DNA of 64,000 bases. It comes from Ferrovibrio sp. GTDB lineage: Bacteria; Pseudomonadota; Alphaproteobacteria; Ferrovibrionales; Ferrovibrionaceae. Made by a program: the position numbers and the translations under genes. The notes beneath the pieces were generated by a model. It did not search any database. It saw only the letters and a list, made by a program, of their open reading frames with translations, and was not told where the DNA came from. Shown here piece by piece: positions 1 through 64,000 of the stretch; positions within the stretch are counted from its first letter, which is position 1, and the number at the start of each line of letters is the position of its first letter. The DNA lies in assembly GCF_017994015.1 (NCBI RefSeq), contig NZ_JAGOLP010000002.1, forward strand, positions 62,001 through 126,000. The letters are read 5' to 3'.

Positions 1-917
1 AGATCGGCGCCGCGCAGCATGGCGGCACGCAGGTCGGAAGCGGATAGATCAAGCCCGATCAGCGAGCGGCCGCCGAGATCAAGCCGGGTGCCGCCGCTGC
101 CATTGGTGTTGATCCACAGGCTGTGTTCATCAATCAGCGGGACCAGCCAGTCGGGCAGGTCGGCGCTGTTGCGGCGGCGGATCGCGCCGCTGAGATCGGC
201 ACCGGCAAAATCGGCGCGCGCCAGATCAACATTGCGCAGATTGGCGCCGGTCAGGTCGGCGCCAACAAATTTGGCACCGTTGATCTGGGCGCCGATCAGT
301 GTGACTTCACGCAGCCGGGCGCCGGAAAAATCCGCCCCGGTCAGGTCAGCGCCGGCCAGGTTGACGGCAAACATGTTGGCGCGGGCAAAATTCGCCCCCT
401 TGGCGGAAGACAGCTTCAATGTCGAATTGCTCAGATCGGCGCCGGAGAAATCGGCACGGTCGATCGAGACATTCGACAGGTTGGTGGCGCGCTCTTCCTT
501 TTCCTCGCGGCCGTTCGTCCATTTCACCACCTGGCCGGGGCGCAGATCGGCATCGCGTAGCACGGCATCATTCAGCTTGGCATGGGCCAGATTGGCGCCG
601 CGCAGATCGGCACGCATGAAACTGGCGCCGCACAGGTCGGCATTGGAAAAATCCACGCCAAACAGGTCGGCGGCATCACAGCGTGCGCCACGCAGCATGG
701 CATCGGTGATGGTGCAGCCGGTCAGCACCGCGCCGCGCAGATCCAGATTCAGCCCGCCCAGGCCGGAAATATCCAGCGTGCGCATGATCAGGCGCTGGCC
801 ATTGGGCAGGTTGGAGGTGAAGCGGGCATGCAAAGCCGCCGCCTTGAGAAACACGCGCAAATTCGGATTCAGGCTTTGCGGCGCTGCTTCGCCCAAGGAT
901 TCCTGCCCGATGGCCAT
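1..917 (-). CDS. Pentapeptide-repeat protein (3' end outside window)
   Basis: The minus strand reads without a stop from an ATG at 917 to the window edge. After about 60 non-repetitive residues come runs of A(D/N)LXX pentapeptides such as ADLCG, ADLRG, ANLAH, ADFSG and ADLTG, the signature of a right-handed quadrilateral beta helix. The middle (about residues 120-140, around RPGQVVKWTNG) interrupts the repeats. No signal peptide or catalytic domain is visible, so a cytoplasmic structural or protein-binding role is the most that can be said. The C-terminus is missing. The regular GGCGCCGATCTG-like codons make every other frame look like a long low-complexity ORF, which explains the open frames on the plus strand here. 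The start is uncertain: no strong ribosome site precedes 917 and the frame stays open some way upstream. Confidence 0.85.
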   Translation of the reverse strand, partial: MAIGQESLGEAAPQSLNPNLRVFLKAAALHARFTSNLPNGQRLIMRTLDISGLGGLNLDLRGAVLTGCTITDAMLRGARCDAADLFGVDFSNADLCGASFMRADLRGANLAHAKLNDAVLRDADLRPGQVVKWTNGREEKEERATNLSNVSIDRADFSGADLSNSTLKLSSAKGANFARANMFAVNLAGADLTGADFSGARLREVTLIGAQINGAKFVGADLTGANLRNVDLARADFAGADLSGAIRRRNSADLPDWLVPLIDEHSLWINTNGSGGTRLDLGGRSLIGLDLSASDLRAAMLRGAD

Positions 918-1052
918 AAATCGAACCAGCTTTCTCGCGAACTGCGTGTATTGAAAATGGCATCGATTCCAATGCCATAGCCGATTCAATATTCAAAATT
1001 GAAATCTATGCGGCAAGTATTATTCAATTGTGACACTGCTTTTATTGCCGGC

Positions 1053-2558
1053 TTATTTACTGGCGGCGGCGGGATTTGTCGGGATTTGTAGCAATTGGTC
1101 AGAATGCGCCAGCGGCAGGCGTAATTCGACGCGCGTCCCGGCACCCGCCTCACTAAACAACTTGAAATTGCCGCCCTGGGCTTCGATCAGGCGCCGCGCC
1201 GCATAGAGCCCAAAGCCGGTGCCCTTGGCGATGCCGGCATTGCTGGCCCGGAAAAACCGGCTGCCGATCTGCGCCAGTTCGGCCGGCGGGATGCCGATGC
1301 CCTGATCCGCGATGCAGAGCAAAGCCATATCCGCCTCGCGGTCCAGGCGCAGCAGCACCACACCATCCGGGGCGGAATATTTCAGCGCATTGTCGATCAG
1401 GTTGGCACAGATCGCGCCAAGCCATTCGGCATCGCCCAATGCTGCGATGGGCTGGGCTGCGATAGGCCGGGCTGCGATAGGCTGGGCTGCTGCATCCGGC
1501 AGTTCAAAACGCAGCCTGGCCGCTTCGCCCGCCGGCAATTCGGCTTGCAGACCTTGCAACAGCGGCAGCAGCAGAACCGGCTCGCGGCGACCGGCTTTCA
1601 GCCCGGCCTCAAGCTGTTCGGTGGCCAGGAAGGTTTCCAAAAGCCGGCGCAACCGGCGGCCGGCAGCGCGGATCGCCGCCAGCCGCTGGGCGATGGCCAG
1701 AGGCGCGCCGGGCAGCAGGGTTTCCAGCATCTCGGCGGCGCGGTCGATCACCGCCACCGGGGTGCGGAAATCATGCCCCACCATATCGATGAACAGGCGC
1801 TGGTCGCGCCGCATGGCGCTTTCCTGGTCCAGCGCCGTGCTGAGCTGTTCCTGCAATCGGCGGCGCGCTTCCACTTCCTCTGCCAGGGCGCGGTTGCGCT
1901 CGGTCAGTTCGGCCAGCAGGCGGCTGCCGACCAGCGCCACCAGGGCGATGAAATGCAGCCCGACATAAAGAATGGTGCCGAGAAACCACATGATCTGCGC
2001 CGCATCCTCGGCCAGATAATAATCCCGTGGCGGCGCCAGCCCGGCCTCTGCCGCGCGCAGCAGCGACGACAAACCATGCGCCAGGTTGAGCCCGACCAGA
2101 AACCAGCGCAGCAGCGGCGGCGCGCCCTTGGCGCCGATCATGTTCAGCCCGGTGGCAGTGGCCAGCACACCAACGATGAAGGAAAATGCCATGATGCGCA
2201 GCGACACGTCATCCGGTGCCAGCAGCAGCATGGCCGGCCAGATCGCGGCGGTGAACAGCACCATCAGCCAGGCCAGCCAGCGCTGGGGCGGGCGGCCGGT
2301 GAATTGCGCCAAGCCCACCATTACCACGGCATAGCCGACCATGATCAGCAGATTGGCGCAGCTGATCACCAGCACAGGCGGCAGGAAGGCGCGCATCGGA
2401 TGCAGCGTGGTACCCAACGCCGCCGCCACCGAGCCCAGCATGATGTTGCGGATGCCGGGCAGGGCGCGTAGCCCGCGATGCAGCGCCACCCAACCGGCTG
2501 CCTGGATGCCAAGCTGGATCAGCAGCAGGAAATTCAGCGTCAGCAGGTCCACTTTCAT
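1053..2558 (-). CDS. Membrane sensor histidine kinase, complete (third of three tandem paralogs)
   Basis: A 501-residue sensor kinase. Residues 1-215 are a multi-helix membrane sensor of about seven segments with no known ligand domain. A short coiled linker (about 215-250) follows, then the HisKA domain with H-box MVGHDFRTPVAVI (His262), and a full HATPase domain: N-box NLIDNALKYS, G1 DQGIGIP, F-box FFRA, G2 GTGFGLY. It should autophosphorylate, but no response regulator gene lies nearby. Its ATG overlaps the stop of the upstream kinase (ATGA, 2555-2558), so translation is coupled. It is the only one of the three kinases with all catalytic motifs. The membrane part is alignable with the other two (a GSRL-type end of the last helix followed by a coiled linker), which indicates tandem duplication. 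Confidence 0.9.
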   Translation of the reverse strand: MKVDLLTLNFLLLIQLGIQAAGWVALHRGLRALPGIRNIMLGSVAAALGTTLHPMRAFLPPVLVISCANLLIMVGYAVVMVGLAQFTGRPPQRWLAWLMVLFTAAIWPAMLLLAPDDVSLRIMAFSFIVGVLATATGLNMIGAKGAPPLLRWFLVGLNLAHGLSSLLRAAEAGLAPPRDYYLAEDAAQIMWFLGTILYVGLHFIALVALVGSRLLAELTERNRALAEEVEARRRLQEQLSTALDQESAMRRDQRLFIDMVGHDFRTPVAVIDRAAEMLETLLPGAPLAIAQRLAAIRAAGRRLRRLLETFLATEQLEAGLKAGRREPVLLLPLLQGLQAELPAGEAARLRFELPDAAAQPIAARPIAAQPIAALGDAEWLGAICANLIDNALKYSAPDGVVLLRLDREADMALLCIADQGIGIPPAELAQIGSRFFRASNAGIAKGTGFGLYAARRLIEAQGGNFKLFSEAGAGTRVELRLPLAHSDQLLQIPTNPAAASK

Positions 2559-3979
2559 GGCGCCACCATGCCGACCGCCTCGGCCAGCGGCAGCCGCAGC
2601 AAGGCCAGCCGCCCCGGCAGCGCGCCGAGCAGCAGAGCACCGCCCTGCGCCTCCAGCAAGCGCCGCGCCGTGGCACGCCCCAGCGTATCATCATCCGCCG
2701 CCACCGTCTGGCGCCAGGCACTGCCCAGCAGGGTCAGTTCGGCACGGCCCGGCCGCGGCTCCAGCCGCAGCACGATACCGGCCGCATCCGTTCCAGCCGC
2801 CTCAGCCCCCGACACCTCAGCCCCTGGTGCCGGCAGCGCGGCATCCAGCAAACAGGCCAGGGCGATGCGCAGCAGATCAGGATCGCCACGCACCAGGCAG
2901 GCCGGCGCCAATTGCAGATCCACCCGGGCGCGCTGGCAGGGATCGAGCCGGTTATGCAGATCCTGCAACAAAGCCACCAGGTCCACCACCTCGCGCCGTG
3001 CATCGCCCAGGCCACTTTGCAGCCGTTCCTGCGCCAGGAAGGCATCAATCATCAGGCGCAGCCGCTGGCCTTCGCTGCGCAGGTCGGCCACTTCCCGCAA
3101 CGCTGCCTGATAGGGCGCAGCCTTCCTGCCTTCCAGGCTGATCGCCACCATCTCGGCGGCGCGGTCGATAATCGCCAGCGGGGTGCGGAATTCATGCCCC
3201 ACCATGTCAAGGAAATGGCGCTGTTCGCGCCGCGCCGCACTTTCCTCGGCCAAGGCCGCCGCCAGTTCGGCCTGCAGCTTTTGGCGCTGATCGGCCTCAC
3301 GCAGCAGCATCTCATTCTGCTGCACCTGTGCATAGGCCAGCCGGCTGCCCAGCAGGGCTATGATGCCGATAAAGAAGAAGGCGGCATAAAGGATGAATTC
3401 CAGATAGAAGATATTGCTGGCCGAGGCCGGCAACACGCCCCGGCCGGTCAGCACATGCTGCGCGCCATCCAGCAGGCGCAAGGCGGCGACGGCGGCATGG
3501 ATCAGGTTCAGCGCCGTCACCAGGCCCCGGATCACCTGCGGCACCTGCCGCGCCGCCCAGGCTTCGCGGGCGCAGAGCAGGGCATAACCCAGGCCCGGCA
3601 CCGCGCCCAGCAAGGCGATCCAGCCGGGATGGCCCGGCACCAGCAGCACATAGGCCGGCCACATCACCAGGTTGACGCCATACAGCACAAGCCCGGCGCG
3701 CAGCGGCAAAGGCCGTTCCACCATCTGCGCCAGCGCCAGCAGGGTCAGCAGCAGGCCGCCAACGCTGAAGTAATTCGCCACCACCTCGCTGATCCAGGGA
3801 TTGACCTGGCCGCGCTGCGACACCAGCAGCAAACCGGGCACAAACATCAACGCGGCAATACAGGCGGTGCGCACCCCGGCGGTGTGTGGCTGGCTGCGCC
3901 AGATCAGCAGCCAGCCGATGCCCTGCAACAGCAGCACTGTGGCCAGCACCACGGCTAGGGTGCGCTGATCAAGAAACAC
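2555..3979 (-). CDS. Sensor kinase paralog with phospho-His but degenerate ATP-binding domain
   Basis: A 474-residue paralog of its two neighbours with the same multi-helix N-terminus (residues 1-215) and an intact H-box MVGHEFRTPLAII (His262). The catalytic domain has lost its nucleotide motifs. Where the downstream paralog has NLIDNALK, this protein reads CLLDAALP, losing both Asn and the Lys. The G1 DxGxG is absent (LLGSAWRQ in its place) and the G2 glycine box is reduced to TLGRATARRL. The frame is otherwise clean. The GTG start at 3979 is chosen because an AAGGAGG lies 6 nt upstream and the start VFLDQRTL aligns with the paralog start LLDIRTL; a longer frame reaches 4075 but would lie inside the upstream kinase. 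It overlaps the upstream kinase by 11 nt and the downstream kinase by 4 nt. Probably it receives phosphate in trans rather than being a decayed gene (inference). Confidence 0.85.
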   Translation of the reverse strand: MFLDQRTLAVVLATVLLLQGIGWLLIWRSQPHTAGVRTACIAALMFVPGLLLVSQRGQVNPWISEVVANYFSVGGLLLTLLALAQMVERPLPLRAGLVLYGVNLVMWPAYVLLVPGHPGWIALLGAVPGLGYALLCAREAWAARQVPQVIRGLVTALNLIHAAVAALRLLDGAQHVLTGRGVLPASASNIFYLEFILYAAFFFIGIIALLGSRLAYAQVQQNEMLLREADQRQKLQAELAAALAEESAARREQRHFLDMVGHEFRTPLAIIDRAAEMVAISLEGRKAAPYQAALREVADLRSEGQRLRLMIDAFLAQERLQSGLGDARREVVDLVALLQDLHNRLDPCQRARVDLQLAPACLVRGDPDLLRIALACLLDAALPAPGAEVSGAEAAGTDAAGIVLRLEPRPGRAELTLLGSAWRQTVAADDDTLGRATARRLLEAQGGALLLGALPGRLALLRLPLAEAVGMVAP

Positions 3980-5450
3980 CCGGCGCCTCCTTAACCAGCG
4001 CCTCGCCCAGCGGCAGCAGCACCTTGAAACTGCTGCCCCGGCCGGGCTGGCTATCCACCGTGAAACGCCCGCCATGAAACTGGATCAGTCGTCCGGCACT
4101 GAACAGACCCAGGCCGGTGCCCGGCACGGCGGCGGTATTGCCGGCGCGGAAAAAGCGCTGCCCGATGGCGCCCAGATCACGTTCCGGAATGCCGATGCCG
4201 CGATCCGTCACCGTCACCACCGCCTCATCACCCACCCGCGCCAGCGTCACCTGCACCGGCGCTTCAGGGGCGGAATATTTCAGCGCATTATCCAGCAGAT
4301 TGCCAAACACCACTGCCAGCATCGCGGCATCGCCACGCGCCATCACCGGGGCATCCGGGGCAGTGAATTGCAGCCGCCATTCGGCACCCGGCCGCGCCCC
4401 GGGCCGCGCCTGCTCCTGCAACAATTCAGCCAGCAGCGCCTTCAGGTCCACCGGTTCCTGCCGCATCTCGGCCATGCCGCCCTGGATGCGGCGATCCAGC
4501 AGAAACGTGTCGATCAGCAGCCGCAGCCGGCTTGCCGCGCCGCCAATCGCATCCAGCCTGGGCGCAGCGCTGTCACACAAGGGCGGCGGCAACCCGCGCA
4601 GCCGCTCGACGCGCTGGCCGATGGACCGCAGCGGCACGTCAAAATCAGCCGAAATCCGATTGATAAAAAGCTGCTGTTCCTGCCGCATGGCGGCTTCCTG
4701 ATCCAGCGCCGTGCGGAGCTGCATTTGCAGCAGCCGCTGGGTGCCGATCACTTCGCCCAGGGCGGCATTCTGGCGTTCCACATCGCGCATCAGCCGGGCG
4801 CCGAGCAACACCGCAAAGCAGACCGTGAAAGCCACCACCGAGACAATATTCTCCAATGCCCAGATTGTGTTGAGCAAGTTGCGGCTGAAATAGGCATCGC
4901 CGGCCGGAATATACAGGCCGGAAATGCCGCGCAACACCACCGCCGCCATATGCAGCGCCACTACAATGGCAAAGGTCCAGCGTTGCAGGCGCGGCAGGGT
5001 ATCGGCGCGCAGCAGCAGCCACAGCATGACGATGAACTGCACCATCACGATCACGGCATAAACAGTGACACGCAAGCCGATATTCTGCGGCACCAGCAGC
5101 AGCGCCAGCGGCCAGAACACCGTCGCCAGGATGATTGTGGCATAAATCAGCAGCCGCACCCGCCGCCGGGTCCAATCCAGCAGATCGGCGATGGAGAGCG
5201 CCATCAGGCCCTGGCCGACAATGACGATGACATTGGCCAGCACCACCGAAAGCCAATCGTCGATCAGGCCGCGCAGCGACAGCAGCAGCAGGCCAAGGCC
5301 AACCAGCAAGCAGCCAAAGGCCCAATACGGCACGCCGGGCAGCCGCGTGCCGGGAATGAACGACTGCCCGCGCCACACGATCAGCAAAGCCACGCCCAGC
5401 GCCAGGGTGAGCGCGAAGGTGACAATCAGCAGGGTGCGGATATCGAGCAA
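3969..5450 (-). CDS. Sensor kinase paralog with intact ATPase domain but no phospho-His
   Basis: A 493-residue paralog, first of the three in transcription order. Multi-helix membrane sensor in residues 1-220. The H-box position reads [15 protein letters not shown]: Ala268 replaces the phospho-accepting His and the RTP after it is DVP. The ATPase domain is fully intact: N-box [11 protein letters not shown]1 DRGIGIP, F-box FFRA, G2 GTGLGLF. The TTG start at 5450 is chosen because GGAG lies 6 nt upstream and LLDIRTL matches the paralog start; the open frame continues to 5735 but would overlap the enoyl-CoA hydratase gene extensively. The protein cannot autophosphorylate on the usual His but could phosphorylate a partner, and the next gene encodes exactly the opposite defect. 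This is comparable in logic to the split CheA3/CheA4 pair of Rhodobacter sphaeroides (known precedent). Confidence 0.85.
3986..3992 (-). promoter_or_regulatory. Strong Shine-Dalgarno fixing the GTG start of the middle kinase
   Basis: AAGGAGG on the minus strand, 6 nt before the GTG at 3979. It sits inside the last codons of the upstream kinase gene and decides between the 474-residue product and a longer out-of-context frame. Confidence 0.8.
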
Positions 5451-5478
5451 TGCAATCTCCAGCCGCGCCCGGGCCGGC

Positions 5479-6297
5479 CTATAAAGGCACGGTCTTGGCG
5501 AAATCCGGTGGCCGTTTCTCACGATGCGAGGCCACACCTTCGCGCAGGTCAGGCCCGTTGAAGCCCAGCATCTCCAGCGCCAGCGAGGCATCGAAGGTCG
5601 GCCCGGCCTGGCGCAGCCAGTTATTGAGTGCGTATTTGCTCCAGCGGATCGCGGTGGGCGAACCGGCAGCCAGACGTTGCGCCACTTCCAATGCCTTGGG
5701 GAACAAATCCGCCTCGTCAACACAGAGCGAGACAAGGCCGATCCGCTCGGCTTCCTCGCCGCTCACCGGCTCGCACAGCAGCAGATGATATTTCGCCTTC
5801 GCCATACCGCAGAGCAACGGCCAGATAATGGCGGCATGGTCGCCGGCCGCCACGCCAAGCCGGGTATGGCCATCGATAATGCGGGCGGTCTTGGCGGCGA
5901 TGGAGATATCCGCCAGCAGACCGGCCACCAGGCCGGCGCCCACTGCCGGACCATGCATGGCGGACACAATCGGCTTTGAGCAGTTGATCACGTTGTAGAC
6001 CAGGTCGCGGGCTTCCTTCCACACCCGGGTCAGGGCATTGAAATCACCCGCCATACTTTCCACCAGCGAAAAATCGCCGCCGGCCGAAAAGCCCTTGCCC
6101 TCGCCGCGCAGGATCACCGCCGCCACATCCGGATCGGCATCGATATCGCGCCACACTTCGGCCAGTTCACGATGCATGACATGGTCGGTGGTGGGCAGCC
6201 GGCCTTCCTTGCCGGCCATCACCACTTCCAGCACACGCTCGGCCGGGCGATTGAAGCGCAGGCTGCTATAGCTGGCGTAACGATCTGGCTGTTGCAT
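5479..6297 (-). CDS. Enoyl-CoA hydratase/isomerase family protein
   Basis: A 272-residue crotonase-fold protein. The oxyanion-hole segments are visible as [14 protein letters not shown] (about residues 67-80) and [13 protein letters not shown] (about 113-126). The C-terminus [15 protein letters not shown] is typical of the family. It would act on an acyl-CoA thioester in the cytoplasm; substrate unknown. Where many hydratases have a catalytic Glu after the second segment, this reads [11 protein letters not shown], so true hydratase chemistry is not assured. It starts 11 nt after the AhpD-like gene and is followed 28 nt later by the kinase trio, so all five genes may be one transcript. Confidence 0.88.
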
Positions 6298-6308
6298 TTG
6301 CGCCGCCC

Positions 6309-6677
6309 TCAGCCGGCGGCCTTGGTGGCCTGATGCGCGCGGCCCTGGCCCACCGCATCCATCACCCGGGCGGAATAGACCAAAGCCGAGCCGGCATTGA
6401 CCGAAATCGCCACGCCCAGCGCCTCGGCGATTTCGGCATCCGTTGCGCCGGCCTTGAGCGCCGCTGCGCTATGCACCGCAATGCAGCCATCGCAGCGCGT
6501 GGTGACCGCCACGGCCAGCGCAATCAATTCGCGCACCTTATCGCCGAGCGGGCCGACCTGCTTGCCGGCACCGCTCAGCGCCCGGTAGCCGGCGATCATG
6601 TCGGGGTTGAGCTGGGTCAGATTGCCGACCGCCTGGGCCAGTTCCTTCCGGTAGACATTCCAATCTTCCATGCTCAT
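6309..6677 (-). CDS. Carboxymuconolactone decarboxylase/AhpD-like protein
   Basis: A 122-residue all-helical CMD-fold protein. The motif [11 protein letters not shown] supplies the CxxC plus His used by AhpD-type disulfide reductases and alkylhydroperoxidases. Length and the C-terminal [14 protein letters not shown] helix fit the family. Probable role is peroxide or disulfide handling; the alternative is a lactone decarboxylase. It is the first gene of the leftward group that includes the enoyl-CoA hydratase and the three kinases, and it diverges from the UPF0114 gene over a 135-bp gap that must hold both promoters. Confidence 0.87.
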
Positions 6678-6812
6678 GGTTGCTGCTCCGTGCTTTGTTT
6701 ATCGCTGTTACGCTGCATACTGGCGCAGCTTGCCGGCTGGGTCCAGCACTGGCCGGTTTGGCCGGCTTTCGCTATGCTGTGGCCTGGTTCTCCCCCCGCC
6801 CGGAAAGTTTTC

Positions 6813-7331
6813 ATGGAACACTTGGTCGAAAAGATCATCTTCGGCAGCCGCTGGTTGATGGCGCCGTTTTATCTCGGCCTGGCCTTCTGCCTGGTGCTGC
6901 TGCTGGTCAAGTTCGGCCAGGAATTGCTGCATGTCACCCCGGCGGTGCTCACCATGTCGGAATCCGATGTGGTGCTGTCGATCCTGGCGCTGATTGACCT
7001 GTCGCTGGCCGGCAATCTTTTGCTGCTGGTGATCTTCTCGGGCTATGAGAATTTTGTTTCCAAGATCGATGTGGCCGACCACAAGGACCGCCCGGAATGG
7101 ATGGGCAAGGTGGATTTCTCCGGCCTCAAGCTCAAGCTGCTGGCTTCCATCGTGGCGATTTCAGCGATCCAGTTGCTGCGCGCCTTCATGAACATCAAAT
7201 CCATTGATCATATTGAACTGGCCTGGCTGGTCGGCATCCATATGGCATTTGTGGTATCCGGCGTGCTGCTGGCCTGGATGGATCGGCTGACCGAAAATGG
7301 TCACAAGGCCAGCTACAAGGCTGATAGCTGA
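6813..7331 (+). CDS. UPF0114 (YqhA-like) inner-membrane protein
   Basis: A 172-residue membrane protein matching the UPF0114/YqhA family: N-terminal EKIIFGSRWLMAPFYLGL, a central helix with SLAGNLLLLVIFSGYENFVSKID, and further helices around residues 105-155. Function is unknown for the family. The ATG at 6813 is preferred because it begins the conserved EKIIFGSRW region; the frame is open upstream but that stretch is unlike any protein. The lipoprotein gene follows after 4 nt. Confidence 0.88.
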   Translation: MEHLVEKIIFGSRWLMAPFYLGLAFCLVLLLVKFGQELLHVTPAVLTMSESDVVLSILALIDLSLAGNLLLLVIFSGYENFVSKIDVADHKDRPEWMGKVDFSGLKLKLLASIVAISAIQLLRAFMNIKSIDHIELAWLVGIHMAFVVSGVLLAWMDRLTENGHKASYKADS

Positions 7332-7335
7332 TCCC

Positions 7336-8562
7336 ATGACCCGGCTGGCGGCGGCAGCATGGCTGTTTCTGCTGGCCGGCTGTGCCGCCGCCCCGCCCGC
7401 GCCGGCTGATCTGCCCTGGCGCGACAGCCCGGATGCCGTGGTGCGACTGCATCGCGGCGGCGTGCCGCATACCGACCGCCTTGGCCTGACACGCCACAGC
7501 CTGGACCCGGCGCGCTCGCTGCTGCCGCTGGTGCTGGACAATGCCATGGTGGATTACCAGCGCGGCCTGCGCTTCGGTTTTGCCGCAGCCGCCAATGCCG
7601 GCTTCAATGCCGTGGCGCCCTGGGCCGAGCAGCCGCGAGACGCGGTGCTGGAAGCCGCTGCCGGCGCCCGCCTGCTGGCGGTGATGCCGGCGCGCAAAGC
7701 GGATGCCGAGGACAGCGATGACGCGGCGGACAACTCGGCCTGGTTTGATCCTGCCGGCATCCGGCTGGCGCGCGCCTTGCCATTCCGCGATCCCGGCCCG
7801 GCCGATCTGCGCCCGGCTTCCACCGCAGCGGCCGAAGCCGGCTTGCGCGCGCTGCGCCAGATGCTGGCCGAACAGGCCGGCCAGACACGGCCCTTGCCGG
7901 TCTGGGCCATGCTGCAAGTTTTTGGCACCCTGGATAATACGGCTGCGCCCGACGAGCGGCGCCGCCTGCCCAGCCCGGCCGAGGCGCGTGCCTTGGCCTA
8001 TGGCGCCCTGGCCGAAGGCGCCAGCGGGCTGGTCTGGTTCGCCGAGGATAGTTATGCCGGGCGCAGCAGCGGCGCCATCGGCATCGCCCCGGTGCCGGTG
8101 CTAGATTACGGCATCCAGGTTTTTGACGGCCACCGCCGCGACGACATGAAAGCCACGCCCGGCGCCATCGCTGCCGCAGCCGGGCTGTGGCAGGCCGTGG
8201 CACGGCTGAACCGCGAGATCGACCGGCTGGCCCCGGCGCTGCTCAGCCCAACCGCAGCCTTTGACTATCAGGTGCGGCTGCTGGCGCTGGAACCCGGCGC
8301 CGCTTCCTTGCTGGCCACCGCCGAAGCCGATGCCTCGGCGCCTTTGCGCCTGCTGCTGAAAAGTTTTGATGGCCGCTTCACCCTGCTGGCAGTGAACCTG
8401 ACGCCGCAACGCTGGCGCCTGGCGGTCAGCCTGCCGCAGCCCATGCGCCGCATCGAGCGCTGGTTTGACACCGATGCGCCGCCGGCCTTGCTGGCCGGCG
8501 GCAGCGGCTTCGAGGAGGATTTCCCGCCCCATGCCGTGCGCATCTACCGGCTGACGCCGTAA
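7336..8562 (+). CDS. Predicted lipoprotein with glycosidase-like fold, function unknown
   Basis: A 408-residue protein starting at ATG 7336, chosen because it gives a clean lipoprotein signal (WLFLLAGC, lipobox Cys16); a longer start at 7297 would overlap the preceding gene. Residues 60-260 look like a TIM-barrel scaffold (NAGFNAVAPWAEQP, ALAYGALAEGASGLVWFAEDSY) and the last 90 residues like a beta-sandwich (FTLLAVNLTPQRWRLAVSLP), an arrangement seen in glycoside-hydrolase relatives. I could not pick out a catalytic pair of carboxylates. Likely anchored in the inner or outer membrane facing the periplasm. The family is not recognised. Confidence 0.7.
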   Translation: MTRLAAAAWLFLLAGCAAAPPAPADLPWRDSPDAVVRLHRGGVPHTDRLGLTRHSLDPARSLLPLVLDNAMVDYQRGLRFGFAAAANAGFNAVAPWAEQPRDAVLEAAAGARLLAVMPARKADAEDSDDAADNSAWFDPAGIRLARALPFRDPGPADLRPASTAAAEAGLRALRQMLAEQAGQTRPLPVWAMLQVFGTLDNTAAPDERRRLPSPAEARALAYGALAEGASGLVWFAEDSYAGRSSGAIGIAPVPVLDYGIQVFDGHRRDDMKATPGAIAAAAGLWQAVARLNREIDRLAPALLSPTAAFDYQVRLLALEPGAASLLATAEADASAPLRLLLKSFDGRFTLLAVNLTPQRWRLAVSLPQPMRRIERWFDTDAPPALLAGGSGFEEDFPPHAVRIYRLTP

Positions 8563-8573
8563 GAGCAAAAGCC

Positions 8574-8658
8574 GTCATGGTCGGCGCAGGCCGACCATCC
8601 ACGAGTACTTTTCTAAGGCGGTAAAAAACGTGGATGGTACGCCTTCGCGTACCATGAC
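8574..8658. repeat. 85-bp intergenic palindromic element
   Basis: Begins GTCATGGTCGGCG and ends CGTACCATGAC, with outer inverted repeats and two internal hairpins: GGTCGGC/GCCGACC (8579-8596) and GGTACGC/GCGTACC (8636-8653), plus CCACG/CGTGG inside. It has the same architecture as the CGTCATGC elements elsewhere in this window. It lies between two convergent genes and can act as a bidirectional terminator. Confidence 0.75.
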
Positions 8659-8695
8659 CCGTTTTTGCGGGCTGACTTTCTCCGACCTTGACCTT

Positions 8696-10909
8696 CTACC
8701 GGGCGAAATAGGTGCGGATTTCCTCGGCCGTGTCGGCATCGGCGCAGGTGTAGCGCACGCCGGCATAGTTGCCATCAATGCGCACCACCTGGGCCTCGGC
8801 GGCAAAGCGGAATACCTGGGCCGGCGTATTCACCACCACGGTGAGCGACAGGCTGGCACCGAGTTTCGGCATCTGCCGGCAGGGGCCGAACATCAGGCCG
8901 ATGCGGCTCCAGTTGCGCAAAGGCAATTGCTCGCCGTTATAGATCACATGATCAGCCGCCGTGGTTTCCATGCGGCGCGCGGTGCGCTGCTCGAAGCTCT
9001 GCTGCGCCAGCTTGAAGAAGCCGACCAGTTCGGTCAGTTCCTGCGCCTGGTTAGCCAGCGCCTGGGCCGAGGCATGGGTCTGTTCCACCAGCGCCGCATT
9101 ACGCTGGGTGATCTCGTCCATGTTGCTTACCGCCTTGTTCACCTCATCCAGGCCACGCGATTGCTCGCCGCTGGCCGAGGCGATCTCGGCCACGATGCTG
9201 GTGACTTTCTGCACCGCGCCGACAATATCCTCCAGCGCCCCGCCGGCCTGGCTGGCCAGTTCGGCACCGGTGCGCACCTGGGCATTGGAAGCCGAAATCT
9301 GGCTCTTGATATCCTTCGAGGCATTGGCGGAACGCTGCGCCAGGGCGCGCACTTCCTGCGCCACAACCGCAAAGCCCTTGCCGGCTTCGCCGGCGCGCGC
9401 CGCCTCGACCGAGGCATTCAGCGCCAGCAGATTGGTCTGGAAGGCAATCTCGTCGATCAGCGTCACAATATCGGAAATCTTGCGCGCGCCATCCTCGATC
9501 TTGTCCATGGCGCCAACCACATTACCCACCACCTGGCCGCCACGCTGCGCGGTCTGCCGCGCCTCGGCCGCGAGCCGGTCGGCAGCCAGGGCATTATCGG
9601 CATTCTGGCGCACCGTGGAGGTGACCTGATGCATCGCTGCGGCGGTTTCCTCCAGCGTCGCGGCCTGGCTTTCGGTGCGCCCGGCCAGGTCTTCCGAACC
9701 GGCCGAGATATCCGCCGCCGCATCGCGCAGCTGATTGGCTGAAGCGGCCAGGCGGCGGGCAAATTCGCTCAAACGCTCGGCCATGCTGTTGGCGGAATCC
9801 TTCAATTCACCATAGACACCGCGATAATCACCGCGGATACGGCGCGTCACTTCACCATCGGCCAGGGCGTGCATCACCTCGGCCAATTCGCCGGTAACAC
9901 CCTGCAAGGTGGCGGTGAGGCCATTGAGCTGGCGGCTGACGGTAAGCTGGAAACCTTCCTTGTCGCCCTCCTCGATGCGGCGATCAAGCCGGCCCTGCGA
10001 CACGGCTTCCACCAGTTCGGCGATCTGCGCCGCCGCATGGGCCTCGCGCTGCTCGCGCAGCGCCCGGGCCGCCTCGCGTTCCTGCCGCGCGGCTTCCGCC
10101 TCCTGCTGTAAACGCTCGTTTTCCAGGCCATTATGCTTGAACACCTCGACCGAGCGGGCGATGGCGCCGATTTCGTCGCGCTTGGCGGTATACGGCACCA
10201 GGGTCTGCCATTGCCGTTCAGCCAGTTTGAGGATGGCGCCGGTCAGGTCACGCAACGGCTTGGCGACGCTGCGCGCCAGCAAAAAGCCGAACAGCACCAG
10301 CACCAGGCTGTTGATGGTGACGCCAATAATGGCATCGCGCAGCGAGGCGGCGGCATCGGCCTCCACATCGTCGATATAGATGCCAGTGCCGATCACCCAG
10401 CCCCAGGGCGCATAGCCTTTCACATAGGAGATTTTCGGCACCGGCTTGTCATGGCCCGGCTTGGGCCACAGGTAATCCACAAATCCGGCGCCTTCGCTGC
10501 GCACCACCCGGGTGAATTCAACAAACAGGCGCTTGCCATTGGGATCGGCATTAGCCGACACATCCTTGCCGACAAGCTGCTTGGCAAACGGGTGCATCAG
10601 CAGCACCGGGGCCATGTCGTTGACCCAGAAATATTCGTTCTTCTCGTAGCGCAGGGCTTCAAGCTGGGCCAGGGCAGCCAACTTGGCATCGGCTTCGCTC
10701 ATTTTGCCGGCGGCAACCTGGCGCGCATGGCTTTCCACGATGCCATGCGCCACTTCCACCAGATGGCGCAGGTCGCTGCGGCGTTCCTGGATGACATGCT
10801 GGCGCTGGTCAGCCTCATCGAGCAGCATCTGCGTCACCAGACTGGCAATCGCCACGCCTATGATGGCCATGATCCGCACCATCACCGGAATACCAAAACC
10901 TGCCTTCAC
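8696..10909 (-). CDS. Methyl-accepting chemotaxis protein with Cache sensor and C-terminal PilZ domain
   Basis: A 737-residue receptor. One N-terminal helix (about 8-28), a periplasmic single-Cache domain (about 35-185, with EYFWVND, LMHPF and GWVIGTGIYIDDV), a second helix (about 192-212), HAMP segments, and a cytoplasmic signalling domain with the hairpin tip EIAFQTNLLALNASVEAARAG. The last 95 residues are PilZ-like: Arg-rich RTARR followed by NWSRIG, matching the RxxxR and (D/N)xSxxG c-di-GMP motifs. Such receptors (for example Tlp1 of Azospirillum) tune taxis to c-di-GMP. The GTG at 10909 is preferred over the upstream ATG because GGGGG precedes it and it starts just before the first helix. 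No che genes are nearby. Confidence 0.92.
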   Translation of the reverse strand: MKAGFGIPVMVRIMAIIGVAIASLVTQMLLDEADQRQHVIQERRSDLRHLVEVAHGIVESHARQVAAGKMSEADAKLAALAQLEALRYEKNEYFWVNDMAPVLLMHPFAKQLVGKDVSANADPNGKRLFVEFTRVVRSEGAGFVDYLWPKPGHDKPVPKISYVKGYAPWGWVIGTGIYIDDVEADAAASLRDAIIGVTINSLVLVLFGFLLARSVAKPLRDLTGAILKLAERQWQTLVPYTAKRDEIGAIARSVEVFKHNGLENERLQQEAEAARQEREAARALREQREAHAAAQIAELVEAVSQGRLDRRIEEGDKEGFQLTVSRQLNGLTATLQGVTGELAEVMHALADGEVTRRIRGDYRGVYGELKDSANSMAERLSEFARRLAASANQLRDAAADISAGSEDLAGRTESQAATLEETAAAMHQVTSTVRQNADNALAADRLAAEARQTAQRGGQVVGNVVGAMDKIEDGARKISDIVTLIDEIAFQTNLLALNASVEAARAGEAGKGFAVVAQEVRALAQRSANASKDIKSQISASNAQVRTGAELASQAGGALEDIVGAVQKVTSIVAEIASASGEQSRGLDEVNKAVSNMDEITQRNAALVEQTHASAQALANQAQELTELVGFFKLAQQSFEQRTARRMETTAADHVIYNGEQLPLRNWSRIGLMFGPCRQMPKLGASLSLTVVVNTPAQVFRFAAEAQVVRIDGNYAGVRYTCADADTAEEIRTYFAR

Positions 10910-11173
10910 GACTACCCCCAGGAAGATAAAGAGAGGCGAGTATAGATGCCCGCCGGATTCGCGCCGGATGCGATAAATGCACAAAGCGGCTGTGCAACCA
11001 ATCGGCTTCCGGATGAATTTTTGCTAACAGGGCTATAGCTTGGGCCGGTCGCCAGGGAATTGACCTGTATCAAGCCGGATGCTTGGCGCGGCGGGCGGTT
11101 TTCGGCTATTGTCGCCTGCCCGGCGCCCCGGATTGGCGCGATTTGTTCTTTTTTGCCAGATTGAGGAAGCTCC

Positions 11174-12034
11174 ATGCCGCAGCCGCAAGCCCCGTATGCC
11201 GGTAACCTGATGCAGGGCCGTCGCGGTCTGATCATGGGCGTGGCCAATGACCGCTCGCTGGCCTGGGGCATTGCCAAGGCGGTGGCCGCCCAGGGCGCCG
11301 AACTGGCCTTCACCTATCAGGGCGATGCGCTGAAAAAGCGCGTTGAACCGCTGGCGGCGCAGATCGGCGCCAAGCTGGTGATGGAATGTGATGTCACCAA
11401 TGCCGCGTCGATGGATGCGGTTTTTGAAACCCTGGGCCGCGAATGGGGCAAGCTCGACTTCCTGGTGCATGCCATCGCCTATGCCGACAAGGAAGAGCTG
11501 AAGGGTCGGTATGTCGACACCTCGCCGGAGAATTTTGCCCTCAGCATGAATGTGAGCTGCTATTCCTTCACGGCTTTGATGGCGCGCGCCGAAAAGCTGA
11601 TGAGCGAAGGCGGTGCGGCGGTGACGCTGACCTATTTCGGCGCCGAGCGGGTGATGCCGCATTACAATGTGATGGGCGTGGCCAAGGCGGCTTTGGAAGC
11701 CAGCGTGCGCTATCTGGCCGCCGATCTCGGCCCGCGCGGCATCCGCGTCAACGCCATCTCGGCCGGCCCGATCAAGACCCTGGCCGCCAGCGGCATCGGC
11801 GATTTCCGCTATATCCTGAAGTGGAATGAACTGAACGCGCCGCTGCGCCGCAATGTCACCATCGAGGAAGTGGGCGGCGCCGGCCTCTATCTGCTCAGCC
11901 CGCTGGGCGGCGGTGTCACCGGCGAAGTGCATCATGTCGATAGCGGCTATCACAGCGTCGGCATGGTGGCGGTGGACCAGGCCCCGGCGGTGGCCGAATT
12001 GCTGCAAAGCCTCGGCGGCAAGAAAGCGGACTGA
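11174..12034 (+). CDS. fabI: Enoyl-[acyl-carrier-protein] reductase, NADH type
   Basis: A 286-residue SDR enzyme for the last reduction of the fatty-acid elongation cycle. The FabI-type nucleotide site [20 protein letters not shown] is near the N-terminus. The catalytic Tyr and Lys lie in [12 protein letters not shown], and the substrate loop [15 protein letters not shown] follows. Length is normal for FabI. Its stop overlaps the start of aroC (TGATG), so the two are translationally coupled. The 189-bp gap to the divergent chemoreceptor gene holds the promoter. Confidence 0.95.
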
Positions 12035-13146
12035 TGTCGGATAACAGCTTCGGCCGGCTCTTCCGCGTCACCACCTGGGGCGAGAGCCATGGCCCCGCTT
12101 TGGGCTGTGTGATTGACGGCACGCCGCCGGGCATTCCGCTTGCCGAAGCCGATATCCAGCATTGGCTGGATCAGCGCAAACCCGGCACCTCGCGTTTTGT
12201 CACCCAGCGGCGCGAGCCGGATGAAGTGAAGATCCTGTCCGGCATCTTCGAAGGCGTCACCACCGGCACGCCGATCTCGCTGCTGATCGAAAACCAGGAT
12301 CAGCGCAGCAAGGATTACGGCGAGATCAAGGACAAGTTCCGCCCCGGCCATGCCGATTACACCTATTGGAAAAAATACGGCGTGCGGGATTATCGCGGCG
12401 GCGGCCGCTCCTCGGCGCGTGAAACCGCCGCCCGGGTCGCTGCCGGCGCGGTGGCGCGCAAGGTGCTGGCCCATATCCTGGGCCAGGGCGTGATGCTGCG
12501 CGGCGCCCTGGTGCGCATTGGCGAGCTGGAGATCAACCGTGCCAACTGGCGCTGGGACAGTGTGACACAGAATCCGTTCTGGTGCCCCGATCCAGAGGCG
12601 GCGATGCAGTGGGAGGATTATCTCGACGGCATCCGCAAAAACGGCTCCAGCGTCGGCGCCGTGGTGGAATTGGTGGCCAGCGGCATCCCGGCCGGTCTGG
12701 GTGCGCCGATCTATGGCAAGCTGGATGCCGACCTGGCGGCTGCGATGATGAGCATCAATGCCGTGAAGGGCGTCGAGATCGGCGCCGGCATGGCTGCCGC
12801 GCAACTGACCGGCGAGCAGAATGCTGATGAAATGCGCCTTGGCGCCGATGGCCAGCCACATTTCAATGCCAATCATGCCGGCGGCATCCTGGGCGGCATT
12901 TCCTCGGGCCAGGATATTGTGGTGCGTTTCGCGGTGAAGCCGACCTCCTCAATCCTCAATCCACGCGCCACGATCGACCGCTTCGGCCAGGAAACCGAGA
13001 TTCTGACCAAGGGCCGCCATGACCCCTGCGTCGGCATCCGCGCCGTGCCGGTGGGCGAGGCGATGCTGGCCTGCGTGCTCGCCGATCACCTGCTGCGCCA
13101 TCGCGGCCAGGTCGGCGGCTTCCGCGACGGGTTCGATAAGACCTGA
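12034..13146 (+). CDS. aroC: Chorismate synthase
   Basis: A 370-residue FMN-dependent enzyme converting EPSP to chorismate, the end of the shikimate pathway. Family signatures are present: [17 protein letters not shown] at the N-terminus, [25 protein letters not shown] (split here as [10 protein letters not shown] and [18 protein letters not shown]), and [13 protein letters not shown]. Length is typical. It overlaps fabI by one base. Confidence 0.96.
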
Positions 13147-13213
13147 ACTGCCCGCCGCTTCCGCGCGCAGCGGAAAGATTCTAGGCTTGCCGGATTCCAG
13201 GAGGAGACCGGAC

Positions 13214-13828
13214 ATGGCCCAGACCAAAAAAGCCGCCGCCAAGACCAAGGCACCGAAAGCGCCGAAGCCGCATGCGCTGGATATCCCGGTGCCGCCGCGC
13301 GCCAAGCTCGATCCCGATACGCAGGCCTATTTCGCCAAATGCGACGAGAAGCTGGGCTATGTGCCGAATGTGCTGGCAAGCTACAGTTTCGATGCCAAGA
13401 AGCTGCGCGGCTTTTCGGAAATGTATAACGAATTGATGCTGGCGCCTTCCGGCCTGTCCAAGCTGGAACGCGAGATGATCGCGGTGGCGGTGAGCAGCAT
13501 CAATCATTGTTATTACTGCCTGACCGCGCATGGTGCGGCGGTGCGGGCGCTTTCCGGCGATCCCAAGCTGGGCGAGCAGATGGTGATGAATTACCGCGTG
13601 GCCGATCTGACGCCGAAAATGCGCGCCGCACTGGATTTTGCCGCCAAGCTGACCGAAAGCCCGGACAAGATGGTGGAAGCCGACCGCGCCGCGCTGCGCA
13701 AGGCCGGCTGGAGTGACCGCGATATCTGGGACATCGCCGCCACTGCCAGTTTCTTCAACATGTCGAACCGCATGGCCGCCGCCATCGAGATGATGCCGAA
13801 TGACGAATATCACAATGCGGCACGATAA
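13214..13828 (+). CDS. Peroxidase-related CMD/AhpD-family protein
   Basis: A 204-residue protein with a Lys/Ala/Pro-rich N-terminal tail (residues 2-20) and a CMD fold. The active-site motif NHCYYCLTAH gives the CxxC and His of alkylhydroperoxidase D relatives. The two-lobe length of about 190-200 residues fits the uncharacterised peroxidase-related group rather than the short CMD proteins. The ATG at 13214 follows AGGAGG; earlier in-frame starts lie inside aroC. Likely involved in peroxide or thiol homeostasis (inference from family). Confidence 0.87.
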   Translation: MAQTKKAAAKTKAPKAPKPHALDIPVPPRAKLDPDTQAYFAKCDEKLGYVPNVLASYSFDAKKLRGFSEMYNELMLAPSGLSKLEREMIAVAVSSINHCYYCLTAHGAAVRALSGDPKLGEQMVMNYRVADLTPKMRAALDFAAKLTESPDKMVEADRAALRKAGWSDRDIWDIAATASFFNMSNRMAAAIEMMPNDEYHNAAR

Positions 13829-13941
13829 GGCGGCGTGACAGGCAGGGTTTTGAGCGATCGGCGCAGCATCCTGCCAACAGACGACTTGACGTAGGCCCTG
13901 CGGCCAGCACACTACACTTTTCCGTTTCGGGGGAGTGTGGT

Positions 13942-15153
13942 TTGTCCGGGTTCGATCCCGCCTCTATGTCGGTCATGGTGGTGGACGACACCAAGCTGAT
14001 GCGCGACGTGGCGCTGGCCTATCTGCGCCGCTACGGCTTTCTGCACTGCACCGCGCATGCCGATGGCCGCGAGGCATTGGCAGCGCTGGCGGCGGCAAGC
14101 CGGCCGGTGGATCTGATCCTGCTCGACCTCAACATGCCGGTGATGGATGGCATCGAAGTGCTGCGCCATCTGGCCGAACGCGCCTATGACGGCCAACTGG
14201 CGCTGATCAGCGGCGAGAATGCCCGCCTGCTGCGCACTGCCGAGACACTGGCCCGGGCGCATGAACTGAATATCATCGGCGTGATCGAAAAACCGCTGAC
14301 CGCAGCCAAATTTGATGCCCTGCTGACCCGGCTGGCGCCGCTGCGCAATCCCAATGAGCTGCCGGCGGCACTGCCGGCAGTCCCGGCCATACCGGTGAGC
14401 GAGGCGGAATTGCTGGCTGCCATCGCCGCCGGCCAGATCGGCATCGCGGTGCAGCCGAAGATCAATCTGCGCGACCGCAGCGTGGTGGGGGTGGAGGCCT
14501 TGGCGCGCTGGCATCATCCCAGCCGGGGCATGGTGTCACCGGTGGATTTTGTGCCGGTGGCGGAAGCCGGCAAAGCTGCCGAGCCGCTTTTTGCCGCCGT
14601 GCTGGAACAGGCGCTGGCCAGCCTGGTGGATTGGCATCGCCAGGGCCACCGGCTGCAAATCGCCATCAATATCTCGGCGCCCGACCTGACCCGGCTGCAT
14701 CTGCCGGATCAGGTGGCGGAAGCCACCCTGCGCCACGGCCTGGTGCCGGAGGATATCCTGCTTGAAGTAACCGAAAGTCGGTTAATCCAGGATTTGGCCC
14801 CGGCTTTGGAAGTGGTCACCCGGCTGCGGCTGAAGGGCTTCGGCCTGTCGATTGACGATTTTGGCACCGGCTATTCCTCGCTGGAGCAATTGCAGCGGAT
14901 TCCGTTTGACGAATTGAAGATCGACCGCCGCTTTGTCACCGGCGCCGCCAGCGATGCCTCGGCGCGCGCCATCATGGCTTCATCAATCCGGCTGGCGCGC
15001 AGCCTGGGCATCGGCACCGTGGCCGAGGGAATCGAGACCCAAGCCGACTGGGATTGCGCCCTGCGCCTGGGCTGCGATGTGGTGCAGGGCTACCTGATCG
15101 CCGCACCGATGCCGCCTGAAAAACTGCCTGCCTGGCTCTCTGCCTGGAAATAA
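13942..15153 (+). CDS. Response regulator with c-di-GMP phosphodiesterase (REC-EAL)
   Basis: A 403-residue two-domain protein. REC domain in residues 10-130: acidic pair VVDDTK, phospho-acceptor Asp62 in LLDLNMPVMDG, and switch Lys in IEKPLT. EAL domain in residues 145-400: VGVEALARWHHP (EAL metal ligand), NISAPDL, LEVTESRL, DDFGTGYSSL, ELKIDRRFV and VAEGIET, so all metal and catalytic motifs of an active phosphodiesterase appear present. A partner kinase should control cleavage of c-di-GMP. The start is TTG at 13942, 6 nt after GGGGGAG. It stands alone; the chemoreceptor with PilZ nearby could read the same second messenger (inference). Confidence 0.92.
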   Translation: MSGFDPASMSVMVVDDTKLMRDVALAYLRRYGFLHCTAHADGREALAALAAASRPVDLILLDLNMPVMDGIEVLRHLAERAYDGQLALISGENARLLRTAETLARAHELNIIGVIEKPLTAAKFDALLTRLAPLRNPNELPAALPAVPAIPVSEAELLAAIAAGQIGIAVQPKINLRDRSVVGVEALARWHHPSRGMVSPVDFVPVAEAGKAAEPLFAAVLEQALASLVDWHRQGHRLQIAINISAPDLTRLHLPDQVAEATLRHGLVPEDILLEVTESRLIQDLAPALEVVTRLRLKGFGLSIDDFGTGYSSLEQLQRIPFDELKIDRRFVTGAASDASARAIMASSIRLARSLGIGTVAEGIETQADWDCALRLGCDVVQGYLIAAPMPPEKLPAWLSAWK

Positions 15154-15337
15154 GGCAGAAGCGGCTTTGCCCTGGTGAGGGCTAAACTATTCGCTTACAT
15201 ATGTGTTTTCCGGCTACCGCCTTCGCGGGCGCAATATTTATGCAGCCTGTGACATATCAGCAACAGGTGCGGCGCGGGCCATATATACCCTTAAAAACAA
15301 TAACTTGAGCCATGAGCATTTTTTTATAACTTTCCTC

Positions 15338-15366
15338 TTGCACTGCACCATTCATCCCGCTACATT
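15338..15366 (+). promoter_or_regulatory. Sigma-70-type promoter for the small RNA
   Basis: TTGCAC (15338-15343) and TACATT (15361-15366) are separated by exactly 17 bp. Predicted start of transcription is about 15372-15374, just before the first hairpin of the RNA. Confidence 0.65.
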
Positions 15367-15372
15367 GTGCAT

Positions 15373-15461
15373 CGCAGCAACGCTTCCCGGCTTGCTGCAT
15401 GCCCTTCTCGGGCGTTTCCTCCCTAGACTTGGGCCGCATCGCTGATGCGGCCCCTTTTTTT
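15373..15461 (+). ncRNA. Predicted trans-acting sRNA, mmgR/alpha-r8-like
   Basis: About 90 nt with its own promoter and terminator and no ORF. Structure read from sequence: hairpin GCAGCAA/TTGCTGC with an 11-nt loop (15375-15399), a small hairpin GCCC-TTCTC-GGGC (about 15401-15413), a single-stranded stretch containing TTTCCTCCCT (15414-15423), then the terminator hairpin. The decamer UUUCCUCCCU is, as I recall, the conserved unpaired motif of the alphaproteobacterial alpha-r8 family (MmgR of Sinorhizobium, Rfam suhB), which can pair with Shine-Dalgarno sequences. MmgR limits polyhydroxybutyrate storage in Sinorhizobium. Family membership is from memory and needs a covariance search; the existence of an RNA gene is well supported by the promoter-hairpin-terminator arrangement. 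Confidence 0.72.
15431..15461 (+). terminator. Rho-independent terminator 1
   Basis: Stem GGGCCGCATC / GATGCGGCCC with a 3-nt GCT loop, followed by C and seven T residues. Confidence 0.9.
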
Positions 15462-15489
15462 GTCTGCGGCAGGCCGAAGCCTGCCGTGC

Positions 15490-15520
15490 GGCCGCATCGG
15501 TGATGCGGCCCCTTTTTTTT
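15490..15520 (+). terminator. Rho-independent terminator 2, near copy of the first
   Basis: Stem GGCCGCATC / GATGCGGCC with GGT loop, then CC and eight T residues. It repeats the first terminator with one loop change. Between the two lies another 7-bp hairpin, GGCAGGC-CGAA-GCCTGCC (15468-15485). The pair insulates the aldolase gene from the sRNA or ends a longer sRNA form. Confidence 0.88.
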
Positions 15521-15567
15521 GTTCGCAGTTCGGCTCACACTGCAAACAATAATTGGGAGGAAAAATC

Positions 15568-16347
15568 ATGGGCCAGATCGCCAACCTGAATAACCGCGCC
15601 GCCATGTCAGATGCCGAATGGCGCCTGCGGGTTGATCTTGCCGCCTGTTATCGCCTGGTGGCGCATTACGGCTGGGATGATCTGATCTTCACCCATATTT
15701 CCGCCCGCATTCCGCAGGACAACCCGCAGGCGCCGGAATATTTCCTGATTAACCGTTACGGCCTGATGTTTGAGGAAATCACCGCCTCCAGCCTGGTGAA
15801 AGTGGATCTGCACGGCAATGTGGTGGATGACGAGCCGAACAGCATCAATCCGGCCGGCTTCACCATCCATTCCGCCGTGCATGAGGCGCGGCCCGATGCC
15901 GGCTGCGTGATTCATCTGCATACGCCGGCCGGCGTGGCAGTTTCGGCTCAGGAAGGCGGGCTGCTGCCGATCAGCCAGACGGCATTGTTTCCCTATGCCA
16001 ATCTGGCCTATCACGATTACGAAGGCGTGGCGCTGAATCCGGCGGAGAAGCAGCGCCTGGTAGCCGATCTGGGCCGCTGCAACACCATGCTTCTGCGCAA
16101 TCACGGCACCCTGGCGCTTGGCCCCAGCGTGGCCGATGCCTTCCTGGGCATCTATGTGCTGGAACGCGCCTGCGCCACCCAGGTGCTGGCCCAGGCCGGC
16201 GGCGCTGCCTTACGCGCTGTGGCGCCCGAGATTGTTGGCGGCATCATGGAACAGGCGCGCCAGGTGACCCATGGCGGCGGCGGCCGGCTGGTCTGGCCGG
16301 CCTTGCTGCGCAAGCTGGAACGGCTTGATCCCGGCTACAAGAGCTGA
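15568..16347 (+). CDS. Class II aldolase/adducin family protein
   Basis: A 259-residue zinc aldolase-fold protein. Metal-site histidines are visible in CVIHLHTPAGVA and LRNHGTLALG, and HYGWDDLIFTHISAR is the usual N-terminal block. Substrate is not predictable; relatives include fuculose-phosphate aldolase and many uncharacterised proteins. The ATG at 15568 is chosen because GGGAGG lies 7 nt upstream. It is convergent with, and overlaps by 13 bp, the oxygenase gene of the lasso-type locus; no functional link is implied. Confidence 0.88.
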   Translation: MGQIANLNNRAAMSDAEWRLRVDLAACYRLVAHYGWDDLIFTHISARIPQDNPQAPEYFLINRYGLMFEEITASSLVKVDLHGNVVDDEPNSINPAGFTIHSAVHEARPDAGCVIHLHTPAGVAVSAQEGGLLPISQTALFPYANLAYHDYEGVALNPAEKQRLVADLGRCNTMLLRNHGTLALGPSVADAFLGIYVLERACATQVLAQAGGAALRAVAPEIVGGIMEQARQVTHGGGGRLVWPALLRKLERLDPGYKS

Positions 16348-17252
16348 ACCGGGCCGGCAGCCTGGTCATAAAGTTCAAAGGCCACGCAGATGCGGCGCTC
16401 ATCTGCTTGATTCAGCGGCCGGGTTTCGTGGGTGAAATGGCTCGGCATCAGCACCACAAGGCCGGGCTGCGGCTGGATCCAGCGTTCATCCCAGCCGTTT
16501 TCGGCGTTGAAACCTCGCTCAACCGCCGGGCCAACTCGTAGCCAGCCGGGCTTTTCCACCGCATCCGCCACCACGGCCGGCACCGCGACATAATACACGC
16601 CATTGATCCAGCTTTTGGAATGTAGATGCGACACATGATGGGTTTCAGCGCCAGAAACCACGCTCCAGCCACGCAGACCCAGCCGGGCCGGGCGGGCGCG
16701 CAGGAAGGCATTGTCCGGATCATCCGGCAGGCGCGCGATGTAATCCAGCGCCATCGCCTGCAAGCGCTGAAACATCTGGCGCAGCAGCGGGCTTTCATCC
16801 TGCTCCAGATGATTGCGCCGCCAGCCCATGCGGATCGCGCGGGAACTGGGCTGCTGAAAATGCTCCAGATCGCGGCTCAATTCCGCCGCCAGCAAGGGCA
16901 GCACCGGATCGTCCGGCCCATGCAGCGCGGTGATATGGAGAAACCGCTCAGGATCGGTCAAGGCGCGGGCGGCCTGTGAATTGCCGGCCCAGATGGCGGC
17001 GGCGGCCAGCAGATCAAAACTGCGCGCATTGGCAAAACCGGCATCCACCAGGGCGCGGACCAGCGGATATAGCCGCGGCCGCGGCAGCGCCCAGGCCAGC
17101 ATGTCGGTAAAGCCGCCGAACCAGTCCATATTGGCATCGACAGCCTGCAAGCGGCGGCAGTGTTCGGCGGCGGCGGCGGCGTGGCCCTGGAGCAGCAGGA
17201 AGGCCGCCTGCCTGGCCAGGGGGATAAGCTCCGGCCCCGGCACGGCGCTCAT
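16335..17252 (-). CDS. Putative 2OG-Fe(II) oxygenase, coupled to the RRE protein
   Basis: A 305-residue protein. The first 110 residues are helical and TPR-like; the rest resembles the TIGR02466-type 2-oxoglutarate/iron oxygenases. The block SHLHSKSWINGVYYVAVP holds the first metal histidines, MPSHFTHETRPL a later His, and the Arg in ERRICVAFEL is placed to bind 2-oxoglutarate. Its ATG overlaps the stop of the PqqD-like gene (17249-17252), so the two are translated together. Oxygenases of this class beta-hydroxylate lasso peptides in a few known clusters; here the coupling to the RRE gene makes the precursor a plausible substrate (inference). The alternative is an unrelated protein hydroxylase. 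Confidence 0.78.
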   Translation of the reverse strand: MSAVPGPELIPLARQAAFLLLQGHAAAAAEHCRRLQAVDANMDWFGGFTDMLAWALPRPRLYPLVRALVDAGFANARSFDLLAAAAIWAGNSQAARALTDPERFLHITALHGPDDPVLPLLAAELSRDLEHFQQPSSRAIRMGWRRNHLEQDESPLLRQMFQRLQAMALDYIARLPDDPDNAFLRARPARLGLRGWSVVSGAETHHVSHLHSKSWINGVYYVAVPAVVADAVEKPGWLRVGPAVERGFNAENGWDERWIQPQPGLVVLMPSHFTHETRPLNQADERRICVAFELYDQAAGPVQLL

Positions 17253-17533
17253 GGCCTGCTGGCCTGCACCAGCTTGTGCGCCAGCAATTCAGACAGCAAA
17301 GCGGCAACATCCTGCCGGATGCGGTCCAGCGGCGCGTCATAGCGCTGCTGCAAATCCAGGCAAAGCGGTTCAAAGCCAACCGGATTTTCCAGCCGCTGCC
17401 AGATGGCGGTGCCGATGGGATCAAGGTTAAAATAGCTGCTGCTTTCAACATCCATCATCACCAGTTCGCCATCCACCTCGGTGGCCAGCAGCTTGGGCGA
17501 ACGGTGGAAAAGCGTTTCCGGTGCGAAAGTCAT
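17249..17533 (-). CDS. PqqD-like RiPP recognition element (lasso B1-type)
   Basis: A 94-residue winged-helix PqqD-family protein. LATEVDGELVMMDVESSSYF forms the beta-strands that grip a leader peptide; IGTAIWQRLENP and ADV-like DVAALLSELLAHKLV are the helices typical of lasso B1 proteins. Its role would be to bind the leader of the precursor (residues 24-38 of the gene at 21713-21877) and present it to the other enzymes. It is divergent from the HprK-like kinase gene across 89 bp. It is on the same strand as the precursor and cyclase genes but separated from them by the oppositely oriented kinase. Confidence 0.82.
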   Translation of the reverse strand: MTFAPETLFHRSPKLLATEVDGELVMMDVESSSYFNLDPIGTAIWQRLENPVGFEPLCLDLQQRYDAPLDRIRQDVAALLSELLAHKLVQASRP

Positions 17534-17622
17534 GCTGTGTGTTGGCTATTGTCAGACGATAGGCCGCCTTTTATGGCAGAGGCCCGCCGGCCGTGCAAAT
17601 ATTGCCGTTCGGGGTTTTATGA

Positions 17623-18570
17623 ATGACCGGTGAGCATCGCTACCGGATCTATGGCCTGACCCTGCGCAGCCCACGGCCGCTGCCGCTGCTATGGCCGGAA
17701 CCCGATGCGGATCGTGCCGCCGATATCCTGCTGCACTTTGCCCCGGTGGCGATCCCGACCATGCCGCCGCTGCGCCAGGCGCGCCGGCTGGCAATCCATG
17801 CTGATGGCAGCGGCCTGTTTCAGGCCCTGCGCGGCGCGCGTTTCCTGATCCGCGACGGCCGCGAAATCACCATAGACCTGCCGCCCGACACGCCTGCGGC
17901 AGAATTGCACGCGCTGCTCTGCGGCCCGCCGCTGGGCTGGCTGATGTGCCAGCGCGGCCAGCCGCCGCTGCATGCCTGTGTGGTGCAGATCGGCGCGGCG
18001 GCGGTGGCGCTGGCGGGCGATAGCGGTGCTGGCAAATCCACCCTGGCCCGCGCCCTGATCGCCCGTGGCCATGGCCTGATAACCGACGATCAGGCGGTGA
18101 TCGATGCCGAAGCCCGGCTGGTGCAGCCAGGCTTTCCAGCCATGAAACTATGGCAGGGCGCAGCGGTTATGGCCGGCGACAGGGTGCAGCCAGCGCTGCG
18201 CGTGCGCGAAGGACTGGATAAATACTATATCCCGATGCCGCAAAGCTTTCGGCCACAGCCGCTGCCCCTGGCGCTGGTGCTGGTATTGTCGCCCGGCGCA
18301 AATGGGCAAAGGCTGGAGCGGGCCAAGGGGCCGGAGACTGCAACGCTTTTGCTGCGTCACCTGTATCGGCCGGAATTCAGCCGGGGCGACAAACTGGCGC
18401 GCATTGCTTTCCAGCGCAGCGTGGCCCTGGCCGGCGCTGTGCCGCTCTACCGGCTGGAGCGCAGCGGCGATCTGGCCGATCTGCCCGCCCTTGTGGCAAC
18501 CGTGGAAAACCTGGCGGCCCGGCATCCCCCGCTCACTCGTCATGCCCGGGCGTGCCTTGACCAGACATGA
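17623..18570 (+). CDS. HprK-like serine kinase of a RiPP locus
   Basis: A 315-residue protein related to the kinase domain of HPr kinase. PPLHACVVQIG is followed by the P-loop GDSGAGKST (residues 132-140) and LITDDQAVI (Walker B region). It lacks the N-terminal domain of true HPr kinases, as do the kinases of paeninodin-type lasso clusters, which phosphorylate the C-terminal Ser of the precursor. The precursor encoded here ends in Ser, which fits. It is the only gene of the locus on the plus strand. Its last dozen codons (TRHARACLDQT) run into a copy of the CGTCATGCCCGGG repeat, so the natural C-terminus may have been altered by repeat insertion. Confidence 0.82.
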   Translation: MTGEHRYRIYGLTLRSPRPLPLLWPEPDADRAADILLHFAPVAIPTMPPLRQARRLAIHADGSGLFQALRGARFLIRDGREITIDLPPDTPAAELHALLCGPPLGWLMCQRGQPPLHACVVQIGAAAVALAGDSGAGKSTLARALIARGHGLITDDQAVIDAEARLVQPGFPAMKLWQGAAVMAGDRVQPALRVREGLDKYYIPMPQSFRPQPLPLALVLVLSPGANGQRLERAKGPETATLLLRHLYRPEFSRGDKLARIAFQRSVALAGAVPLYRLERSGDLADLPALVATVENLAARHPPLTRHARACLDQT

Positions 18571-18620
18571 AATCAGCGCTGCTGAAATATCGCGGCGCTC
18601 AAATCCATCACCCTCACCGT

Positions 18621-18714
18621 CGTCATGCCCGGGCTTGACCCGGTCATCATATTTTCCTTGGAATTTAGCCATATTTTTGGCAAAAACGGGATGCCCGCTT
18701 CCGCGGGCATGACG
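18621..18714. repeat. 94-bp CGTCATG palindromic element
   Basis: Starts CGTCATGCCCGGGCTTGACC and ends GCGGGCATGACG, with an AT-rich centre (ATTTTCCTTGG...TTTTTGGC). Outer inverted repeats and an internal hairpin at the right end, GCCCGCTTCCGCGGGC. A truncated left-end copy also lies at about 18534-18553 inside the 3' end of the kinase gene. Confidence 0.8.
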
Positions 18715-18747
18715 ACGGAGGGGAGACTCAGTCGGTCAGAAGTTATG

Positions 18748-18780
18748 CCGGACAGTCGTGGGTCAAGCCCGGGCATGGCG
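18748..18780. repeat. Partial repeat, CCGGACAG...GGGCATG end type
   Basis: GCCGGACAGTCGTGGGTCAAGCCCGGGCATGGCG. It closely matches 22161-22202 and the reverse complement of about 25299-25337, so it is a second, asymmetric end of the same repeat family. Confidence 0.7.
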
Positions 18781-18816
18781 AGTGAGGATGAGGCGGGCAA
18801 GCGCCATAACCATCAT

Positions 18817-19791
18817 TCAGCCAAGCTGGCCGGCATGCAAAGCCGCCAGCCTGTGCCAGGGTGGGCGCAGAAACTGGTCACACAAGGCGCGGATTTCCGG
18901 GCTGGCGGCAGCCTGCTTTTCGGCGCGATCATCGCTGAACGGCAAGCGGCCGGCGCGGTTCCAGGCCTGCAATTTTGTCACCTCGGCCATCGCCGCCAGT
19001 TCATCCGGGCCGGGCGTGATGCCCAGGCGCGGCAGCAGCCGGGTGATGATGGCATCCGGCAATTCCGCATAATCCAGGATCAGCCAGCCGGCGGGATTCT
19101 GCGCCACGCGGTCGGCCAGGATGCTGAAGGCGCGGCCCAGGCAATGGGCGATGAATTCCGCATCACTGAGGCGGCTTTGCCGGTCCAGCGCCAGGCCCGA
19201 AAGCAGCGGCGACCAGGCCATGTGGCGCAAATGCAGCCAGCCCGGTTTGCCGCGCAGATTGGATACCAGGATTTCCAGCGGATCGCGGATCAGCAGCAGC
19301 CTCTGCATGCCGGGATGCAGGCGCGTGAACAGGTCTGGCTCCAGACCGGCGCGCAAAGATTGTTTCACCACCAGATGGCGCGCCGCGTGGTGCAGCGGTT
19401 GGCCCAGCGCCAGCAGGGTTTTATCCAGCGCCGCCAGCCGTTCGGCATCCGGCACCAGGCTCCAGAAGGCGCCGCAGATATCAACCAGCGCGCCCGGTTC
19501 ATCCGTCACCTGCAAAGCCTGGAGGCAGGCCAGCATCCGCGCGGTCAAGGTGGAGCCGCAGCGCGTCAGATGCCAGATCGAAAGCAGCGGCGGCAAGGCC
19601 GGCCGGCCCGGCTGAAAGGCGCGGATCGGGAGTGTTTGCAGCCCGGCCGCTGCCGGATCGCCAGCCGGCGGGCGGCCATGCAGGCCGAACAGAAAATCCG
19701 CCGGCCCGGCTATCGGGCGCAAAACAAAATCGCCGCCCTGGCCCGACGGCACTGCCCGCACCGGCATCAAAGCCGGCGCAACTTCAGTCAT
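18817..19791 (-). CDS. Sulfotransferase-like protein of the lasso-type locus
   Basis: A 324-residue protein with a sulfotransferase-like PAPS-binding region: IWHLTRCGSTLTARMLA (about residues 92-108, comparable to the 5'-phosphosulfate loop) and LLIRDPLEILVSNLRGKPG (3'-phosphate loop). It starts inside the end of the cyclase gene with an 8-nt overlap (ATGACTGA), so it is made with the cyclase. Some paeninodin-type clusters also encode a sulfotransferase homologue (established knowledge, recalled). The precursor core contains five Ser and one Thr, possible acceptors, but whether it sulfates the peptide is unknown. Confidence 0.75.
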   Translation of the reverse strand: MTEVAPALMPVRAVPSGQGGDFVLRPIAGPADFLFGLHGRPPAGDPAAAGLQTLPIRAFQPGRPALPPLLSIWHLTRCGSTLTARMLACLQALQVTDEPGALVDICGAFWSLVPDAERLAALDKTLLALGQPLHHAARHLVVKQSLRAGLEPDLFTRLHPGMQRLLLIRDPLEILVSNLRGKPGWLHLRHMAWSPLLSGLALDRQSRLSDAEFIAHCLGRAFSILADRVAQNPAGWLILDYAELPDAIITRLLPRLGITPGPDELAAMAEVTKLQAWNRAGRLPFSDDRAEKQAAASPEIRALCDQFLRPPWHRLAALHAGQLG

Positions 19792-21703
19792 TGCGGCCTT
19801 CCTGCATCAGGATGAACTGCCCGAGCCGCAACGCTTCGCCCAGGCCCTTGCGCAGACGATGCGAGGTGGGAAACCGCCCGGCCTGTTCCGGCGTGGCCGG
19901 CCAGGCATCCAGGATGGCACGCATCTGCGCCGTATCCAGGATGGCGCCGGCCAGCGGCGAGCGTTCGATCCGCGCCAGTTCCGCCGCCATCCAGTCGCGC
20001 CGGCGATCCATCCAATCGTACCAATCGGCATGTTGCAGGCCGATGCGGGTTTCCAGCCGGATATTGTCGGGCGCCTGACCCGCCAGCAGCCGGCGCGCCA
20101 GCCGGCGATCCATGCCATTGCAGCGGTATTGTTCACGCGGCAGCGCCAGGCAGAATTCCACCAGATCAAGATCGAGATAGGGATCCCGCCAGGCCCAGCT
20201 CTGGCCTTGCAGGAAATGCGCAAACTGCGCATTGGTATGGCGATGCCGGTCCAGAATCAGAATCTGCGCATCCAGGTCGGGCGAGCCGGTGCGCAGCAGC
20301 GGCCGGTCATGATCATCCAGCTCCAGCCGTTGCGCCACATCCGGCCGCAACGTGCTCCATTCCTGCCACCAGTAATCGCGCTGGCCGCGCAGGCGGCGCA
20401 CCCGCCGCTGCATTTCCGGCGACAGCAGCGGCATCAGGCCCTGATTCCACAATGAACGCGGCCGGCCGCTCCAATCCGGGCGGAACGGGATGACGTTACG
20501 CCATGCCGCCAGCCAGCGCCCGGCCAGCAGCTGATCCGCCACCACATGCCGGCCGGTATAGCTCAGCGTGACATTGCCGGCATCACCGCTCAGCACCGTG
20601 GCAATGCCCTGCTGGCGCATGGTGTGTTCCAGCGGCAGCATCAGCCAGGAAACCTGATGCGGGCTTTTGAACGGCCAGTCGCGGCTTTGCAGCAGGCTGC
20701 CGGGGGTTTCCAGCGCCAGATCGGGCAGGCTGGCATCGGCGACATGGGCGACCAGGCCCGGATATTGCGCCAGGAAAGGCTGCAACCGCTGCCATTCATC
20801 GGCAAAATGCCCGGCATCGGGTTGCAGCAGCCGCGCCGTGGGGTCGCTGCGCACGGTGAGGCTATGAACCGCCGCATCATGCTGCCGCGCGGCGCTGGCC
20901 ACCACGGCGGGGGAATCCAGCCCGGCCGAGAGCAGGCACAAGACCGGCTCGCCTTTGGGCAGCCGCGCCGCCACGGCGCGGTCGAGCAATTCACGCGCCG
21001 CTTCAACATAATCCTCGTCGCGCCGCAGGCGCAGGCTTTGGCGCGGCAGCGGCGACCAGAAGGGCGCGGCTTGCGATACGCCATGGCCCTTGCGCCATTC
21101 CAGCGCTTCGCCCGGCGGCAGGCGGCGAATCTGGCGCCAGGCGGTGCGATCGCCCAGGCGATAATCCATCTTGGCCAGCCGCAGGGCCAGCGCATCCAGA
21201 TCGGGTTCCGGATCAACCTCGGGAAAGGCCAGCAGCCAGCTTGGCCGGCTGGCCACCACCAGGCCATCCGGGGTTTGCGCATAATGCAGGCTGCCCCAAC
21301 CCATCGGGCAACTGGCCAGCAGCAAGGCCTGGCGCTGCGGCTGCCATTGCGCCAGGGCATAATCGCCATTCAGCCGGGCCAGGCCCGCCATGCCCCAGCG
21401 TTCGAGCACCGCATCGGCCAGCAGAGACGCTGAAAGCGCCGGATCACGCCCCAGCGCCGCAGCCAGATGCGGGATATTGTACAAGGCCCCGCTGAGCAGG
21501 GTTATTGTGCCCGAGGCGCCGCCAGACAGACGGCTTGGCGCCAGGTTACGCTGGGGTGGGCGGCGCGCTGCCGGCGCGGTGGCATGATCCAGCCGCAGCA
21601 TGGCGCAATCGGCATCCTGATACAGGCCGGTGATGGCCATGCCGGCCGGGCAACGACGCAGGATAGACTGCGCGGCCGCCCCGGTCGCTGCCAGAAACAT
21701 CAC
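19784..21703 (-). CDS. Asparagine-synthetase-like lasso cyclase (C protein)
   Basis: About 639 residues. The N-terminal third resembles a class II glutamine amidotransferase (LSGALYNIPHL, LARLNGDYALAQW, GWGSLHYA) but lacks the N-terminal Cys, as expected when ammonia is not the nucleophile. The C-terminal ATP-pyrophosphatase domain has LLSAGLDSPAV at about residue 260 in place of SGGxDS, and LSGDAGNVTLSY further on. Such proteins adenylate an Asp/Glu side chain and close the isopeptide ring on the peptide N-terminus. It starts 9 nt after the precursor stop (GTG 21703 or ATG 21700), the precursor-cyclase order seen in lasso clusters. The alternative, a plain AsnB-like amidotransferase, is less likely because of the missing Cys and the neighbours. 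Confidence 0.82.
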   Translation of the reverse strand: MMFLAATGAAAQSILRRCPAGMAITGLYQDADCAMLRLDHATAPAARRPPQRNLAPSRLSGGASGTITLLSGALYNIPHLAAALGRDPALSASLLADAVLERWGMAGLARLNGDYALAQWQPQRQALLLASCPMGWGSLHYAQTPDGLVVASRPSWLLAFPEVDPEPDLDALALRLAKMDYRLGDRTAWRQIRRLPPGEALEWRKGHGVSQAAPFWSPLPRQSLRLRRDEDYVEAARELLDRAVAARLPKGEPVLCLLSAGLDSPAVVASAARQHDAAVHSLTVRSDPTARLLQPDAGHFADEWQRLQPFLAQYPGLVAHVADASLPDLALETPGSLLQSRDWPFKSPHQVSWLMLPLEHTMRQQGIATVLSGDAGNVTLSYTGRHVVADQLLAGRWLAAWRNVIPFRPDWSGRPRSLWNQGLMPLLSPEMQRRVRRLRGQRDYWWQEWSTLRPDVAQRLELDDHDRPLLRTGSPDLDAQILILDRHRHTNAQFAHFLQGQSWAWRDPYLDLDLVEFCLALPREQYRCNGMDRRLARRLLAGQAPDNIRLETRIGLQHADWYDWMDRRRDWMAAELARIERSPLAGAILDTAQMRAILDAWPATPEQAGRFPTSHRLRKGLGEALRLGQFILMQEGRND

Positions 21704-21712
21704 CGGGCTTGG

Positions 21713-21877
21713 TCAGGAATGGGTGTTGATGAAGCCATCCGAGGACTGGTCACTGGAACCTTTGGTCAGCGCGCTGGCGTCATAGAGCCGCAGCTTGGGT
21801 GTGGACCAGGGCAGGCGCTGGTTGTCTGACCGATCAGCGTTTTCCTGGATTTCAGGTATATTTATATCAGTCATCAT
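21713..21877 (-). CDS. Lasso-type RiPP precursor peptide
   Basis: A 54-residue peptide from ATG 21877 (a second ATG follows at 21874; the frame stays open to 21919). The leader carries the lasso recognition motif YxxPxLxxxGxxxxxT with exact spacing: Trp24, Pro27, Leu29, Asp33, Thr38, with Trp for Tyr and Asp for Gly. Thr38 is then at the -2 position and cleavage after Lys39 would release the core GSSDQSSDGFINTHS (15 residues). Gly1 and Asp8 of that core are placed for an 8-residue macrolactam, leaving a 7-residue tail. The C-terminal Ser is the residue phosphorylated by HprK-like kinases in paeninodin-type systems. Function of the product is unknown. A truncated CGTCATTCC repeat lies just upstream. 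Confidence 0.82.
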   Translation of the reverse strand: MMTDINIPEIQENADRSDNQRLPWSTPKLRLYDASALTKGSSDQSSDGFINTHS

Positions 21878-22034
21878 CACAAACCCGTCATTCCGGACCA
21901 GCCGGGGCGAACCCGGCAATGTTGCAAAATAATGCCGCTTGGCCTGGCAGGCAAGCAGAAGTCGGGCCAGACCAAGGATGCGGGTCCACGGCTGTTCGGG
22001 TCAATCGGATGGCGCTTTTGCGCCCCCGGAAAGT

Positions 22035-22125
22035 CGTCATGCCCGCGAAAGCGGGCATCCCGTTTGGAAAAATATGTCTGAATTCCTGGGAAAATGGGAT
22101 GCCCGGGTCAAGCCCGGGCATGACG
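22035..22125. repeat. 91-bp CGTCATG palindromic element
   Basis: CGTCATGCCCGCGAAAGCGGGCATCCC at the left, GGGATGCCCGGGTCAAGCCCGGGCATGACG (written in parts: GGGATGCCCGGG and AAGCCCGGGCATGACG) at the right, with an AT-rich centre. Each end is itself a hairpin. The 345-bp gap 21878-22222 upstream of the lasso precursor consists mostly of these repeats; I see no gene in it. Confidence 0.8.
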
Positions 22126-22160
22126 AGAGGGGCAGGAACCGGTCCGGTGCAGGCCGGTGC

Positions 22161-22202
22161 AATTTAAACCGGACAGCCGTGGGTCAAGCCCGGGCATGAC
22201 GA
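22161..22202. repeat. Partial repeat, AATTTAAACCGGACAG...GGGCATGACG
   Basis: Shares AATTTAAACCGGA and GTGGGTCAAGCCCGGGCATGACG with the reverse complement of the sequence at about 25299-25337, and the latter part with 18748-18780. Confidence 0.7.
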
Positions 22203-22222
22203 CGGTGAGGGGGCTGGATTTG

Positions 22223-23518
22223 CTAGCCATCCAGCCGGCTGGCGAGCAGCTTGTCGATGCGGCGGCCATCCATGTCCACCACCTCAAAACGCCAGCCATT
22301 CCAATCCACCCGGTCGCCGGTTTGCGGGATGGCGCCGAAGCGGGCCAGGGCGAAGCCGGCCGCCGTGTCGTAATCATCCTCGTCATCCGGCAGGGTGAAA
22401 CCCAGCGTTTCAGCCATATGGTGGCGCGGCGTGAGGCCATCCACCAGCCAGGAACCATCCTCGCGCGCCAGCAGCCAGGGTTCCACCGGGCCTTCCGGCG
22501 TGGCCAATTCGCCGACGATGAATTCCAGGATATCGGCGGCCGAGACCACACCTTGCAGGCTGCCGAATTCATCCACCACCAGGGCGATGCCGGTGGGCGA
22601 ATGGCGCAATTGCTCCAGCGCTTCCAGCACATCGGCGGTTTCCGGCACCACCGGCGCCGGCCGCACCAGCGGGCGCAGTTCCAGCGGCTTGCCATCAATC
22701 ACCGCATCCAGCGCATCCTTCACCAGCAGGATGCCGTCGATATGATCGATGCCGCCATGGCCGGCCGGCAGACAGGCATGCATACTGCCGCGCAGGGTGG
22801 CCAATTGACGCGGCAGGGGCGCATCCAGGTCGATCCAGTCCAGTTCGGTGCGCGGGGTCATCACCGAGCGCACCGGGCGATCACCCAGCCGCATCACGGC
22901 GGCGATCATGGCGCGTTCGGCCGGCTCCACCACGCCGGCGCTTTCGGCCTCGGCCACCAGGCTTTTGATCTCTTCCTCGGTGACCTGCTCGGCCGTGTCG
23001 TGGCTGCTGCCAAACAGGCGCAGGCAGAGCTTGGCCGAGATATCGAGCAGCGAGACGGCCGGAGAGGCAAAACGCGCCACCTGGGTCATCGGCCTTGCCA
23101 CCAGGCTGGCCATACGCTCGGCATTGCGCAAGGCAAGCTGCTTCGGCACCAATTCGCCAACGATCAGCGACAGATAGGTCACCAGCGTGACCACCAGGGC
23201 GAAGGCGATGCCATCGGCCAGGGCTTCGCTCCAGCCGAATTGTTCCAGCAGGTAGAGGCCGAGCCGCTCAGCCAGCGTGGCGCCGGAAAATGCGCCGGCG
23301 GCGATACCCACCAGGGTGATGCCGATCTGCACCGAAGACAGGAAACGGCCCGGATCGGCGGCCAGCTTGAGCGCCGCCTCGGCGCCGAGATCGCCGCGGC
23401 TGGCCATCAATTGCAGCCGGCTTTTGCGCGCCGACACCACCGCCAGCTCTGACATGGCAAGCACGCCATTGAGCAGGATCAGGGCCACCAGCAGCCCAAG
23501 CTCTGCCGCTAGCGGCAT
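22223..23518 (-). CDS. CNNM/CorC (hemolysin-family) transporter protein
   Basis: A 431-residue membrane protein. DUF21 transmembrane domain in residues 1-180 (LLNGVLAMSELAVVSARKSRLQ, VGELVPKQLALRNAERMA), a CBS pair in about 205-335 (DRPVRSVMTPRTELDWIDLD, ALVVDEFGSLQGVVSAADILE), and a CorC_HlyC domain at the C-terminus (about 345-430, RVDWNGWRFEVVDMDGRRID). Members are linked to magnesium or cobalt efflux; hemolysin is a historical label. It stands alone between repeats and the Rid gene. Confidence 0.92.
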   Translation of the reverse strand: MPLAAELGLLVALILLNGVLAMSELAVVSARKSRLQLMASRGDLGAEAALKLAADPGRFLSSVQIGITLVGIAAGAFSGATLAERLGLYLLEQFGWSEALADGIAFALVVTLVTYLSLIVGELVPKQLALRNAERMASLVARPMTQVARFASPAVSLLDISAKLCLRLFGSSHDTAEQVTEEEIKSLVAEAESAGVVEPAERAMIAAVMRLGDRPVRSVMTPRTELDWIDLDAPLPRQLATLRGSMHACLPAGHGGIDHIDGILLVKDALDAVIDGKPLELRPLVRPAPVVPETADVLEALEQLRHSPTGIALVVDEFGSLQGVVSAADILEFIVGELATPEGPVEPWLLAREDGSWLVDGLTPRHHMAETLGFTLPDDEDDYDTAAGFALARFGAIPQTGDRVDWNGWRFEVVDMDGRRIDKLLASRLDG

Positions 23519-23709
23519 GGCGGCGCACTACTGGAAAGGGAAATCGGGTGAATGGCCGGCGGGGCGCTTAGGCTGCCTGCCGCCGGCGAGAATATTGGCG
23601 CATCATCATTTGGCATGGTGGCGGCATTATACCGGAAAGCCCGGGGCCAAACCAAGGGGCCGTATCGGGCTACCACACATCATTGAATTTGACGGAAATC
23701 CAAATAATA

Positions 23710-24108
23710 TCAGCGCGCAGCCACCGCCTCGATCTCGATCAGCCATTCCGGCCGCATCAGCCGGTCGACAAAAACCGCCGTGGAGGCCGGCTGATGCTCG
23801 CCCAGGAAACGTTTGCGGATGTCGTTGACCGCCGAGCGCATGGCATCATTCAGGTCCAGCGCCTTGCTGTAGAAGATGGTCAGCTTGACCAGGTCCTTCG
23901 GCTCCATCTGGGCCGAGCGCAGGATGGCGCCGATATTGGCCCAAGCGAGATGCGCCTGTTCCAGGATGCCGATGCCGCAGCGGCCGGTGGGATCAACGCC
24001 GACCTGGCCCGAGATATAGAGCAGGCGCTTGCCGACAGGAATTTCGATACCTTGAGCATAGGCACCGACCGGCAACATCGCGTCGCGCGGGTTATGGGCT
24101 TTAAGCAT
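23710..24108 (-). CDS. Rid-family (YjgF/YER057c) protein without the catalytic Arg
   Basis: A 132-residue Rid-fold protein, normally a cytoplasmic trimer. LLYISGQVGVDPTG and LIEIEAVAA are conserved blocks. In RidA enzymes the block P-A-R-S ends with the Arg that binds the 2-imino acid carboxylate; here it reads PASTAVFVDRL, with Ser at the Arg position. Imine deaminase activity is therefore doubtful and another Rid subgroup is likely. It diverges from a TetR gene over 105 bp that contains a TetR-type operator. Confidence 0.88.
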   Translation of the reverse strand: MLKAHNPRDAMLPVGAYAQGIEIPVGKRLLYISGQVGVDPTGRCGIGILEQAHLAWANIGAILRSAQMEPKDLVKLTIFYSKALDLNDAMRSAVNDIRKRFLGEHQPASTAVFVDRLMRPEWLIEIEAVAAR

Positions 24109-24174
24109 TCTGCTTTCCCCTGGTTATGGTTAACCGTAAGTTGCGACAAAGCGCTCGCAACCGCAAGAAAAATA

Positions 24175-24198
24175 ATTATTGACTGATCGGTCCATAAT
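24175..24198. promoter_or_regulatory. TetR-type operator between rid and tetR genes
   Basis: ATTATTGAC-TGATCG-GTCCATAAT, inverted repeat with 8 of 9 matches per arm around the core GACTGATCGGTC. It lies 15 bp before the TetR start, so autoregulation and control of the divergent Rid gene are likely. Confidence 0.65.
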
Positions 24199-24213
24199 TG
24201 GCAGGGTGGCGCC

Positions 24214-24840
24214 ATGGCCCGACCGAAGGAATTTGACGCTGAAACCGCCCTGCTGCGCGCCATGGAGCTGTTCTGGCGCCAGGGTTTCGCCGCCACCTCG
24301 CTGAGCCAGCTGGTGGCGGTGATGGGGATCAGCCGCCAGAGCCTGTATGACACCTATGGCGACAAGAACCGCCTGTTTCTGGCCGCACTCGACCGTTATT
24401 GCGCCGACCTGGCAGCGCATCTGCTCGCGCCATTGCTGCAACCCGGCGCCGGGCTGGCGGCTTTGCATCAGGCCAGTGTGGCGCTGATTGATTTCCTGCT
24501 CGCCTTTCCCGAGCGCCGCGCCTGCCTGATGGTGAATTCGGCGATGGAAATGGCGCCGCATGATGCCGCCGTGGCTGCTCGCGCCCGGGCGCATTGGCAG
24601 GGCATGGAACAGGCTTTCGCCGCCGCTTTGCGCACTGCCCGCGCCAGGGGCGAGATCGCCAGCCCGGAAGCGCCGGAAAACCTGGCGCGTTTCCTGGTTG
24701 GCATGGCCAACGGCCTGATCGTGGCGGCAAAAAGCGGCGCCGACCGCGCTGCGCTCAGCGATATTGCCCGGCTCGGCGCCGGCATCCTGCAACCCGATCC
24801 TGCTGTCATCCTCACCCACGAAGAAAGGTTATCGCCATGA
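24214..24840 (+). CDS. TetR-family transcriptional regulator
   Basis: A 208-residue regulator with helix-turn-helix in residues 10-55 (ALLRAMELFWRQGFAATSLS, MGISRQSLYDTYGDKNRLFL) and a ligand domain after residue 80 (AFPERRACLMVNSAMEMAPHD). The FWRQGFAATS type resembles TetR proteins that control small-molecule or electrophile responses. Its stop overlaps the start of the MAPEG gene (ATGA), so regulator and target are one unit, probably repressed through 24175-24198. Confidence 0.9.
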   Translation: MARPKEFDAETALLRAMELFWRQGFAATSLSQLVAVMGISRQSLYDTYGDKNRLFLAALDRYCADLAAHLLAPLLQPGAGLAALHQASVALIDFLLAFPERRACLMVNSAMEMAPHDAAVAARARAHWQGMEQAFAAALRTARARGEIASPEAPENLARFLVGMANGLIVAAKSGADRAALSDIARLGAGILQPDPAVILTHEERLSP

Positions 24841-25226
24841 GTATCGAACTTTCCATGCTGGCCTGGTCGGCTTTGCTCTGCCTGCTGCTCGCTTTCCCCT
24901 ATACGCTCGGCTTCATCGCCCAGCGCGGCCTCTACAGCGTGGCCGGCAACCGCGAGGATTTTCCCGCTGCCGGCGGCTGGATCGGCCGCTCGCATCGCGC
25001 CCATCTCAACATGGTGGAAAATCTGGTGCCGTTTGCCGCCCTGGTGCTGGTGGCGCAGCTGGCCGGCAAGAATGATGCGATGACCGCCGCCGGCGCGCAG
25101 CTTTTCTTCTGGGCCAGGCTGGGCCACGCCATCGTCTACACCGCCGGCATCCCCTGGGCGCGCACCATCGCCTATTTCGGCGGCGTGGTTGGCATGCTGG
25201 TGATCCTGTGGCGCATCCTGGCCTGA
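24837..25226 (+). CDS. MAPEG-family membrane protein
   Basis: A 129-residue protein with four hydrophobic segments (about 5-25, 58-78, 82-100, 108-128). The family hallmark is RAHLNMVENLVPFAALVLVA. MAPEG proteins include glutathione transferases and peroxidases; the bacterial members are mostly uncharacterised. It is coupled to the TetR gene by a 4-nt overlap, which suggests an inducible detoxification function. Confidence 0.88.
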   Translation: MSIELSMLAWSALLCLLLAFPYTLGFIAQRGLYSVAGNREDFPAAGGWIGRSHRAHLNMVENLVPFAALVLVAQLAGKNDAMTAAGAQLFFWARLGHAIVYTAGIPWARTIAYFGGVVGMLVILWRILA

Positions 25227-25370
25227 GCCACTGAATGGCCTGAGCTGCCGGCCCGTCGTCAAATTCCGCTCTGGCGACGGGCTGTCCAGTTCAGCGCGTC
25301 AAATGCCGGGCGTGACCCACGGCTATCCGGTTTAAATTTCAACCGTTTTTCAGACCGGTTTCTCCCCCCT

Positions 25371-25467
25371 CGTCATGCGCGGACTTGATCCGCGCATCTC
25401 TCCTTACTCGATAATTCAAGCAAAATTGAGAAAAAGCGAGATGCGCGGATCAAGTCCGCGCATGACG
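25371..25467. repeat. 97-bp element with perfect 30-bp terminal inverted repeats
   Basis: The left arm 25371-25400 begins CGTCATGCGCGGACTTGATC and the right arm 25438-25467 is its exact reverse complement, ending GCGCATGACG. Each arm contains the hairpin GCGCGGA/TCCGCGC. Centre is AT-rich. It sits downstream of both the MAPEG gene and gltB, which converge here, and could terminate both. It is the best preserved copy of the family in the window. Confidence 0.85.
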
Positions 25468-25503
25468 ATTATGGAGTGGTGAGGCCGGCGATCTTATCGG
25501 CGC

Positions 25504-28500
25504 TTACGCCCGCTTGGCGGCCTGGGCATCCGATAGCGGATGTTCCAGGCGGGCGATCATTTCCTTCGGGCAGACCTGCCAGAAACGGCCGCGCACATTG
25601 TCCCAGTCGGCAAACAGGTCTGCCGCATAGGCCGATTGTGTTTCGCGCACATGCTCTTCGATCAGGCCGCGCAGCACACCATCCCAATAGCTGGAGGCGA
25701 TGCGCTGATACACCACGCTCTCGTCATTGATCGAGATCGGCAGCGTATTCTCCGGATCGTAGACGAAGGCCATGCCGCCGGTCATGCCGGCGGCGAAGTT
25801 GTCGCCCACGGCACCCAGGATGGCGATGCGGCCGCCAGTCATGTATTCGCAGCCATTCGAGCCGCAGCCCTCGATCACCGCCGTGGCGCCGGAATTGCGC
25901 ACCGCAAAGCGTTCACCGGCCTGGCCGGCAGCAAACAGCTTGCCGCCGGTGGCGCCATACAGCACCGTGTTGCCGATGATGGTGTTGCGGCTGGTCTGGC
26001 CGACCAGCGGCGAGGACGGCGCCGGGCGCACCACGATCATGCCGCCGGACAGGCCCTTGCCGACATAATCATTGGCATCGCCGAACACTTCCAGCTTCAG
26101 GCCCTGTACCGCGAAGGCGCCGAGCGACTGCCCGGCCGAGCCGGTGAGCCGCACCGTGATATGGCCCGGCTTCAGCCCCTTCATGCCGAATTTGCGCGTG
26201 ATATGCGACGACAGCCGGGTGCCGATGGCGCGATGCGTGTTCTGGATATTGTAGGCCAGCTGCATCTTCTCGCCATGGCCGAAGACCGGCGCGGCATCCT
26301 TCACCATCTGTGCATCCAGCGTATCCGGCACTTCGTTGCGGCCCTGGAGCGTGCAGTAGCGCGCATAATCGCCGGCATCGGCCTGGGCCAGGATCGGGTT
26401 GAGATCCAGATCATCCAGATGCGCGCCGCCACGGCTGACCTGGGTCAGCAGATCGGTGCGGCCGATGATCTCGTTCAGACTGCGCACGCCGAGCGAGGCG
26501 AGGATTTCGCGCACTTCCTCGGCGATGAAGCTGAACAGGTTGACCACCTTTTCCGGCGAGCCATCAAACTTCTGCCGCAGCGGTTCGGCCTGGGTGCAGA
26601 CACCGACCGGGCAGGTGTTGGAATGGCATTGCCGCACCATGATGCAGCCCATCGCCACCAAAGCCGCGGTGCCGACACCATATTCCTCGGCGCCGAGCAT
26701 GGCGGCGATGACAATGTCGCGGCCCGACTTGAGGCCGCCATCGGTGCGCAGCTTGACGCGGTGCCTGAGCTTGTTCAGCGTCAGCACCTGGTTGACTTCG
26801 CTCAAGCCCATTTCCCACGGCGTGCCGGCATATTTCACGCTGGTTTGCGGCGAGGCGCCGGTGCCGCCGACATGGCCCGAGATCATCAGCACATCGGCCT
26901 TGGCCTTGGCGACGCCGGCCGCGATGGTGCCAATGCCGGCTTCCGACACCAGCTTGACGCAGACCGTGGCTTCCGGGTTGATCTGCTTCAGATCGTAGAT
27001 CAGCTGCGCCAGATCCTCGATGGAATAGATATCGTGATGCGGCGGCGGCGAGATCAGCATCACGCCGGGCGTGGAATGGCGCAGCTTGGCGATCAGCTCG
27101 GTCACCTTGAAGCCGGGCAGCTGGCCGCCTTCGCCGGGCTTGGCACCCTGCGCCACCTTGATTTCCAGCTCGCGGCAATTGGTCAGGTATTCGGCGGTGA
27201 CACCGAAGCGGCCTGAGGCAATCTGCTTGATCGCCGAATTGGCATTATCGCCATTCGGACGCGGCTTGAAATTCTCCGGCGCTTCGCCGCCTTCGCCGGA
27301 ATCCGACTTGGCGCCGATGCGGTTCATGGCGATGGTCAGCGTTTCATGCGCTTCCGGGCTGAGCGCGCCGAGCGACATCGCCGCCGAAACAAACCGCTTG
27401 CGGATTTCGGTGACGCTCTCAACCTGCTCAATCGGAATCTTCTGCCCGGCCGGCTTCAATTCCAGCAAATCGCGCAGTGAAATCGGCGGCAGGTCGCGCA
27501 GGCCAAGCGTATACTTCTTGAACAGCGCGTAATTCTCGCTTGCCACGGCGGTTTGCAGCATGTGGATCAGGTTGGCTTCCCAGGCATGCGCCTCGCCGCC
27601 GCGCCGATAGCGGTAGATGCCGCCCACCGGCAGGGCCACCACATCCTGGCGGAATGCCTTGCGATGCAGCTCCAGCACCTTCTTCTGCAAACCATCATAG
27701 CCGATGCCGGAAATGCGCGACGGCATGCCCGGGAACAGATCTGCCACCAGCGAACGTGACAGGCCCAGCGCCTCAAAATTGTAGCCGCCGCGATAGCTGG
27801 AGACCACCGAGATGCCCATCTTCGACATCACCTTGAGCAGGCCGCCATCCACCGCTTCCTTGTAGCGCGTCACGGCTTCCTCGGCCGAAAGCTTGCCGAG
27901 CAGGCCGCGCTTGACCCGATCCACCAGGCTGGCTTCCGCCACATAGGCATTGATCGCCGTGGCGCCAACGCCGATCAGCACGGCGAAGTAATGCACATCC
28001 AGGCATTCGCCGCTGCGCACGGTGAGCGACGTGAACGTGCGCAGGCCGGCGCGCACCAGATGGCTATGCACCGCACCCACCGCCAGGATGGTGGGGATCG
28101 CCACCCGTTCGGCGCTCTGCGCCTCGTCGGTCAGCACCAGATGTGCCGCGCCGCCACGCACCGCCGTATCGGCTTCCGTGCGGATACGCTTGATCGCATC
28201 GCGCAGGGCGCTGGGACCGCCATCCACGGCAAAGGTGGTGTCGATCCGCGTTGTGGTGTTGGCGGTATAGGTCAGCACCCGGGCCAGATCGGCATTGGTC
28301 AGCACCGGGCTTTCCAGCAGCAGGATCTTCACCTGCTGCGCATCCTCGTCCAGCACATTGGACAGGTTGCCCATGCGGGTGCGCAGGCTCATCACCCGCT
28401 TCTCGCGCAAACTGTCGATCGGCGGATTGGTCACCTGGCTGAATTGCTGGCGGAAGAAATGATGCAGGCCGCGATATTGTTCAGACAGCACGGCAATCGG

Positions 28501-30048
28501 CGTGTCGTCGCCCATGCTGCCAACCGCTTCCTTGGCATCTTCCGCCATCGGATGCAGGATCAGCTCCATGTCTTCCAGCGTCAGGCCGCCGGCGAGCTGG
28601 GCGCGGCGCAGGCCGTCACGGTCGAAGCTCGGGCCCACCGGGGCGGCTTCCTTGATCGCTTCCAGCGTCGAGATGCCCTTGACCCATTCGCCATAGGGAT
28701 GCTCGGCGGCGAGCCGGTCCTTGATCTCACGATCCTTGAACAGCCGGCCCTTCTTGAGATCCACCGCGATCATCTGGCCCGGGCCGACGCGGCCCTTCTC
28801 AACCACCTTGGATTCCGCCACCGGCACCATGCCGGCTTCCGAGCCGATCACCAAAAGCTTGTCGCTGGTGATGGTGTAGCGCAAAGGCCGCAGGCCGTTG
28901 CGATCCAGGCCGGCAACACACCAGCGGCCATCGGTGGCGCAGATCGCCGCCGGGCCATCCCACGGCTCCATCACCGAATTGCCGTAGGAATAGAGGTCGC
29001 GATGCGCCTGCGGCATGGTGGTCTTGTTCGACCAGCTTTCCGGGATCAGCAAGGTCTTGACCATCGGCGCGGTGCGGCCGGCGCGCACCAGCACCTCAAA
29101 CACCGCATCCAGCGCAGCGGAATCGGATGAGCCGGATTGCACAATCGGCTTGATATCGGCGGAATATTCGCCGAAGGCATCCGAGGCCATCTTGATCTCG
29201 TGGCTCTTCATCCAGTTCACATTGCCGCGCACGGTGTTGATCTCACCGTTATGCGCCAGCATGCGGAAAGGCTGCGCCAGCTTCCAGGTCGGGAAAGTGT
29301 TGGTGGAATAGCGCTGGTGATAGATGGCAAAGGTCGAGATGAAACGCTCGTCCTTGAGGTCGGGATAGAAGTTGTCGAGCTGCTCGGCCAGGAACATGCC
29401 CTTGTAGATCACGCTGCGGCAGGACAGCGAGCAGATATAGAATTCGGTGATATGCGCCGCCAGCACCGCCTTTTCGATGCGGCGGCGGATCAGGAACAGG
29501 TCGCGCTCAAAAGCCGCATCGTCATGGCCGAGCCGGTTTTCGATCAGCACCTGCTCGATTTCAGGCCGGGTGGCATTGGCCTTTTCGCCGATGATGCTGG
29601 CATTCACCGGCACCTGGCGCCAGCCATAGATGCCATGGCCGTGGTCCAGAATGGCGGTTTCAACAATGGTGCGGCAGGTTTCCTGCGCCGCCAGATCGGT
29701 CTTGGGCAGGAAAACCTGGCCCAGGCCGAGCTTGGCTTCACCCGGCTCAAAGCCGGTGCGGCGCACATGCTCGCGGAAAAAATCCTGCGGGATCTGCACA
29801 TGGATGCCGGCGCCGTCGCCGGTCTTGCCATCGGCATCCACCGCGCCACGATGCCACACCGCCTTCAACGCCTTGATGCCGGCCACCACCACATCGCGCC
29901 GCGGCGTGCCGTCCAGCGAGGTGACCAGGCCGACACCGCAGGCATCGCGCTCATCTTCGGCGCGATACATGCCTTCGGCTGCCAGGCGCTTGGCTTCGGC
30001 CTGGAACTGCGCAACGAAGTTTTCACCGCTATTCTTGCTGCTGGTCAT
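25504..30048 (-). CDS. gltB: Glutamate synthase (NADPH) large subunit
   Basis: A 1514-residue alpha subunit. The N-terminal class II amidotransferase domain starts at Cys37 in DACGVGL after a 36-residue propeptide, as in the family. It is followed by the central domain, the FMN-binding synthase barrel (SGEGGEAPENF, MISGHVGGTGASPQTS), the 3Fe-4S cluster motif CIMVRQCHSNTCPVGVC, and a C-terminal GXGXG beta-helix domain (about residues 1250-1490, e.g. GNTVLYGATGGKLFAAG). It takes ammonia from glutamine to 2-oxoglutarate and works with GltD. It is the last gene of an unusual group: gltD is transcribed first, then two small exported proteins, then gltB after a 94-bp gap. Confidence 0.97.
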   Translation of the reverse strand: MTSSKNSGENFVAQFQAEAKRLAAEGMYRAEDERDACGVGLVTSLDGTPRRDVVVAGIKALKAVWHRGAVDADGKTGDGAGIHVQIPQDFFREHVRRTGFEPGEAKLGLGQVFLPKTDLAAQETCRTIVETAILDHGHGIYGWRQVPVNASIIGEKANATRPEIEQVLIENRLGHDDAAFERDLFLIRRRIEKAVLAAHITEFYICSLSCRSVIYKGMFLAEQLDNFYPDLKDERFISTFAIYHQRYSTNTFPTWKLAQPFRMLAHNGEINTVRGNVNWMKSHEIKMASDAFGEYSADIKPIVQSGSSDSAALDAVFEVLVRAGRTAPMVKTLLIPESWSNKTTMPQAHRDLYSYGNSVMEPWDGPAAICATDGRWCVAGLDRNGLRPLRYTITSDKLLVIGSEAGMVPVAESKVVEKGRVGPGQMIAVDLKKGRLFKDREIKDRLAAEHPYGEWVKGISTLEAIKEAAPVGPSFDRDGLRRAQLAGGLTLEDMELILHPMAEDAKEAVGSMGDDTPIAVLSEQYRGLHHFFRQQFSQVTNPPIDSLREKRVMSLRTRMGNLSNVLDEDAQQVKILLLESPVLTNADLARVLTYTANTTTRIDTTFAVDGGPSALRDAIKRIRTEADTAVRGGAAHLVLTDEAQSAERVAIPTILAVGAVHSHLVRAGLRTFTSLTVRSGECLDVHYFAVLIGVGATAINAYVAEASLVDRVKRGLLGKLSAEEAVTRYKEAVDGGLLKVMSKMGISVVSSYRGGYNFEALGLSRSLVADLFPGMPSRISGIGYDGLQKKVLELHRKAFRQDVVALPVGGIYRYRRGGEAHAWEANLIHMLQTAVASENYALFKKYTLGLRDLPPISLRDLLELKPAGQKIPIEQVESVTEIRKRFVSAAMSLGALSPEAHETLTIAMNRIGAKSDSGEGGEAPENFKPRPNGDNANSAIKQIASGRFGVTAEYLTNCRELEIKVAQGAKPGEGGQLPGFKVTELIAKLRHSTPGVMLISPPPHHDIYSIEDLAQLIYDLKQINPEATVCVKLVSEAGIGTIAAGVAKAKADVLMISGHVGGTGASPQTSVKYAGTPWEMGLSEVNQVLTLNKLRHRVKLRTDGGLKSGRDIVIAAMLGAEEYGVGTAALVAMGCIMVRQCHSNTCPVGVCTQAEPLRQKFDGSPEKVVNLFSFIAEEVREILASLGVRSLNEIIGRTDLLTQVSRGGAHLDDLDLNPILAQADAGDYARYCTLQGRNEVPDTLDAQMVKDAAPVFGHGEKMQLAYNIQNTHRAIGTRLSSHITRKFGMKGLKPGHITVRLTGSAGQSLGAFAVQGLKLEVFGDANDYVGKGLSGGMIVVRPAPSSPLVGQTSRNTIIGNTVLYGATGGKLFAAGQAGERFAVRNSGATAVIEGCGSNGCEYMTGGRIAILGAVGDNFAAGMTGGMAFVYDPENTLPISINDESVVYQRIASSYWDGVLRGLIEEHVRETQSAYAADLFADWDNVRGRFWQVCPKEMIARLEHPLSDAQAAKRA

Positions 30049-30142
30049 GGTGTGAACTCCTCATAGGAAACTGAATTGCGCATCGGCGCTGCAATAGATT
30101 TTGTAACCGGTAGTTTCAGGGACGCTCAGTCTGCTCTAGGCA

Positions 30143-30742
30143 TCATCGGAACAACGCCTCGATATCAGCACCGAAAACTTCCCACTCGCTGCGTTTCTTC
30201 ATCAGCGCTTCAACCATCTTGGGTTTGAGCTTCTGCGCAAATTCAGCAGCTTTTTGCTGCGATATCGGATCGGAAACGCGGCCAAATATCGTATCGACAT
30301 GGCGCTTGATCAGCGGAAAGGCAGGGTTGGCTTTCAATTTATCCAATTCCGCGCTGTCGGAGACATTACCTGTCCAGAGATACTGGCAGCCAGCTTGCGT
30401 GTCGTACAGGGCAGCAAGGCTTGCGCGCTCCTGCGGCGTGAAAATGCGGTCATACATGTCCGCCGTGATGGCGTTATATTCACTCACTATTTCAACCGCC
30501 AAATCGGCGAAGGTGGCATCAACCAGTTTTGCTGCCTCTTCGGCACGATCCGGCGCCTTGTTGCGCAGCATTTGCTTATATTGCGCAAATTGACTCGCCA
30601 CTTGGCCAGCCATCTGCTGCTTTTGTTTTTGGCCGCAGGCTTCTAGCAATTTGCTGCCAGTAACCGCTGGCTGCGCATAGGCCATTGCGGGCTGCAATGC
30701 CGTTGCAGCACAGAAGAAAGTTATGGCAGCAAATGATCGCAT
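30143..30742 (-). CDS. Exported protein, DUF2059-like (diverged)
   Basis: A 199-residue protein with a signal peptide (residues 1-23, ending AMAYA). The body is helical, with EEAAKLVDATFADLAVEIV and MYDRIFTPQERASLAALYDTQAG echoing the DUF2059 pattern of a helical repeat around a FY/LY-aG motif. It has two Cys outside the signal. Function is unknown. It lies 12 bp after the DUF2059 gene and 94 bp before gltB, inside the glutamate synthase group. Confidence 0.7.
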   Translation of the reverse strand: MRSFAAITFFCAATALQPAMAYAQPAVTGSKLLEACGQKQKQQMAGQVASQFAQYKQMLRNKAPDRAEEAAKLVDATFADLAVEIVSEYNAITADMYDRIFTPQERASLAALYDTQAGCQYLWTGNVSDSAELDKLKANPAFPLIKRHVDTIFGRVSDPISQQKAAEFAQKLKPKMVEALMKKRSEWEVFGADIEALFR

Positions 30743-30754
30743 GGTTAGATGACC

Positions 30755-31300
30755 TTACAAATTCGTGATGCCGCGCTGGCGCAGCGTGTCGGCATGCTTT
30801 TGCAACGCGCGCTGCGCCACCTGCTGGCCCCAGCTTTGGCCCATCAGCATGCTTTGCTGCATGATGGCCGGCATGATCTCGATCACCTTGCGCCCGGCCG
30901 GGGTTTCGTAAAACCCGACGATCTGGCGCAATTCCTCGGCGCTGAGATGCAGCGTGTAAAGTTTGGCCATCTCGTCGAGCAGGCCGGGCAGACTGGCGCG
31001 CAATTCCGGCAGGAACAGCTCGGTCATCGCCTGATTGATTTCAGCCTGTTTGCCGGGATTGGCCTGGCCTAATGCCTGGCCCAGCATGCCGAGCATCTGA
31101 CCGGCCATCTGATCCATCGTCGCCTGGATTTTGGACACTTCCATCAGGCGCCGCGCCGCCGCCAGCGCCTCGGGGTTGATCGCCGGCGCGACACCAGGCT
31201 GGGCCTGGGCCTGGGCCTGGGCCTGGGGCTGGGGCTGGGCCTGAACAGCCGCCGGCAGTGTCAGTGTCGCGGCGAGGATCAGGGCATGAAAGATGCGCAT
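30755..31300 (-). CDS. DUF2059 exported protein
   Basis: A 181-residue protein starting at ATG 31300, which gives a good signal peptide (LILAATLTLPAAVQA). A QPQAQAQAQAQ linker encoded by tandem CCTGGG/CTGGGC hexamers follows. The DUF2059 domain covers about residues 50-175: LLDEMAKLYTLHLSAEELRQIVGFYETPAGRKVIEIMP (seen in parts as HLSAEELRQIVGFYETPAGRK). Predicted periplasmic; function unknown. It starts 13 bp after gltD. Confidence 0.8.
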   Translation of the reverse strand: MRIFHALILAATLTLPAAVQAQPQPQAQAQAQAQPGVAPAINPEALAAARRLMEVSKIQATMDQMAGQMLGMLGQALGQANPGKQAEINQAMTELFLPELRASLPGLLDEMAKLYTLHLSAEELRQIVGFYETPAGRKVIEIMPAIMQQSMLMGQSWGQQVAQRALQKHADTLRQRGITNL

Positions 31301-31313
31301 CGCATAGCCCGCC

Positions 31314-32759
31314 TTATTCCGCTGCCTGCGCGGCCGGCGCCGCCTTGGCCTGGATATAGCTGTGGATCGAATCCGCCGCCTCGCGGCCATCGCGGATCGC
31401 CCAGACAACCAGGCTGGCGCCGCGCACGATATCGCCGGCGGCGAACACGCCGGGCAGGCTGGTGGCGTGGCTGCGGGCATTGGCCTTCACCGTGCCCCAG
31501 CGCGTCACTTCCAGATTGGGCGCCTTGAACAAGGCCGGCAGATCTTCCGGATCAAAGCCAAGCGCCTTGACCACCAGATCGGCCGGCTGATCATAATCGG
31601 CGCCATCAATTTCCACCGGGCTTTGGCGGCCGGAGGCATCCACCGGGCCGAGCTTCATCTTGCCGATACGCACGGCAGTGACATTGCCTTCACCATGAAA
31701 AGCGCGCGGCAGGGTGAGCCAGGCGAATTCGACGCCTTCCTCCTCGGCATTCTTCACTTCGCGCAGCGAGCCGGGCATGTTGGCCTTGTCGCGGCGATAC
31801 AGGCAATGCACGCTTTCAGCGCCCTGGCGGATCGCGGTGCGCACACAATCCATCGCGGTGTCGCCGCCGCCCACCACCACCACACGCTTGCCCTGGGCAT
31901 TGAGCGCGCCGCTCTGGTATTCCGGCACAGTATCGCCCAGGCCGGTCTTGTTGCTGGCGGTCAGATAGGTCATCGCCGGCACGATATTGCCCAGGCCCAC
32001 GCCGGGCGCCTGGATGTCGCGCGCCTTGTAGACCCCGGTGGCGATCAGCACGGCATCATGCTGCTTGCGCAGCTCTTCCAGGCTGGCATCGCGGCCAACC
32101 TCAAAATTGAGGTGGAAGATCACGCCGGCATCGGCGAGCAGCTTGTTGCGGCGCTCGACCACATCCTTTTCCAGCTTGAAATTCGGGATGCCGTAGATCA
32201 GCAGACCGCCCGGGCGGTCGTAGCGATCATAGACATGCACGGCATAACCCATCCGGCGCAGCCGGTCGGCGGCAGCCAGGCCAGCCGGGCCGGCGCCGAT
32301 GATGCCGACACTCTGCGGCCGTTCCGCGCCGGTCGGCTTGGGCGGCTTGACCCAGCCATTCTTGAACGCGGTTTCGGTGATGTATTTTTCAATCGAGCCG
32401 ATGGTGACGGTGCCATGGCCGGATTGCTCGATGACACAATTGCCTTCGCAGAGCCGGTCCTGCGGGCAGATGCGGCCGCAGATTTCCGGATAGGTGTTGG
32501 TGGCCGAGGACAGCTCATAGGCTTCCTCCAGCCGGCCCTCGGCGGTCATGCGCAGCCAATCGGGGATATTGTTGTGCAGCGGGCAATGCACCTGACAGAA
32601 CGGCACGCCGCATTGTGAGCAGCGCGAGGCCTGCTGGCCGGCCTTTTCGGCAGCAAACTCACGGTAAATCTCGTCGAAGTCCTTGGCCCGTTCCGCCGCA
32701 GCCCGCTTGTCGGGGGTCGATTGCGCCAGCGAAACAAATTTCAGCATCTTCTCGGCCAT
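31314..32759 (-). CDS. gltD: Glutamate synthase (NADPH) small subunit
   Basis: A 481-residue beta subunit. The N-terminal iron-sulfur region has CSQCGVPFCQVHCPLHNNIPDW and CGRICPQDRLCEGNC. An FAD site VGIIGAGPAGLAAADRLRR follows, then an NADPH site RVVVVGGGDTAMDC. It delivers electrons from NADPH to GltB. The ATG at 32759 is chosen because AGGAG precedes it; upstream codons belong to a repeat. It is the first gene of a gltD-DUF2059-DUF2059-like-gltB group, the reverse of the usual gltBD order. Confidence 0.96.
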   Translation of the reverse strand: MAEKMLKFVSLAQSTPDKRAAAERAKDFDEIYREFAAEKAGQQASRCSQCGVPFCQVHCPLHNNIPDWLRMTAEGRLEEAYELSSATNTYPEICGRICPQDRLCEGNCVIEQSGHGTVTIGSIEKYITETAFKNGWVKPPKPTGAERPQSVGIIGAGPAGLAAADRLRRMGYAVHVYDRYDRPGGLLIYGIPNFKLEKDVVERRNKLLADAGVIFHLNFEVGRDASLEELRKQHDAVLIATGVYKARDIQAPGVGLGNIVPAMTYLTASNKTGLGDTVPEYQSGALNAQGKRVVVVGGGDTAMDCVRTAIRQGAESVHCLYRRDKANMPGSLREVKNAEEEGVEFAWLTLPRAFHGEGNVTAVRIGKMKLGPVDASGRQSPVEIDGADYDQPADLVVKALGFDPEDLPALFKAPNLEVTRWGTVKANARSHATSLPGVFAAGDIVRGASLVVWAIRDGREAADSIHSYIQAKAAPAAQAAE

Positions 32760-32771
32760 GGCCGGGACTCC

Positions 32772-32837
32772 TGGTCTAAGGCGGCGGGCCAAGCCCGCCG
32801 GGGGTGGTCTTAAGCGGCGGGCAAAGCCCGCTGGGGG
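32772..32837. repeat. Two tandem 33-bp hairpin repeats in the gltD leader
   Basis: Copies at 32772-32804 and 32805-32837 differ at a few positions. Each holds a GC hairpin (minus strand GGCGGGC-TTG-GCCCGCC and a close variant). They lie 13-78 bp before the gltD start, in its untranslated leader. The remainder of the 368-bp gap 32760-33127 is AT-richer with a further perfect hairpin ATCGGGA-ACCG-TCCCGAT (32873-32890) and no gene that I can see. Confidence 0.75.
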
Positions 32838-32840
32838 CAT

Positions 32841-32864
32841 AAAAACGGGGCAACAAAAGCCCCG
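32841..32864 (-). terminator. Intrinsic terminator or attenuator upstream of gltD
   Basis: On the minus strand CGGGGC-TTTTGTT-GCCCCG followed by five T. It lies about 80-100 nt before the gltD start. It either ends transcription from the gene at 33128-33520 or attenuates a gltD leader transcript. Confidence 0.65.
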
Positions 32865-33127
32865 CCATCCGGATCGGGAACCGTCCCGATAATCTGGACA
32901 AAGCGAGGCTATGCACTTCTTTTATTGTGCGAGGAGGGAGTCTGCAAGCATAAAAACGCCAATAGGTCAGCATTTATGACTAATAATTTTATTTCGCCGT
33001 CAGCAAGTCGGATGACAGCCCGAGGCGAACCAAACCGGCCAATATAATAATACCGAAACGGTACTATTTTTTATGCCTGTTTTCCAGCATTTAAAGACAA
33101 TTCCCGGGCGCCATCCAACCGGAATGG

Positions 33128-33520
33128 CTATTCTTTCAGGCGCTGCGCCCGCGGGTTAAGGCGCGCGTCTTCGGCAGTGAAATTTTGGATCAACTGCGCG
33201 CAGGCAGCTTCAGCCCCGTCACAGCGGAAACGCAGCAGGCGAAACCGCTGCCCATCCCGTGTCTCCGTCGACATCCGGATCGCCGCGGGGTGAGCCGGGT
33301 CGGTTTCCGTGGTGAAACGCCAAGTGACTGCGCCGCCCGGCTCGGTGATAAGGAAAAACGTGTTATTGGCGCCAGACAATGACAATGTGCCGGCGCCCGG
33401 CATGGCGCGCAATGCCGCCAGGGCATCCAGGGCACTGGCATAGCCGATGTCATCCTGAGCCATGACCGGCATGGCCGGCAGCAGCGCGATCACCAGGGCG
33501 AGATGGCGCAGCCCCGGCAA
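33128..33520 (-). CDS. Small exported hypothetical protein
   Basis: A 130-residue protein with an N-terminal signal (ALVIALLPAMPVMAQ, cleavage near residue 21). The rest reads as a small beta-rich domain: GTLSLSGANNTFFLI, GGAVTWRFTTET, RFRLLRFRCDGAEAACAQLI, with two Cys that could pair. No family recognised. It begins 9 bp after the NDUFA9-like gene, so the two are probably cotranscribed. Confidence 0.6.
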   Translation of the reverse strand: MPGLRHLALVIALLPAMPVMAQDDIGYASALDALAALRAMPGAGTLSLSGANNTFFLITEPGGAVTWRFTTETDPAHPAAIRMSTETRDGQRFRLLRFRCDGAEAACAQLIQNFTAEDARLNPRAQRLKE

Positions 33521-33529
33521 GATGCCACC

Positions 33530-34495
33530 CTAGCTAAATCGCGGCGTGAATTTGCCGCCGCCACGGCGGAAGCGGTAGAGATAGGTTTCCAGCACCGCTT
33601 CGGTGGCGCGCGGCTTGATGCCGAGATCGGCCAGGGTCTTGGCGCCCTCGGCCACCACATTATCGGTTTTCAGCAATTCGATCTGGTCACGGGTGATCGG
33701 CACCTGGAAGGGCAGCGGCAGGATTTCCAGCATAAAGGCCAGCGGCTTGAGCGCCATGCCCGGCACCGGCAGCAGCAGCCGCGCCTTGCCGATCTGCGCC
33801 AGGGTGAGCTGCATCAGTTCCTTGAAGCTGTAAACCTGCGGCCCGCCCAGTTCATAAACCTGGCCGGCGGCGGCCGGGTTGGTGAGGGCGCCGAGCACCG
33901 CCTCGGCAACATCGCCGACATAGACCGGCTGCATGCGGGTATGGCCGCCATCAATCAGCGGCAAAACCGGGCTGAATGCCGCCATTGTGGCGAAGCGGTT
34001 GAAAAAATCATCCTCCGGGCCGAACACCACCGAGGGGCGCAGGATGGTGGCGCTGGGGAAATGTTTCAGCACGCCAGCCTCGCCGGCCGCCTTGCTGCGG
34101 GCATAGCCGGAGGTGCTGTCGGCATCGGCGCCGATGGCCGAGACATGCACCAGCCGCGCCAGGCCGGCATCGGCGGCCAGCTTGGCCACCGCCTCGGCGC
34201 CAAAAGCCTGCACCGCCTGGAAACTCTGCTTGCCGCCCTGGGCCAGGATGCCGACACAATTCACTGCCATGTCGGCGCCCTTGAGCGCGGCGGCGATGGA
34301 GCGCGGCACCCGGATATTGGCCTGCACCAGTTCAATCTGGCCAACCACGCCCATGGTCTTGAGGAACAGGCCCTCATCCGGACGGCGGATCGCCACCCGC
34401 ACCCGGGCGCCCTGTTCCACCAGCTTCTGAACCACATAACGGCCGATGAAACCGGACCCGCCGAAGACGGTGACAAGCTTGTTGCGGAGCAGCAT
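33530..34495 (-). CDS. Complex I NDUFA9-like NAD(P)-binding protein
   Basis: A 321-residue atypical SDR. Cofactor site VTVFGGSGFIGRYVV at residues 8-22, VHVSAIGAD and YARSKAAGE in the middle (the Tyr and Lys of the SDR pair are present), and a C-terminal extension with ITRDQIELLKTDNVV as in the NDUFA9 group of alphaproteobacteria and mitochondria. In mitochondria NDUFA9 stabilises complex I; the bacterial protein may be a complex I-associated factor. No nuo genes are in the window. Confidence 0.88.
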   Translation of the reverse strand: MLLRNKLVTVFGGSGFIGRYVVQKLVEQGARVRVAIRRPDEGLFLKTMGVVGQIELVQANIRVPRSIAAALKGADMAVNCVGILAQGGKQSFQAVQAFGAEAVAKLAADAGLARLVHVSAIGADADSTSGYARSKAAGEAGVLKHFPSATILRPSVVFGPEDDFFNRFATMAAFSPVLPLIDGGHTRMQPVYVGDVAEAVLGALTNPAAAGQVYELGGPQVYSFKELMQLTLAQIGKARLLLPVPGMALKPLAFMLEILPLPFQVPITRDQIELLKTDNVVAEGAKTLADLGIKPRATEAVLETYLYRFRRGGGKFTPRFS

Positions 34496-34566
34496 GGGGC
34501 GCCTCTGGGCTGGAAATATCGCCCGGACTATAACGAATCCTGCCGCCGAGCCAACCTTTACGCCGG

Positions 34567-35412
34567 CTATTCGCCGGCCGCCTTGAAGATATAGCTCAGC
34601 GCCTCGGGCAGGGCAGCTTCCCAGACTGGCCAGGCATGGCGGCCATTGAGGATGCGCAATTCGGCCGGCTGGCCGGCCTGGCGCAGCCGGCTGTAAAGCA
34701 GCGCGGCCTGGAATTCGATCTGGTATTCGTCATCGTCGCCGGACGCGATGAAGACCGGCAGGCGCCGGCCGGTTTTCAGGAAATCGGCCAGAAGCGGCGG
34801 ATAATTCTGCTTTTGCCACATTTTTGCATCAAAATCGGCACCGCCCGCCGGGGCAAACACGCCGGGCTTGCGCGCCGAGGAATTGGCCGGCGGCGCCGGA
34901 TCGTAGATCGCCGGGCTGAACAAAGCGGCAGCGCCAAACAAATCCGGGTATTTCAGCGCCAGCCGCAAGGCACCGAAACCGCCCATCGACAGGCCGCCGA
35001 TCAGCCGCGCCTGGCGCTCGGGCCGCAGCCGGAACCGCGCCTCAGCCGCCGGCAGCAGGTCGTGGATCAGGGCGTTTTCCATGGCATCGACATACCAGGA
35101 CACGCCCCCTGCCGGCATCACGATCACCGCCGCCGGCATGGCGCCGCGCAGGATCAGGTCATCCACCACCCGCAGCAAGGCGCCGCGTTCGGCCCAGTCC
35201 CTTTCGCTGCCGCCATAACCATGCAGCAGATACAGCACCGGATAGGTCTGCCCGGACTGGGCATAATCATCCGGCAGATAGACATAGACCGGGATCGTGC
35301 GGCCCAGGCTGGGTGCAGCAAAATCATGCGCCTGGATTTCACCGGCTGAAGCGAACCGCAAACCTGAAAGCAGGAGCAGCAGGGATAACAGAACGGCGGG
35401 CAGTTTCAGCAA
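34567..35412 (-). CDS. Secreted esterase D/FrmB-like alpha/beta hydrolase
   Basis: A 281-residue protein with a signal peptide (LLSLLLLLSGLRFASA). Alpha/beta-hydrolase core: YPVLYLLHGYGGSERDW (oxyanion loop), nucleophile elbow GGLSMGGFGAL (Ser), acid likely in ASGDDDEYQ, and His in NGRHAWPVWEAALP. The family includes S-formylglutathione hydrolase-like and feruloyl/mycolyl esterases; the signal peptide favours a periplasmic ester substrate. It is followed downstream by the NDUFA9-like gene. Confidence 0.88.
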   Translation of the reverse strand: MLKLPAVLLSLLLLLSGLRFASAGEIQAHDFAAPSLGRTIPVYVYLPDDYAQSGQTYPVLYLLHGYGGSERDWAERGALLRVVDDLILRGAMPAAVIVMPAGGVSWYVDAMENALIHDLLPAAEARFRLRPERQARLIGGLSMGGFGALRLALKYPDLFGAAALFSPAIYDPAPPANSSARKPGVFAPAGGADFDAKMWQKQNYPPLLADFLKTGRRLPVFIASGDDDEYQIEFQAALLYSRLRQAGQPAELRILNGRHAWPVWEAALPEALSYIFKAAGE

Positions 35413-35415
35413 GGG

Positions 35416-36006
35416 CTACCTCTGGCGCCGCAGCAGCACAAAGAAGGCGCCGGCACCGCCGAGTTCCTGGCGTGCCGGGGCCAGGCCGAGAATCTGGTCG
35501 CGCCAGGGGCCATGGCGCAGGTAATCCGGCAGCCAGGCGCGCAGCACACCACGGCGCTCAAAGATCGGCGGCGGCTCGTCATTGCCGCGCTGGCCCTTGC
35601 CGGTGATCACCAGCAGGCCGCGCTGGCCACGCGCCACCGCCTCGCGTAACAGCCGGTCAAGCGCGCGTTCGGCCTCTTTCAGGGTCAGGCCATGCAGATC
35701 CAGCCGCTGTTCCACCGGGATGCGGCCCTGGATCAGCCTTTGCTTGAGCCGGCCATCCATCTGCGGCAATTGTTTAGGCGCCGCCTTGCCGGCCGGCTTG
35801 ACCGGACCTTTGCGCAGGTTTTCGGCGCGGGCGAAATCGGCCGGGCCGGGCCGTTCCGGACGCAGGATTTTTGGCAACGGCGGCAAATCCGGCACCATCT
35901 TTTCATGCCGGCGCGGCAATGGCCGGGCCTGCGCCGCCACGGCGGACCAGATCTCGCCATCGGGAACCAGGGGGATAGGCCGCGCGTCAGCCTTCTTGGG
36001 CGGCAT
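35416..36006 (-). CDS. Smr/MutS2-domain protein
   Basis: A 196-residue protein with a basic, Pro-rich first half and a C-terminal Smr domain from about residue 98: RLDLHGLTLKEAERALDRLL, the LLVITGKGQRGNDEPP loop (TGxG-type) and a final beta-strand ending in ARQELGGAGAFFVLLRR. Smr domains are nucleases or nucleic-acid binding modules used in ribosome rescue and recombination control. Its ATG lies within the last 20 bp of lutC. Confidence 0.9.
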   Translation of the reverse strand: MPPKKADARPIPLVPDGEIWSAVAAQARPLPRRHEKMVPDLPPLPKILRPERPGPADFARAENLRKGPVKPAGKAAPKQLPQMDGRLKQRLIQGRIPVEQRLDLHGLTLKEAERALDRLLREAVARGQRGLLVITGKGQRGNDEPPPIFERRGVLRAWLPDYLRHGPWRDQILGLAPARQELGGAGAFFVLLRRQR

Positions 36007-36694
36007 CGTCGATCAGCACGATATGCAGCTGGCGCGGACCATGCGCGCCCAGCACCGGCACACCTTCAATATCGGCGGTGCGCGACGGGCCGGTGACCAG
36101 ATTGACGCTGCGCGGCCAGTTCTGCACCCCGCCGATGCTCTGGCGCAGCTTGGCAAAGGCATCTTCCATGCTGCCGGTGATCTGGCTGGAGCGCATCACC
36201 ACAATATGGTTGTCGGGCACAAAATGCAGCGTGGTGGCGGTCTGGCTGCCGGAATGCAGCATCAGCGTGCCGGTTTCGGCAATGCCGGCAAAGGCCGGCG
36301 TGACACTGACCAGATCGCGGCTGCGGCCCGGCCCAGCCTCGATGCTGAGCAACGGCTTGTCGGCCCAGGGCAGCGCCTGCAGATCCGGATGCGGCGCCAG
36401 CCGCAGGGTGGTGGGCAGGTTGCGCTGCGCCAGGTAATTGGCAATGGCTTCCGGCACATCCTGCGGCGCCGCCACCCGATCCACCGTCACAGTGAGCGCC
36501 GTGGCCTTCTGGATGAACAATTCCACCTGCTGCGGCTGCGGCAATTGCGCCCGCTGCGGCACCAGATTGCGCTGTGGTGCGCCGATACGCTGGTTGACCC
36601 GGGCCACGGCAGCATCATAGCTGGCGGCATCTTCCTGGCCGCGCTTGAGGCCACGGCGCAGGGTGCTGAATATCTTCTCGCGCGCTGTCGACAT
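35987..36694 (-). CDS. lutC: Lactate utilisation protein C (LUD domain)
   Basis: A 235-residue LUD-domain protein starting at ATG 36694, just inside the end of lutB; the open frame upstream of that point is a lutB shadow. Typical segments: VSVTPAFAGIAETGTLMLHSG and ILVGPSRTADIE-like VTGPSRTADIEGVPVLGAHGP. Together with LutA and LutB it oxidises L-lactate to pyruvate. Last of the lutABC set. Confidence 0.92.
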   Translation of the reverse strand: MSTAREKIFSTLRRGLKRGQEDAASYDAAVARVNQRIGAPQRNLVPQRAQLPQPQQVELFIQKATALTVTVDRVAAPQDVPEAIANYLAQRNLPTTLRLAPHPDLQALPWADKPLLSIEAGPGRSRDLVSVTPAFAGIAETGTLMLHSGSQTATTLHFVPDNHIVVMRSSQITGSMEDAFAKLRQSIGGVQNWPRSVNLVTGPSRTADIEGVPVLGAHGPRQLHIVLIDDAAQEG

Positions 36695-36695
36695 T

Positions 36696-38135
36696 TCAGC
36701 TTCCCTTGCGCTTTTTCCATTGCGCCATAAACGTATCGCCCTGCGGCGCCGGGAAATCCCGCGCTGCGGTCCAGCCGCCGGCCAGTGGCAGGCTGGCGAA
36801 ACGCCCCTTGCGACGGCCGAGCGCGGCCAGCAGGCCGATGCCGAGCCGCGTGGCCAGGTGATACAAAGCCGGGCGCCGCGCCAGCCAGGCCCAGGCCTCG
36901 ATGCCCCAGCGCTGCAACGGCGGCGTGATCTGCTGGTCATGCGCCAGCTCGCGCCAATGCCGCATGATCTTGGGCAAAGGAATCCGCATCGGGCAGACTT
37001 CCTCGCATTTGCCGCAGAAGGTGGAAGCATTGGGCAGATGCTGGGCCGCTTCCAGGCCGATCATATGCGGATCAAGTGCGGCGCCGATCGGGCCGGGATA
37101 AACCCAGCCATAGGCATGGCCGCCGACCGAATGATAGACCGGGCAATTATTCATGCAGGCGCCGCAGCGGATGCAGCGCATCAGGTCTTCCAGCGGCGAG
37201 CCGAGCATCTCGCTGCGGCCGTTATCCAGCAGCACAACATGGAATTCCTCCGGCCCATCCACGTCATCCGGCCGCTTCGGGCCGCAGGACAGCGTGGTGT
37301 AGCAGCTCATTTCCTGGCCGGTGGCGGAACGTGCCAGCACGCGCAGGATGGTGCTGACATCCTCCAGATTCGGCATCACCTTTTCGATGCTTGAAACAAC
37401 GATATGCATCTTCGGCAGGCTCTGGGTCAGATCGCCATTGCCCTCGTTGGTCACGATCACCGTGGCGCCGGTTTCGGCAATCAGGAAATTCGCCCCGGTG
37501 ATGCCCACATCGGCCTTGAAATAGGCTTCACGCAATACGCTGCGCGCCTCACTCACCAAAGTCTGCGGCTCGGTCGAGCGTTTGCCCGGCTTGATGCCGT
37601 TGGGCGCGTAATCCGGGTGATGTTCCTCGAACAGATCGGCCACCTGCTCGCGCGTCTTGTGCAAAGCCGGGCCGATGATATGGCTCGGCGGCTCATGCGC
37701 CAGCTGGATGATGTATTCGCCCAGATCGGTCTCGATCGGCTGGATGCCATGCTGTTCCAGGAAGGCGTTGAGGCCGATCTCCTCGGTGACCATCGACTTG
37801 CCCTTGGTCACCGTCTTGGCTTCGCGCTTGCGGCACAAAGCCAGGATGGTCTCGCGCGCCTCACGCGGCGTGCGGCACCAATGCACATGGCCGCCCCTGG
37901 CCGTCACCGCCTGCTCAAAGCGCTCCAGATACAGATCAAGATGCGCCATGACATGCTGCTTGATCGCCATGCCCTGATCGCGCAGCGCCTCGAATTCCGG
38001 CAATTCACGCGCGGTTTCAACCCGCCGGCTGGCCATCGGGCCGCCGATGATCGCCATTGCCTTGCGCAGATTGGGATCTTTCAGCGCCTTGCTGGCATTA
38101 TCCTTGAAGGCCGGTGAAGTGATCTGCATGCTCAT
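36696..38135 (-). CDS. lutB: Lactate utilisation iron-sulfur protein B
   Basis: A 479-residue protein. LUD domain in the first 300 residues (VTKGKSMVTEEIGLN, AETGATVIVTNEGNG), then two 4Fe-4S motifs CIRCGACMNNCPVY and CGKCEEVCPMRIPLP, and a C-terminal tail. Length fits LutB/YkgF. Starts 3 bp after lutA and overlaps nothing upstream. No lutR or lactate permease gene is adjacent. Confidence 0.95.
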   Translation of the reverse strand: MSMQITSPAFKDNASKALKDPNLRKAMAIIGGPMASRRVETARELPEFEALRDQGMAIKQHVMAHLDLYLERFEQAVTARGGHVHWCRTPREARETILALCRKREAKTVTKGKSMVTEEIGLNAFLEQHGIQPIETDLGEYIIQLAHEPPSHIIGPALHKTREQVADLFEEHHPDYAPNGIKPGKRSTEPQTLVSEARSVLREAYFKADVGITGANFLIAETGATVIVTNEGNGDLTQSLPKMHIVVSSIEKVMPNLEDVSTILRVLARSATGQEMSCYTTLSCGPKRPDDVDGPEEFHVVLLDNGRSEMLGSPLEDLMRCIRCGACMNNCPVYHSVGGHAYGWVYPGPIGAALDPHMIGLEAAQHLPNASTFCGKCEEVCPMRIPLPKIMRHWRELAHDQQITPPLQRWGIEAWAWLARRPALYHLATRLGIGLLAALGRRKGRFASLPLAGGWTAARDFPAPQGDTFMAQWKKRKGS

Positions 38136-38138
38136 GCT

Positions 38139-38948
38139 TCAGCCCTCACTGGCTTCGCCGATGGCCGGCGCCTGGGTCATGCCGGCCAGCACCTCGGCAA
38201 CATGGCGCACCTGCACCCGGCTGCCTTCACGTTTCAGCTTGCCGGCCATGTTCATCAGGCAGCCCATATCGCCGGCCAGCAGCAGGTCGGCGCCGCTGGC
38301 TGCGATCTGCGCCGTCTTGCGCCCGGCGATATCGGCCGAGACTTCACCATATTTGACGCAGAAAGTGCCGCCGAAGCCGCAGCAGGTTTCAGCGCCTTCC
38401 AGTTCCACCAGATTGGCCCCGGTCACGCCAGCCAGAAGCTGGCGCGGCTGCGCCTTGATGCCGAGTTCACGCAGGCCGGAACAGGAATCGTGATAGGCGA
38501 TGCGGGTTTCACCCGGCAGGCTGGCCGCCACCGCCTCAACCCGCAGCACATCGGCCAGGAAGCTGGTCAATTCCCACACCTTGGCGGCAAAGGCTTCGGC
38601 ACGGGCCTGTTGCGCCGCATCGCCGGCAAACAGTGCCGGATAATGTTCACGCAGCATGCCGGCGCAGGAGCCGGAGGGCGCCACGATAAAATCATAACCC
38701 TCAAAAACCTGGATCACCTGGCGCGCAATCGCCGCCGTGTCCTTGCGGTCGCCGCTGTTATAGGCCGGCTGGCCGCAGCAGACCTGGGCTTCCGGCACTT
38801 CAACCCGGCAGCCTGCATTTTCCAGCAACTGCACCGCCGAGAAGCCGACGCTGGGCCGGAACAGATCAACTAGGCAGGTGACAAACAGCGCCACACGCGG
38901 ATTTTGCGGCCGCTCGGCCGGCGCGGCGGGGAAGGCATGCTGGGTCAT
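38139..38948 (-). CDS. lutA: Lactate utilisation protein A (CCG domain)
   Basis: A 269-residue protein from ATG 38948. Two Cys-rich CCG domains: VCCGQPAYNSGDR (about residue 56) and ETCCGFGGTFCVKYGEVS (about 190), with further Cys in SGSCAGML and HDSCSGLRELG. These coordinate iron-sulfur centres in LutA/GlpC/heterodisulfide reductase-like subunits. First gene of lutABC. A longer open frame upstream (to 39323) is unsupported. Confidence 0.93.
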   Translation of the reverse strand: MTQHAFPAAPAERPQNPRVALFVTCLVDLFRPSVGFSAVQLLENAGCRVEVPEAQVCCGQPAYNSGDRKDTAAIARQVIQVFEGYDFIVAPSGSCAGMLREHYPALFAGDAAQQARAEAFAAKVWELTSFLADVLRVEAVAASLPGETRIAYHDSCSGLRELGIKAQPRQLLAGVTGANLVELEGAETCCGFGGTFCVKYGEVSADIAGRKTAQIAASGADLLLAGDMGCLMNMAGKLKREGSRVQVRHVAEVLAGMTQAPAIGEASEG

Positions 38949-39171
38949 CAGAGATACTCGGCGTAAGCGGGCATGGTGTGGGGCACTCCCGGGCTGCCGG
39001 GCGGCTGAAACATTGCCGCGCCGTTTGCATTGGTTGTCGGCCAGCAGCGGCAAAAATGCAAGTCTGGCGGCAAGCCCGGGCCGGCACCGCTTTTTCGCCA
39101 CGGCAAGCAAGACAAGCGCCGGCCGGCACAATATTATCGTGGCCTTGCTACCGGGGGATGCACTGCACAGG

Positions 39172-40041
39172 ATGTCTGGATTTTCTCGCCTGATTTTTGC
39201 CGCTTTACTGGCTGTTGTTTTGCTGGGCTTTGCTGCCAGCCGGCAAACATGGGCGCAGAATGCCAGCCAGGATTTCACCCTCGACCTGCTGGCGCTGGGG
39301 CTGCAACTGGATGAACAGATCAAGGCGGCTGACCTGGCAGCGCGGGCCGATGCCGCCGCTTTGCTGGCGGCACAGCAGAGCCAGCAGCGGGCGATCTGGT
39401 GGCTCGGCGGGGCCGGGCTGCTGCTGATGATGGCTGCCCTGGGCGGCGGCGGCGCGGCCGGCTATCTGGCCTGGCGGCAAAGCCGCCGGCAGGCGCAGCA
39501 GCAGGCCGAAAACCTGCTGCAAGCCCTGCACAAGCTGGAACACAGCCTGGTGCGGCTGCAACGGCCTTTCCTGGTGATCGAGCCGGTCGGGCTTGCCAAT
39601 CTTGGCCCCTATATCCCGGTGAGCGGGCAGTTCATCCTGCGCAACCGCGGCGCCAGCCCGGCCTTGCAGCTTCAGCAAAGCGCGGCGCTGAAAGTGCTGC
39701 CCTATCCGATCACCGAGCATTTTGCCTTCACCGAGGAAGAGGAATGGCCCTACACCACGCTGCCGGCCATCGGCCCCGGCACCAGTCTGGCCAGCCAGGC
39801 GCCGGGCGGGCCGTTTCCGCCCGATATGCTGGCCGGGCTGATTGAAGGCCGCCAGAACCGGCTTTATCTGGTTGGTTCAGTGGCCTATCAGGATGGACTG
39901 GGCAACAGCTATCGCAGCGATTTCTGCCATGCGCTGAAATTTGAGCGGCCGGCCGAGCTGGCGCAGGCGATCCGCGACGAGCAGATGGTGAACTATACCG
40001 CGAGCTTCGAGCGCGCGCCGCTGCATAACGAGGATGTCTGA
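39172..40041 (+). CDS. Membrane-anchored hypothetical protein
   Basis: A 289-residue protein from ATG 39172. Signal or anchor helix at residues 7-25 and a second membrane helix at about 74-100 (WWLGGAGLLLMMAALGGGGAAGYLAW), then a coiled segment (RRQAQQQAENLLQALHKLEHS) and a C-terminal beta-rich domain of about 150 residues (PFLVIEPVGLANLGPYIPVS, FILRNRGASPALQLQ) resembling the FLVI-type conserved C-terminal half found in many alphaproteobacterial membrane proteins. Function unknown. The GNAT gene begins 3 bp after its stop. Confidence 0.68.
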   Translation: MSGFSRLIFAALLAVVLLGFAASRQTWAQNASQDFTLDLLALGLQLDEQIKAADLAARADAAALLAAQQSQQRAIWWLGGAGLLLMMAALGGGGAAGYLAWRQSRRQAQQQAENLLQALHKLEHSLVRLQRPFLVIEPVGLANLGPYIPVSGQFILRNRGASPALQLQQSAALKVLPYPITEHFAFTEEEEWPYTTLPAIGPGTSLASQAPGGPFPPDMLAGLIEGRQNRLYLVGSVAYQDGLGNSYRSDFCHALKFERPAELAQAIRDEQMVNYTASFERAPLHNEDV

Positions 40042-40044
40042 GCC

Positions 40045-40575
40045 GTGTCCGAAACCATCAGGCTGCGCCCGGTGGCGCCGGCCGACCTGCCGCAAATCCA
40101 GGCCATCTATGCGCATCATGTCGCCACCGGCCTGGCCTCGTTTGAGGAAACCCCGCCCGATCTGGCCGAAATGACCCGCCGGCATGATGCCCTGCTGGAA
40201 GCCGGCTATCCCTATCTGGTGGCCGAACAGGGCGGCGCCATCCTGGGCTATGCCTATGCCGGCGCCTATCGCGCCCGCCCGGCCTATCGCTTCACGGTGG
40301 AGAATTCGATCTATGTGCGCCACGATCTGCGGCGCGGCGGCATCGGCCGCCGGCTGCTGCCGGCACTGATCGAGGCCAGCGCGGCACGCGGCTATCGCCA
40401 GATGATCGCGGTGATCGGCGACAGCGCCAATGCCGCCTCGATCCAGCTGCATGCCGCCTTCGGCTTCCAGACCATCGGCACATTGCCCAGCATCGGCTTC
40501 AAATTCGGCCGCTGGGTGGATTCCGTGCTGATGCAGCGGCCGCTCGGTGCCGGCGACACCACGCCGCCTGTATGA
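40045..40575 (+). CDS. GNAT acetyltransferase, PAT/MnaT-like
   Basis: A 176-residue GNAT enzyme. RPVAPADLPQIQAIYAHHV at the N-terminus, conserved SIYVRHDLRRGGIGRRLLPALI (acetyl-CoA pyrophosphate loop RRGGIGRRL) and MIAVIGDSANAASIQLHAAFGF. This layout is that of phosphinothricin/L-amino-acid N-acetyltransferases. It may acetylate methionine sulfoximine-type compounds or amino acids. Start is GTG at 40045. Confidence 0.9.
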   Translation: MSETIRLRPVAPADLPQIQAIYAHHVATGLASFEETPPDLAEMTRRHDALLEAGYPYLVAEQGGAILGYAYAGAYRARPAYRFTVENSIYVRHDLRRGGIGRRLLPALIEASAARGYRQMIAVIGDSANAASIQLHAAFGFQTIGTLPSIGFKFGRWVDSVLMQRPLGAGDTTPPV

Positions 40576-40682
40576 ACAATATTCCCGTGTGATTCTGTTC
40601 ATGATTGCCTGATAGGCTGTCCCGTAATTTTCATGGCCGGGAAAACCGAAATGTTTCGGCAAGGCGCAGTGGGCAGGCAGGC

Positions 40683-41213
40683 ATGAGCAGCGACAAGGAT
40701 GGCCGCCGCCCCGGCCTGGCAGTAACCCCGCCAGCTTTGCGTGGGGCACGCTTGATCGAGGCCCCCCGGCATCCCTTGCTGGTGCAGTTGCGGGATTACT
40801 GGCAGGGCAAATGCGGCCCCGATGGCCAATTGCCCGGCCGCGCCGCCATCGACCCGCTGGAATTACGCGGCCTGTTGCCGCAGATTTTCCTGATCGACGC
40901 TGCTTTGCTGCCCGATGGCAGCCATGATTACCGCGTGCGCCTGATGGGCACGGCGCATAGCGGCATCTATGGCGATGGCCATGTCGGCAAACGCTTGCAG
41001 GATATGTTCGGCGATTATGCGCCGGTTTTCACCACGCTGTATGACCAGATTTGCCTGGCACCACGCTGCTACAGCAACGAAGGCCGGATTTTCTGGTGGC
41101 GCAATGCCGACTTCATCGCCTTCGAAGGTTTCCACGCCCCGCTGGCCAGCGATGGCCGCCAGGTGGACATGATCCTGGGCGCGGCGGTGTTTGATTATGG
41201 CAAGGCAGGATAG
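40683..41213 (+). CDS. PAS_5-domain protein (first of three in window)
   Basis: A 176-residue stand-alone PAS_5 (PF07310-like) protein: LVQLRDYWQGKCGPDGQLPGRAAIDPLELRGLLPQIFLID, a run with YRVRLMGTAHSGIYG, and MILGAAVFDY at the end (quoted in parts). The family is common in Rhodospirillales and has no assigned function; the pocket suggests small-molecule sensing. The ATG at 40683 is preferred, although the frame opens at 40605. Confidence 0.8.
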   Translation: MSSDKDGRRPGLAVTPPALRGARLIEAPRHPLLVQLRDYWQGKCGPDGQLPGRAAIDPLELRGLLPQIFLIDAALLPDGSHDYRVRLMGTAHSGIYGDGHVGKRLQDMFGDYAPVFTTLYDQICLAPRCYSNEGRIFWWRNADFIAFEGFHAPLASDGRQVDMILGAAVFDYGKAG

Positions 41214-41707
41214 GCAGCGCGTTCGGCCTGGCCGGGCGGCTGCCACAGGGTTTCGATAAAATCGAACATCGGGCGGGTGACCTGGAGCGAATAGGTTTCG
41301 CCTTTGCCGGCATTGCGCTGCTCCACCCGCTGCCAGCGGGTTTCAGCCGGCACATCCAGCACATGCAGGGCGCAGCCCAGCCCGGCTTGTTCAGCAGCCG
41401 TGGTGAAACGGGCGCGGGATTCGGCGCGCAGGAAGCTGAGATCAAGGATCGCCGGCAGACCCTGGCGGCCCGATTGCAGGGCAAGCTTCAGAATCTGCGC
41501 CTCGCAGCGCGCCACCCGCTCGACCATCCAGGCAATGCTCATGCTGGCCGGCTTGTCCGGGCTGAACAACCCGACCATCCATTCATCGATACTGAAATGC
41601 AGCCCGCCGATACGCTCTTGCAGGCGCAGGGCATAGGTGGTCTTGCCGGCGCCGGTAGCGCCGCAGATCAGGTGGAAAGTCGGCGGGATCGTGGGGGGCT
41701 GGGTCAT
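41195..41707 (-). CDS. P-loop kinase-like ATPase (AAA_33)
   Basis: A 170-residue protein with Walker A CGATGAGKTTYALRL near the N-terminus, a SIDEWMVGLF lid-type motif, ILDLSFLRAESR (Walker B/acceptor loop) and the final basic RWQRVEQRNAGK. It resembles zeta-toxin/polynucleotide-kinase-like small ATPases. Overlaps the DUF2239 gene by 4 nt and shares its promoter. Its 3' end overlaps the convergent PAS_5 gene by 19 bp. Confidence 0.82.
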   Translation of the reverse strand: MTQPPTIPPTFHLICGATGAGKTTYALRLQERIGGLHFSIDEWMVGLFSPDKPASMSIAWMVERVARCEAQILKLALQSGRQGLPAILDLSFLRAESRARFTTAAEQAGLGCALHVLDVPAETRWQRVEQRNAGKGETYSLQVTRPMFDFIETLWQPPGQAERAAYPALP

Positions 41708-42303
41708 GGCTTGCTCTCAACAGCAAAGGCGGCCTGGGCGAGTTTTTGCAGATGGGCGCGGATATCGGCCGGCCAGGCTTCGATACGGCGCGCAAAACCG
41801 GCGGCATCACCGGCAAACAGGGCGCGCGCCGCCTCATCATAATCCGGTGCATTGCCGGCCATGGCGGCCATGAAACGATAGGCGGCATCGCGGCCGCGGC
41901 GCAGCTTTTCGGCGCCCTCTGTCGCGCGGCGGGCTTCCTCCACCAGCTTGCGCAACGCCACCGAGGCGCCGCCGGGTTGGGCATTGAGCCAATCCCAATG
42001 ACGCGGCAGCAAGGTGACTTCACGCGCCACCACGCCAAGTTTGGGCCGGCCCGGACCCGGCCGTGCTACCGGCGCGGTTTCAGCGGCAGCAGCGGCGCGC
42101 AGCCGGGCCAGCATCTCGGCCTCGCTGCCGCGCAAGTCAAATTCCAGCGGCGCGCTGGTCTGATCATCAAAAACCAGCGGCTGCATGGTCGGATCACGCT
42201 GCAATTCAGCCCATAAAGCCAGGGCGACGCTTTCATGGTCGCCACCGGCCAGGCGGCGGTTGCCGACAAAGGCGGTGCAGGTTGGTGTTGGTTCGGTGGT
42301 CAT
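41704..42303 (-). CDS. DUF2239 family protein
   Basis: A 199-residue protein. The N-terminus has FVGNRRLAGGDHESVALALW; the centre has RPGPGRPKLGVVAREVTLLPRHWDWLNAQPGGASVALRKLVEEARR, the diagnostic DUF2239 block (given in parts: GRPKLGVVAREVTLLPRHW and GGASVALRKLVEEARR). It looks like a DNA-binding or ribbon-helix type protein but function is unknown. ATG 42303 follows GGAG at 6 nt. First gene of a two-gene unit with the P-loop kinase, preceded by two palindromic operator sites. Confidence 0.85.
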   Translation of the reverse strand: MTTEPTPTCTAFVGNRRLAGGDHESVALALWAELQRDPTMQPLVFDDQTSAPLEFDLRGSEAEMLARLRAAAAAETAPVARPGPGRPKLGVVAREVTLLPRHWDWLNAQPGGASVALRKLVEEARRATEGAEKLRRGRDAAYRFMAAMAGNAPDYDEAARALFAGDAAGFARRIEAWPADIRAHLQKLAQAAFAVESKP

Positions 42304-42333
42304 CTGCTGCTCCAGGAAATCCGCCGCAGTTAT

Positions 42334-42371
42334 TACCCGGATAAAAATCACGTGTCAATTATATCCGGGTA
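42334..42371. promoter_or_regulatory. Double palindromic operator TACCCGGATA / TATCCGGGTA
   Basis: Two sites, 42334-42343 and 42362-42371, each a palindrome of the form TAYCCGGRTA, and mutually inverted; centre distance 28 bp. They lie 31-68 bp before the DUF2239 start and 88 bp before the flippase start. The regulator is unknown. Confidence 0.65.
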
Positions 42372-42458
42372 TTATTTTGAGGCATCGGAGTTTCACATTG
42401 CCGATGCTGCATCAGCGCTGCTAGGTAAAGGCTTCATCTGCAAGCGATTGGCAGGCCC

Positions 42459-43934
42459 TTGAGCATCGCCGACAAGACCATCAAAGCTGTGCGGGTCAGC
42501 GTTATGGCCACGTTGCTCTCCGGCCTGTTGCAGGTCGGCACCACCGTGATCATGGCCCGCCTGCTGACACCGGCCGAGTATGGCCTGGTGGCCGGCGCGC
42601 TGGTGCTGGTGGCGCCGCTGAGCATGATCCTGTTCGGTGGCCTGGAACGCGCCCTTGTGCTGCAAGACACGCTGCCGGAAACCGCGCTGGACGCCGTGTT
42701 CTGGGGCAGCCTGGGCCTGGCTGGCCTGGGCGCCATCGGCCTGGCCGGGCTGGCCGGGCTGGGCCTGGCCGGTTTTTACCAGGGGCAACTGGCCGGCATC
42801 CTGCTGGCCTGCACGCCTTTGCTGGCCGGCAGCGCGCTGGCGGCGCTGTATCGCGCCTTGCTGCGGCGGCATTTTGCCTTTGGCCGGCTGGCTGCCGCCG
42901 ATCTGGCAAGCCAGTTTCTGGGGCCGGGCCTGGTGGCCATCCTGGCGGCTGTGCAGGGCTGGGGCGCCTATGCCATCGTGGCCGGCATGCTGGCGCAAAG
43001 CGCGGTGCAGACCCTGCTGCTGGCCTGGTTTGCCGGCCACCAACCCCATTGGCGCCTGAACCTGCCGGCGGCACACCCGATCCTGCGCGCCAGCCTGTCG
43101 CTATCTGGCACATCTGTGCTGGAAGTGGTGCATGCCCGGCTGCCCGCCGCCATCATCGGCCTGGGCCTGGGCGAGGTGGCGCTGGGCCTGTTCAACCGGG
43201 CTTATCTGCTGGTGCAATTGCCGCTGGAAGTGCCGGCCACCACGGTGACCAAGGTGCTGTTTGGCGGCCTGGCGCAATGGCGCCATGACCTGGACCGGCT
43301 GCGCCGCGCCGCCGCCGCGCTGGTGGAAACCGGTGCCGCTGTGGTGCTGCCGGTCTGTGCCGGCATGGCGCTGGCGGCCCCTGAACTGGTCGCCACCTTG
43401 CTGGGGCCGCAATGGGACGCCGCTGTGCCGCTTATCCCCTGGCTCTGCCTGGGCGGCGCGGCAGCGATGATCGGGCATTTTTTCGCCATGCTAAATGAAG
43501 CCGCTTTGCGGCTGCGCGAACGATTCCGGATTCAGTGTTTCACCCTGCTGGTGAGCGGCGCCGCCTTGTTGCTGGCGGTTCGCTTTGACCTGCGCGCCGC
43601 GGCGGCGGCGGCGGCTTTGGGGGCGCTGCTATTCCTGCTGCTGCATGTCCGGCTGGCTGTGCACGTGCTGCACATAGCGCCGGGCAAAATCCTGCTCTGG
43701 CTGCTGCCCGGGGCAGTGGCGGCACTGGCCTGTGCCGGCGCGTTGCTGGCGCTGCGTCCTCTGCTGCCGGGTGAGTTGGCGGCGCCCTGGCGGCTGGGCC
43801 TGGATATTGCCGCCTGCGGCCTGTGCCTGCCGCTGGTTTACGGCCTGCTGTTCCGCCGGCTGCTGGCCGATCTGTGGCGTTATGCCGGATTGCCAAGCCG
43901 CGCCGCCACGGATCGTGGCAGCAGGAACCAATAG
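42459..43934 (+). CDS. Oligosaccharide flippase family protein (Wzx-like)
   Basis: A 491-residue polytopic membrane protein of about 12-14 helices. The N-terminus TLLSGLLQVGTTVIMARLLTPAEYGLVAGALV is the standard opening of polysaccharide-biosynthesis/flippase proteins, and NRAYLLVQLPLEVPATTVTKVLFGGLAQ is the usual mid-protein block. It would flip a lipid-linked sugar across the inner membrane. No glycosyltransferase genes are adjacent, so its substrate is unknown. TTG start at 42459. Its last 55 bp overlap the 3' end of the convergent mltA gene. Confidence 0.85.
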   Translation: MSIADKTIKAVRVSVMATLLSGLLQVGTTVIMARLLTPAEYGLVAGALVLVAPLSMILFGGLERALVLQDTLPETALDAVFWGSLGLAGLGAIGLAGLAGLGLAGFYQGQLAGILLACTPLLAGSALAALYRALLRRHFAFGRLAAADLASQFLGPGLVAILAAVQGWGAYAIVAGMLAQSAVQTLLLAWFAGHQPHWRLNLPAAHPILRASLSLSGTSVLEVVHARLPAAIIGLGLGEVALGLFNRAYLLVQLPLEVPATTVTKVLFGGLAQWRHDLDRLRRAAAALVETGAAVVLPVCAGMALAAPELVATLLGPQWDAAVPLIPWLCLGGAAAMIGHFFAMLNEAALRLRERFRIQCFTLLVSGAALLLAVRFDLRAAAAAAALGALLFLLLHVRLAVHVLHIAPGKILLWLLPGAVAALACAGALLALRPLLPGELAAPWRLGLDIAACGLCLPLVYGLLFRRLLADLWRYAGLPSRAATDRGSRNQ

Positions 43935-45118
43935 CGGCCCGGATGTTTCATGCGGCCGGCAATCGCCTCGGCCGCCGCGCCATGGCCCCAGAACACATCG
44001 CCGCGCACACCGCCCCGGATGGCGCCGCCGGTATCCTGCGCCACCATCAGGCGGTTGAGCGGCAGATCGGCATGCGGCGGCTGGGCAGCGGGATAGCTGG
44101 CGGCAAGCCAGAGCGGCAGGCCAAGCGCCACATGGCTGCGATCCACTGCCAGCGAGCGGCCCGGCTTGAGCGCCAGGCCCTGGGCGCCGGGCGGGCCGTC
44201 ACCAGCCTGGGCCGGCGCCGGCAATTCACGGAAAAATATATAGGCGCGGTTTTCACGCAGCAAAGCCGGCGCCTCGGCCGGATTGGCCTTCAGCCAGGCC
44301 TGCAAGGCCGGCATCGACACCTCGTCGCGGTTCATGATGCCGCGCTCGATCAGCACCCGGCCAATGGCGGTATAGGCATGGCCATTCTGGCCGGCAAAAC
44401 CGACCCGCATGACCCCGCCCTCGGCCAGTTCAATACGGCCTGAACCCTGGATTTGCAGGAAAAACGCTGCCACCGGATCGGCCGCCCAGGCCAGTTCCAG
44501 GCCGCGCCCGGCCAGTTTGCCGGCCTCGATGCCGGTGCGGTCGTCATAGGGCCGGAGAAAGCCGTTTTCGACCCGCCCGGCGGTGCGCTGGCCACGCCAT
44601 TCCGGGCGGAACTGGCCCAGATCAACCTGCACCAGATCGGGTGGCAGGCGATAGAGCGGCACGTCATAACCCGGGCGGCGCTGGCGGCTGCCTTTCAGGC
44701 TGGGTTCGTAATAGCCAGTGAACAGGCCCTCGGCCTTGCCGTCGCCGAGCACCGCCACCGGCTGCAATTCCGCCTCGATCAGGCGGCGCAGGCTGGCTTC
44801 ATCAGCCGGTTTGAGCCGCGCCACCGCGTCGCAGAACGGGCGCCATTCCTCAGGCCGGCCATAAACCGCAAAACCATCCGGGCCGCTTTTGCCGGCCTGG
44901 GCCAGGATGCGCGGGCAGGAAGCGGCGATTGCCGGCAAGGCCTCGGTCAGCCGGTCGCCCTGCCAGCCGGGCAGATCGGCGAAACTGGCCGGGGCAAAGG
45001 CAATGGCCGGGGCTTTCGGCGGTTCGGGGGCAGCACCCGGCTGTTGCTGCTGCGGCACACGCGGCGCGCAGCTTGCCGCCAGCAGGGCAAGCGCAAGAAA
45101 GGCGGTTTTGCGCAGCAA
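43880..45118 (-). CDS. mltA: Membrane-bound lytic transglycosylase A
   Basis: A 412-residue lipoprotein (lipobox AASC, Cys17). MltA domain in the middle (LFTGYYEPSLKGS, DVPLYRLPPDLVQVDLG, FLQIQGSGRIEL) and the C-terminal 3D domain with three Asp: VDRSHVALGLPLWLA, LMVAQDTGGAIRGGVRGDVFWGHG (given in parts). It cleaves peptidoglycan to 1,6-anhydro products at the outer membrane. It forms a pair with the Tim44-like gene 6 bp upstream, an arrangement usual in alphaproteobacteria. Confidence 0.95.
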   Translation of the reverse strand: MLRKTAFLALALLAASCAPRVPQQQQPGAAPEPPKAPAIAFAPASFADLPGWQGDRLTEALPAIAASCPRILAQAGKSGPDGFAVYGRPEEWRPFCDAVARLKPADEASLRRLIEAELQPVAVLGDGKAEGLFTGYYEPSLKGSRQRRPGYDVPLYRLPPDLVQVDLGQFRPEWRGQRTAGRVENGFLRPYDDRTGIEAGKLAGRGLELAWAADPVAAFFLQIQGSGRIELAEGGVMRVGFAGQNGHAYTAIGRVLIERGIMNRDEVSMPALQAWLKANPAEAPALLRENRAYIFFRELPAPAQAGDGPPGAQGLALKPGRSLAVDRSHVALGLPLWLAASYPAAQPPHADLPLNRLMVAQDTGGAIRGGVRGDVFWGHGAAAEAIAGRMKHPGRYWFLLPRSVAARLGNPA

Positions 45119-45124
45119 GCCGGC

Positions 45125-45793
45125 TCAGCCCGGGCTGGAGGTGGCGATCAGGGTCCAGTTCGGATCGCGCGAACGGGTGTCGCGGGCGAAGGTCCAGATA
45201 TCGGTCACCTGTTCCACTGCCTGCGGGTCGCCGGCAATCACCGCGCCGTTGCGGTCGCGGGTGGCGGAAATCAGTTCGCTCTGGAACCGCACCGTCACTT
45301 CGGCAGTGCGGCCATTCAGCGCGGTATCAACGATCTCAACATTCTTCAGGCCGACAAAGGTGGTTTCCTGGGTCTGACCCTGGCGGGCGCGGTCGTCGAT
45401 CACCTTTTCAAAATCGGCAAACACATCGCGCGACAGCATGCCTTTGAGGGCCGGCTTGTCGCCAGCCGCGAAGGCGCCCACCACCATTTCATAGGCCCAG
45501 GCAGCGCCCTTGAGGAAATCGTCGCTGCGGAAACTGGGATCGGCGGCGCGGATGCGCGCCTCCTTGGCATCAGGCGGCGTGGCTTCTGCCTCTTCCGCGC
45601 CATCGCGGCGCGGCAGGGCGATCACATTGTCGCCGCTTTCGGCCGGGCTTTCGTTGCCGCCGGCCAGCGGGCCGCGGCGCTGCTGCTCATGCCCGGTGCG
45701 CTGGCCAAGCACGGCACGCAGGCGCAGGGCGATGAACACGGCAATGGCGCCGAGCAGGAGAATGTCGAGAAACTGGAAACCGCTATCGCCCAT
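45125..45793 (-). CDS. Tim44-like domain adaptor protein
   Basis: A 222-residue protein: an N-terminal membrane helix (FLDILLLGAIAVFIALRLR), a low-complexity linker, and the C-terminal Tim44/MRPL45-type domain from about residue 85 (FLKGAAWAYEMVVGAFAAGDKPALKGMLS, ELISATRDRNG, EQVTDIWTFARD; in parts). Its relatives are inner-membrane adaptors. It lies between mltA and secB, divergent from secB, a conserved alphaproteobacterial neighbourhood. Confidence 0.92.
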   Translation of the reverse strand: MGDSGFQFLDILLLGAIAVFIALRLRAVLGQRTGHEQQRRGPLAGGNESPAESGDNVIALPRRDGAEEAEATPPDAKEARIRAADPSFRSDDFLKGAAWAYEMVVGAFAAGDKPALKGMLSRDVFADFEKVIDDRARQGQTQETTFVGLKNVEIVDTALNGRTAEVTVRFQSELISATRDRNGAVIAGDPQAVEQVTDIWTFARDTRSRDPNWTLIATSSPG

Positions 45794-45969
45794 GATTTTT
45801 CAAGTCTATCCGCTCTGCCGGACCCGGTCCAGGCCAGCGGCCACCGGGAATAACCTATATGTAGGTTTTACGCGGCAATCCGCCAAGAGGGATTGTAGCA
45901 GATGGGGCGGCTTGTGGGGCCGGCAAATTCATGTTAGCGCTCACCGCCTCAACCTGGAGACACCATACG

Positions 45970-46425
45970 ATGAGCGAAGTACCCGATCAGGCGCCGCGTT
46001 TCAGCGTCAATGTGCAATATGTGAAGGATCTGTCCTTCGAGCACCCGATGGCGCCGCGCACCTTCACCATCAACGAAGCGCCGCAGATCGGGGTGAATAT
46101 CGGCACCCAGGCGCAGAAGGTCACCGACGACCTGTTTGAAGTGGTTCTGCGGGTGCTGGTGGAAGCCAAGCATGGCGAGGAAGCCGCCTTTGTGGCCGAC
46201 CTGCATTATGCCGGCCTGTTCACGCTGCAAAACATCCCCGAGGAGCATGTTGAGCCGCTGCTGCTGGTGGAAGCGCCGCGCATCCTGTTCCCGTTCGCCC
46301 GCCGCATCATTGCCGATGTGACCCGCGATGGCGGCGTGCCGCCGCTGATGCTCGATCCGATCGATTTCGTGGCGCAATACCAGCGCAGCAAGGAATTGCA
46401 GGCGCAGCAGGGCGGCCAGGCGTAA
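45970..46425 (+). CDS. secB: Protein-export chaperone SecB
   Basis: A 151-residue tetrameric chaperone that holds preproteins for SecA. Conserved blocks are NVQYVKDLSFEHP, INEAPQIGVNIGTQ-like, GLFTLQNIPEEHVEPLLLVEAPRILFPFARRI (in parts) and PPLMLDPIDF. The ATG at 45970 follows GGAGA and gives the normal length. Confidence 0.96.
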   Translation: MSEVPDQAPRFSVNVQYVKDLSFEHPMAPRTFTINEAPQIGVNIGTQAQKVTDDLFEVVLRVLVEAKHGEEAAFVADLHYAGLFTLQNIPEEHVEPLLLVEAPRILFPFARRIIADVTRDGGVPPLMLDPIDFVAQYQRSKELQAQQGGQA

Positions 46426-46443
46426 GGCCGGACCAGGCTATAA

Positions 46444-48573
46444 TCAGGCCGGTTGGGCGAGGGCGCTGATCAGATCCTTGATGATCAGCGGCTTCGCCAC
46501 CACGCCATGGAAGCCGGCGCTTTCGTAGCGCAAAACTGCTTCCGGCATCACATCGGCGGTCATCGCCAGGATACGGGCATTGGCTGTGCCGGGCAGTTTG
46601 CGCAAGGCGCGCAGGGTTTCAAACCCGTCCATGCCCGGCATATGGATATCCAGCAGCACATGATCAAAGCGGTTGCTGCGCGCCGCCACTAGGGCTGCCT
46701 CGCCGCTCTCCACCAGCGTGATCTGGAAGCCAAAAGGCTGGAGCAGCGCCTGCAAGGTGCGGCGATTGACCAGATTATCGTCAACACAGAGCAGCCGCGC
46801 CGCGCCGGGTGTGGCCTCTGACGCAGCCGGTATAGTTTGGCCCCGGGCGCCGGCAGGACCATCGCTCACTGCCTGCTGTTCGGCCGGTTGCAGCGGCAAT
46901 TCGATCCAGAACAGCGCGCCTTCGCCCTTGCGGCTGTCGCAACCGATGCGGCCGCCGAGCAGTTCGGCCAGCCGGCGGGTGATCGCCAGCCCCAGGCCGG
47001 CACCGCCAAAATGTCGGCTGGTGGAAGCATCCTCCTGGGTGAAGCGATCAAAAATCCGCGCCTGCGCCTCGGCGGCGATGCCCGGGCCGCTATCGCGCAC
47101 AGCAAAACGCAGCACCGCTGCACCGGCCGGGCCGGCGGCGCAGGTCACGCCAACCGCAACAAAGCCGGTTTCGGTGAATTTCACCGCATTGCCGATCAGA
47201 TTGACCAGCATCTGGCGCAGCCGCGATTCATCGCTGACAATGGCGGCCGGCACATCGGGCGCCAGGTCAAACCGCAGCTCCAACCCCTTGGCCTGGGCGG
47301 CCGAGGTGAATAATGCCTCAACCCCGGCCAGCAACGGCCGGAGCTTGAAGGCGGCCGGCGTTATCGCCACTTTGCCGGCCTCCAGCCGCGAATAATCCAG
47401 CACATCATTGATCACCGCGAGCAGGCTGGTGGCGCTTTCGGTGATGATCTCGGCGGCTTCGCGCGCCTTCGGATCCAGCGGCATCGCCTGCAACGCCTGC
47501 GCCATGCCCAGCACACCGTTCATCGGCGTGCGGATTTCATGGCTCATGGTGGCGAGGAATTCGCTCTTTGCCGCCGCCAGCCTTTCAGCATGGTTGGTCT
47601 GTTCCTGCAATTGCCGGTTCAGCGAGCCGAGCGACGCGGTCTTGCGCGCTTCGCTTTCAAGCCGGCGCCGCGCCTGCCAGGTGGCGGCAATGGCGAGCAA
47701 TACAATGGCAGCCGAGGCCAGGCCGATCATCCAGGCCAGCTGGCGCCAGCCTTTCAGTGCCACCGCCTGCGCACGCGAGGTGGACACCACCAGGGCGCCA
47801 TCCTGGATGCGGCGGACAGCAGCATAACGCATGTCGCCAACAAAGGGATTCCTGAACAGGCCGCTCTGGGTGGCCAGGGCCGGGTTGGCATGCATGCGGG
47901 CATAGGCTGGAATATCGCCAAAGGATTGCCCGATAGCTGCCTCGCGCCAGGGGTGGCGGGCGATCATGCGGAAATTGCGATCCAGCAGGGTGACAGTATC
48001 ACCCTGCGCGGCGGAAGCACCGAATTCACGACCGAATTGCTGCGGATCAATCACTGCCGTGGCTACGCCGATGGTCTGGCCGCCGGCATCGCGCAATGGC
48101 ACAGACATGCTGATCTGCCATCCCCCATCCACAATATTGCGCACCGGGCTGCTGAGGAAATACGGCTGATTGCCGCCCTTGATGTAATACGAGACGTAGT
48201 CACGGTCGGCGAGCGACACATTGGGCGGCGGATAGCTGCGCGAGGAATGCCGCACCTTGCCGGTCATGTCGGCGATGCCAATCGCCCGCACATGGCTCAG
48301 TTCGTTTTCCAGCCGCTTCAGCTCGATATGATAGGCTTGGCCATCCTGGCTTTCGATCCGGTGCAGCAGGGCGGCCTTTTCCAGCGAGTAGCGGATCGAG
48401 GCCAGGGTGCTTTCAATATCCTGGCCATGGATGCGGGCCAGCCGCTCCATCACTGCAATTTCCTCTTCCTCGGCATCGGCGCGCAGGAAAACATGCACAT
48501 AGCCGTTCAAGGCCGCCGCCAGCAGCAGGATCGCCAGCATGGCGAAATTCAGAATAAAACGCGGGAGCCGCAT
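46444..48573 (-). CDS. Hybrid sensor kinase, dCache-HisKA-HATPase-REC
   Basis: A 709-residue hybrid kinase from ATG 48573. First helix at about 5-25, a periplasmic double-Cache domain (about 30-275: SLADRDYVSYYIKGG, FLSSPVRNIVDGGWQISMSVPL in parts), second helix at about 280-305. HisKA with MSHEIRTPMNGVLG, HATPase with LIGNAVKFTETG, DSGPGIA and GGAGLGLAI. The terminal REC domain has LCVDDNLVNRR, phospho-Asp in LLDIHMPGMDG and switch Lys in VVAKPL. The gene diverges from a PAS_5 gene over a short gap. Confidence 0.92.
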   Translation of the reverse strand: MRLPRFILNFAMLAILLLAAALNGYVHVFLRADAEEEEIAVMERLARIHGQDIESTLASIRYSLEKAALLHRIESQDGQAYHIELKRLENELSHVRAIGIADMTGKVRHSSRSYPPPNVSLADRDYVSYYIKGGNQPYFLSSPVRNIVDGGWQISMSVPLRDAGGQTIGVATAVIDPQQFGREFGASAAQGDTVTLLDRNFRMIARHPWREAAIGQSFGDIPAYARMHANPALATQSGLFRNPFVGDMRYAAVRRIQDGALVVSTSRAQAVALKGWRQLAWMIGLASAAIVLLAIAATWQARRRLESEARKTASLGSLNRQLQEQTNHAERLAAAKSEFLATMSHEIRTPMNGVLGMAQALQAMPLDPKAREAAEIITESATSLLAVINDVLDYSRLEAGKVAITPAAFKLRPLLAGVEALFTSAAQAKGLELRFDLAPDVPAAIVSDESRLRQMLVNLIGNAVKFTETGFVAVGVTCAAGPAGAAVLRFAVRDSGPGIAAEAQARIFDRFTQEDASTSRHFGGAGLGLAITRRLAELLGGRIGCDSRKGEGALFWIELPLQPAEQQAVSDGPAGARGQTIPAASEATPGAARLLCVDDNLVNRRTLQALLQPFGFQITLVESGEAALVAARSNRFDHVLLDIHMPGMDGFETLRALRKLPGTANARILAMTADVMPEAVLRYESAGFHGVVAKPLIIKDLISALAQPA

Positions 48574-48608
48574 CGGATACCGACAAGTTGCAACCTTAAA
48601 AAAGTAGC

Positions 48609-49256
48609 ATGTTGCAGCAAAACGCGGAAGCCATGCCGCTGCCAAGGTTGTCGGCAGGGCTTGAGCCGGGGCCAAATCCGGCGTTTTATCCAGGCATGAC
48701 CCAGGAATTGCCCGGCATGGGCCAGGAATTGGACGACATGATCCAGCGCTCGCGCCATCCGCGCCTGCTGACGCTGGATTTCCTGACCGTCTGCTCGGCG
48801 CGTATTCGCCGCGCTTATACTTATTGGGACGCGAAACGCGCCGGCCGCGCCATGCCGGCCCGCAGCGATATCAACCCGAGCGAAATCCCCGACCTGCTGC
48901 CCTATATCGTGCTGACCGATGTGCTGAACGAGCCACCCTATCTGCGCTACCGGCTGGTGGGCACCCGCCAGGTGCAGATGCGCGGCATCGATCCGACCGG
49001 CAAGCCGGTGGCCGGCAATCACATCGGCCGCCACCTTGCCGTGGATACCACCAACGAGGTGTTGCTGAATTACTGGATCGTGATCGGCAAACGCAGTTTC
49101 GTTTACGACAACAACAAGTTTCTCGGCCCGGCGCTGGATGTCGGCTCGCTTGATATCGGCCAGTTGCATGAACGCGGCACCCTGCTGCTGCCGCTATCCT
49201 CGGATGGCACAAATGTCGACATGGTGTTCTGCATCATCGATGTCGACCCGGCTTGA
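48609..49256 (+). CDS. PAS_5-domain protein (second of three)
   Basis: Up to 215 residues; an internal ATG at 48696 gives 186. The domain covers SARIRRAYTYWDAKRAGRAMPARSDINPSEIPDLLPYIVLTDV (in parts), LRYRLVGTRQVQMRG and a final MVFCIIDVD. It is alignable with the proteins at 40683-41213 and 63466. No enzymatic domain is attached. Function unknown; ligand-sensing is the inference from the PAS fold. Confidence 0.8.
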   Translation: MLQQNAEAMPLPRLSAGLEPGPNPAFYPGMTQELPGMGQELDDMIQRSRHPRLLTLDFLTVCSARIRRAYTYWDAKRAGRAMPARSDINPSEIPDLLPYIVLTDVLNEPPYLRYRLVGTRQVQMRGIDPTGKPVAGNHIGRHLAVDTTNEVLLNYWIVIGKRSFVYDNNKFLGPALDVGSLDIGQLHERGTLLLPLSSDGTNVDMVFCIIDVDPA

Positions 49257-49348
49257 GGTTTGCGTTTCTGGTGGTTTGCGCAACACAGTATTCATTTGCC
49301 CGGATATCAAAAACCGGCTTGGTACTCTCAGCCCGAACACCCCTCACT

Positions 49349-49433
49349 CGTCATGCCCGGGCGCTAGACCCGGGCATCCCATTTTTACAGGAAGTTTAAC
49401 AAAAATGAGATCCCCGCTTGCGCGGGTATGACG
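49349..49433. repeat. 85-bp CGTCATG palindromic element
   Basis: Left end CGTCATGCCCGGGCGCTAGA with hairpin TGCCCGGG/CCCGGGCA, right end CCCGCTTGCGCGGGTATGACG. AT-rich centre. Same length as the element at 8574-8658. It lies in the 277-bp gap between the convergent PAS_5 and dnaQ genes; nothing else is evident there. Confidence 0.8.
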
Positions 49434-49533
49434 ATTTCGGCGGGCGATACCAGGCGATCTGATTGAACCAGATATCGGAGGCCGGCGCCGATCAGGACAA
49501 GTTTACTGGCGGCTTCTACACAACCGGCCCGCT

Positions 49534-50238
49534 TCACTCCTTGAGCCAGATCGGTTCTTTCAGCTTGGCGACGAATTTGGCATGGGCGGCAAGTTCGGCT
49601 TCGCTGGGCTGATGCGGGCGCGGCGGGCGGGCCGGGCCGCGTGGCGCATGCAAAGCCGCCACCGCCTCGCCATCGCCATCCAGGCCGGCGAGGCTGAAAC
49701 CCTGCTGCCGGCCGCCCACCAGTTCGAGATAGACTTCCGCCAGCAATTCGGCATCAAGCAACGCGCCATGTTTGGTGCGGGCGGAATTATCGATCTCAAA
49801 GCGGCGGCAGAGCGCATCCAGTGAAACCTGCGCACCGGGGAATTTGCCGCGTGCAATGCGCACAGTGTCGATGGCGCGTTCCAGCGGGATGCCGGCGGCA
49901 TAATCGCGGCGGCCGAGCCGTTTCAATTCGGCATTCAGAAAGCCGATATCGAATGTGGCATTGTGGATCACCAGCGGCGCATCGCCGATGAAGGCCATGA
50001 ATTCATCCACCACGGCGGCGAAAAGTGGCTTGTCGGCGAGGAATTCGCTCGACAGGCCATGCACCTTGAAGGCTTCCTCCGGCATGTCGCGTTCGGGATT
50101 GATATAGCGGTGAAACACCCGCCCGGTGGGCAGGTGGTTGATCAGTTCGATACAGCCGATTTCCACCAGCCGATCATCCTGGTCGGCGCGGAAACCGGTG
50201 GTTTCGGTATCCAGCACCACTTCGCGCTTGCCGCTCAT
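49534..50238 (-). CDS. dnaQ: DNA polymerase III epsilon subunit (proofreading exonuclease)
   Basis: A 234-residue DEDDh exonuclease. Exo I VLDTETTGF, Exo II HNATFDIGFLN, Exo III HGALLDAELLAEVYLEL. The 60-residue C-terminal tail would contact the polymerase subunit. Overlaps coaE by 4 nt (ATGA). It lies 3.6 kb from the predicted origin and is read away from it. Confidence 0.95.
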   Translation of the reverse strand: MSGKREVVLDTETTGFRADQDDRLVEIGCIELINHLPTGRVFHRYINPERDMPEEAFKVHGLSSEFLADKPLFAAVVDEFMAFIGDAPLVIHNATFDIGFLNAELKRLGRRDYAAGIPLERAIDTVRIARGKFPGAQVSLDALCRRFEIDNSARTKHGALLDAELLAEVYLELVGGRQQGFSLAGLDGDGEAVAALHAPRGPARPPRPHQPSEAELAAHAKFVAKLKEPIWLKE

Positions 50239-50858
50239 GGCATTATCTCCTGACCGCGCAATTGCTGCACCACAGCGCGCAGCTGCGCCTCGGTATCCGC
50301 CAGGCTGGTGCCGGTATCAATCACAGTATCGGCCAACTGGCGCTTTTCTGCATCCGGCACCTGCTTGGCCAGGATGGTGGCAAATTTTTCCGCACTCATG
50401 CCGGGCCGCGCCAGCACACGCTGGCTTTGCTGCTCGGCCGGCGCACTCACCACCAGCACATGATCGATGCCTTCATCGCTGGCGCGATGGCCGCGCGCCT
50501 TTAGGCCTTCAAACAGCAGCGGGATATCCAGCACCACCAGGCTTTCGCCACGCTGCCGTGCTGTGGCCAGAAAATCCTGCCGCATGCCACCGACCAGCGG
50601 GTGCACGATGGCTTCGATCTGCTTCAGGCAGGCCGGATCGCGGATCACTTCGGCGGCCAGCACGCTGCGATCAATGCCGCCATCTTTCAGCGCCTGCGGA
50701 AATTTTTCCGCCAGCGGCGCCACGGCTGCACCACCCGGGGCATATAGCGTATGCACGCTGGCATCGGCATCAAAGAGCGGAATGCCGAGCTGTTGCAGCA
50801 TGGCGCCCACGGTGGATTTGCCCATGCCGATCGAGCCGGTCAGTGCCACAATCTTCAT
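50235..50858 (-). CDS. coaE: Dephospho-CoA kinase
   Basis: A 207-residue P-loop kinase, last step of coenzyme A synthesis. Walker A VALTGSIGMGKSTV, CoA-site DADASVHTLY, VVLDIPLLFEGL and the lid sequence RVLARPGMS. Its ATG overlaps the vapC stop (50855-50858), so expression of this essential enzyme is tied to the toxin-antitoxin pair. Confidence 0.95.
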   Translation of the reverse strand: MKIVALTGSIGMGKSTVGAMLQQLGIPLFDADASVHTLYAPGGAAVAPLAEKFPQALKDGGIDRSVLAAEVIRDPACLKQIEAIVHPLVGGMRQDFLATARQRGESLVVLDIPLLFEGLKARGHRASDEGIDHVLVVSAPAEQQSQRVLARPGMSAEKFATILAKQVPDAEKRQLADTVIDTGTSLADTEAQLRAVVQQLRGQEIMP

Positions 50859-51232
50859 GCCGTCATCACTTTCACATCATAACGCATCATATTGGCATCA
50901 TTGGTCACCAGGATCAGCGCTTCCACCCGTGCCTGCGCCACCAGCATGCGGTCAAACGGATCGCGGTGGATGGGCGGCAAGGTCTGCAAGGCGGCAATAT
51001 GCGGCAGCTCTATCGGCAATAAATGAAAGCCGTCGCTGGCACAGAGTTCAAGCAGGTTATCCGGCGCGTTCAGTTTGCCGAGGGCTTTTTTGATGGCAAT
51101 TTCCCACACCGAAGCATAAGACAGCCATATCTCATGCTCACCGCCGGCTATCGCTTCATGCGCAAGGGGTTGCAGGCGTTTGGGATCGCTGCGCCACCAC
51201 AGCAGGGCATGGGTATCGAGCAGCAATCTCAA
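50855..51232 (-). CDS. vapC: VapC-type PIN-domain toxin
   Basis: A 125-residue PIN ribonuclease. Acidic residues of the active site are in LLLDTHALLWW, SVWEIAIKKALGKL and DPFDRMLVAQA, with a final VTNDANMM. It would cleave tRNA or other RNA when the antitoxin is lost. It overlaps its antitoxin by 4 nt upstream and coaE by 4 nt downstream. Confidence 0.9.
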   Translation of the reverse strand: MRLLLDTHALLWWRSDPKRLQPLAHEAIAGGEHEIWLSYASVWEIAIKKALGKLNAPDNLLELCASDGFHLLPIELPHIAALQTLPPIHRDPFDRMLVAQARVEALILVTNDANMMRYDVKVMTA

Positions 51233-51498
51233 ACGTCACCATCGGGAAAGATTTTGCTTTCGAGGAAATCACGCTCGATCTCGGCATCGACCTGATCGTA
51301 ATCCGGCGCATACCATACCTTGCCGGCCCATTCGCCGCCAAAACGCCGGCGCGGCTTCTGTTCCGGCATGTTCACCGGCACCAGGCGCACTTCGGGCATG
51401 CCGGCGCGGGAGATGATAACCTCCTCGCCCTGCTTGGCGGCCTGGATCAGCTTTGACAGCGTGGTCTTGGCCTCGTGGATATTCACCTTGATGGTCAT
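51229..51498 (-). CDS. vapB: Phd/YefM-type antitoxin (vapB position)
   Basis: An 89-residue protein. The N-terminus KVNIHEAKTTLSKLIQAAKQGEEVIISRAG is a Phd/YefM DNA-binding fold (in parts), and the acidic C-terminal 40 residues (DQVDAEIERDFLESK) are of toxin-wrapping type. The promoter-proximal palindrome at 51521-51539 is a likely autoregulatory site. The pair is inserted between aroE and coaE. Confidence 0.88.
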   Translation of the reverse strand: MTIKVNIHEAKTTLSKLIQAAKQGEEVIISRAGMPEVRLVPVNMPEQKPRRRFGGEWAGKVWYAPDYDQVDAEIERDFLESKIFPDGDV

Positions 51499-51515
51499 GG
51501 CAGCAGCTTAGCCAC

Positions 51516-51552
51516 CTTAGCTTAGCTAGTCTAGCTAAGTTAGCTAAGCTAA
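51516..51552. repeat. TTAGCTAA-rich palindromic array before vapB
   Basis: Contains the perfect 19-bp palindrome CTTAGCTAG-T-CTAGCTAAG (51521-51539) flanked by further CTTAG and TTAGCTAAGCTAA units. It lies 23 bp before the antitoxin start and runs into the aroE stop codon (51549-51551). Likely operator of the toxin-antitoxin pair. Confidence 0.75.
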
Positions 51553-52397
51553 TCTGCCAGCACTGCCGCGCGCAGGCCATCGGTCACCTCCGGCCAGGTG
51601 CCGAACCAGGCGGCAAAACCCGGCCGGCCCTGATGCAGCAGCATGCCAAGGCCATCCACCACCCGGTTGCCGCGCGCCGCCGCCCGGCGCAAAAGGTCGG
51701 TTTGCAGCGGGGCATAAACGATGTCGTTGACCACCGCTTCGGCCGGCAATTCATCCAAAGCCAGGTCCAGCGGCGGCTGGCCGGTCATGCCCAAAGCCGT
51801 GGTATTGACCAGCAGGCCGGCGCCCTGCAAGGCCAGCGGTGCCGCCGCCCAACTGGCCACCGAGATCGGGCCGCCCAGGCTGTCAGCCAGCGCTTCGGCG
51901 CGGTCTACCGAACGGTTGACCAGGGTGATACCCGGCAAGCCGGCATCCAGCAAGGCCACGCAGATCGCCCGCGCCGAGCCGCCGGCACCCAGCACCACAG
52001 CCGGCGCCGCCCCGGGCTGCCAATGCGGCGCACCGGCAATCAGGTTTTCATAAAAGCCGAAGGCATCGGTATTCTGGCCATGCAGGCTGCCATCCGGGCG
52101 CAACGTGATGGTGTTGACCGCGCCGATGCGGCGGGCCCGCTCATCCACTTCATCCAGGAAAGGCAACACGGCTTCCTTATGCGGGATGGTGACATTGACA
52201 CCGCGAAAACCTTCATTCCAGCCGGCGCGCAAGGCCGCCATGAAATCAGCCAGACCTTCGGGCGGCACCGGCAGGCGATCATACCGCCCTTCCAGGCCAT
52301 ACTGTTTGAGCCAGTAGCCATGCAGTTTGGGTGAGCGCGAATGCGCCACCGGCCAGCCGATCACGCCGGCGCGCGGCAGGGGTTTGTCTTCACTCAT
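51549..52397 (-). CDS. aroE: Shikimate dehydrogenase
   Basis: A 282-residue NADP-dependent enzyme of the aromatic pathway. VAHSRSPKLHGYW binds shikimate, NVTIPHKEAVLPF holds the catalytic Lys, GQNTDAFGF the Asp, and VVLGAGGSARAICVALL the NADP site. Its start overlaps maf by 4 nt. Its stop codon lies in the TTAGCTAA array, so its very end may have been reshaped when the toxin-antitoxin pair arrived. Confidence 0.96.
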   Translation of the reverse strand: MSEDKPLPRAGVIGWPVAHSRSPKLHGYWLKQYGLEGRYDRLPVPPEGLADFMAALRAGWNEGFRGVNVTIPHKEAVLPFLDEVDERARRIGAVNTITLRPDGSLHGQNTDAFGFYENLIAGAPHWQPGAAPAVVLGAGGSARAICVALLDAGLPGITLVNRSVDRAEALADSLGGPISVASWAAAPLALQGAGLLVNTTALGMTGQPPLDLALDELPAEAVVNDIVYAPLQTDLLRRAAARGNRVVDGLGMLLHQGRPGFAAWFGTWPEVTDGLRAAVLAD

Positions 52398-52999
52398 GAG
52401 CGCAGAACCTGATTATCCCGCAGGAAAGTCAGCAGCGGCAGCAGGGGCAGACCCAGGATGGTGAAATAATCGCCCTCGATCCGGCTGAATAATTGCACCC
52501 CCAGGCCTTCAAGCTGGTAGGCGCCCACAGATCCCAAAACCGCATCGCCGGCCTGGGCCAGATAGGCATCCAGAAAATCATCGGAAAAATCACGCATGGT
52601 GAGTGTGGCGCTGGCAATATGACGCCACACGATGCCGCCGGCCCGCGCCGCCACCACGGCGCTGACAAGCTGATGCGGCTTGCCGCGCAGGCGCTGCAAT
52701 TGTATCCGTGCCGCGGCCAGATCGGCCGGCTTGTCGAACCAGTCATCACCACAAACCAGCATCTGGTCGGCGGCAATGATGAAACGCTGGTCGCCGGTCT
52801 GCGCTGCGATATGGCCGATGCGGCGCGCCTTCAATTCGGCCAGGGCTTCCGCCACCTGGCGCGCCGGGGCCTGTTCGGCGCGCAAAGCCAGCTTGATTTC
52901 TTCCTCATCGACATGCGCCGGCATTGCTTCCACCTCAAGCCCGGCGGCTTGCAGCATGGCGCGGCGGGCCGGGCTTGAGGAAGCCAGGATCAGGCTCAT
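52394..52999 (-). CDS. maf: Maf-family nucleotide pyrophosphatase
   Basis: A 201-residue Maf protein: LILASSSPARRAMLQAAGLE at the N-terminus, FIIAADQMLV in the centre and GDYFTILGLPLLPLLTFLR at the C-terminus. It hydrolyses non-canonical or modified nucleoside triphosphates. Overlaps ppsR and aroE by 4 nt each. Confidence 0.93.
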   Translation of the reverse strand: MSLILASSSPARRAMLQAAGLEVEAMPAHVDEEEIKLALRAEQAPARQVAEALAELKARRIGHIAAQTGDQRFIIAADQMLVCGDDWFDKPADLAAARIQLQRLRGKPHQLVSAVVAARAGGIVWRHIASATLTMRDFSDDFLDAYLAQAGDAVLGSVGAYQLEGLGVQLFSRIEGDYFTILGLPLLPLLTFLRDNQVLRS

Positions 53000-53925
53000 G
53001 GCCCATCTCCCTCGGCCAGTTTTTCGCGTAGCTGTTCCTGGCGGCGATTATACAGATTGAGGATGGCGGCGGCGGTTTCCTCAATCGAACGCCGGGTCAC
53101 GTCGATCATCGGCCAGTTATATCTGGTGCAGAGTTTGCGCGCCTCGGCGATCTCGGCCCGCACCTGCTCGATATCAACATAGTCGGTCTCGGCCTTTTCA
53201 TTCATCGCCAGCAGGCGATTACGCCGCACCATCACCAGCCGGTCGGGCGAGGTAGTGAGGCCCACCACCAGCGGATGGCAGGTGCCATGCAGATCGGCGG
53301 GGAGCGCCAGACCGGGCACAATCGGTACATTGGCGGTTTTATAGCCACGATTGGCAAGATAGATCGAGGTTGGCGTCTTGGAGGTGCGCGACACACCCAC
53401 CAGCACAATATCCGCCTTGTCGAGATCGTCGGCCTGCTGGCCGTCGTCATGCGCGATGGTGTAATGCATGGCATCGATACGGGCGAAATATTCCGCATCC
53501 AGCTCATGCTGGCGGCCGGGCAGGTTACGCGCCTTTTCGCCAAAGAACTTGCCCATGGCATGGATCACCGGATCGAGCACGGCGATATAGCCGATGCGGT
53601 GCTTGGCACAGCCCTTCACCAGCACATCGCGCAATTGCGGATCAACAATGGTGAACAGCACCAGGCCGCCGATCTTGGCAATCGCCTCCACACTGCGCTG
53701 CATCTGCGCCGCGCTGCGCACCATGGTCCAGCTATGGACCTCCACTTCCTCATGCGATTTCTGAAACTGCACCAGACCGGCCGTGGCCACCGCATTCAAC
53801 GTCTCGCCGGTGGCATCGGAAACCAGGTGGATATGCGGCCGGCGCGCGGCGTTGGAAGCCTCTGGCGACAAGGAATGATCCTGTTGATAAGCCGGAATCA
53901 GGTGGATAAGCCTGAACTTATCCAC
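52996..53925 (-). CDS. ppsR: Pyruvate,water dikinase regulatory protein (DUF299, RP001-type)
   Basis: A bifunctional kinase/pyrophosphorylase of up to 309 residues acting on PEP synthase or pyruvate phosphate dikinase. HIHLVSDATGETLNAV opens the conserved domain; the P-loop is GVSRTSKTPTSIYLA. The GTG at 53925 lies inside a DnaA-box-like sequence and the first 18 codons are built of such boxes; a TTG at 53871 is an equally possible start and would leave those boxes non-coding. The ppsR-hemE arrangement around an origin is that of Caulobacter and Rickettsia. Confidence 0.92.
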   Translation of the reverse strand: MDKFRLIHLIPAYQQDHSLSPEASNAARRPHIHLVSDATGETLNAVATAGLVQFQKSHEEVEVHSWTMVRSAAQMQRSVEAIAKIGGLVLFTIVDPQLRDVLVKGCAKHRIGYIAVLDPVIHAMGKFFGEKARNLPGRQHELDAEYFARIDAMHYTIAHDDGQQADDLDKADIVLVGVSRTSKTPTSIYLANRGYKTANVPIVPGLALPADLHGTCHPLVVGLTTSPDRLVMVRRNRLLAMNEKAETDYVDIEQVRAEIAEARKLCTRYNWPMIDVTRRSIEETAAAILNLYNRRQEQLREKLAEGDGP

Positions 53926-54240
53926 GGTGTGGGCTTTTTCATGCCCGCTTAGGCGATTTCTTGCAAGTAATGCTTCGCCCTGGTGATGAAAGGATTACGC
54001 CCCTGTGGATCATGTGCACAACTGAATTAGAGCCGGCTGGGGCGGCTTTATCCCACTTATCCCCAGTTTTAAGCCATTGGTTTTGCAGGGAGTCGCACAA
54101 GTTGTTGCAGGAGGAAGTCAGTTTTGCGGCAGGTTGGCAGCCTGGGTGGATGAATCCCAGCATGGCCGGGCCTGAAGAATGAATTACCGTTATCCACCGC
54201 ACCAACAACAACTCCAACTCTTTCTTTTTAAATATAAATA
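53882..54240. other. Predicted chromosomal replication origin (oriC)
   Basis: DnaA-box-like 9-mers with at most one mismatch to TTATCCACA (or TTATNCACA): 53882-53890 (minus), 53901-53909 (minus), 53918-53926 (plus), 54004-54012 (minus), 54057-54065 (plus) and 54190-54198 (plus). An AT-rich stretch TTTCTTTTTAAATATAAATA (54221-54240) could be the unwinding element. Three GANTC methylation sites occur (53895, 54090, 54152). The 331-bp gap 53926-54256 has no gene. Genes on both sides mostly point away from it, and the hemE/RP001 flanks match the Caulobacter origin. Confidence 0.8.
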
Positions 54241-54256
54241 GGAAAGGAATAAGGCC

Positions 54257-55318
54257 ATGAACGTGACCCCGAGACCGATCCTGAAACCCTTTCTCCGCAC
54301 TCTGGCCGGCGAGGCTTCCGAGCGGCCGCCGGTTTGGCTGATGCGCCAGGCCGGGCGTTACCTGCCGGAATACCGCGCCACCCGGGCCGAGGCCGGCAGC
54401 TTCCTCGACCTGTGCTACAATCCGGCATTGGCGGCGGAAGTGACGCTACAGCCGATCCGGCGCTATGGCTTTGATGCCGCCATCCTGTTTGCCGATATCC
54501 TGCTGATTCCGCATGCCCTGGGTCAGGAACTGGCCTTCCGCGAAGGCGAGGGCCCGGTGCTGGGCGCGATCCGCACCGAAGGCGAATTGGTCAAGCTGCG
54601 GCTGGAAGGCCTGCACCAGCGCCTGGCGCCGGTCTACGAGGCGGTGTCGCGCATCAAGGCTGCCCTGCCAGCCGAAACCGCATTGATCGGCTTTGCCGGG
54701 GCGCCCTGGACCGTGGCGACCTACATGCTGGAAGGCCGCGGCGGCAACGAGCAGGCAGCGGCCAAGACCTGGGCCTTCGGCAATCCGGCCGGGCTGGACC
54801 GCCTGATCAGTCTGCTGGTGGAAGCCACCTGCGCCTATCTGGACCAGCAGGTGCGGGCCGGCGCCGAAGTGGTGCAGCTGTTTGATACCTGGGCCGGCGT
54901 GCTGCCGGATGAGCAATTCCAGCGCTATTGTGTGCTGCCGGTGAAAATGATCGTCAACCGGCTGAAGGCGCTGCATCCTGATCTCAAGATCATCGCTTTC
55001 CCGCGCGGTGCCGGCCTGCATCTGGACGGTTATGCCGCCGCCACAGGGGTGGATGCGCTGGGGCTGGATTACACCATGCCGCTGGCCTGGGCGCGTGATC
55101 ATCTGTGGAGCCGGGGCATCACCGTGCAGGGCAATCTGGACCCGCGCCTGCTGCTGGTGGGCGGGCCGCAGATGGCCCAGGCAGTGCAGCGCCTGCTTCG
55201 CCATTTCGCCGGCCGCAACTATATCTTCAATCTGGGCCACGGCATCCTGCCGGAAACCCCGCCGCAGCATGTGGAACAACTGATGCAGCTGTTGCGCGGG
55301 GCCACCCGTATGGCGTGA
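54257..55318 (+). CDS. hemE: Uroporphyrinogen decarboxylase
   Basis: A 353-residue enzyme converting uroporphyrinogen III to coproporphyrinogen III. Signature PPVWLMRQAGRYLPEYR near the N-terminus, catalytic Asp in ILFADILLIPHALG, and GFAGAPWTVATYMLEG. Preceded by GGAAAGGAATAAGGCC. First of hemE-hemH-hemJ; the gap to hemH is 4 bp. Confidence 0.97.
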   Translation: MNVTPRPILKPFLRTLAGEASERPPVWLMRQAGRYLPEYRATRAEAGSFLDLCYNPALAAEVTLQPIRRYGFDAAILFADILLIPHALGQELAFREGEGPVLGAIRTEGELVKLRLEGLHQRLAPVYEAVSRIKAALPAETALIGFAGAPWTVATYMLEGRGGNEQAAAKTWAFGNPAGLDRLISLLVEATCAYLDQQVRAGAEVVQLFDTWAGVLPDEQFQRYCVLPVKMIVNRLKALHPDLKIIAFPRGAGLHLDGYAAATGVDALGLDYTMPLAWARDHLWSRGITVQGNLDPRLLLVGGPQMAQAVQRLLRHFAGRNYIFNLGHGILPETPPQHVEQLMQLLRGATRMA

Positions 55319-55322
55319 AGAT

Positions 55323-56348
55323 ATGGCAAAAACCGCGATAATCCTGTTCAATCTGGGTGGCCCGGACAGCCCGGCGGCAATCCGGCCGTTTCTGTTCAAC
55401 CTGTTCAACGATCCGGCCATCATCCGGCTGCCGCAGCCGATGCGCTGGCTGCTGGCGCAACTGATCTCGCGTCGGCGGGAGAAAACCGCCAGCGAAATCT
55501 ACGGCCATATGGGTGGCCGTTCGCCAATCCTGCCACAGACCGAGGCCCAGGCCCGTGCGCTGGAGTTGGCGCTTGGTGCGGATTTTCGTGTGTTCATTGC
55601 CATGCGCTACTGGAAGCCGTTTGCCGACGAGACGGCGCGCGCGGTGCTGGCCTGGAATCCGGATCGTATTCTGCTGCTGCCGCTTTATCCGCAATTCTCC
55701 ACCACCACGTCGGGTTCTTCGCTGAAGGATTGGCGCCGCGCCGCCGCCGCCATAGGCTTGGACAAGCCAACCGCCAGCATCGGCTGTTATCCGGCCGAGC
55801 CGGGTTTCATCGCCGCGCAGCTGGCGCTGATCCGGCAATATCTGCCGAAACTGGCCGGCCAGGATTTCCGCCTGCTGTTTTCCGCCCATGGCCTGCCGAA
55901 AAAGATTGTTGATGCCGGCGATCCGTATCAGCGCCAAGTGGAGCAATCCGCCGCCGCCATTGTGGCCGGCCTGAACCTGCCCGGTCTGGATTGGGGCATC
56001 TGCTATCAGAGCCGGGTGGGGCCGCTGCAATGGATCGGCCCGGCCACCGATGCCGAAATCCGCCGTGCCGGCCAGGATGGCAAGGCGATCCTGCTGGTGC
56101 CGCTGGCCTTTGTTTCGGAGCATTCCGAAACCCTGGTGGAGCTGGATATCGAATATGCCGAACTGGCGCATGAGCATGGCGTGCCGGCCTATCACCGGGT
56201 GCCGACCGTGGGTGTGACGCCGGCTTTTATCGGCGGCCTGGCCGATCTGGTGCGCCAGGGCCGCTATGATGCCTGCATCCATCCCGGCCCGGGCGCCGAA
56301 CCCTGCCCGGCCGGGCGTTTTGCCGGCTGCCCCTGCCAGGCCGCTTGA
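55323..56348 (+). CDS. hemH: Ferrochelatase
   Basis: A 341-residue enzyme inserting ferrous iron into protoporphyrin IX. LFNLGGPDSPAAIRPFLFNLF at the N-terminus, YPQFSTTTSGS, the catalytic-His segment LLFSAHGLPKKIVDAGDPY, and the metal-site Glu in FVSEHSETLVELDIEY. Follows hemE closely and precedes hemJ by 23 bp. Confidence 0.96.
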   Translation: MAKTAIILFNLGGPDSPAAIRPFLFNLFNDPAIIRLPQPMRWLLAQLISRRREKTASEIYGHMGGRSPILPQTEAQARALELALGADFRVFIAMRYWKPFADETARAVLAWNPDRILLLPLYPQFSTTTSGSSLKDWRRAAAAIGLDKPTASIGCYPAEPGFIAAQLALIRQYLPKLAGQDFRLLFSAHGLPKKIVDAGDPYQRQVEQSAAAIVAGLNLPGLDWGICYQSRVGPLQWIGPATDAEIRRAGQDGKAILLVPLAFVSEHSETLVELDIEYAELAHEHGVPAYHRVPTVGVTPAFIGGLADLVRQGRYDACIHPGPGAEPCPAGRFAGCPCQAA

Positions 56349-56371
56349 TCAATCCTACGGAGCCAGCATAA

Positions 56372-56809
56372 ATGACCTTCCCGATCCCTTATGACTGGCT
56401 CAAGGCGCTGCATGTGATCAGCGTGATCGCCTGGATGGCGGGCATGCTCTACTTGCCGCGGCTGTATGTGTATCACTGCAAGGCCGGCAAGGGCTCGGAG
56501 TTATCCGAGACCTTCAAGATCATGGAGCGCCGGCTTTTGCGCGCCATCATCAATCCGGCGATGCTGGCAGCCTGGGTGTTCGGCCTTTTGCTGGCATGGC
56601 AAGGTAATCATTTCTCGGCCGGCTGGTTTCACGGCAAGTTGCTGCTGTTGCTGGGTATGCAGATCATCCATGCCGGTTATGCGCGCTGGCGCCGGCATTT
56701 CGCCGAGGATGCGAATACGCATGACGCGCGCTTCTACCGCATCATGAATGAAGTTCCCACACTGCTCATGATCGGCATTGTGATACTTGTCATAGTGAAG
56801 CCATTTTAA
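56372..56809 (+). CDS. hemJ: Protoporphyrinogen oxidase HemJ
   Basis: A 145-residue four-helix membrane protein. The N-terminal YDWLKALHVISVIAWMAGMLYLPRLYVYH holds the conserved His and Arg of HemJ (in parts), with ERRLLRAIINPAML following. HemJ replaces HemG or HemY in most alphaproteobacteria, so hemE-hemH-hemJ covers three of the late haem steps. Confidence 0.93.
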   Translation: MTFPIPYDWLKALHVISVIAWMAGMLYLPRLYVYHCKAGKGSELSETFKIMERRLLRAIINPAMLAAWVFGLLLAWQGNHFSAGWFHGKLLLLLGMQIIHAGYARWRRHFAEDANTHDARFYRIMNEVPTLLMIGIVILVIVKPF

Positions 56810-56886
56810 GCCGCAATCATCTCTAGGTATGAGTTAATCGCCAATTTCGCACTTGCGAACTGGCTTTGCCGCCCTATTGTGGCGCC

Positions 56887-58107
56887 ATGCAAAACCGCAA
56901 GCACATCCTCCGCTCCGCAAGCCTGGCCGCGCTGGCCCTGCTGGCGGTCACCACTCTTGCCAACTCCAAGCCGGCCCTGGCCCAGATGGGTCCAGGCGGG
57001 CCACCGCCGGTCACCGTGGCCAAGCCGGTGGTGAAGAACATCATCGAGATGGACGAATTTGTCGGCCGTTTTGAGGCTTCCGCCAGCGTTGATGTGCGCG
57101 CCCGGGTCAATGGCTATCTCGATAGTGTGAATTTCAAGGATGGCGCCCTGGTAAAGGAAGGCGAGCTGCTGTTCGTCATCGACCGCCGGCCCTATCAGGC
57201 GGTGCTGAACCAGGCCCAGGCCAATCTCAATGTGGTGCAGACCCGGCTGGATCTGGCGCGGATCGAATTCGAGCGGTATGAGCGGCTGGCGCGCAGCGGC
57301 ACGGCGGCGGAAGCCACGCTGGATGCACGGCGCCAGGCGCTGCTTTCGGCCCAGGCTGAAATTGTTGGCACCCGCGCAGCGGTGGAAACCGCGCGGCTCA
57401 ATCTCAGCTTCACTGAAATCCGCGCCCAGATTTCCGGCCGCATCAGCCGCAAGCTGGTGAGCGAGGGCAACCTGGTGCGCGAGAACGAGACCCTGCTGAC
57501 CACCATCGTGGCGCAGGATCCGATCTATTTCTATTTCGACATCGATGAGCGGTCCTTCCTGGCCTATCAGCGCCTGTCCCGCGAAGGCGCCGCCACGTCA
57601 AACGGCAATGGCGGCCGTGCCCTGCAGGTGGCAATCGGCCTGACCGACGAGAAGGGTTTCCCGCATAAGGGCCTGCTGACCTTTGCCGATAACCGGCTTG
57701 ATCCGGCCACCGGCACGATGCGGCTGCGGGCTACGCTGGAGAACAAGGATCTGTTCCTGCAGCCGGGCCTGTTCGGCCGCATCGCGGTGCCGGGTAGCCC
57801 GAGCTATAGCGGCATCCTGGTGCCGGATGAAGCGATCCTGACCGATCTTGGCCGGCGTTTTGTTTATGTGGTGGAAGCCGATGGCAGCGTGCGTCAGCAG
57901 CCGGTGCAGCTTGGTTCACGCACCGACAATTACCGCATCGTGCGTCAGGGCCTGAAGGGTGACGAAACCGTGGTGATCAATGGCTTGCAGCGCGTGCGTA
58001 TGGGTGGCGGCAAGGTAACGCCGATGCCGGTGCAATTGCCGCAGGTCTGGGCTGGTTTGATGGCCCTGCCGGCACCGCAGCCGCCGCAAGCCGCACCGAA
58101 GCAGTAA
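56887..58107 (+). CDS. RND efflux periplasmic adaptor
   Basis: A 406-residue membrane-fusion protein with a signal sequence (ASLAALALLAVTTLANSKPALA). Lipoyl/hairpin region: FVGRFEASASVDVRARVNGYLDSV and LVKEGELLFVIDRRPYQAVL, then the alpha-hairpin, then beta-barrel segments PIYFYFDIDERSFL and RLDPATGTMRLRATLENKD (in parts). It resembles MexE-type adaptors. ATG 56887 is preferred over 56866. The permease follows after 10 bp. Confidence 0.93.
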   Translation: MQNRKHILRSASLAALALLAVTTLANSKPALAQMGPGGPPPVTVAKPVVKNIIEMDEFVGRFEASASVDVRARVNGYLDSVNFKDGALVKEGELLFVIDRRPYQAVLNQAQANLNVVQTRLDLARIEFERYERLARSGTAAEATLDARRQALLSAQAEIVGTRAAVETARLNLSFTEIRAQISGRISRKLVSEGNLVRENETLLTTIVAQDPIYFYFDIDERSFLAYQRLSREGAATSNGNGGRALQVAIGLTDEKGFPHKGLLTFADNRLDPATGTMRLRATLENKDLFLQPGLFGRIAVPGSPSYSGILVPDEAILTDLGRRFVYVVEADGSVRQQPVQLGSRTDNYRIVRQGLKGDETVVINGLQRVRMGGGKVTPMPVQLPQVWAGLMALPAPQPPQAAPKQ

Positions 58108-58117
58108 GGCAGAAGCC

Positions 58118-61100
58118 ATGAAATTCGGCCATTTCTTTGTCGACCGCCCGATCTTCGCGGCGGTTGTCTCCATCGTGACGGTGATTCTCGGGGTCATCGC
58201 TTTCCGTTTCCTGCCGGTGACGGAATATCCCGAAATCGCGCCGCCGCAGATCAATGTGACCGCCGCCTATCCCGGTGCCGATGCCGAGACCGTGGCGCGC
58301 ACTGTGGCGACACCGATCGAGCAGGAGATCAACGGCGTTGAGAACATGCTCTATATGTCGAGCTACTCGACTGCCAATGGCGTGATGCAGCTCACCATCA
58401 CCTTCCGCCCAGGCACCAATCTGGATACGGCGCAGGTGCAGGTGCAGAACCGTGTCTCGATTGCCGAGCCGCGTTTGCCTGAGGAAGTGCGGCGCCAGGG
58501 TATCACCACCAACAAGCAGGCCGGCGACTTCATCATGGTGGTGCATCTGCTCTCACCCGATAAGCGCTATGACGAATTGTATATCGCCAATTACATGCAG
58601 ATGCGTATCCGCGAGCAATTGCTGCGGCTGGATGGTGTTGGCAATGTGATCGTGTTCGGCGGCAGCGAATATTCAATCCGCATCTGGCTCGATCCGGATC
58701 GGCTGTCGGCCTACAGCCTGTCAGCCAGTGATGTGGTGACCGCGTTGCAGGCGCAGAATGTGCAGGTTTCCGGCGGCACGCTGGGCCAGCAGCCGGCGCC
58801 TGACAATAACGCGCTGCAAGCCATCGTCACCACGCAAGGCCGTTTCGAGGATGTGCGGCAATTCCGCGAAGTGATCATCAAAAGCGGCGAGGGCGGCCGC
58901 CTGGTGCGGCTGCGCGACGTGGCCCGGGTTGAACTCGGCGCCAAGGATTATAACAGCCGCTCGTATCTCGATGGTCAGACTGCGGTGGCGCTTGGCATTT
59001 TCCAGCGCCCAGGCACCAACGCGCTTGATACCGCGCAGGCGGTGATCAACCGCATGAACGAGCTGAAGCAGGATTTCCCGCCCGGCCTGGAATACACCAT
59101 CGTCTACAACCCGACCGAATTCATCGCCCAGTCGGTGGACGAGGTTTACAAGACACTGATCGAGGCCATCATCCTGGTCGCACTGGTGGTGCTGATTTTC
59201 CTGCAGAACTGGCGCGCCGCTTTGATCCCGATCCTGGCCATCCCGGTTTCGCTGATCGGCACGTTCGCGGTGATGCTGGCCTTTGGCTTCACCCTCAATG
59301 TGCTCAGCCTGTTTGGTCTGGTTCTGGCCATCGGCATCGTGGTGGATGACGCCATCGTGGTGGTGGAGAATATCGAGCGCAACATCGCTGAGGGCTTAAG
59401 TCCGCGCGATGCCGCGCATGAGACGATGGACGAGGTTGGCACGGCGGTGATCGCGATTGCCGTGGTGCTGTCGGCGGTGTTCATTCCCACCGCCTTCATC
59501 CCCGGTATTTCCGGCCAGTTCTACAAGCAGTTTGCGCTCACCATCGCGGGCGCCACCATCATCTCGGCCTTCAACTCGCTCACCTTGTCGCCGGCTTTGG
59601 GCGCCATATTGCTTAAGGCCCATGCCAAGCGCGATGCCGGCTACAAGCCGGGTTTCTTCGGCCGCCTGGCCGGGGGGTTCAATACCGGCTTCGACAAGAT
59701 GAGCAACGGCTATGCGCGCGGGGTGGGCGGCATCGTCAAGCGGCGTTTCCTGATGCTTGGTTTCTATGCCCTGCTGGTGGGTGCCACCGCCTTCATGTTC
59801 CGCACTGTGCCGCAGGGTTTCATCCCGCCGCTGGATCGTGGCTATGCCATCGTGGTGATCCAGTTGCCGGACGGCGCCTCGCTCAGCCGCACCGATGAAG
59901 TGACGCAAAAGGCGACCAAGCTGATTGAAGGTACGCCGGGTGTGGCCAATGTGGTGGCGATTCCGGGCTTTAACGGTGCCACTTTCACCAATTCCTCCAA
60001 CGCGGCGGTGATTTTCACCCCGTTCACCAAGTTTGAGGAACGGTTGCCGCATGGCCTTACCGCGGATGTCATCATCGGCCAGATGATCGGCAAGCTGATG
60101 CCGATCGAGGAAGCCTTTGTCATTGCCATTCCGCCGCCGGCGGTGCCGGGCATCGGCTCGGGCGGTGGTTTCAAGATGCAGTTGCAGAACCGCACCAGCG
60201 ACGATGTGCGGCCGCTTCTGGCCTCGGCCTATCAGATCATGGGCCGGGCGCAGCAGACCCCGGGCGTTACCGGTGTATTCACCACCTTCTCGGCCGCCTC
60301 GCCGCAGGTGTTTCTGGAAATCGACCGCACCAAGGCGCAGATGCTGAATGTGCCGTTGAGCAATGTGTTCCAGACCCTGCAAATCAATCTCGGCTCGGCC
60401 TATGTGAACGACTTCAACGCCTTTGGCCGCATCTTCCAGGTGCGGGCGCAGGCCGATGCACAGTTCCGGCTGGAGAAGGAGGACATCCTGAATCTCAAGG
60501 TGCGTTCGGCCACCGGTTCGCTGGTGCCGCTGGGCAGCCTGGTGGAAATCAAGGAGGCTTCCGGGCCGGATCTGATCCAGCGCTACAACATGTATGTCTC
60601 GGTGCCGCTGCAAGGCAACACACCGCCCGGCGTGTCCACCGGCCAGTCGCTACAGGCCATGGAGACACTGGCGGCTCAGGTGCTGGAACCCGGCCAGGGT
60701 TTTGAATGGACCGAGATTGCCTTGCAGGAACGCATGACCGGCAACACAGCGCTATTTGTCTTTGCCCTGGCCATCGTGTTCGTGTTTCTGGCGCTGGCGG
60801 CACAATATGAAAGCTGGGTTCTGCCGCTGGCGATCATGCTGATTGTGCCGATGAGCATGTTGTTTGCCCTCACCGGTGTGAAACTGGCCGGGCTGGACAA
60901 TAACGTGCTGGTGCAGATCGGCTTGGTGGTGCTGATCGGTCTGGCGGCTAAAAACGCCATTCTGATCGTGGAATTTGCCCGCCAGTTGGAACATGAGGGC
61001 AAAAGCGCGGTGGATGCGGTGATCGAAGCCTGCCGCCTGCGCCTGCGTCCGATCCTGATGACTGCTCTGGCCTTCATCCTCGGCGTGTTGCCGCTGGTGA

Positions 61101-61282
61101 TTGCCACCGGTGCCGGCGCTGAAATGCGTCGCTCGCTCGGCACGGCGGTGTTTGCCGGCATGATTGGCGTCACCCTGGTGGGGCTGTTCCTCACGCCGGT
61201 GTTTTATGTGGTGCTGCGCCGTTTCACCAGCCCGCGCAAAATCTCCAATGCCGCCGTGATCCATCCCGGCCCGGCCGAGTAA
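58118..61282 (+). CDS. RND (HAE1) multidrug efflux permease
   Basis: A 1054-residue trimeric inner-membrane pump with the usual 12 helices and two periplasmic loops. FFVDRPIFAAVVSIVTVILG opens the protein; the proton-relay Asp pair is in GIVVDDAIVVVENIERN and the relay Lys in GLAAKNAILIVEFARQLE. It pairs with the adaptor just upstream; no outer-membrane channel gene is adjacent. Substrate unknown, possibly drugs or host compounds. Confidence 0.96.
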   Translation: MKFGHFFVDRPIFAAVVSIVTVILGVIAFRFLPVTEYPEIAPPQINVTAAYPGADAETVARTVATPIEQEINGVENMLYMSSYSTANGVMQLTITFRPGTNLDTAQVQVQNRVSIAEPRLPEEVRRQGITTNKQAGDFIMVVHLLSPDKRYDELYIANYMQMRIREQLLRLDGVGNVIVFGGSEYSIRIWLDPDRLSAYSLSASDVVTALQAQNVQVSGGTLGQQPAPDNNALQAIVTTQGRFEDVRQFREVIIKSGEGGRLVRLRDVARVELGAKDYNSRSYLDGQTAVALGIFQRPGTNALDTAQAVINRMNELKQDFPPGLEYTIVYNPTEFIAQSVDEVYKTLIEAIILVALVVLIFLQNWRAALIPILAIPVSLIGTFAVMLAFGFTLNVLSLFGLVLAIGIVVDDAIVVVENIERNIAEGLSPRDAAHETMDEVGTAVIAIAVVLSAVFIPTAFIPGISGQFYKQFALTIAGATIISAFNSLTLSPALGAILLKAHAKRDAGYKPGFFGRLAGGFNTGFDKMSNGYARGVGGIVKRRFLMLGFYALLVGATAFMFRTVPQGFIPPLDRGYAIVVIQLPDGASLSRTDEVTQKATKLIEGTPGVANVVAIPGFNGATFTNSSNAAVIFTPFTKFEERLPHGLTADVIIGQMIGKLMPIEEAFVIAIPPPAVPGIGSGGGFKMQLQNRTSDDVRPLLASAYQIMGRAQQTPGVTGVFTTFSAASPQVFLEIDRTKAQMLNVPLSNVFQTLQINLGSAYVNDFNAFGRIFQVRAQADAQFRLEKEDILNLKVRSATGSLVPLGSLVEIKEASGPDLIQRYNMYVSVPLQGNTPPGVSTGQSLQAMETLAAQVLEPGQGFEWTEIALQERMTGNTALFVFALAIVFVFLALAAQYESWVLPLAIMLIVPMSMLFALTGVKLAGLDNNVLVQIGLVVLIGLAAKNAILIVEFARQLEHEGKSAVDAVIEACRLRLRPILMTALAFILGVLPLVIATGAGAEMRRSLGTAVFAGMIGVTLVGLFLTPVFYVVLRRFTSPRKISNAAVIHPGPAE

Positions 61283-61286
61283 AATT

Positions 61287-62471
61287 CTACCCGCCGCGCC
61301 GAGACGCTTTGTTACGGCGCGGCGGTACCAATCCCAGGGCCAGCCGGCTCAGCGGGTTGCTATCGGCGGCGCGGCACAGCGCATAGCTGATCAGCGTGGC
61401 GGCCAGCGCCACCGCCACAAACTTCACCGGCCACCATACCGCCCAATCCAGCAGCGCCCAGCCGAGCAGGATGATCACGGTCTGGTGCAGGATATAAAAC
61501 GGATAGGCAAGGCGGCTGAAGCCGGTGAGGAATTTCACCGGGCGGTCCAGCCTCAATTTGGCCCAGCCGATAAAGGCAAACAGCCAGGCCATCTCGCCGG
61601 CAAAGCGGCAGAGGAAAATCACCCTTTCGGGCAACTGGATCGTGCCGTCGCGCCCGGCCAGCCATAAAAATGTGAAAACCATTGCGCCCAAAGCCGCCGG
61701 CCGCAGCAGGGCATGGATCGCCGCTTCCAGGCGCGGCTGCGCGCCGATCAGCCAGCCGAGCAGCAGCAGATAGAAATAATGCGCGTGATTGGCCCAGTCA
61801 TGCGTCAGGTCGTGGCTGCTCGGGAAACTGCGCCGCAGCAGCAATTCCGCCAGCAAGACCGGCAGGCCGAGCAGCAGCGGGCGATAACCCTGGGCCAGAT
61901 GCCCGGCCAGTTTTTCAGCCAGGCCGCTGCGCAGCAGCAACGCAATCAGCGGCAGCGCCAGCAGGGCATAGACAAACAGATAGGCAATGAACCAGAGATG
62001 ATGCCAGCTGAAATTGGCCTGCGGATAGCAGCAATCAACAATCTGCGGCAGGAAATCCCAGTAGCTGCCATGGAAATCCAGCGGGCTTTGCCGATTGGCG
62101 ATCTGCGGCGAGATACGCTCGACATAGACTTGCGGCGGCACAATCACCAGCATGCCGAAAACCAGCGGCAGCAGCAGGCGCTTGACCCGCTCGCGCGCCA
62201 CAGCCAGCGCCGCCCGGCGCTGCAAGGCATAGGCCAGGCTGATGCCGGCGAGCAGGAACAGCACCGGCATATGCCACTGATTCATCAGCCGCACCAGATT
62301 ATCGGCAAAGCCGGCATGCACTGCATCCTTGATATGCCAGGATTGGGCATCAAACAGCCGCGCGGTATGAAACAGGATCAGCAGCAGCACGGCGATGTTG
62401 CGCAGATTGTCGATATCCAGACGGCGACCGGCCGGGGGCGATACGGGCGTGATGCTCGCGGCATGGCTCAT
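61287..62471 (-). CDS. Acyltransferase-3 family membrane protein
   Basis: A 394-residue protein of about ten helices. It opens with RRLDIDNLRNIAVLLLILFHTARL (in parts), the family pattern with the catalytic His in LLILFHTARLF; WHMPVLFLLAGISLAYALQRR and HHLWFIAYLFVYALL follow. The group O-acylates sugars or glucans in the envelope (OpgC/OafA-like). It diverges from the TetR gene across a perfect palindrome and is its likely target. Confidence 0.9.
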   Translation of the reverse strand: MSHAASITPVSPPAGRRLDIDNLRNIAVLLLILFHTARLFDAQSWHIKDAVHAGFADNLVRLMNQWHMPVLFLLAGISLAYALQRRAALAVARERVKRLLLPLVFGMLVIVPPQVYVERISPQIANRQSPLDFHGSYWDFLPQIVDCCYPQANFSWHHLWFIAYLFVYALLALPLIALLLRSGLAEKLAGHLAQGYRPLLLGLPVLLAELLLRRSFPSSHDLTHDWANHAHYFYLLLLGWLIGAQPRLEAAIHALLRPAALGAMVFTFLWLAGRDGTIQLPERVIFLCRFAGEMAWLFAFIGWAKLRLDRPVKFLTGFSRLAYPFYILHQTVIILLGWALLDWAVWWPVKFVAVALAATLISYALCRAADSNPLSRLALGLVPPRRNKASRRGG

Positions 62472-62522
62472 GGTTTTCCTCGCTGGCGCTTTGCTGGCTT
62501 GCTTCGGGCAGGCCTATTCTTT

Positions 62523-62549
62523 ATATTGAATGAATGATTCATTCAATAT
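62523..62549. promoter_or_regulatory. Perfect 27-bp palindrome, TetR operator
   Basis: ATATTGAATGAAT-G-ATTCATTCAATAT, with 13 perfect base pairs per arm, centred between the acyltransferase (start 62471) and TetR (start 62567) genes. It is ideally placed to repress both. Confidence 0.85.
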
Positions 62550-62566
62550 CAATTCGGTGCTGAGCC

Positions 62567-63250
62567 ATGCGCCGCAAGCCGCCCGGTCGCCTGGCCGAGA
62601 TAGCCGAGGCCGCGATTCTGGTTTTCACCCGCCAGGGTTATCGCCGCTGCCAGGTGGCGGATATTGCGGCTGAACTGGGCGTTTCTGTCGGCAGCCTGTA
62701 TTCCTATGCCACCGGCAAGGAAGCGCTGGCGCAATTGGCCTTGCTGCATCTGCTGGAGCAGCCGTTGCAGAATCTGGCCCTGCCCTTTGCCGCCGGGCCT
62801 GAGCAGGAAAAGCACCTGGCCGAATTGATAACCGCGCGTGGCCAATGGCCGCTGCTGGCCCAGGCGCTGGCGCAGCCGGCAGCGCCGGCCGACACCATGG
62901 CCGAATTGGCGGCGATTATCGGTGAGTTGTTTGACATGACGCTGCGCCAGCGCCGGCTGATCCGTTTTCTGGATGCCTGCGCGTTGCATATGCCCATGCT
63001 GGCGCGGCAATTCATCATTCACATCAAGCAGCGTTATATCCAGGAATTGGAACAGTATCTGGTACAGCAGCAACAGCGCGGCCGGCTTGCATTGCCGGGG
63101 CCGCATGCGGCCGGCAGTGTTCGCGCCCTGTTGGAAATGGTGGCCTGGTTGTCGCTGCATCGTCAGGCCGATGCCGTGCCGCCGCCGCTGGATGATGCCC
63201 AGGCCCGGGCCACTGCAATTGCCTTTGCCCAAGCGGCTTTTCGGGTGTGA
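62567..63250 (+). CDS. TetR-family transcriptional regulator
   Basis: A 227-residue regulator. Helix-turn-helix in residues 10-52 (ILVFTRQGYRRCQVADIAAELGVSVGSLYSYATGKEAL, in parts) and a variable ligand domain. It reads away from the acyltransferase gene over the palindrome at 62523-62549, which it probably binds for autoregulation. The ATG at 62567 starts 17 bp after the palindrome. Confidence 0.9.
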   Translation: MRRKPPGRLAEIAEAAILVFTRQGYRRCQVADIAAELGVSVGSLYSYATGKEALAQLALLHLLEQPLQNLALPFAAGPEQEKHLAELITARGQWPLLAQALAQPAAPADTMAELAAIIGELFDMTLRQRRLIRFLDACALHMPMLARQFIIHIKQRYIQELEQYLVQQQQRGRLALPGPHAAGSVRALLEMVAWLSLHRQADAVPPPLDDAQARATAIAFAQAAFRV

Positions 63251-63283
63251 GCCTGGCATGTTAGACAACGCTTCAGGCTGCCT

Positions 63284-63370
63284 GCCCGCTTGGCGGAACC
63301 GGTAGACGCACGGGACTTAAAATCCCGAGGCCGCAAGGCCGTGCCGGTTCGAGTCCGGCAGCGGGCACCA
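63284..63370 (+). tRNA. tRNA-Leu (anticodon TAA)
   Basis: Acceptor GCCCGCT pairs with AGCGGGC; anticodon arm GGGA-CTTAAAA-TCCC gives TAA, which reads UUA. A long variable arm (GAGGCCGCAAGGCCGT) follows, then T-arm GCCGG-TTCGAGT-CCGGC, discriminator A, and an encoded CCA at 63368-63370. Confidence 0.95.
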
Positions 63371-63465
63371 GCCAGCTTGCCTTGTTTGAGGTCATATCAG
63401 GGGTGGCAAAGCCACACCAAGCCGGCTAGGTTGTTGCTGGTAATGCAGCAAATAAGGGCAGGCGG

Positions 63466-64000
63466 GTGGCAGAAGCGATCCCTACCGGCGGTGAAGTGAA
63501 TGGCTTTGCGCAGCAAGATGTGCCGGCCCGCGCCGCACCGCTGAACGCGCTCTTGGCTTTCTGGCGCCAGCGCTGCACCGAACTGGGCCGCTTGCCGGCG
63601 CGCGCCGATCTGGCGCCGGAGCAGATGATCGGCTTCCTGCCTTTTGTCACCCTGATCGATGTTCTGGAGGCGCCGCGCCGCTTCAAGTTTCGCCTCGTCG
63701 GCACCGGTGTGGTGGGCCATACCGGGCGCGAGGTGACGGCGCGTTTCGCCGATGCCGAATTGTTTGCCGACCGCGCCGATGACGTGATCCGCTATTTTGA
63801 ACTCTGTGTTGCCCATGCCCGCCCGGCCTATGCGCGCGGCCGCTATCGCACCCTGCCGACCGACCGCGAAGTGGCTTTTGAAGCGTTGCTGACGCCGTTG
63901 CGCAACCGGCCTGAAACCGGCAGCGGCGCCGACATGATGCTGGGTGCGCTGGTGGGTGAGAGATTGTCCTATGGCGAAAGCATGGGGCGGTTTGAATATG
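63466..64000 (+). CDS. PAS_5-domain protein (third of three; C-terminus cut by window)
   Basis: The frame reads from GTG 63466 to the window end (178 codons). It matches the other two PAS_5 proteins: LLAFWRQRCTELGRLPARADLAPEQMIGFLPFVTLID (in parts), FKFRLVGTGVVGHTGREV and MMLGALVGERLSYG. The family usually ends close to this point, so only a few residues are missing. Start is tentative: AAGGGCAGGCGG precedes the GTG. Confidence 0.75.
   Translation, partial: MAEAIPTGGEVNGFAQQDVPARAAPLNALLAFWRQRCTELGRLPARADLAPEQMIGFLPFVTLIDVLEAPRRFKFRLVGTGVVGHTGREVTARFADAELFADRADDVIRYFELCVAHARPAYARGRYRTLPTDREVAFEALLTPLRNRPETGSGADMMLGALVGERLSYGESMGRFEY

Follow-up and report, generated by a model that had tools for sequence, protein, structure and literature searches.

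A probable split transmembrane histidine kinase encoded by overlapping paralogous genes with reciprocal motif losses in Ferrovibrio

Gene organisation of the locus

The DNA analysed here, referred to below as the window, is a stretch of 64,000 nt from the 4.27 Mb draft genome of Ferrovibrio sp. GCF_017994015.1 (contig NZ_JAGOLP010000002.1, positions 62,001-126,000; G000:C100:62001-126000 in our genome set). It includes three genes for paralogous membrane sensor kinases, named K3, K2 and K1. Each of these proteins starts with membrane helices that span approximately 235 residues (seven helices in the predicted structures of K2 and K3), continues with the DHp region and ends with the ATPase region. 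The features of the locus, in window positions and all on the minus strand, are the following:

6309..6677, minus strand: AhpD-like gene, an upstream neighbour kept in the four clusters described below
5479..6297, minus strand: enoyl-CoA hydratase family gene, an upstream neighbour also kept in the four clusters
3969..5450, minus strand: K3, seven-helix membrane sensor kinase paralogue, with a TTG start at 5450
4647..4649, minus strand: codon for Ala268, at the phospho-His position of K3 according to the alignment (residues numbered from the TTG at 5450)
4005..4334, minus strand: intact HATPase_c domain of K3, residues 373-482 (Pfam, 88.2 bits, E 6.1e-25)
3986..3992, minus strand: Shine-Dalgarno sequence AAGGAGG for K2, within the 3' end of K3
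3969..3979, minus strand: overlap of K3 and K2, 11 nt
2555..3979, minus strand: K2, seven-helix membrane sensor kinase paralogue, with a GTG start
3179..3199, minus strand: intact H-box GHEFRTP of K2, with His262, Glu263 and Thr266
2555..2992, minus strand: degenerate ATPase domain of K2, in which the lid is also lost; its structure model has low-confidence stretches
1053..2558, minus strand: K1, complete paralogous kinase (HisKA and HATPase_c), with an ATG start
1..917, minus strand: beginning of the gene for a pentapeptide-repeat protein, between K1 and the response regulator; the gene runs past the window

An earlier note on this DNA had described clean reading frames, an overlap of 11 nt between K3 and K2, and a Shine-Dalgarno sequence within K3; all of these are correct, as are the coordinates of the genes, and K2 and K1 overlap by a further 4 nt in this genome (G000). 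The Shine-Dalgarno sequence is real but varies among relatives: it is AAGGAGA in the nearest one (G004) and AGGAG in G003, and no such sequence can be recognised in G007. The ATG of the pentapeptide-repeat gene at position 917 was placed by alignment with its orthologues, and the complete gene corresponds to L051:9680-10990. Just beyond the window, one gene past K1, lies the gene of an OmpR-type response regulator (L051:8810-9619); directly 3' of it and on the same strand is a gene for a protein with a T5orf172 domain (L051:8012-8782; 22.2 bits with a cut-off of 20). A separate peculiarity of K1 is an Ala/Pro/Ile repeat, ARPIAAQPIAA, located just before the N box (window 1430-1500), which is five residues longer than in G004.

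Reciprocal motif losses in K3 and K2

Every kinase motif is present in K1. The H-box region of K3 reads ISADFDVP versus GHDFRTP in K1, so that the Arg and Thr of this box are lost together with the phospho-His; its N, G1 (DRGIGIP), F (RFFRAGN) and G2 (GTGLGLF) boxes are intact. In K2 the opposite is seen: the GHEFRTP motif is kept, a deletion has removed G1, and the N box and G2 have become ACLLDAALPAP and DDDTLGR, respectively. Both descriptions had been advanced in the earlier note, and the alignment and the Pfam assignments bear them out: K1 matches HisKA and HATPase_c, K2 matches HisKA and no HATPase family, and K3 matches HATPase_c and not HisKA. A HisKA/DHp region with phospho-His is thus found in K1 and K2 and is absent from K3; an HATPase_c domain with the N, G1, F and G2 boxes is found in K1 and K3 and is absent from K2. 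The pair of features that characterises HisKA kinases is present in K2 and K3 only jointly, and all three proteins belong to the family by descent.

K2 and K3 have the composition expected of a split kinase, a HisKA protein devoid of HATPase next to a partner that has the HATPase and no phospho-His, and for split kinases that are bifunctional an HE/DxxN/T motif on the acceptor has been used as criterion (PMC3591291). This motif, which is linked to phosphatase activity, is present as HEFRT in the four K2 proteins found. CheA domains (Hpt P1 and CheW-like P5) were not detected in these kinases, and the only Pfam families above the cut-off were HisKA or HATPase_c. Searches with Foldseek using the models of K2 and K3 retrieved ordinary histidine kinase cores, which adds little beyond confirming the fold; among NCBIfam families the best likeness is to PhoR.

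The rarity of this composition was evident when the domain matches of complete genomes were paired by position. G000 has 57 HisKA and 64 HATPase_c matches; an HATPase_c match lies downstream of 56 of the 57, K2 being the sole exception, and K3 is among only eight HATPase_c matches that lack a HisKA. Likewise, K2 is the only HisKA match without a downstream HATPase_c in G003 (55 HisKA matches) and in G007 (41), although in both genomes the DHp regions of K3 still give weak HisKA matches under the curated cut-off. Over the three genomes, which are related and do not represent three independent events, 3 of 153 HisKA matches are in this situation; all three are K2 proteins, and the gene of each one overlaps a K3 gene. 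A chance pairing of K2 and K3 was rejected on the basis of this count. In a database survey, 3.66% of HisKA proteins were without an ATPase domain (PMC3591291).

Conservation of the cluster

Orthologues were compared in a sample of ten genomes of the genus, four of which (G000, G004, G003 and G007) carry the K3-K2 cluster; the comparisons that follow refer to these four clusters from a single genus. G004 is a contig of Alphaproteobacteria bacterium UBA7691, whose K3 is 95% identical, and is the nearest named record; the contig search gave, beyond this locus, one irrelevant kinase. The order of the genes is AhpD-like, enoyl-CoA hydratase, K3, K2, K1, pentapeptide-repeat protein (69-98% identical, present in the four clusters) and OmpR-type response regulator. 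The K3 and K2 genes overlap in every cluster, by 11 nt in G000, G004 and G003, and by 4 nt in G007.

The earlier note had proposed that reciprocal conservation of the two defects in orthologues would support co-evolution, and this is what was observed, in favour of its core idea of complementary subunits with trans-phosphorylation: the reciprocal defects are present in the four clusters, and neither an orthologue retaining all motifs nor a frameshift was found in any of them. The phospho-His of K3 is replaced by Ala in G000 and G004 and by Arg in G007; G003 has three tandem K3 genes with open frames (L041:9534-13872), in which the residue is Gln, Gln and Asn, followed by a single K2 and K1. 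The ATPase domain is intact in all these K3 proteins, including its N, G1, F and G2 boxes. Each K2 keeps the His of HEFRTP and has lost the N, G1 and G2 boxes. Three clusters contain a complete K1; the fourth, G007, has none and keeps K3, K2, the pentapeptide-repeat gene (approx. 310 nt from K2) and the regulator. Therefore, K1 is not an essential part of the system, and the suggestion of the earlier note that K1 tunes the pair is weakened. An assembly error and pseudogenes were also considered and rejected, given that the pattern is present in four genomes, one of them with 5 contigs and 99% completeness.

A phylogenetic tree placed K1, K2, K3 and a complete single homologue, here called S, each in one clade with 98-100% support. 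This also holds for the membrane region alone, so that convergence through shared losses was rejected as the origin of the K2 and K3 clades. From this topology, each loss would most simply be one old event, kept while the residue that replaces the His of K3 changed. S is present in seven genomes, including G003 and G007, directly followed by a regulator gene whose product is 41-51% identical to the cluster regulator. This pair looks like the ancestral arrangement, from which the cluster would have arisen by duplication. One genome of the genus, G008 (97% complete), has neither the cluster nor S.

In 385 genomes of the class searched with a profile of the membrane region, the only other genus with close full-length kinases was that of L056-L058, whose kinases are all complete; weaker matches of this profile were in proteins with GGDEF domains or unrelated kinase modules. 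In another alphaproteobacterial genus the membrane module is fused to GGDEF in tandems of three to four genes (L059, L060, L061, L078-L080), and in these tandems at least one copy is seemingly without the GGDEF part.

Selective constraint on K2 and K3

Estimates of dN/dS between G000 and G004 are not higher than 0.28 in every domain of K1, K2 and K3; therefore, these genes are not decaying. The constraint is distributed differently in the two proteins. For K2, identities of G000 with G003 and G007 are 79 and 54% in the DHp region and 48 and 29% in the ATPase region, whereas for K3 they are 73 and 58% in the ATPase domain and 64 and 46% in the DHp region. The patterns of K2 and K3 are opposite (interaction z of 3.9-5.2); for K3 taken alone, the excess of conservation of the ATPase domain over the DHp region is significant in just one of four comparisons.

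In known histidine kinases, the residues that follow the phospho-His contact the response regulator. At this place K1, K2 and S have IDRAAEM or a sequence close to it, and each K3 is altered. Given that the residues expected to contact the regulator are kept in K2 and altered in K3, the regulator seems to interact with K2 and not with K3.

A model for the K2-K3 pair and its alternatives

The sequences show the reciprocal losses and their conservation, the reversed constraint, overlapping genes and a regulator linked to them; from these we infer a physical pairing of K2 and K3, with trans-phosphorylation, phosphotransfer and phosphatase activity. K2 and K3 would thus probably form a single split transmembrane kinase as its two obligate halves, with K3 acting as the kinase of K2, and K2 acting on the OmpR-type regulator. 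According to this model, both proteins would retain their own seven-helix sensor and the DHp helical hairpin, and would assemble with each other, the simplest form being a heterodimer joined by the DHp helices. With ATP bound to its ATPase domain, K3 would phosphorylate His262 of K2 in trans; phosphorylated K2 would hand the phosphate to the regulator, which it could also dephosphorylate by means of its HExxT motif. The overlap of the two genes would hold both subunits in step through their translation. Where it is present, K1 is a sister kinase with all motifs and the same residues towards the regulator, and would probably act as an extra input to that regulator. The most telling cluster is that of G007: upstream of its regulator, no phospho-His is encoded except that of K2, and no ATPase domain except that of K3; in this species, cross-talk from the unlinked S kinase may occur.

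The chief doubt concerns geometry. Obligate heterodimerisation of K2 and K3, proposed in the earlier note, is plausible and requires a trans, not a cis, arrangement. A point against a split kinase is that the family resembles PhoR, and E. coli PhoR has been reported to autophosphorylate in cis (PMC5956149); if the geometry were strictly cis, the ATPase domain of K3 could not reach the His of K2 in a heterodimer. The handedness of the DHp loop decides between cis and trans (PMC5956149). The DHp loop of K2 is 2-4 residues longer than that of K1 and most K3 proteins, and this could alter the outcome.

Other explanations of the same genes differ mainly in the role given to K1. It could be the working kinase, with K2 as a regulator-binding pseudokinase that acts mainly as phosphatase, and K3 as a regulatory pseudokinase that forms heterodimers and so modulates K1 or K2, much as in RetS/GacS or DivL/CckA. 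K1 might indeed be the real kinase in the three clusters where it is complete; K2 keeps the HExxT motif that is associated with phosphatase activity (PMC3591291), and modulation by a pseudokinase in a heterodimer has been documented for GacS/RetS (PMC12189002) and proposed for ChrS/HrrS (PMC9491836). Nevertheless, G007 has K3, K2 and the regulator without K1, and a mere modulator need not have the ATPase domain as its most conserved domain, which makes this explanation unlikely. Somewhat less probable still is that K3 phosphorylates K1, either in addition to K2 or in its place, with the three kinases combining into various dimers whose several acceptors share one regulator. Such a mixture would fit with the descent of all these kinases from one duplicated kinase and with the moderate likeness of the DHp regions of K3 and K1 (43% identity in G000 versus 31% for K3 and K2); however, it offers no reason why every cluster should keep a K2 without ATPase domain, and G007 has maintained K3 in the absence of K1. 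Tandem paralogues with lost motifs also bring to mind copies that degenerate after duplication, but this is hardly credible for genes with open frames in four species and purifying selection in every domain, and whose losses are monophyletic and were kept through divergence down to approx. 40% identity. The split kinase formed by K2 and K3 is the explanation that we favour.

Comparison with known systems

In EnvZ and NtrB, a mutant subunit without the His and another with a dead ATPase restore phosphorylation when they are combined in a mixed dimer. In Mycobacterium tuberculosis, Rv0600c and Rv0601c are adjacent kinases, one bearing the ATPase and the other the His, that act with one response regulator, TcrA; here one kinase is divided into shorter proteins. 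Compared with this description, K2 and K3 are two (or, in the species with three K3 genes, four) full-length paralogues, each with a sensor. Intermolecular complementation of CheA mutants has been cited as well (PMC5956149). Complementation in EnvZ, NtrB and CheA was obtained with laboratory mutants, whereas in K2 and K3 the defects are fixed, conserved and carried by separate genes.

The earlier note compared the pair with CheA3 and CheA4 of Rhodobacter sphaeroides, where CheA3 is the phospho-acceptor and phosphatase, CheA4 is the ATPase kinase, and neither autophosphorylates alone (PMC3591291, PMC6829392). The comparison is apt regarding function, since acceptor/phosphatase and ATPase roles are divided between two proteins in both cases; the two systems are not homologous. 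CheA3 and CheA4 are soluble members of the CheA family, from which whole domains were removed and whose receptors are separate proteins. In contrast, K2 and K3 are both membrane sensors of the HisKA type that maintain the full layout and in which the losses occurred by substitution and erosion. RetS/GacS and DivL/CckA are also sensor kinases with hetero-interactions in which one protein lacks a catalytic function; unlike K2 and K3, at least one partner is a complete kinase and the loss is not reciprocal. In the open literature we found no case of two full-length transmembrane paralogues whose reciprocal losses are fixed in distinct genes and shared by several species, and none of one acceptor that has as many as three ATPase partners; an earlier description of either is possible.

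Implications for sensor kinases

Histidine kinases are normally regarded as homodimers that bear both halves of the reaction. The splitting of acceptor and ATPase is already known from CheA3/CheA4, and pseudokinases and kinase heterodimers from ChrS/HrrS and RetS/GacS. If the model is correct, this conserved natural pair of full-length membrane sensors, each lacking one half, would by its very design be a receptor with two inputs, and it would allow signalling by heterodimers and the choice between cis and trans phosphorylation to be tested without engineered mutants. According to theory, switch-like and bistable behaviour is possible with bifunctional kinases that are split (PMC3591291). More tentatively, and with the balance slightly against it, these proteins might represent a lineage of obligately heteromeric kinases that acts as a hub, where signals converge from one to three sensor-ATPase K3 proteins on one acceptor/phosphatase, K2; in that case, the species with three K3 genes (G003) would show a single acceptor collecting several signals.
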